A stretch of 21,731 nucleotides of DNA, taken from positions 1 to 21,731 of IMG/VR virus record IMGVR_UViG_3300011271_000088. One strand, written 5' to 3'. The notes beneath the pieces were generated by a model. It saw only the letters and a program-made list of their open reading frames with translations, searched no databases and was not told the DNA's origin. The position numbers and the translations under genes were made by a program. The DNA comes from a virus. Of this stretch, positions 1 to 21,731 are shown in pieces (the first letter of the stretch is position 1; each line of letters starts with the position of its first letter).

Positions 1-5
1 CTCCT
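1..5 (-). promoter_or_regulatory. Shine-Dalgarno of the next gene, just outside the window
   Basis: The minus strand ends in AGGAG at the window edge, the same ribosome binding site used at most junctions in this cluster. It lies 20 bases after the stop of the glycine-rich gene, so another co-directional gene probably starts a few bases outside the window. An ATG at 16-14 is an alternative start, but it has no ribosome binding site upstream. Confidence 0.4.
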
Positions 6-24
6 GAAATTTTCATAATTTTAA

Positions 25-1011
25 TTATTTTGCGAGAAATTCATAGATCCAAACTTCACCACGGCCACCTGCACCACCGGGACCTGAGGCTACTGCAGTT
101 ACAGATCCACCTCCACCACCACCGCCGCCTCCAGGTATGCCCCCTACTCCCCCTGTACCACCCACAGAAGATGCTTTTCTACCTCCAGCACCACCACCAC
201 CAGAACCACCAAAGATTGCTCCTGAAACAGGAAATGCAAAATTATTACCAGGACCACCATTTATTGTAGTTGATTCTAGTCCAGCAATTCCACCAGCAAG
301 CATGGTAGATCCATCAGGATATAATATAGCAGAACCAACTCCTCCAGAACGTTCAGTTGTAGCATCATAACCACCACCACCAGCACCATAACCAGGAAAA
401 TATTGAGATGACCAATAAAATGTTGATGCTGATACTACTCCTATATTAGCAGGAGATTCTCCAACAATATTAGTACCTCTGGCTGCAGTAAATCCTGATT
501 GCATTGAAGCAATAGATTGTCCACCATATGTCTGACTATTAGCCGAAAGAGGAACACTAGAAAATATATATCCTAGAGGGGCAGCTGCAGAATTAGTAGT
601 TGTTCCACCACCACCAGCTAAAGTTGCTCCTGCTGATGTGGTAACACCGGGACCAATTAAACCTACCAATGATGCAGTTCCCGTAGTAGACCCTGGATTA
701 CCATTTGCACTAGTAGCTGCTAATCCTCCGGCGCCACCAGATCCAACAGTTATAGTGGTCGATGTACCGAACATATTAGCTGGATTACTATAAATCATTA
801 CATTGCCCGCTGCACCACCGCCGCCACCACCGGCTGCTGTAGTAGCACCGGATCGGCCACTACCACCACCAGCACCACCATTCCAGATTATACAAAGAAC
901 TTGCTGAGCATTAGCGTCTTTAGTCCATGTTCCAGTTGCAGTAAACTGAGTGAATTTTATCTTACCAATACCTATTGGTAACGAACTTGAATCAAAATAT
1001 GAAAAAGACAT
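25..1011 (-). CDS. Glycine-rich tail fibre / adhesin-like protein (copy 2)
   Basis: This 328-aa protein belongs to the phage glycine-rich domain type. An N-terminal beta segment (about residues 18-45, with FTQFTATGTWTKDANAQQV and IIWNGGAGGGSGR) is followed by blocks of GG and GGGGGG separated by short variable stretches, ending in GGRGEVWIYEF. Such proteins sit at phage tail tips, and some form polyglycine-II sandwiches that bind host receptors; that role is inferred here. It is a paralogue of the 338-aa protein at 4015-5031: the first 70 and last 75 residues or so align closely, while the middle (about 130-215) does not. It follows the 996-aa fibre gene, whose TAG stop lies inside its AGGAG ribosome binding site, so the two are probably translated together. 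No signal peptide or membrane segment is seen. Confidence 0.88.
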   Translation of the reverse strand: MSFSYFDSSSLPIGIGKIKFTQFTATGTWTKDANAQQVLCIIWNGGAGGGSGRSGATTAAGGGGGGAAGNVMIYSNPANMFGTSTTITVGSGGAGGLAATSANGNPGSTTGTASLVGLIGPGVTTSAGATLAGGGGTTTNSAAAPLGYIFSSVPLSANSQTYGGQSIASMQSGFTAARGTNIVGESPANIGVVSASTFYWSSQYFPGYGAGGGGYDATTERSGGVGSAILYPDGSTMLAGGIAGLESTTINGGPGNNFAFPVSGAIFGGSGGGGAGGRKASSVGGTGGVGGIPGGGGGGGGGSVTAVASGPGGAGGRGEVWIYEFLAK

Positions 1012-1019
1012 AATAACTC

Positions 1020-4010
1020 CTATACAACACTTAATGTTCCAACACCGTTAATATAAGTAAATGTAGTGTCCGCTGTCGTACATAATATTTTACATGATTG
1101 ACCCACGGCAGACGATGATACAGTTCCCGTAGCTCCAATAGTAGATGAAGTTGATTCAAATATAATCTTTTGTCCTGCATTCTGAGCTATAGTCCATCCA
1201 GAAGCACTTTTACCAACGACTTCAATAATAGAACCAAATGCAGCAGTTGCAGGTAATGTTAATGTTACCAATCCAGCATTATTTGCTACATATCCATTAT
1301 TTACAGACATAGTTGTTGATGCTCCCGTTATTTCATTCCAGGTAAATGAACCGCTCGGACCTGAATCAGAACCTATTGCACCTGTAGATGTATTAATAGT
1401 TACATAATTTTTATTTGCAACCGCAACACCTTGAACACCTGTTAATATAACACCTGCAGATGGAGCTTGAATTGTTGTAGTACTTGAAGCGGTTGTAGAT
1501 CCTAAAGTTACTCCTTTAATAGCAGCACCAGTCCCTATAGATAAAGTTGTTGCAGAAGCATCAGTAGATATGCCAAAAGCACCAGTTCCACTATTAATAG
1601 TCAATGCACCATTAGTTGCTGTAACATTTAATGCTCCCGATCCAGATTGAACCGTAGTAGCAGATGTTGAGTTAGTAGATCCTAGAGTAGTTGTTTTAAC
1701 AGCTCCGCCAGTAGCTATATTAACTGTAGTTGCTGATGCATCTGTACTAATACTCATAGAACCTGTACCAGAATTATGTGTCTGTGCTCCATTTGTACTT
1801 GTTATATTAAGAGCACCACTTCCTGACTGTACTGTAGTAGCTGATGTACTATTAGTAGATCCCAAAGTAACCGTTTTAACAGCACCACCAGTTGCCAGAG
1901 AAACCGTTGTTGCTGATGCATCGGTTGAAAGCCCCAAGGCGCCAGTACCAGAATTACCTGTCCACGTACCATTTGTACTCGTTAACGCTAAAGCGCCACT
2001 TCCACTTTGTACTGTTGTCGCAGAAGTACTATTAACTGAACCTAGAGTTACTCCTTTAACTGCGCCACCTGTAGCAAAAGATACTGTAGTAGCTGAAGCA
2101 TCAGTGCTTATACCAAGAGCACCAGTTCCTGAGTTTATTGTGATAGCACCATTTGTAGCAGTCACATTCAATGCACCTGAACCAGATTGTACGGTAGTTG
2201 CACTTGTTGAATTTGTACTTCCTAAAGTTACACCTTTAACTGCGCCGCCTGTTCCTATAGATAAAGTAGTAGCCGCAGCATCAGTAGATATACCAAAAGC
2301 TCCCGTACCAGAATTATGAGTTTGTGTACCATTGGTTGAAGTTATATTTAATGCACCTGAACCAGATTGGACTGTAGTCGCTGATGTACTATTAGTAGAT
2401 CCAAATGTAGAAGTTTTTATACCAGCGCCTGTACCAATATTAATTGTACTTGTTGTAGCGTCAGTTGCTAAAGACACAGTTCCACCATTAGCAGTTATTC
2501 CTGCAAATGTAAGTGTTTCTGTACTACCAGTTCCACCAAATGATAATCCGGTAGTGCCACCGGTAAATGTAAATGCTGCACCCGTAAGTGCACCACCAGT
2601 GTCACCGGTTATTGAAATAGAAGATGCAGCACCTGCATCAGAACCAATAGCGCCTGTTGCTGTATTAATAGTTACGTAATTTTTATTGGCAACAGCAACA
2701 CCTTGAACACCCGTTAAAGTTACACCACCCGATGGAGCTTGAATTATCGTAGTAGCCGAAGCAGTTGTAGATCCAACAGTTGTAGCATGCGCATTGGCAG
2801 AAGTACCAAGATTAGCACCACCTGTTCCACATGCGATTGTTGAGGTACTCGTTGAGTTAGTTGAACCAACTGTAACCGTTTTAACAGCACCTCCTGTACC
2901 AATAGATAAAGTAGTAGCAGAAGCATCAGTAGATAACCCCAAAGAACCCGTACCTGAGTTTCCTGTCCATGTGCCATTAGTACTGGTCAAAGCAAGAGCT
3001 CCCGAACCAGACTGAACGGTGGTAGCAGAAGTACTATTCGTAGAACCTAAAGTAACTGTCTTAACTGCTCCGCCGGTCGCTAGAGAAACTGTAGTTGCTG
3101 AAGCGTCGGTTGATAAACCAAGTGCTCCTGTTCCTGAATTTCCGGTCCATGTGCCATTAGTACTTGTAAGAGCTAATGCACCACTACCACTTTGAACTGT
3201 AGTAGAAGAGGTTGAGTTAGTACTTCCTAAAGTCACGCCCTTAACAGCACTTCCAGTTCCAAATGAAACTGTAGTAGCCGAAGAATCTGTACTTATACCT
3301 AATGCTCCAGTACCTGAATTTATCGTTAGAGTTCCATTTGTTGATGTAACTGCAAGAGCACCACTACCAGATTGTACCGTTGTAGCACTCGTCGAAGTAA
3401 CTGATCCAAATGTAGAAGTTTTTATACCAGCACCAGTACCAACATTGATTGTACTCGTTGTGGCATCAGTCGCTAAAGATACAGTTCCGCCATTGGCAGT
3501 TATACCGGCGAAGGTTAATGTCTCCGTGCTACCAGCTCCACCAAATAACAATCCAGTCGTACCACCGGTAAATGTAAATGATGTACTCGTAAGCGCACCA
3601 CCTGTATCACCAGTTATTGATATAGAAGATGAAGCGGGTGATTGCCACGAAGGGTCGGCCCCGGTCACTCCCGTTAGAACTTGTCCTGTTAATCCCGCAC
3701 CTAATGAAGTTAATGACCCAGAACTATTACCAACTTGAACGGTATGATCTGTCGTTCCCGTAAGATCAGCCTTTAGGGTTCCTGCGCCATCAGTCCAACT
3801 AATGTTATTACCATTGGTCATCGAAGCTATGACAGGATCGGCCCCAACAGACCCGATAATTAATTGTCCATTTCCAGCTACACCAAGGGGTGTTATAGCA
3901 CCGGTTCCTGAACCAAGTAAAACACCATGATCTGTTAATGTAATTGCACCCGTACCACCTTTATCAACGGTTAAGGGGACTGGATTGGAAAGGGTATATG
4001 ATCCTGCCAT
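1020..4010 (-). CDS. Giant repetitive tail fibre protein with 60-residue repeats
   Basis: This 996-aa Gly/Ser/Thr-rich, nearly Cys-free protein is probably a beta-structured fibre shaft. An N-terminal part (1-125, starting MAGSYTLSNPVPL) resembles the neighbouring 341-aa fibre (GNSSGSLTSLG, GSVGADPV). Two super-repeats follow, at about 127-460 and 462-880. Each opens with SISITGDTGGALT, runs through 60-residue units (three in the first, five in the second; core NSTSATTVQSGSGAL) and closes with GVQGVAVANKNYVTIN. The C-terminal domain (about 885-996, with NNGY, LVTLTLP and IAQNAGQ) matches the C-terminus of the 341-aa protein and could act in folding, trimerisation or host binding. The ribosome binding site TAGGATAA overlaps the stop of the upstream glycine-rich gene. 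The fibre role is inferred from repeats and context; the receptor is unknown. Confidence 0.9.
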   Translation of the reverse strand: MAGSYTLSNPVPLTVDKGGTGAITLTDHGVLLGSGTGAITPLGVAGNGQLIIGSVGADPVIASMTNGNNISWTDGAGTLKADLTGTTDHTVQVGNSSGSLTSLGAGLTGQVLTGVTGADPSWQSPASSSISITGDTGGALTSTSFTFTGGTTGLLFGGAGSTETLTFAGITANGGTVSLATDATTSTINVGTGAGIKTSTFGSVTSTSATTVQSGSGALAVTSTNGTLTINSGTGALGISTDSSATTVSFGTGSAVKGVTLGSTNSTSSTTVQSGSGALALTSTNGTWTGNSGTGALGLSTDASATTVSLATGGAVKTVTLGSTNSTSATTVQSGSGALALTSTNGTWTGNSGTGSLGLSTDASATTLSIGTGGAVKTVTVGSTNSTSTSTIACGTGGANLGTSANAHATTVGSTTASATTIIQAPSGGVTLTGVQGVAVANKNYVTINTATGAIGSDAGAASSISITGDTGGALTGAAFTFTGGTTGLSFGGTGSTETLTFAGITANGGTVSLATDATTSTINIGTGAGIKTSTFGSTNSTSATTVQSGSGALNITSTNGTQTHNSGTGAFGISTDAAATTLSIGTGGAVKGVTLGSTNSTSATTVQSGSGALNVTATNGAITINSGTGALGISTDASATTVSFATGGAVKGVTLGSVNSTSATTVQSGSGALALTSTNGTWTGNSGTGALGLSTDASATTVSLATGGAVKTVTLGSTNSTSATTVQSGSGALNITSTNGAQTHNSGTGSMSISTDASATTVNIATGGAVKTTTLGSTNSTSATTVQSGSGALNVTATNGALTINSGTGAFGISTDASATTLSIGTGAAIKGVTLGSTTASSTTTIQAPSAGVILTGVQGVAVANKNYVTINTSTGAIGSDSGPSGSFTWNEITGASTTMSVNNGYVANNAGLVTLTLPATAAFGSIIEVVGKSASGWTIAQNAGQKIIFESTSSTIGATGTVSSSAVGQSCKILCTTADTTFTYINGVGTLSVV
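1503..2402 (-). repeat. Array B: five 180-bp (60-residue) in-frame tandem repeats
   Basis: Five contiguous units of exactly 180 bp lie at 1503-1682, 1683-1862, 1863-2042, 2043-2222 and 2223-2402. Each encodes GS(T/V)NSTSATTVQSGSGAL at its start and ends in (V/T)TL. Protein similarity between units is high, but DNA identity is much lower because synonymous codons differ throughout. Two sub-types are visible: one with NGTWTGNSGTGALGLS, the others with NG-QTHNSGTG or NG-ITINSGTG in the middle. Confidence 0.92.
2868..3407 (-). repeat. Array A: three 180-bp (60-residue) in-frame tandem repeats
   Basis: Three contiguous 180-bp units lie at 2868-3047, 3048-3227 and 3228-3407 in the same gene as array B. 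A degenerate fourth unit follows (NSTSTSTIACGTGGANLG). The two later units carry the TWTGNSGTG version and the first carries TLTINSGTG. The array precedes the linker ending in GVQGVAVANKNYVTIN that separates the two super-repeats. Confidence 0.9.
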
Positions 4011-4014
4011 GATA

Positions 4015-5031
4015 TTATCCTAATATTTCGTAGACCCAGATTTCTCCACGGCCACCATTCCCGCCGGCACCTGATGAGGTACCTGTTAAAGAACCACCAC
4101 CACCACCGCCTCCGCCCCCAGGTATACCACCATTACCACCTGTCCCCGCAGAACCACCTGTGTGTTGGCCACCACCACCACCGCCGCCAGCGCCACCGAA
4201 AATAGCGCCAGTTACAGGGAAGACAAAGTTAGCACCAGTTCCACCACTAATAGTTCCAGATTCAGTACCGCCAGCACCACCTGCAAACATAACAGTTTGA
4301 TCAGCATTAAGAATATTAGATCCGCCACCTGCAGCACGTTCAGATACAACATCTGCACCTGAACCACCACCACCGTAACCGGCAATATAAATATAATTGG
4401 TATATTGCGTGTAACTATTATTAAAAATTTTTCCTATATCAGAAGCTGCAACGGGGGCAGTATTTGATCCCCTAGAACCATCCCAGGCTCCACTTATAAG
4501 ACTATTAGAACCAGCATTCATATCACCATTATAAAAAAAATTAGAAAGAGTAGCTGGATTGGAAACATTAGATATTCTTACATTATAATTAACCGCTGAA
4601 GAACTTGTTGTTGTTCCTCCGCCGCCTACTAATGATACTCCATTAATACCATTAAGAACTGGTCCCATATGACCAGCTAAAGATTGTCCACCGGCAGTTC
4701 CAGGATTACCATTAGTTAAATTTGCAGCCTGTGCTACTCCACCAGCACCACCAGCACCAATAGTAATAGTTTCGGTAGCGCTAAACATATTAGCAGGCGC
4801 GGCGTATATCATTACATTACCTGCCGATCCACCACCACCACCAGCACTACTTGTAGTAGCTCCTTGGCGACCCGATCCACCACCCGCACCACCATTCCAG
4901 ATTATAAACATAACCTGTTGGGCATTAGCATCCTTAGTCCATGTTCCATTTGCAGTAAACTGCGTAAATTTTACCGTGTTACCACCGCCAGCTAAAGGCA
5001 ATGGCCCCGAAAGAAAATATGATCCTGCCAT
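4015..5031 (-). CDS. Glycine-rich tail fibre / adhesin-like protein (copy 1)
   Basis: This 338-aa protein is the paralogue of the product of 25-1011. It starts MAGSYFLSGPLPLAGGG, a leader nearly shared with the adjacent 996-aa fibre, then has the domain with KFTQFTANGTWTKDANAQQV (about 20-40) and IIWNGGAGGGSGR. Glycine blocks follow, including a run of nine glycines near residue 310, and it closes with GGRGEIWVYEILG. The middle (about 130-215, Asn/Tyr-rich, FFYNGDMNAG, YTQYTNYIYIAGYG) is unlike the other copy and is the best candidate for a receptor-binding loop region. It lies directly after the 341-aa fibre gene, so each glycine-rich gene is paired with an upstream fibre gene. The start has a good AGGAGA site 7 bases upstream. 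The function is inferred from the glycine-rich family and position. Confidence 0.88.
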   Translation of the reverse strand: MAGSYFLSGPLPLAGGGNTVKFTQFTANGTWTKDANAQQVMFIIWNGGAGGGSGRQGATTSSAGGGGGSAGNVMIYAAPANMFSATETITIGAGGAGGVAQAANLTNGNPGTAGGQSLAGHMGPVLNGINGVSLVGGGGTTTSSSAVNYNVRISNVSNPATLSNFFYNGDMNAGSNSLISGAWDGSRGSNTAPVAASDIGKIFNNSYTQYTNYIYIAGYGGGGSGADVVSERAAGGGSNILNADQTVMFAGGAGGTESGTISGGTGANFVFPVTGAIFGGAGGGGGGGQHTGGSAGTGGNGGIPGGGGGGGGGSLTGTSSGAGGNGGRGEIWVYEILG

Positions 5032-5039
5032 TGTATCTC

Positions 5040-6065
5040 CTAAACGACTGTTACAGTTCCAATACCGCCAACAACTTCATATGTAGTATTATTAGTAATA
5101 CACAAAAGAGTTACACCATCAGCATAATTTGTAGAAGCTAAACTTCCACCAGCGCCAACTGTTGTTATATCAGATCCAACAATGATTGATTGCCCTGCAT
5201 TCTGCGCGATTAACCAACCACCAGCACCTTTTCCTGCGACTTTTATTATATCGCCTTGATTGGCGCCCAAAGGAAGAGTTAATGTAACCAGGCCTGCATT
5301 ATTACTGATATAGCCATTATTGGCTGACATCCCCGCAGAGGCTGCAAAAACTTCAGTCCATGGAAATATAGCTGCAATAGAGATAGATCCCGGGCCATTA
5401 GTAATTTTTACACCACTACCAGCAGTAATCGTTGATAGAACTGGATCATTAAGAGTTGATCCGATGGGGATTTGGCCATTTATAGCAGCACCTAAAGATG
5501 TTAATGATCCACTAGCATTACCAATTTGAATTTGATGATTCGAAGTGCCCGTTACAGAATAAGTAACGGTGTTAGTTCCTGGATTACCAGTACCCGTAAT
5601 ATTATTACCACCAATAAGCGTAATATTGCCACCGCCATCAGCACTAACTGCACCGCCTGCATTCGATGTAACCGTTTGAATTCCCGAACCTGCTGTAGCA
5701 TCAATTTTGATTGATCCTGGGCCATTAGTAATCGTTATATTAGTTCCGGCTGTTAAAGTTGCTAAAACTGGATCTGCGCCAACCGATCCTATAGCCAAAA
5801 ATCCATTACCAGCAACACCTAAAGATGTTAATGAACCCGAACTATTGCCCAATTGTAAACTATGATTTGTGGTGCCACTTACTGAGAATGTGAGTGTATT
5901 TGTTCCTGGATTACCAACACCCGTAATATTATTACCAGTATTACCAAGTACATTAATATTATTAGCGCCATCAGGACCAACGGGTCCGCCGCTATTAGTC
6001 GTCAAAAACTCTACTATTGATCCGGGTGGAACAATTCCCATTCCGAAATTTGTTATCTGTGACAT
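5040..6065 (-). CDS. Repetitive tail fibre protein, short version
   Basis: This 341-aa protein begins MSQITNFGMGIVPPG and holds two copies of a module of about 100 residues. Each copy has NITG.GNPGTNT, then a TNHSLQLGNSSGSLTSLG-type segment, then (I)GS...DPVL and ITNGPGSI. The C-terminal domain (about 230-341: NNGYISNNAGLVTLTLP, GGWLIAQNAGQSI, GIGTVTVV) matches the last 110 residues of the 996-aa fibre. The protein therefore resembles a fibre without the 60-residue repeat arrays, keeping the same start-side motifs and tip. The TAG stop of the upstream 110-aa gene lies inside its ribosome binding site TAGGGAG, and its own TAG lies inside the AGGAG of the next gene. A tail or head fibre role is inferred from repeats and neighbours. 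Confidence 0.88.
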   Translation of the reverse strand: MSQITNFGMGIVPPGSIVEFLTTNSGGPVGPDGANNINVLGNTGNNITGVGNPGTNTLTFSVSGTTNHSLQLGNSSGSLTSLGVAGNGFLAIGSVGADPVLATLTAGTNITITNGPGSIKIDATAGSGIQTVTSNAGGAVSADGGGNITLIGGNNITGTGNPGTNTVTYSVTGTSNHQIQIGNASGSLTSLGAAINGQIPIGSTLNDPVLSTITAGSGVKITNGPGSISIAAIFPWTEVFAASAGMSANNGYISNNAGLVTLTLPLGANQGDIIKVAGKGAGGWLIAQNAGQSIIVGSDITTVGAGGSLASTNYADGVTLLCITNNTTYEVVGGIGTVTVV

Positions 6066-6074
6066 ACGTACTCC

Positions 6075-6407
6075 CTATGTATTGTAGAAGTGTGATACAT
6101 AAAAAGACCCTGATGTGGGAACCGACCCAGTTAATCGCTTAACGAAATATTGCGTATAAGCACTAAGCCTTACATCTCCTTGAATATCCTTATCGGATTG
6201 AATATCAATAATTATTGATGAATTTGCTGCAACCGGAATATGATCCGTGTTACCTGTAAATGAAAACATTACAGCAGCATCTGTGAAATTGGCTAGTATG
6301 AGTATAATTCCGGGCTTTGCAGCACCTACTCCTACTACCGTGTAACCTACTCCGATAGATGCAAAACCGAGGCTCTGCACTTCCGTAGCGCGTAATTGAA
6401 AACCCAT
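6075..6407 (-). CDS. Small beta-rich virion-associated protein, function unknown
   Basis: This 110-aa protein has no signal peptide. Alternating hydrophobic strands can be followed along its length (IILILANFTDAAVMFSF, SSIIIDIQSD, YTQYFVKRL, SGSFYVSHFY), suggesting one compact beta-sandwich. I recall small proteins with the pattern 'N-T-D-(A)-x-V-M-F-S-F-x-G-x-x-D-H' near phage fibre genes, but have no assigned function for them. It starts with a GGGAGAG site about 5 bases upstream and is followed directly by the fibre pairs, so a role in fibre attachment or assembly is plausible. The start is well supported by the ribosome binding site. Confidence 0.85.
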   Translation of the reverse strand: MGFQLRATEVQSLGFASIGVGYTVVGVGAAKPGIILILANFTDAAVMFSFTGNTDHIPVAANSSIIIDIQSDKDIQGDVRLSAYTQYFVKRLTGSVPTSGSFYVSHFYNT

Positions 6408-6438
6408 TACTCTCTCCCTTTATTAAATCGTAGTGGCT

Positions 6439-6645
6439 TTACTTTTCTTCGCTCGTTGCATCCGCTTGTACATTGGATGCTCTCGTCGCTTCTTCTTCGG
6501 ATCGTTTTTTATTGTCAGTAAGGACTTGAGCAAATTCATTCCATACATCAAAGCATTCTTGCAACGGAGCGCGAAATGGTAAATCGAGTACATATATCCG
6601 ACCATCTTTTTCAATTTCTATTTTGTGACGTAATTCTTCTTTCAA
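6439..6645 (-). CDS. Small acidic protein with a TTG start, function unknown
   Basis: This 68-aa protein starts at TTG (6645-6643) with AAAGGG five bases upstream, a better initiation site than any ATG in the frame. The N-terminal half (about 5-42) has HKIEIEKDGRIYVLDLPF, a likely beta hairpin, then APLQECFDVWNEFAQVL, a probable amphipathic helix. The tail is charged and Ala/Glu-rich and probably disordered. Similar short 'DGR-YVLDLPF-AP' proteins occur, as far as I recall, in phage structural clusters without known function. It is the first gene after the hairpin that follows the 866-aa fibre and leads the 110-aa gene by 31 bases. An overlapping frame (6423-6614) has no ribosome binding site and is rejected. 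Confidence 0.72.
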   Translation of the reverse strand: MKEELRHKIEIEKDGRIYVLDLPFRAPLQECFDVWNEFAQVLTDNKKRSEEEATRASNVQADATSEEK

Positions 6646-6717
6646 GTTAACCCTTTCAAATTTTGTTACTGGAATTACACTAACATACCTCTACCTTGAA
6701 ATTCAATGTCAGGGTTT

Positions 6718-6745
6718 TAATGAGGGGACCAATATCCCCTCATTA
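6718..6745 (-). terminator. Hairpin after the 866-aa fibre gene (probable terminator)
   Basis: A perfect 10-bp stem, TAATGAGGGG / CCCCTCATTA, with an 8-base loop lies 12 bases after the stop of the 866-aa fibre gene. On the minus strand it is followed by TTAAAACCC rather than a clean T run, so it may terminate weakly or act as an mRNA 3'-end stabiliser. The plus-strand side is followed by an AT-rich stretch. Confidence 0.6.
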
Positions 6746-6757
6746 TATTTAAATTAT

Positions 6758-9358
6758 TTAATCAATAATCCAACCTGTAATAACTACATCTCCATTAAGT
6801 GCGGCTGCACCATTATTCTTTGTATTAACAATAATAGTTCCTGTAGTTTGTGTATTAATACGCTGAGCGGTCATTTGCGCATCATTCGATCCAGCATTAG
6901 AAACTGTAAGCATTACACCAGCTCCTACAACAAAACTACTATCTGTAATAGTAAAGGCCTGTGTTCCTGCAGATGCAGTTGTGAAGCCGGTATATGTAGC
7001 TTTAAAGACGCGAGCATTAATTGTCGCAGTAGCTGTTGGAGAAGCAACTGTTGCAGTAGAAGGTGCAACCGATACGATACCACCTGCTGATAAAACCACT
7101 CCGCCTGAACCGGCTTGAATAGTAGTTGTCGAAGTTGTAGTAGTCGAACCAACTGTAGTTGCGTGGGCATTAGCAGATGTACCAAAGCTAGCACCACCAG
7201 TACCACAAGCAACAGTTGTAATTGAACTACTATTTGTTGAACCCAATGTAACTGTTTTAATTGCACCACCAGTAGCTAAAGAAACTGTAGTTGCAGAAGC
7301 ATCGGTAGATAAACCAAGTGCTCCTGTTCCTGAGTTACCAGTCCATGCACCACCTGTACTTGTAAGGGCAAGTGCTCCACTTCCAGACTGAACAGTAGTA
7401 GCAGAGGTTGAGTTAGTACTACCTAACGTCACTCCCTTAACGCCGCCACCTGTTCCTATAGAAACTGTAGTTGCAGTATTATCCGCAGAAATATTCATTG
7501 CAGCCGTGCCTGAAGTTAGGGCTATAATTCCATTAGCTGCTGCTAAAGATATACCACCAGTTCCAGAAGAAAGCGCTAAACCACCAGCACCATTTGAAGC
7601 CATAATTTGAACGGCATCTACTACTGCTTCGCCGCCCGTAATAACAACAGAACCTGCTGTTGAGTTTACAGTAAGATCGAATGCACCTGTAACAGTAAGA
7701 TTAGAAGCTGCTGCTGCATCAAGTAATAATGCACCCGTAGTGTCTATATCAACACCAGCTGTTCCTGCATTAACATCTATACCACCACCTGCGTTAGAAG
7801 CATTAATACTAATCGCATTAGCTGCTGCTTTGCCACCAGTTAAAATAGCTGATCCAAGAGTTGTGCTTAAGGTAAGATCGGCTGCACCTGTAACGGTAAA
7901 ATGAGATGCGGTTGCTGAATCTAATGCGATACCTGCTGCAGTACTAGCTGCAATTGCTCCAGCAAGAGCATTACCAACGGTAACTGTTCCAGTTGAGGTT
8001 CCTGCATTTATAGTAGTATTTGCGTTTACCGAGCTATTGACATGCGTAGTCCCGCTAAGATTAATCGCAGTAAGAGCATCAGCATTACCACAATTAACCG
8101 TTTTAGTCCCAGTACCGGTTGACATGTTAACAGTATGAGTACCAGAAGTACGATTACCTGTAGCGAGGTTGAGTAAGTTTTGACCAAGTGTAACTCCTCC
8201 TGTAGCAACATTAACTGTCTTAATTGAATCTGCATTAGTAGTTGCACCACCAACACCCAAAGACAACGTATCAGTTGTTGCTGCCGTAACTACAGTTCCG
8301 CCACTAATAGTAGTAGTGCGGGTAGCTGTAGGAGCAATATTACCAATTCCAATAGTAGATGTATCGGCATCTGTGGCGATCAAAAGACCACCTGTACCAG
8401 CACGAATTGCCAATCCACCCGCTGCATCTGAAGCATTAATTACAATAGCATTAGCATCAGCTTCGGTAGCTACAATATTGATAGAAGAACCAGTAGCTGT
8501 AATATCAATATCTTCGCCTGCTGAAGCACCCGCTGCTGTAATATCAATACCACCGATAGTTGATGATATAACGATTGAATCAGCTGCATTTTCACCTGCA
8601 GTGATTGTTACAGAACCTAATGTATTAGCTAGAGCGATATCTTTTGCTGCACCACCTGCGGCTGCAATTGAAATACCACCCGCTGTAGCACTTAAAACAA
8701 CGGCTGTTGCCGAAACTTGTGATGATTCAACATTAACTTGCAAAACACCATCGATATCAACACCACCTACTGTTGATGTGAGACTAATTGCATCTGCATT
8801 AGCTAATCCTGAAACAAGTGCTATACCACCAACATCTGAATGAATATTAATAGATGTTAATGAACTGCCCTGGTCTGCATGCAATTCGATGCCTTCTGCG
8901 GTGCCCCCATCACTATGCAATAGGACTGATGGATTGCCATTAAAAGTAGAAGTTAAACTAATAAGATCAGGTGAAGAAAATGCAATATCACCAACGATTG
9001 TAGTTGTTCCATCAACTGTTAAATCCCCACCAATAGTTACATTACCCGCAGTAACATCCAAATTACCTAAGGTTATTGTAACATCGCCATCTGTCACAAC
9101 TAGGTCACCTGGAGTTACTGTAACGGAAGTAAATGTACCCAGGCCTGACGCAGGTGAAGTTGACCAGGTAGAAACACCACCATGCATACTCGTTAAACAC
9201 CAAACAGTATCTTCTGTGGTATTAACCCACATTGTACCCAATTGTGCTTGGTCTCTATCGCCTGGATCGCGTTGTTCAATAATAGGTTGTGGTGGGATGC
9301 GAACAGTATTACCTGCTCTGTTATAGGTAAAATATGTCTTAGTCTGATTGATTGCCAT
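6758..9358 (-). CDS. Large beta-helical tail fibre protein
   Basis: In this 866-aa protein, residues 1-75 form a non-repetitive head (PPQPIIEQRDPGDRDQ, LGTMWVNTTEDTVWCL, GGVSTW), a motif set common at the start of phage fibres and likely the virion attachment end. Residues 80-130 have short beta repeats (GDLVVTDGD, GNLDVTAGN, GDLTVDGTT). Residues 130-640 hold many degenerate repeats of roughly 25-33 residues with 'ADAISLTSTVGGVDI' character, consistent with a stacked beta-helix shaft. Around 645-770 lies a block shared with the 996-aa fibre, including one full 60-residue unit and TSANAHATTVGSTT. The C-terminal domain (about 775-866, ARVFKATYTGFTTASAGTQ, GDVVITGWIID) differs from the other fibres. 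It starts after AAAGGA, follows a candidate promoter and ends at a hairpin, so it may be its own transcription unit. Confidence 0.9.
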   Translation of the reverse strand: MAINQTKTYFTYNRAGNTVRIPPQPIIEQRDPGDRDQAQLGTMWVNTTEDTVWCLTSMHGGVSTWSTSPASGLGTFTSVTVTPGDLVVTDGDVTITLGNLDVTAGNVTIGGDLTVDGTTTIVGDIAFSSPDLISLTSTFNGNPSVLLHSDGGTAEGIELHADQGSSLTSINIHSDVGGIALVSGLANADAISLTSTVGGVDIDGVLQVNVESSQVSATAVVLSATAGGISIAAAGGAAKDIALANTLGSVTITAGENAADSIVISSTIGGIDITAAGASAGEDIDITATGSSINIVATEADANAIVINASDAAGGLAIRAGTGGLLIATDADTSTIGIGNIAPTATRTTTISGGTVVTAATTDTLSLGVGGATTNADSIKTVNVATGGVTLGQNLLNLATGNRTSGTHTVNMSTGTGTKTVNCGNADALTAINLSGTTHVNSSVNANTTINAGTSTGTVTVGNALAGAIAASTAAGIALDSATASHFTVTGAADLTLSTTLGSAILTGGKAAANAISINASNAGGGIDVNAGTAGVDIDTTGALLLDAAAASNLTVTGAFDLTVNSTAGSVVITGGEAVVDAVQIMASNGAGGLALSSGTGGISLAAANGIIALTSGTAAMNISADNTATTVSIGTGGGVKGVTLGSTNSTSATTVQSGSGALALTSTGGAWTGNSGTGALGLSTDASATTVSLATGGAIKTVTLGSTNSSSITTVACGTGGASFGTSANAHATTVGSTTTTSTTTIQAGSGGVVLSAGGIVSVAPSTATVASPTATATINARVFKATYTGFTTASAGTQAFTITDSSFVVGAGVMLTVSNAGSNDAQMTAQRINTQTTGTIIVNTKNNGAAALNGDVVITGWIID
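7244..7423 (-). repeat. Single 180-bp unit shared with the 996-aa fibre gene
   Basis: One copy of the 60-residue unit (NSTSATTVQSGSGALALTS through ATGGAIKTVTL) sits in the 866-aa fibre gene. It is followed by the same degenerate half-unit and TSANAHATTVGSTT linker found after array A of the 996-aa gene. The order of modules is conserved between the two genes, pointing to module exchange or a common origin. Confidence 0.88.
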
Positions 9359-9396
9359 GAGAATCCTTTCATTACTTTTTTAAATCTCCTGGCATC

Positions 9397-9424
9397 ACAA
9401 TACTATGTTGTATGGTACTTGCAA
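9397..9424 (-). promoter_or_regulatory. Candidate promoter for the 866-aa fibre gene
   Basis: On the minus strand TTGCAA (9424-9419) and TATTGT (9402-9397) are separated by 16 bases, each matching four of six sigma-70 consensus positions. It lies 39 bases upstream of the fibre start and back to back with the plus-strand promoter. The match is modest, so a phage-specific late promoter could be used instead. Confidence 0.35.
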
Positions 9425-9431
9425 GAAATGC

Positions 9432-9460
9432 TTGACTTTGTGATTTAAATCTAATATCAT
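9432..9460 (+). promoter_or_regulatory. Sigma-70-like promoter of the plus-strand island
   Basis: TTGACT (9432-9437), a 17-base spacer and TATCAT (9455-9460) match ten of twelve consensus positions with ideal spacing. The predicted start of transcription, near 9467, is just upstream of the ribbon-helix-helix gene at 9490. This is the best sigma-70-type promoter I found in the intergenic gaps, which suggests host RNA polymerase expresses the island. Confidence 0.7.
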
Positions 9461-9475
9461 AATATTATAGTATTA
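9452..9475. promoter_or_regulatory. Palindrome over the -10 box, candidate operator
   Basis: The 24-base stretch starting TAATATCATAAT is palindromic at 20 of 24 positions and covers the -10 box and start region of the plus-strand promoter. Its location immediately upstream of a ribbon-helix-helix gene is the classic arrangement for autorepression. The AT-rich composition makes chance palindromes easier, so this remains an inference. Confidence 0.45.
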
Positions 9476-9489
9476 ATAAGAAAGAAATA

Positions 9490-9657
9490 ATGAAAATAAA
9501 GAATAAGCCCGTAATGATACATATTCCTGAAGAATTAGTGCGCGAAGTTAAAGTAGTTATTGCACATTTAAAAATGACAATGAGCGCTTATATAAAAGAA
9601 GCAATATTAGATCGATTAGAAAGAGATGTTCCTAAAGTTGAAGCTATGAAAGAGTAA
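9490..9657 (+). CDS. Ribbon-helix-helix (CopG/Arc-type) DNA-binding protein
   Basis: This 55-aa protein has the ribbon-helix-helix layout: an N-terminal strand KPVMIHIPEELVREV (about 6-20) in which alternating residues would contact the DNA major groove, then a helix, a turn at LKMTMSAYIKEAILDRLERD (about 27-46) and a short charged tail. Family members are dimeric repressors, often of their own operon, and sometimes antitoxins. No partner toxin is recognisable here. It is the first gene of the plus-strand island, 30 bases after the -10 box of a strong promoter and beside a near-perfect palindrome, so self-regulation is likely. It could also affect the divergent fibre gene. The ribosome binding site is weak (AAGAAAG). 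Confidence 0.82.
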   Translation: MKIKNKPVMIHIPEELVREVKVVIAHLKMTMSAYIKEAILDRLERDVPKVEAMKE

Positions 9658-9658
9658 T

Positions 9659-9793
9659 ATGAAACCGGACAATAAGATTATAGCAGTGTCATTTGTAAGT
9701 GGAGTGTTTATTACGGCATTGTTATTCTTATTGCCGCCAATAGTAGGATTTGTTTTGTTGTGTTTATTGTTTTCGTTAACGTTTTTAATGTAA
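9659..9793 (+). CDS. Two-segment membrane microprotein
   Basis: This 44-aa protein starts one base after the stop of the ribbon-helix-helix gene, so it depends on coupled translation. After a short charged start (MKPDNK) almost the whole chain is hydrophobic: about 7-25 (IIAVSFVSGVFITALLFLL) and about 28-44 (IVGFVLLCLLFSLTFLM), split by a Pro-Pro turn. That predicts two short membrane helices in a hairpin. A holin-like or superinfection-exclusion role is possible, but no endolysin is nearby and nothing in the sequence decides it. Confidence 0.6.
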   Translation: MKPDNKIIAVSFVSGVFITALLFLLPPIVGFVLLCLLFSLTFLM

Positions 9794-9812
9794 AGATATT
9801 CCGGGGGGAATT

Positions 9813-10004
9813 ATGGAAAACACAAAGAATTATATTGAGTTCAAAATGAAATATACCGACGATCAAATTGATTGTAGGGTATGTGAAACTCCATTAACAA
9901 AAGAAAACTTCAAAGAAAAATATGTTTGTCCATTTGATGACGAACCATTTTGTGATAGTTGCTTCAATTGGGGTGAAGGACAAATCAACCATAAGGGAGA
10001 TTGA
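9813..10004 (+). CDS. Small cysteine-rich, probably zinc-binding protein
   Basis: This 63-aa acidic protein has five cysteines arranged as C21-x2-C24, C39 and C47-x2-C50 (CRVC, CPFDDEPFCDSC). Two CxxC pairs 23 residues apart are typical of a treble-clef or ribbon zinc site. The N-terminal part is charged and helical, and the tail ends in His and Gly. The start follows GGGGGGAA, one of the strongest ribosome binding sites in the window, at good spacing. It lies in the plus-strand island between two membrane microproteins. I do not recognise a named family; small zinc proteins of phages often bind and redirect host proteins, but that is only a possibility here. Confidence 0.8.
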   Translation: MENTKNYIEFKMKYTDDQIDCRVCETPLTKENFKEKYVCPFDDEPFCDSCFNWGEGQINHKGD

Positions 10005-10005
10005 T

Positions 10006-10176
10006 ATGTTAGGCGCGATTTTAAGTTTCTGTTACTACATGTTTATAATATCAGCGATTGCCCATTTGTGGTGGTTATTTATAGTTATTAGTAGTGATAT
10101 TGGTGAAGTATTATCTTCATGGATATCACATAAATTCCAGAGTATCAAAAGAATTTTTGTCGGCTTCCTTAGATAA
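10006..10176 (+). CDS. Single-pass membrane microprotein
   Basis: This 56-aa protein starts at 10006, one base after the stop of the zinc-protein gene, with AAGGGAG upstream inside that gene. A longer start at 9922 would overlap the zinc-protein gene almost entirely and is rejected. Residues about 2-30 are hydrophobic and aromatic (ILSFCYYMFIISAIAHLWWL, then FIVI), a likely membrane helix. The C-terminus is basic (HKFQSIKRIFVGFLR) and could lie on the inner face as an amphipathic helix. The last 51 bases overlap the 3' end of the opposite-strand internal protein gene. Function is unknown. Confidence 0.6.
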   Translation: MLGAILSFCYYMFIISAIAHLWWLFIVISSDIGEVLSSWISHKFQSIKRIFVGFLR

Positions 10177-11235
10177 CCATGGCATAAGTTTTACAACTTT
10201 ATTCATGTTTTTCATAAATAATGATGGATTATTCGCACTAGCTGCTTCAACGGCATTAAAATAATATTTTCTTGCTGCTGGATTAGAAGCTATTCCGCGC
10301 CCAAATCTTTCCGTTTCGCGAAGTGCAATTTTAATTGGTTCTGTTAAAAGTTCAGCACCAAATTTTCCTTTAACATTTAATTTATCAAAAAACTTATCTG
10401 TTATTGTATTCATATGTTTTAATGCAGTAAGTTGATCAGCAGATTTAAGATGCTTAAAAAACGTAGGATTTTCCAGACTATGAGAAGTAAAATATTGATC
10501 AAGAGCCTCATTAAGTGGTGCTATATATCGAGCATTTACTGCATCTGGCAATTCTTTTTTAAGAGCATTGATAGATGTTCTTAAATCTACTGCCTTAGAA
10601 GGATTTAATTTTTTTCCTCGTACATTTTTATCAATAGTTCTTAAAATATTGTTTACTTTTTTTGATACTTTTTCGCTAACTTCTGTACCCAAATTTTCTT
10701 CTACTGCCAAAACTGCCTTTTGAATATTATCTGCAGAATGTGTAGATCCTTTTTTAATAAAAGATTTAGCTAGTTTATATTCTTTGGCTTGTTCTTTGGC
10801 AATCGTAGGAATTTTACCCGTATAAACACCATGACCTATTTGTGTAGCTAATTCTGCCACATCTTGAACTGCTTCAGGAGCACCAATTGCACCAAGACCA
10901 CCAGCGGCCGTACTGCCGTATCCGAGACCTTTTAATGCCTGTGTTCCACCCAAAGTTGCAGCCGCAGGAGCAGATTGCGCAAATCTCTTTAAAACATGTT
11001 CACCAATATTTTGAGGTTCTAATTCTTCTTCTGATATATTTCCATATTTCTTTATAAGTTCAGAAGGAACTGGATGAGGAGGAGTAACTCCAAACCATCC
11101 TGGAACAGTAGTAAAGAGAGACTCTACGCCTTTCAATAGATTGATTCCACCTATTTTACCGGCTCGTTTTAATCTATTTCCCACACCAGAAGAAGATTTT
11201 GGCGATCCTTCCCCTACAAAAGAAAATTCATCCAT
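10126..11235 (-). CDS. Putative internal virion / ejection protein
   Basis: This 369-aa protein has no signal peptide. After a disordered start with SPKSSSG, residues about 85-130 are Ala/Gly-rich (SAPAAATLGGTQALKGLGYG, AAGGLGAIG) and could be membrane-active. Residues 140-300 are strongly helical and lysine-rich (IAKEQAKEYKLAKSFIKK, SEKVSKKVNNILRTIDKN), and the C-terminus is also helical. It is the third of three consecutive helix- or glycine-rich genes after the tail hub gene, the position where podoviruses encode the proteins ejected with DNA to bridge the cell envelope. The TGA stop of the upstream gene runs into its ribosome binding site (TGAGGTGA). Family membership is not recognised from sequence; the assignment rests on composition and order. 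Confidence 0.85.
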   Translation of the reverse strand: MDEFSFVGEGSPKSSSGVGNRLKRAGKIGGINLLKGVESLFTTVPGWFGVTPPHPVPSELIKKYGNISEEELEPQNIGEHVLKRFAQSAPAAATLGGTQALKGLGYGSTAAGGLGAIGAPEAVQDVAELATQIGHGVYTGKIPTIAKEQAKEYKLAKSFIKKGSTHSADNIQKAVLAVEENLGTEVSEKVSKKVNNILRTIDKNVRGKKLNPSKAVDLRTSINALKKELPDAVNARYIAPLNEALDQYFTSHSLENPTFFKHLKSADQLTALKHMNTITDKFFDKLNVKGKFGAELLTEPIKIALRETERFGRGIASNPAARKYYFNAVEAASANNPSLFMKNMNKVVKLMPWLSKEADKNSFDTLEFM

Positions 11236-11243
11236 TATTCACC

Positions 11244-12242
11244 TCACACTATAACCCAAGATTTTCCATTGCTTTTCGCAGTTAGCCCAGTTTCTTTTCC
11301 GCGTATTGTTTTTCCAGAATATTTATTTGCCGGATATTTGCTTTCTAAAAACTCAACCCATTTATTTCTAAATTCCTGTTTTTGTCCGCTACGAATTTCT
11401 TTAGCACGCTTTTCAATTTGTGGTTTATAATCTGCAGGAACTTTTTCTCCCCATTTTTGAATCAATTCTTCAGAAGCTTTCGCCTTAGAATATTCCTTCA
11501 TAATTTCAGGATCGTTTTTAATTTTATAAGCAAGTCGTTTTATAGTTTCTGGATGTTGCCAAATTGCAGGTTTTCGTAATTCTTCTAAGGCTAAGCGTGT
11601 TTTATGAAGAACGCCGCCTCCAAGTTGAGCCCTAGATAAAACTAAATCTGCAAAATCAGTTATGAGTTGTTGACCCTCATTAGTTTGAATTGATTGAGGA
11701 GTAATAGCTCCCCATGGTCCCGTAATTGCTTTTCCGGTTTCAACTAAATCAATAATATTTTGTGCAGTTTTAATAGTATGCCGAGCGGGAGATCCTTTTT
11801 TTTCTATTTCTTCAATATAAGGCTTAGCATATTTATCAATCTCTGCTTGTTTTTTTATATTTTGATTTTCTTGTTTAATAGCAACTTCTTTTTCTCGAAT
11901 TGCTTGTACTGGATTTTTAAAATAATCCGCTATATTAGACGCACCTTGTTGTTCTTCTGTACCTTGTTGTTGTCCACCTTGAGATCCCTGTAATACAGCA
12001 CCAAGATTGGGCAATATAGCCTTCTGTGCATGTTCGGGAAATGAGGCAATAGCTTTTAATCTTTGTTCTGGGGTTGAACTAGGATTTGCGAGCATTTGAA
12101 GTGCATTTTCAAAATTAGATGTATGCATTTGATTAACTTTTGCTTGGGCTAATCCCTGAATTCCTTGGCTTAATCCTTCAGATAGTCCGGTACCAAGTAT
12201 ATTTCCCCATGATTTTTTTGAAGGAAGTACATTTATTGCCAT
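11244..12242 (-). CDS. Putative internal virion / ejection protein, helical
   Basis: This 332-aa protein begins MAINVLPSKKSWGNILGTGL with a Gly/Gln-rich amphipathic start (about 15-35). A Gln-rich linker follows (about 85-105, GSQGGQQQGTEEQQG), then a long charged helical region (about 110-150, AIREKEVAIKQENQNIKKQ). The C-terminal half is helical (ALEELRKPAIWQHPETIKR, YSKAKASEELIQKWGEK) and Lys-rich, ending NGKSWVIV. Its ribosome binding site AAGGAGGATAAG is encoded by the last codons of the upstream gene, so the pair is translationally coupled and probably made in fixed ratio. Composition and location match podovirus internal-body proteins; no specific family motif is visible. Confidence 0.85.
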   Translation of the reverse strand: MAINVLPSKKSWGNILGTGLSEGLSQGIQGLAQAKVNQMHTSNFENALQMLANPSSTPEQRLKAIASFPEHAQKAILPNLGAVLQGSQGGQQQGTEEQQGASNIADYFKNPVQAIREKEVAIKQENQNIKKQAEIDKYAKPYIEEIEKKGSPARHTIKTAQNIIDLVETGKAITGPWGAITPQSIQTNEGQQLITDFADLVLSRAQLGGGVLHKTRLALEELRKPAIWQHPETIKRLAYKIKNDPEIMKEYSKAKASEELIQKWGEKVPADYKPQIEKRAKEIRSGQKQEFRNKWVEFLESKYPANKYSGKTIRGKETGLTAKSNGKSWVIV

Positions 12243-12243
12243 C

Positions 12244-13005
12244 TTATCCTCCTTGAGAGCTAAGCAATTTAATTAGATTATTAAGCCATCCCTGACCGCC
12301 TGATAATGATTCTCCACCAGCACCCGTTTGTCCTTTTCTACCAGCAAGTGCAGATAACGCCATTGGTCCATATTGACCTGCAGTTTTTAATCCTTGTTGA
12401 CCTAGCATTTGTCCAAATCCAGGTTCGCCTTCAAAATAATTAATCTCATCGCGTGGATTAAGCCCCAAACCAAGCATTTGTAATAATTGAGATTGATTTT
12501 GTAATCCATATTGTGAAGACAATGCTGCTAATGCTTCTTCTAGTCCCGCTCCGGCTGATCCTAATTGTGATGCAAACTGAGGTGACATTGTTGAAGATTG
12601 TCCCATTTGTGTGAATCGCTCTGCTAGTCCTGGTACGGTTTGTTGAGCAAACTGCGATCGAGCCTTATTGGCTATTGGTTCAAAACCTGCTTGAGGATTT
12701 TGAAGACCACCAATTCCCATTTGTAAAATCTGATTAAGAACATCATTTTGTTGTTCATTATATTTAGGAACACGCTCATATCTATTTTGGGTTCCACCAA
12801 AAAAACTTCCGCCAGCCATCCCATTGCCTCCTGCTGAGCCTTGCATCTGCTGAATGCTTGGCTTTTTATTTCCTGTTAAAAATCCTTTTAATCCACCAAT
12901 TCCTGCACCAATTGCAGCTCCCCAAGGACCTAATGAAGCACCAGCTAATGCACCGCTGGCAGCACCCCCGGCACCCCTTCCAAATCTTCTTCCCAAGTCA
13001 GCCAT
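12244..13005 (-). CDS. Glycine-zipper internal virion protein (putative ejection protein)
   Basis: This 253-aa protein opens with a basic start (MADLGRRFGRG) and a long small-residue segment (about 10-45, GGAASGALAGASLGPWGAAI then GAGIGGLKGFLTG), a glycine-zipper pattern that can insert into membranes. The rest is Gln/Gly-rich with helical stretches (KYNEQQNDVLNQILQMGIGG, EEALAALSSQYGLQNQSQLL) and ends GWLNNLIKLLSSQGG. Glycine-zipper starts of this kind are seen in phage proteins delivered with the genome, for instance in P22-like and crAss-like podoviruses. It is first of the three putative internal proteins and follows the hub gene region. The assignment is by architecture and context. Confidence 0.86.
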   Translation of the reverse strand: MADLGRRFGRGAGGAASGALAGASLGPWGAAIGAGIGGLKGFLTGNKKPSIQQMQGSAGGNGMAGGSFFGGTQNRYERVPKYNEQQNDVLNQILQMGIGGLQNPQAGFEPIANKARSQFAQQTVPGLAERFTQMGQSSTMSPQFASQLGSAGAGLEEALAALSSQYGLQNQSQLLQMLGLGLNPRDEINYFEGEPGFGQMLGQQGLKTAGQYGPMALSALAGRKGQTGAGGESLSGGQGWLNNLIKLLSSQGG

Positions 13006-13012
13006 CTTATTC

Positions 13013-13540
13013 CTAATACTCTAAAAATTCTAAAACTATATATACGGTTGTAAAATTTATAGCCGTATTATTCACCACTATAACATTGGTCGAATTTACT
13101 TGAACTGATATTGTATTACCTCCAGCATCAACATAAGGAATTGGATATGCATCAACTCCGGCAGAATTAGTTGCGGCTCCATAAATAGAAGTAAATTTAA
13201 CAGGGTCTCCCGCAGGAATAGATAAGCCATGAGGCTTTGTGGAAGTTGCTCCCGCTAATATAGGTCCCATGTCTACCACAACTTGATAACCAGGTCGTCT
13301 TTTTAAGGGTGAGTTATCATCTGGATTAAACCACTGGGACCCATTATTAAATACATTTTTAAGATAATAACCCGTTTCTTTATCATTAAGTGAAAGAGCA
13401 ATATTGTTAATTTGCTGATAAAGACGAACTAATAGGTCTTTAAAGTCGGGACTTGCAGGATCAATAGAATCTAAATAACCCATATCCCAAATCTGAGTTG
13501 TCTGTATAAATAAACCAATTCTGTCTTGCTGTGTTAACAT
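13013..13540 (-). CDS. Small tail or fibre-associated structural protein
   Basis: This 175-aa protein begins with a helical part (about 1-65, TQQDRIGLFIQTTQIWDMGY, LLVRLYQQINNIALSLNDKE). After it comes a beta part with WFNPDDNSPLKRRPGYQVVV, a 'TKPHGL' motif (about 105-110) and strands NTISVQVNSTNVIVVNN and TVYIVLEFLEY. Proteins with this helix-then-beta layout and a 'T-x-x-H-G-(I/L)' motif occur beside phage tail hub genes, and I take it as a fibre- or neck-associated protein. The start ATG overlaps the TAA of the hub gene by one base (TAATG), so translation is coupled. Its own TAG stop is part of the next gene's ribosome binding site. Confidence 0.85.
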   Translation of the reverse strand: MLTQQDRIGLFIQTTQIWDMGYLDSIDPASPDFKDLLVRLYQQINNIALSLNDKETGYYLKNVFNNGSQWFNPDDNSPLKRRPGYQVVVDMGPILAGATSTKPHGLSIPAGDPVKFTSIYGAATNSAGVDAYPIPYVDAGGNTISVQVNSTNVIVVNNTAINFTTVYIVLEFLEY

Positions 13541-15813
13541 TATTGAAGCCTTTCTGATGTAGGCATTACATAAAATGTCATAGCATTAAGTTCAAAGTTT
13601 TCTAATGAAACATTAGCGTCAACCATTTGCGTATCTGATAAATACAAATGCAATTGAACATATTCACCATCGGCTTGTAAATAAATTGGGTGCCAAAGAA
13701 CTTCTTGTTGAGATTCAAGGGGATATAATACATAGGGTGATGTTTCTAAAACATTGTTCCCTAAAATAGCACCGGTAGCTTGTCCTTCTGTTACTAATGA
13801 TAATTCAGATGAAGATGTAAAATAATCAACTGTAATAGCACCTGTAGCAGTTTTATCTACTAAGAAATCAACTTTTTGAACAGATATGTTACGTCCTTTA
13901 TCGGCATAGAAATTATACTGCTTAGTTAATATATCAATCCTACTTACTCGAGTAATTGTACCGCCGCCTTGATATGCAAATAAGAATGGTCCGCCAGAAA
14001 CTACAGAGAATGTATTATTATCTATGACTGTTACTTGCCAAATTTTATCATTATATGTGGTTAATCCAACACAGTTTTTAATAAGAACAAAATCACCTGT
14101 TGTTAGATTATGATTAATAACGGTAAATATAGTAGGTGTAATAAAAGGAATATCAGTAATTTGTAAGGCTTGGCAGTTTGAAGAACTTTCAGAATCAACT
14201 AGAAATACAAATCCTTCTTGGTTTCCCGCGATAACATTTCTAAATCGTGCCTGTAAAGGACCAGATACCCATTGATTAGCATTTTCTTGCCATTCCATAA
14301 GAAGATCTTCCCATCGTGTAGGATCGCCTTCGTTCTGCTCTTGGAAATAACCAAAACATGTTATAGAGTCATCATTAATAGCCCATGTTCCCGTTTTATA
14401 ATTAAATACCAATACTTTATTATTGAATGGGAAATCCATACTATCTTGGTCACCATCGGGAAATGACCAATAGATCATCTCTACAAAATAATCACGTATT
14501 CCATAAACACGTTCTGGTTCATTAGTTTCATTATTAAAATCAAATATTTCATCAGGAATTTTATCATCGATACGCTCAACATTAGATCCATTACAAGCAT
14601 GGATACCAACATTGCCTACTCCAATTGCTACTTTATCAAAAGGGATTACAGAAAAGGTAGATTCGGCTCCAAGTTCAGTATTAATTCTTTGCCATGTAAA
14701 TGGATTAGCTTGGTTACCGGTATAAACAATTTCCCACGTAGAGCGCTCAAAATAAACGATAAGACGATCTTTTACGAATTCTGATGTAACTATAGACTCA
14801 GATGTTGGAGCGTCAATGGCAGACCCTTTTCCGGGTATATCTTGGCGCCATGAATCTACACCAACTGGTGAATCTAAAACAGTTGAATAACGAGCGCGTT
14901 GTGCATAATGGCGCTGAGTATAATTTATTCCATCGGGTGATTCGCTTTCCCATGTATTAAGCGCAATCATTCTATTTTTGAAGACAACTAACATGCGGCA
15001 TGTATCTAAAAATATATCTAATACTAATGGGGGTCCTACAACGAGTGAACTTACTTTAGGTCTTAATACCGTCCATGTTGATCCATCAAAATAACGCATA
15101 AAGTTTGGATCATCTTCATCGAAATTTGTTACATAAAGAAAGTTTTGATATTCAAAAGTACCGATACCGTTTGTAGTCCAGAAAAACTGTGAATTACTTC
15201 CAACCCAAGTTGATGCACCAGCTGTTGTTTCAGTACTTAATCGTTCGAATCCCGTAAGACCATATTCATATGCAAACCTAGTATCAAATGCAATAAGTTG
15301 TTCATTATTAATATTAGGTAACTCAAATGAAGCTAAACCCATTACTGGCAATGATGGATAATAGTAAACATCTGTGAAGGCACTTGCTAGGGCAACTAAA
15401 ATTCCTCCAGTAGTACCATTAAATATCATTGTACCACTTCCAGTAGATAATGTAGGAGCTGGCGGACCAGCAACTATAATCACTGTAAATATTTCATTAC
15501 CAATCGAAAATAACTGACCAATGGCAGGAGTTGCAATTGGAATACCTGCAAGTAAGGGAGTCGTTCCTACAAAAGTGCCGAATCCATCAGTTGTTCCAAT
15601 TTTAATTCTTAATCGTGATTGAAGTTGTTCAAAGCCAACCGCAGGAGGATTTGTTGCTTCAAGTAAAGTTCCACCAAATCGTTTACGAATTCGTCCACGA
15701 AATACATAGGCATTTTCAAGACGTGCGAATGCTTCATCGGGTATCATAAAGGGCTTTAAATTTGCCTGCAATCCACCATCGGGAGGCGATATCATAAAAC
15801 GATCTAAAGGCAT
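13540..15813 (-). CDS. Large tail hub / nozzle-like structural protein
   Basis: This 757-aa protein starts with SPPDGGLQANLKPFMIPDEA and FARLENAYVFRGRIRKRFGG, a 'list of variables then offsets' opening common to phage tail hub proteins. The body has many beta segments expected of a propeller: FQNFLYV-type and RLIVYF, SSTWE-like (DRLIVYFERSTWEIVYTGN, about 340-358), IGVGNVGIHACNGSNVERID (about 398-417), and KVLVFNYKTGTWAI (about 468-481). That order resembles the P22 gp10 / crAss-like nozzle class, which closes the tail below the adaptor and carries fibres. Residues about 548-624 look like an FCCH-type beta domain (TVINHNLTTGDFVLIKN). AGGAG lies just upstream of its start. Hub identity is inferred; propeller count is not measured. 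Confidence 0.85.
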   Translation of the reverse strand: MPLDRFMISPPDGGLQANLKPFMIPDEAFARLENAYVFRGRIRKRFGGTLLEATNPPAVGFEQLQSRLRIKIGTTDGFGTFVGTTPLLAGIPIATPAIGQLFSIGNEIFTVIIVAGPPAPTLSTGSGTMIFNGTTGGILVALASAFTDVYYYPSLPVMGLASFELPNINNEQLIAFDTRFAYEYGLTGFERLSTETTAGASTWVGSNSQFFWTTNGIGTFEYQNFLYVTNFDEDDPNFMRYFDGSTWTVLRPKVSSLVVGPPLVLDIFLDTCRMLVVFKNRMIALNTWESESPDGINYTQRHYAQRARYSTVLDSPVGVDSWRQDIPGKGSAIDAPTSESIVTSEFVKDRLIVYFERSTWEIVYTGNQANPFTWQRINTELGAESTFSVIPFDKVAIGVGNVGIHACNGSNVERIDDKIPDEIFDFNNETNEPERVYGIRDYFVEMIYWSFPDGDQDSMDFPFNNKVLVFNYKTGTWAINDDSITCFGYFQEQNEGDPTRWEDLLMEWQENANQWVSGPLQARFRNVIAGNQEGFVFLVDSESSSNCQALQITDIPFITPTIFTVINHNLTTGDFVLIKNCVGLTTYNDKIWQVTVIDNNTFSVVSGGPFLFAYQGGGTITRVSRIDILTKQYNFYADKGRNISVQKVDFLVDKTATGAITVDYFTSSSELSLVTEGQATGAILGNNVLETSPYVLYPLESQQEVLWHPIYLQADGEYVQLHLYLSDTQMVDANVSLENFELNAMTFYVMPTSERLQ

Positions 15814-15814
15814 A

Positions 15815-16411
15815 TTAAACTCCTATAGCAACCCACATAAAACTAATAATTGAAACTGATGAAACCGATCTTCTTACGGTGAATTGAGTAGTAGTAGTTC
15901 CCGCCGTAGAATCAAGCATAATCTGGTTATTATTACTAGCATATCCAGTATGCATCCGTGTAAATTGCATTACAGGACTTGCATTAGTAAACACAGGCAA
16001 TCCAACTAATCCGGTACTGAATGTATATGTTTGAACAGGATTTAAAGTAAAATTATTTTCTCTTCCCCATACCATAAGTACACCTGAAGGAAGATAGGTC
16101 CATCCACGTGCTGCATTTGTATAGTTTTGTGTAAAAGGAATAGGAGTTCCAGCCGATCTTTGAACATAAAGCTGTTGAGTTCCCCCGGTAACTGCATTAT
16201 ATACATCAATATCGGTTCCTAGGGTTACTGGTGCACCACCCTGGCTTGGAAATGTAACAAACTTATGTTTACCCTGATTGGGATCACCAAAATTAAGATG
16301 GTTTACTCCCAATAAAAGAGGAATCTCCTGAAAGTTACCTAATAATTGACCCTGAGATTGATTAATTCTATCGGTTGCTTGAGGAATCGACGAGTTATAT
16401 GGAGGCATCAT
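15815..16411 (-). CDS. Small tail / fibre-like structural protein
   Basis: This 198-aa protein starts MMPPYNSSIPQATDRINQSQ, then LLGNFQEIPLLLGVNHLNFG and DPNQGKHKFVTFP (about 22-58). 'N-H-x-x-F-x-D-x-x-x-G-K-H' is a motif I associate with phage fibre base segments. A beta-rich second half (about 95-198) has GWTYLPSGVLMVWGRE and MQFTRMHTGYASNNNQI, then a hydrophobic end FMWVAIGV, like tail fibre tip domains. It lies between the putative adaptor and hub genes, so it could be a tail-base fibre or ring subunit. The AGGAG ribosome binding site overlaps the previous gene's TAG stop. The double ATG leaves the exact start uncertain by one residue. Confidence 0.86.
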   Translation of the reverse strand: MMPPYNSSIPQATDRINQSQGQLLGNFQEIPLLLGVNHLNFGDPNQGKHKFVTFPSQGGAPVTLGTDIDVYNAVTGGTQQLYVQRSAGTPIPFTQNYTNAARGWTYLPSGVLMVWGRENNFTLNPVQTYTFSTGLVGLPVFTNASPVMQFTRMHTGYASNNNQIMLDSTAGTTTTQFTVRRSVSSVSIISFMWVAIGV

Positions 16412-16416
16412 TACTC

Positions 16417-17442
16417 CTAATAGTTACCATAACCATAGTAAAACGGAGAAGCCGAGTTACTTGATTGTTGATTATAAATTGTTACTACACTTTGGTTCTT
16501 CAAGATCATTAATGTTCTACGCAGAACTAACTCTTGTTGTTTTTCAAACTCGGGCATAATCAATTGAACACTATCAAGGTCCATCGTATCTTCAAAAACC
16601 TTTTTAGCGGCTCCATAAGCAATATATTGCCAATAGTCATTAAGTAATGGAAGATCTGTTGTATTTAAGATAGCGCTAGGCCTTTTATACACATCCATAG
16701 TAATAGCATATGGCTGGTCAGGTACAGGACGAAGTGTAAACTGGTTATCATAATAAAGAATCGAGGTAGGTCGTGAAGGCTTGTATGGAAATGTTTGAGC
16801 AGAAATATTGGTGTTCGCAAGAGGGGCAACAGGAAAAGTAAAACTATAATCTCCATTAACATAATTTATTGTTCCTACTGATGCGCCCGTATTTGTATCG
16901 TATAGCAAACCCAATCCATCAAATGGATTAAATGGTATATCGTGTACTGATAACCCTTGATTGTTTATATCAACAGATGCAAATGTAACATTGTTAGCTA
17001 ATATTGGAACATTTGCTAGTGTTCCGAAAAAGAACGTTGTAACACTATCACCTTTTGTGGGCAAATTAACGATAAATGAATTAATTGGATATAGCCTGAA
17101 CATTTCTTCACGCGATTGTGAGTAATGTGTTTCAAATCCGGCTATATAAACGGGTTGTTGTACGTCAGAATAGGTATTATCAAAGTTAAACAATGGGTTT
17201 GTTGTCGGCAACACCGACATGTCTGTTGGGTATACATCTTGGTACGGGTTACAGTACCACGTGAATGTAGTCTTATTATCAAATAGTTTAATATGATCCG
17301 GAAAATCATACACAATAAAAGTATTAATATAATCTGCAAGTTGTTGAGTTGTTAATTGTGATTCAGATGGCTTACGAGTAATCCTCCGAACCTTTTCCAT
17401 AATTGTTTGCAGTGTCGTGGATGGCGGGTTAACTGCTGGCAT
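16417..17442 (-). CDS. Putative head-tail adaptor / tail ring protein
   Basis: This 341-aa protein opens with TLQTIMEKVRRITRKPSESQ and then LADYINTFIVYDFPDHIKLF (about 10-55). This 'R-(R/K)-x-T-x-x-P-x-x-x-Q-L ... Y-I-N-x-F' pattern recurs in structural proteins of podovirus-like phages. The middle is beta-rich with a Gly/Asp/Asn-rich loop region (about 160-235, GLSVHDIPFNPFDGLGLLYD). The C-terminal third is helical with AYGAAKKVFEDTMDLDSVQL and RRTLMILKNQ, ending in a Tyr/Gly tail. The helical C-terminus and position between head genes and hub fit an adaptor of the P22 gp4 kind, but I cannot confirm that from sequence alone. Its start follows AGGAG, and the upstream gene's TAG stop lies inside it. 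Confidence 0.85.
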   Translation of the reverse strand: MPAVNPPSTTLQTIMEKVRRITRKPSESQLTTQQLADYINTFIVYDFPDHIKLFDNKTTFTWYCNPYQDVYPTDMSVLPTTNPLFNFDNTYSDVQQPVYIAGFETHYSQSREEMFRLYPINSFIVNLPTKGDSVTTFFFGTLANVPILANNVTFASVDINNQGLSVHDIPFNPFDGLGLLYDTNTGASVGTINYVNGDYSFTFPVAPLANTNISAQTFPYKPSRPTSILYYDNQFTLRPVPDQPYAITMDVYKRPSAILNTTDLPLLNDYWQYIAYGAAKKVFEDTMDLDSVQLIMPEFEKQQELVLRRTLMILKNQSVVTIYNQQSSNSASPFYYGYGNY

Positions 17443-17451
17443 TTTAAACTC

Positions 17452-17811
17452 CTATAACACATTATTAAAAGCTTGGTTGATTTGACTCGTCTGTTCACCA
17501 ATCGGGACTACAATAGGGCAATATTGATCTTGTCCTATTGTAGTCCCTGGAGGAATAACAAAAGGATCGAAATTAGTAGTATCAATGGGAATGGTAAATG
17601 TTACATCCGATGTAACGGTAATATCACCAATCAAATGATCGGCTTGAACCATTCCATAAGCAAGTGGTACATATAAACGCACAGTAAGACCTGATAAGTA
17701 ACCATGAGCAAATGTCGTAGTTACTTCGGCAATATCAGTCTGTGTAATATTTTGAATAATACGCATAGCCGGTTTAAATACTGTACTTTGGGATGCACCA
17801 CAATTTGCCAT
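17452..17811 (-). CDS. Single-domain FCCH-like virion protein
   Basis: This 119-aa protein consists almost wholly of one beta domain (about 17-82) with VTTTFAHGYLSGLTVRLYVP, the 'V-T-T-x-x-H-G-Y-x-x-G' signature of the E1 FCCH-like domain seen in many phage structural proteins. Its end (VPIGEQTSQINQAFNNVL) also matches the tail of the 323-aa capsid-adjacent protein (HPVGETAKIAYQNLTNDAFN), so it seems to be a partial duplicate of that protein's C-terminal half. The ATG overlaps the TAA of the upstream gene (TAATG), giving coupling, and there is no strong ribosome binding site. It could decorate the capsid or tail; its exact place is unknown. Confidence 0.86.
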   Translation of the reverse strand: MANCGASQSTVFKPAMRIIQNITQTDIAEVTTTFAHGYLSGLTVRLYVPLAYGMVQADHLIGDITVTSDVTFTIPIDTTNFDPFVIPPGTTIGQDQYCPIVVPIGEQTSQINQAFNNVL

Positions 17812-18365
17812 TAATAACTTTCGACAACAACTACTTGAGGATCAAGTGTATCAATTCCCATAAAATCATTACTTTGGAAGCTGAGGCGTTTAATCTTTCC
17901 TACAACGCGCATGGGTTGTTGAAAATCAACAGCTCCATTATTATATGCGCCTACGGCATTAACAGCTGCCCTAACTCCTTGACCCATGCCTGGCAATGTA
18001 ACATGTTCATACTTAGGACGATTACAATTATTATTAAGATGTTTTGCTACACCCAAAGGGATTGTATATGAATGGCCGTCATAAAAGGAATATTGTTCAA
18101 TATCATCACCTGGATATTGGCGAAATACGAAATCAAATTTACCACCGGGACATTCATGAAAGTTAAAAGTTCCTGTTACAAGTTCGCGATCACGATCACG
18201 ACGATATTGAAGTTCTTCTGCTTTTTTTTCAATAAAAGCAGCGCGTTCTTCTGCTGCTTTTTCTGCTTTTAAAGCACGAACTTCCCGCCATATTTCAATC
18301 TCGGTCTTTTTACGACTTGAAGTTTTCTTTGGTTGTACGGGTTCTAAATTCTTTTGTTCTGACAT
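17811..18365 (-). CDS. Virion-cluster protein with basic coiled-coil start, function unknown
   Basis: In this 184-aa protein, residues 1-62 are highly charged and helical (VQPKKTSSRKKTEIEIWREV, KAEKAAEERAAFIEKKAEEL), a likely coiled coil or disordered arm. Residues 63-184 are a compact domain with GTFNFHECPGGKFDFVFRQY, YSFYDGHSYTIPLGVAKHLN and PGMGQGVRAAVNAVGAY, ending in QVVVVESY. I recall this C-terminal domain type next to capsid genes of podovirus-like phages but know no function. It starts after AGAGAGGA, 21 bases beyond the terminator that closes the capsid unit, and is the first gene of the tail unit. A neck, completion or minor head role is possible. Confidence 0.86.
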   Translation of the reverse strand: MSEQKNLEPVQPKKTSSRKKTEIEIWREVRALKAEKAAEERAAFIEKKAEELQYRRDRDRELVTGTFNFHECPGGKFDFVFRQYPGDDIEQYSFYDGHSYTIPLGVAKHLNNNCNRPKYEHVTLPGMGQGVRAAVNAVGAYNNGAVDFQQPMRVVGKIKRLSFQSNDFMGIDTLDPQVVVVESY

Positions 18366-18385
18366 TTTTATTCCTCTCTAAAATC

Positions 18386-18412
18386 AAAAAAGGGGTGAGT
18401 TTAACTCACCCC
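18386..18412 (-). terminator. Strong intrinsic terminator after the capsid unit
   Basis: On the minus strand GGGGTGAGTT pairs with AACTCACCCC and is followed by TTTTTT then GATTTT, a textbook intrinsic terminator 6 bases after the stop of the 323-aa gene. It separates the abundant capsid transcripts from the tail genes, which have no obvious promoter of their own here, so partial read-through probably sets their level. Confidence 0.92.
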
Positions 18413-18418
18413 ACTTCA

Positions 18419-19390
18419 TTACTCGTTATCTACACTAAATGATGTACCAGCAACCCAGAACATAACATCATTGACGTCACCAGCAGGTTTATCTGCTCCG
18501 CCAGCTAATGTCATACCAAGGAATCCAATATTATTAAATGCATCATTAGTTAAGTTTTGGTACGCAATTTTCGCAGTTTCACCAACTGGATGAATGATTG
18601 CAGGAGTAAATGCATAATCACCATCAAGAGGATAAGTAAACGCGGTAAACGTACTTGAATCGATATCAGTCGTAATAGTAGTAGCAGTAACCGAAACGAT
18701 GTTACCTTCTATACCATTAATCTCAGTCATTCCATTAGGTAAATACGTTGAAACACGTATTTGTTGTCCTGCAGAATATCCATGATCAACGGTTGTAGCA
18801 ATAACAGCATTTACAGCTTGCGAAATACTAGCGATAAATCTCCACGTTGGATAGAACAATGGATCAAATTTAACGATACGATATGAACCAGCACCACCAG
18901 CTCCGGGAGCAGTTGCCAATGGAACTGCTATTCGGAAAGATGTATTTGCCACAACAGTATCGATTACGAAATCAATACCACCCAATTGTTTAACAGCAGA
19001 AGCAGCAGGGGTGAAATAACGGATCACAGATCCTGTTATTAAACCAGCAGTACTTCCGGTACTAATTACGGGTTGAGTTGCAGCTGTTGAAGCTGTAGTT
19101 GCAACACTTACAGATAATGGATTGCCTGAAGTATCAAGCGGAGTGAATCCATCACCAGCAGCAAGAGTTGTAACAAAAAGACTATCAGTACCATTTTGTT
19201 TGTACCATCGCACACCGGTACCTGTAGTCATTCCATTTTGAAAAAAGTATTCAACACCAACATCATTAGTTGCTGCGATTTGAGTTAAGTTTTTTACTTC
19301 GATCCAATCTGCGGGAGATCGCAAAACAAGAGTTTTGTCATTGCCATCAGACGTAAATGAACCTTGAAGAATTACTGTATCTAAAGCCAT
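18419..19390 (-). CDS. Capsid-adjacent virion protein with FCCH-like domain
   Basis: In this 323-aa protein, residues about 1-95 contain GSFTSDGNDKTLVLRSPADW then IEVKN and VGVEYFFQNGMTTGTGVRWY. This 'D-G-(N)-x-K-T-L-x-L-R-S-x-x-D-W' opening is one I associate with proteins encoded directly after N4-gp56-type capsid genes. The middle (about 100-180) is Ala/Thr/Gly-rich and beta-like. Residues about 183-250 form an FCCH-like domain (TTVDHGYSAGQQIRVSTYLP), with a conserved end (HPVGETAKIAYQNL) shared with the 119-aa protein. It sits between the capsid gene and a strong terminator, so it should be made in high amounts, fitting a decoration, head-fibre or major tail component. AAGGGG precedes the start. 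Confidence 0.87.
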   Translation of the reverse strand: MALDTVILQGSFTSDGNDKTLVLRSPADWIEVKNLTQIAATNDVGVEYFFQNGMTTGTGVRWYKQNGTDSLFVTTLAAGDGFTPLDTSGNPLSVSVATTASTAATQPVISTGSTAGLITGSVIRYFTPAASAVKQLGGIDFVIDTVVANTSFRIAVPLATAPGAGGAGSYRIVKFDPLFYPTWRFIASISQAVNAVIATTVDHGYSAGQQIRVSTYLPNGMTEINGIEGNIVSVTATTITTDIDSSTFTAFTYPLDGDYAFTPAIIHPVGETAKIAYQNLTNDAFNNIGFLGMTLAGGADKPAGDVNDVMFWVAGTSFSVDNE

Positions 19391-19400
19391 GTTATTCCCC

Positions 19401-20351
19401 TTATACGTTCTTGGTTACGCGAAGATTGAGTAGCCAAGTGTCATTCAAGAGAACAGGTGCTTCAGCAAATTTATATGCTGTAGAACCGTTCAATGCTAAA
19501 GGTCCATCATAAAGAGGATCACGATAGATAAATTCAGCAGATGCACCATTTTGATAAATGCAGGCATAGGCTTCTCGGGCTGCAATGAAAATATTGTAGA
19601 CGTTTTGACCCAATGCAGATGCATTTGGTGAAACTGACCCGATTGAAGATATCAAGAAGCGAACATTCTTAAATGAACCGATTTCTGAAGGTAAAGTTGG
19701 ATTCTGATTTGGATAGTTATACTTACTAATGAAACCAGTCATATTATCTATGTCTGAGTTCAATCGTGAGTTAGCCATCGCAATATATGATTCACGTACT
19801 GGTGATGTTCCAAATTTCAAATCACCTTCAACGTTATCCAAAATCATGTACGCATTATTAGTAATAAGCGTAGTGATAATATCATCAACGTCAGGTTCAG
19901 ATATATTTGTTGGATTGTCACCATTACCACCAGAAACTGCGTTAACGAATGAAGCTGTTGAAGCTAACATATCGCGTAACAATTGATCTTGTGTTTGACG
20001 TAATGATACACCCAAACGAGCTGCTGCTTCGTTTAAAGCAGGATCTTCGTTGGTTAACACAACTTGTTCGTTTAATACAACGTAGGTGCCATACCATTCA
20101 ATTTTAGCGTCAATATTTATAGCAGAAAGTTGCTGAGCTGGTGGAGTTATACCTGTATTTCCGAGAGGTACCATAGCAGTTGCTAATGGATTGTATCGAC
20201 GGAAACGCATAATATCACCACGATTACGAGGCATTTCTTTCTTCATCGCTGCAACACCATGAATCAATGTAGGTGTAGGTACAGCTAGAAGTTTATAAGA
20301 AAACGCGATCGCAACTGGAGCTGGCAACGAACTGGTCGTAGTAATTGCCAT
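19401..20351 (-). CDS. Major capsid protein, N4-gp56 family
   Basis: This 316-aa protein shows the pattern of N4-gp56-type capsid proteins, which have the HK97 fold. A conserved FRRYNPLATAMVPL segment (about 50-63) leads to the beta/alpha stretch EWYGTYVVLNEQVVLTNEDP (85-104) with ALNEAAARLG (105-114), then the long helix SLRQTQDQLLRDML. Later come VRESYIAMANS (capsid interior), PSEIGSFKNVRFLISS (about 225-240) and an AREAYACIYQNG segment (about 263-274). Length is within the family's usual range. It forms the icosahedral shell after assembly on the scaffold encoded just upstream. It follows a 198-nt leader with duplicated elements, has TAAGGA nine bases before its ATG, and shares a unit with the 323-aa gene. 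Confidence 0.9.
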   Translation of the reverse strand: MAITTTSSLPAPVAIAFSYKLLAVPTPTLIHGVAAMKKEMPRNRGDIMRFRRYNPLATAMVPLGNTGITPPAQQLSAINIDAKIEWYGTYVVLNEQVVLTNEDPALNEAAARLGVSLRQTQDQLLRDMLASTASFVNAVSGGNGDNPTNISEPDVDDIITTLITNNAYMILDNVEGDLKFGTSPVRESYIAMANSRLNSDIDNMTGFISKYNYPNQNPTLPSEIGSFKNVRFLISSIGSVSPNASALGQNVYNIFIAAREAYACIYQNGASAEFIYRDPLYDGPLALNGSTAYKFAEAPVLLNDTWLLNLRVTKNV

Positions 20352-20549
20352 GTTATTTTTCCTTAAGTTACAATAGTTCGGCTTTAAACCGAATAACGTT
20401 TTACACTTAAGTTTGACGAGAACTTATTACAGTCATGGATTGGCGATTTTCCGTACAGCCGAAATGAAATGGAGTGGCGAGTTCCGTACAACCGAACAGG
20501 TTTGATGAGTACCCGAATTACATCAAGATGAAACTATCATAACTTGAGT
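20352..20549 (-). promoter_or_regulatory. Leader / promoter region of the capsid gene
   Basis: This is the longest unambiguous non-coding stretch in the window. It contains no open frame of any useful length, two direct repeats (20437-20496), a 5-bp hairpin (TTCGG/CCGAA, 20377-20393) and the TAAGG ribosome binding site (20361-20365). No good sigma-70 promoter is visible, so transcription is likely from a phage-specific promoter here. Confidence 0.55.
20437..20496. repeat. Two direct repeats upstream of the capsid gene
   Basis: Copies of 27 bases (20437-20463) and 26 bases (20471-20496) share the pattern GGA-TGGCGA-TTCCGTACA-CCGAA, offset by 34 bases, with one single-base length difference and few mismatches. 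A third degenerate copy of the CCGAA/TTCGG part forms the hairpin at 20377-20393. Each copy ends in a short imperfect inverted repeat (TTC-GT-aca-AC-GAA). Confidence 0.75.
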
Positions 20550-20593
20550 AAAAAAATCAAACCCCTCTATGGTCGGTATGATTATAGAGGGGT
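20550..20593 (-). terminator. Strong intrinsic terminator after the scaffold gene
   Basis: On the minus strand ACCCCTCTAT pairs perfectly with ATAGAGGGGT (20593-20584 with 20570-20561) around a 13-base loop. It is followed by TTGATTTTTTT, an intrinsic terminator 22 bases after the stop of the scaffold-like gene. It isolates the capsid gene from upstream transcription. Confidence 0.92.
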
Positions 20594-20615
20594 GAAAGAG
20601 TAAACGAAAGAGATC

Positions 20616-21326
20616 TTATAGTTTCCTGATAGCACTATCCATTTGTTCTAATAATTGTTTTTTAAGTTCGGGAGTTAGTCCATTAGCGAATGCATTAGCA
20701 TTAGACAACGGAGAAGAACCACCCTGAGTTGAAGCCAATGAGTTTAATGGCCTTGGTTTATTATAATTTGCTTGTGCCTTTTGTTGCTGGGCAATTTGAG
20801 CAGGATCTTGGTATATTCCATTAGCCTTAATAGCTTTATATGCCATAGAAGCTTGTGTATATGTATCTTGAATTGTGGCAATGCCCGCAGCTTCTTCAGG
20901 ATCTAATTCTCTTAATTGAGTAATATTTTCTTCAGTCATAACACGATCAATATCAGGATATTTAGTTCGCAATCTCATCTCATCCTGTTGTCGTTTAAAA
21001 TCTCTTTGAATCTTTTTGGTTTCTCGAATCTCTTTATTAAGTTTTGCTACATATTTAGCAGGAACATAATCATCAGGTTCTAAACCACTATCATCTTCAT
21101 CTTGCTGGGGTTTTTGCTGTGATTGTAATGATTGAACATAGCGTTGTAATTCATCTCGTTCGCGCTCTGCTTTACGTTTTTCTTCGCGCATTACTCTAAA
21201 ATTTCGATCTGCCACGCTTTCTTGTTGAACCTGTGGTGCGGCTGCCGAAGCTAACTCTTGTGGTTCTTCTGGGGCTTGATCTTGTAATACTTGTGCTGGT
21301 TCTTCTTGTTCATTAATTTGTTGCAT
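20616..21326 (-). CDS. Capsid scaffold-like protein
   Basis: This 236-aa protein is rich in Glu, Gln and Lys. Residues about 1-40 are acidic and Gln-rich (NEQEEPAQVLQDQAPEEPQE). Residues about 40-70 (NFRVMREEKRKAERERDELQ) and 88-120 (AKLNKEIRETKKIQRDFKRQ) are strong coiled-coil helices. A short acidic linker with DEDDSGLEPDDYVPAKY lies between them, and the C-terminus is Gln/Asn-rich with a final helix (LTPELKKQLLEQMDSAI). This composition and its place immediately before the capsid gene match phage scaffolding proteins, which guide shell assembly and leave before maturation. The ATG lies inside the last codons of the upstream gene (14-base overlap). It is followed by its own terminator. No protease motif is seen. 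Confidence 0.82.
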   Translation of the reverse strand: MQQINEQEEPAQVLQDQAPEEPQELASAAAPQVQQESVADRNFRVMREEKRKAERERDELQRYVQSLQSQQKPQQDEDDSGLEPDDYVPAKYVAKLNKEIRETKKIQRDFKRQQDEMRLRTKYPDIDRVMTEENITQLRELDPEEAAGIATIQDTYTQASMAYKAIKANGIYQDPAQIAQQQKAQANYNKPRPLNSLASTQGGSSPLSNANAFANGLTPELKKQLLEQMDSAIRKL

Positions 21327-21731
21327 GAATTATCCTCTCTTTCTTTAATCTACCGAATTCATCTTCTCCATTAAGTTCTCTGCTTTTTTTATCTAAAGTT
21401 CCATCTCTAAAATCTAATATCATATCTAACATGCAATGTTCCTCCGGGACAATCTCAAGTGCATGAAATACAAAATGATCACAAGTATCAGGATCAGGTA
21501 CAGTCCATAAATATTCAAGTCGTTCTTCTTTTCTATAATATTTAAAAACAGTTTGATCGTAGGCTGGGCGTGGACAGGTCTCAAATGCATAAAATCTGCG
21601 GCGTATTACATTTCCAAGTACTTTCTCTCTGTGTAGCAAGCCTACTACAAAAAAATCGCCCTTAAAGCGTTTTTTGCCTAATTCAGCACATTCCTCAAAC
21701 TGAGGCATATAATCTTTGCAATATTCATTAA
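21313..21731 (-). CDS. Unrecognised structural-cluster protein, 5' end outside the window
   Basis: The visible part is 139 residues, and the frame stays open to the window edge (NEYCKDYMPQFEECAELGKK...). The internal ATG at 21708 lacks a ribosome binding site, so the real start is probably outside. Residues include GKKRFKGDFFVVGLLHRE, RRFYAFETCPRPAYDQTVFK and YLWTVPDPDTCDHFVFHAL, an alpha/beta soluble protein with scattered cysteines and no transmembrane segment. I have a faint memory of similar proteins between portal and scaffold genes in podovirus-like phages but no function. It overlaps the scaffold start by 14 bases, so translation is coupled. Confidence 0.72.
   Translation of the reverse strand, partial: NEYCKDYMPQFEECAELGKKRFKGDFFVVGLLHREKVLGNVIRRRFYAFETCPRPAYDQTVFKYYRKEERLEYLWTVPDPDTCDHFVFHALEIVPEEHCMLDMILDFRDGTLDKKSRELNGEDEFGRLKKERIIHATN

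Follow-up and report, generated by a model that had tools for sequence, protein, structure and literature searches.

The question raised by this locus is why two repeat units of one fibre-like gene encode the same peptide with largely different codons: the copies could be old and tightly held at the protein level, or their DNA could have been driven apart because identical tandem repeats would recombine. The window, i.e. the whole analysed stretch of 21,731 nucleotides, carries in its list of open reading frames a repetitive fibre-like protein of 996 aa (fibre A; 1020–4010, minus strand), in which 53 consecutive residues, TTVQSGSGALALTSTNGTWTGNSGTGALGLSTDASATTVSLATGGAVKTVTLG, are encoded alike at 3045–3203 and at 1860–2018, both on the minus strand. 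The earlier note had reported this pair with about 35 of the 53 codons differing, all of them synonymously, and translation confirmed both its coordinates and its counts: 35 of the 53 codons and 38 of the 159 bases were different, with zero amino acid changes. The number of base changes was 38 rather than 35 because three codons, all for Leu (CTT/TTA, CTT/TTG and TTA/CTT), differed at two positions; such multiple changes had been claimed for Gly as well, but the Gly codons differed only at the third position. Nor did the identity span the full 60 residues, as the heading of the earlier note had it, since the complete units agreed in 58 of 60.

The protein identity of this focal pair exceeds chance, while its codon disagreement does not. 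The expectation was obtained by random synonymous draws from the gene's own codon usage and predicted 22.4 codons in common, compared to 18 out of 57 observed (z -1.3). The longest identical DNA run was 8 nt against 13.7 expected, with a P value of 0.08 that is uncorrected for picking one striking pair out of 45. The synonymous sites were saturated (pS 0.76).

Repeat units of the two fibre-like genes

The unit is 60 residues long and abounds in S, T, G and A; S1, G13, S30, G31, G33, D40, G51, K55 and G60 are almost invariant, while linked variable positions set the unit types: W (ALALT..TWTG..LGLS..SLA), Q (NIT..QTH), V (NVT..ALTI) and others. Fibre A contains eight units, all on the minus strand. 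The W-type units (TWTG) include the two focal members, at 3045–3224 and 1860–2039 (units 3045 and 1860), and another one at 2865–3044; the V-type units (TLTI in the first) are located at 3225–3404, 2040–2219 and 1500–1679, and the Q-type units (QTH in the first) at 2220–2399 and 1680–1859. A second repetitive fibre-like protein from the list of reading frames, fibre B (866 aa; 6758–9358, minus strand), has one good and one poor unit. The good one is of the W-type and lies in register at 7241–7420 (minus strand), a correction to the 7244–7423 given previously; it is a younger duplicate of unit 3045, with 32 of 55 codons the same, a 26-nt identical run and a dS of about 0.62. Longer blocks are also duplicated within fibre A, again on the minus strand: the SISITGD block (residues 127–201 at 3408–3632 and residues 462–536 at 2403–2627) with an unsaturated dS of 0.63 between its copies, and the IQAP block (residues 415–462 at 2625–2768 and residues 839–886 at 1353–1496) with a dS of 0.60.

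Neither fibre A nor fibre B matched Pfam or PHROG, and for fibre A no sequence match better than E 0.32 was found in the PDB. A predicted three-unit model (pLDDT 83) found no match in the PDB fold search and gave two weak matches to uncultured phages in a viral library, with poor superposition (rmsd above 10). The unit is, thus, a 60-residue fibre repeat without a model in Pfam or PHROG, and it is widespread across phage contigs. A recognised fibre or shaft domain was not found in Pfam, PHROG or PDB; the gene order, in which capsid, tail and virion proteins are followed by fibre-like frames, fits the fibre location of tailed phages, and this location together with the composition suggests that the protein serves as a shaft.

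Two other genes of the region deserve mention. Fibre A is flanked by glycine-rich paralogues at 25–1011 and 4015–5031 (minus strand), the second of which matched PF21722; stretches of their DNA are 71–78% identical, and the pair is another duplication in the fibre region. A 757-aa virion protein (13540–15813, minus strand; phrog_3287) matched the Pfam family E1_FCCH over residues 567–623 (E 8e-8), a domain of ubiquitin-activating enzymes, which in the virion protein is perhaps a shared small domain.

Codon agreement within genes and between phages

Selection against DNA repeats would yield a deficit of repeated words, and the opposite was found, so that the reading of the DNA as driven apart fails. 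Pooling of the 45 unit pairs of the window gave 851 shared codons at common residues against 792 expected. In comparison with synonymous shuffles, which preserve both the protein and its codon composition, repeated 15-mer pairs in fibre A were threefold in excess (63 against 19), as were, even more strongly, the repeated 18-mers (31 against 5.9). The longest exact repeat in this gene was 29 nt with 20.9 nt expected, P being 0.995 for a repeat of at most this length; the identical runs were, therefore, no shorter than chance would make them, which is the outcome that the earlier note had itself named as refuting. The picture was similar in a sample of 42 related genes, in which the longest repeat was above expectation in 32 (significantly in 16) and below it in 10, none being significantly below chance at P < 0.05. 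Fibres A and B tolerate a shared identical run of 26 nt, and runs of 50 and 59 nt are likewise tolerated in relatives. The unit pairs have units in common and are hence non-independent, but neither this dependence, nor assembly bias, nor the use of codon-usage-based expectations turns the excess of repeats into a deficit.

Relatives were obtained by scanning IMG/VR with the fibre and with the unit alignment, which found fibre units in about 45 contigs, mostly phages of 35–40 kb; a sample of 142 units was used for codon comparison. The ratio of observed to expected codon agreement was 1.09–1.35 for adjacent units and 1.01–1.25 for other pairs from the same gene, while between genomes it was 1.01–1.04 in every identity class below 90%. 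In the class of at least 90% identity the between-genome ratio reached 1.33, raised by two pairs of near-identical phages. With these two pairs of phages excluded, the 8,578 between-genome unit pairs had z-scores with a mean of 0.12 and SD of 1.00, which corresponds to independent codon choice. The longest identical runs stood at the 0.60–0.66 percentile of expectation for within-gene pairs and at 0.53 for between-genome pairs. Unit 3045 and a unit of the relative L009, at a protein identity of 98%, have 19 of 58 codons in common with 20.0 expected; since these two units belong to different phages, their codon differences cannot be put down to recombination between tandem copies.

The major capsid protein (19401–20351, minus strand; PF25209, phrog_1357) served as a single-copy control. 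One stretch of the capsid, identical in 52 of 53 residues between the relatives L009 and L102, had 14 of 48 codons in common (16.5 expected); the comparison of L100 with L102, with 51 of 53 residues identical, gave 9 of 47 in common (16.0 expected). As the control is randomised alike, random codons at identical residues are the normal state among these phages at such distance. The within-gene unit pairs were not more divergent in codons than the between-genome pairs or the capsid gene, and the view that the pattern is unusual within one phage gene was thus not borne out.

The units are 87–98% identical in phages whose capsids are 35–64% identical, and the best unit pair surpassed the best 60-residue capsid window in identity for 39 of 55 genome pairs, the unit value being the best of several pairs and the capsid value the best of many windows. 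Across genome pairs, the best unit identity was not correlated with capsid identity (Spearman 0.10, P 0.49). A very near relative of the window is the 12.7-kb contig L018 (IMGVR_UViG_3300011269_000018) with a 100% identical capsid, in which a fibre repeat match is absent. Strains with the same fibre DNA, sought to follow short-term change of the repeats, were not found.

Fibre units were also encountered in contigs binned with bacteria. A phage-sized contig of 39,969 bases in a Simkania metagenome-assembled genome (MAG) (L138, JAGXTH010000002.1) carries unit matches, its five units being letter-for-letter identical to those of L117, a phage from IMG/VR. In a Babeliales MAG, units lie on two contigs, both of which break off within the repeats (JAGOPI contigs L139 and L140); among 49 genomes of the phylum of this MAG a good unit match was present only in the MAG itself. 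These finds may hint at hosts among intracellular bacteria, or else result from misbinning. The capsid gene of the relative G007 (L148, 1501–2154 and about 2984–3268, minus strand) is interrupted by about 830 bases, with an opposite-strand frame in the insert (2342–2824, plus strand) that matched LAGLIDADG_1 at the cut-off (PF00961, E 1.4e-4). Split capsid genes also occur in G002, G011/G017, G014 and G015, and no match to Rfam intron models was found.

Age and origin of the focal copies

The duplicates are graded in age. The youngest ones were found in L139 (units 432 and 759, dS 0.06) and L140 (units 103 and 163, dS 0.35), with the reservation that long identical repeats may defeat short-read metagenome assembly, which leaves very young duplicates under-represented and tilts the sample towards diverged ones. 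Duplicates of middle age are those in the window, namely the SISITGD blocks, the IQAP blocks and units 3045 and 7241. The random level of its codon agreement ruled out that the focal pair was duplicated recently. The pair is read here, with a probability of about 0.93, as an old duplicate whose synonymous sites have been saturated by ordinary mutation and whose protein is held by purifying selection; this option of the earlier note, old duplication under tight protein selection, is the one upheld by the saturated synonymous sites, the graded duplicate ages, the conservation of the unit peptides in other lineages and the single-copy control. Units would be gained and lost continually, either by duplication inside the gene or by arrival from other phages. 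The two focal copies would have separated long ago, with their synonymous positions since randomised relative to each other, while purifying selection on the fibre protein, present in a multi-copy shaft, would preserve the amino acids. The likeness of DNA would then be lost by ordinary synonymous drift, leaving young copies near-identical, middle-aged ones half way and old ones saturated. The steps up to this drift are backed by the graded ages and by the controls. The constraint itself probably comes from the fold and assembly of the multi-copy shaft, with the types W, Q and V acting as putative functional modules. A broader proposal, which we regard as tentative and rather doubtful, is that many phages share a small and very slowly changing alphabet of shaft units (W, Q, V and others), in which whole modules are duplicated and perhaps exchanged and are kept more strictly than the capsid in order to fit their neighbours in the shaft.

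Among the other explanations, active separation of the unit DNA by selection against homologous recombination has in its favor the low values of the focal pair itself and of a few relatives, such as L092 (longest repeat of 11 nt against 14.1 expected, P 0.075), but the excess of repeats over synonymous shuffles in fibre A and in the 42-gene sample, the higher run percentiles within genes than between genomes, codons that are just as random between genomes and in the capsid gene and the tolerated runs of 26–59 nt leave it with hardly any probability. As a general process here it is refuted; a strictly local effect on single pairs is possible. Scarcely more probable is convergence, in which the peptide is reached repeatedly from a few kinds of residues at narrowly constrained positions. 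Indeed, over 117 full units many of the 60 positions hardly vary at all, and those that do mostly use two to four small residues, but 40 between-genome pairs had an identity of at least 54 of 60 residues against about 0.05 expected under independent positions, so that the unit types are real lineages or structurally coupled sets and site-independent convergence as the sole cause is rejected. Moreover, differences at many linked positions set the types apart, a pattern better fit by descent, to which structural coupling could add.

An origin of the focal units by recombination from different phages, each with its own codons, instead of duplication inside the gene is unlikely, although it deserves more weight than any other of these alternatives; it bears on where the copies came from and does not conflict with saturation and protein selection. 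The occurrence of the same unit types in phages with capsids 35–65% identical to that of the window speaks for it, as does the independence of the best unit identity from capsid identity, and it predicts equally random codons. However, of the 8,578 pairs of units from clearly different phages only 1 had a z above 4, i.e. no recent transfer was caught, and the focal pair is too old to be dated, which makes such an origin indistinguishable from an old internal duplication. It is also improbable, to a degree between this and convergence, that the pattern is partly a sampling effect produced by the collapse of identical repeats in short-read assembly. Within genes the identical runs between compared units never exceeded 59 nt and several contigs end inside a repeat-bearing frame (e.g. 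L120, L126, L131, L139 and L140), as such survivorship would have it, but it would merely hide young copies and could not randomise codons at 53 identical residues, and saturated pairs were equally common between genomes and in capsid genes.

Significance and comparison with known systems

The codon observation was thus confirmed and its cause appears ordinary, while the unit types recur across phages and are often better conserved than the capsid. A tempting claim of natural codon scrambling against recombination was removed by a direct test, which is reusable: repeated DNA words are compared with synonymous shuffles, with pairs from different genomes and a single-copy gene serving as controls. 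In such phages, old duplicates under protein selection should show identical residues with different codons.

The gene resembles repetitive tail fibres of tailed phages in its late position in the structural gene cluster, in its S-, T-, G- and A-rich repeats and in its glycine-rich neighbours (PF21722 and a weak match to phrog_863, 'tail fiber assembly'), and differs from them in a 60-residue unit that lacks a match in Pfam, PHROG and PDB. A literature search found no direct precedent for protein repeats whose codons have diverged under selection against recombination. Tandem repeats of spider silk genes are reportedly homogenised within the gene (PMC3933166); the fibre shares with them the nature of a structural protein with tandem repeats, but most of the phage copies are synonymously saturated and homogenisation is weak. 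Persi et al. (2016; PMC5120217) report conservation of single repeats between species and divergence of the copies inside a protein, with intra-protein repeats diverging in amino acids faster than orthologous ones. The phage units are similar in the purifying selection on single units between lineages and in the duplication inside the gene; in contrast to those repeats, some copies here are 97% identical in amino acids across saturated synonymous sites.
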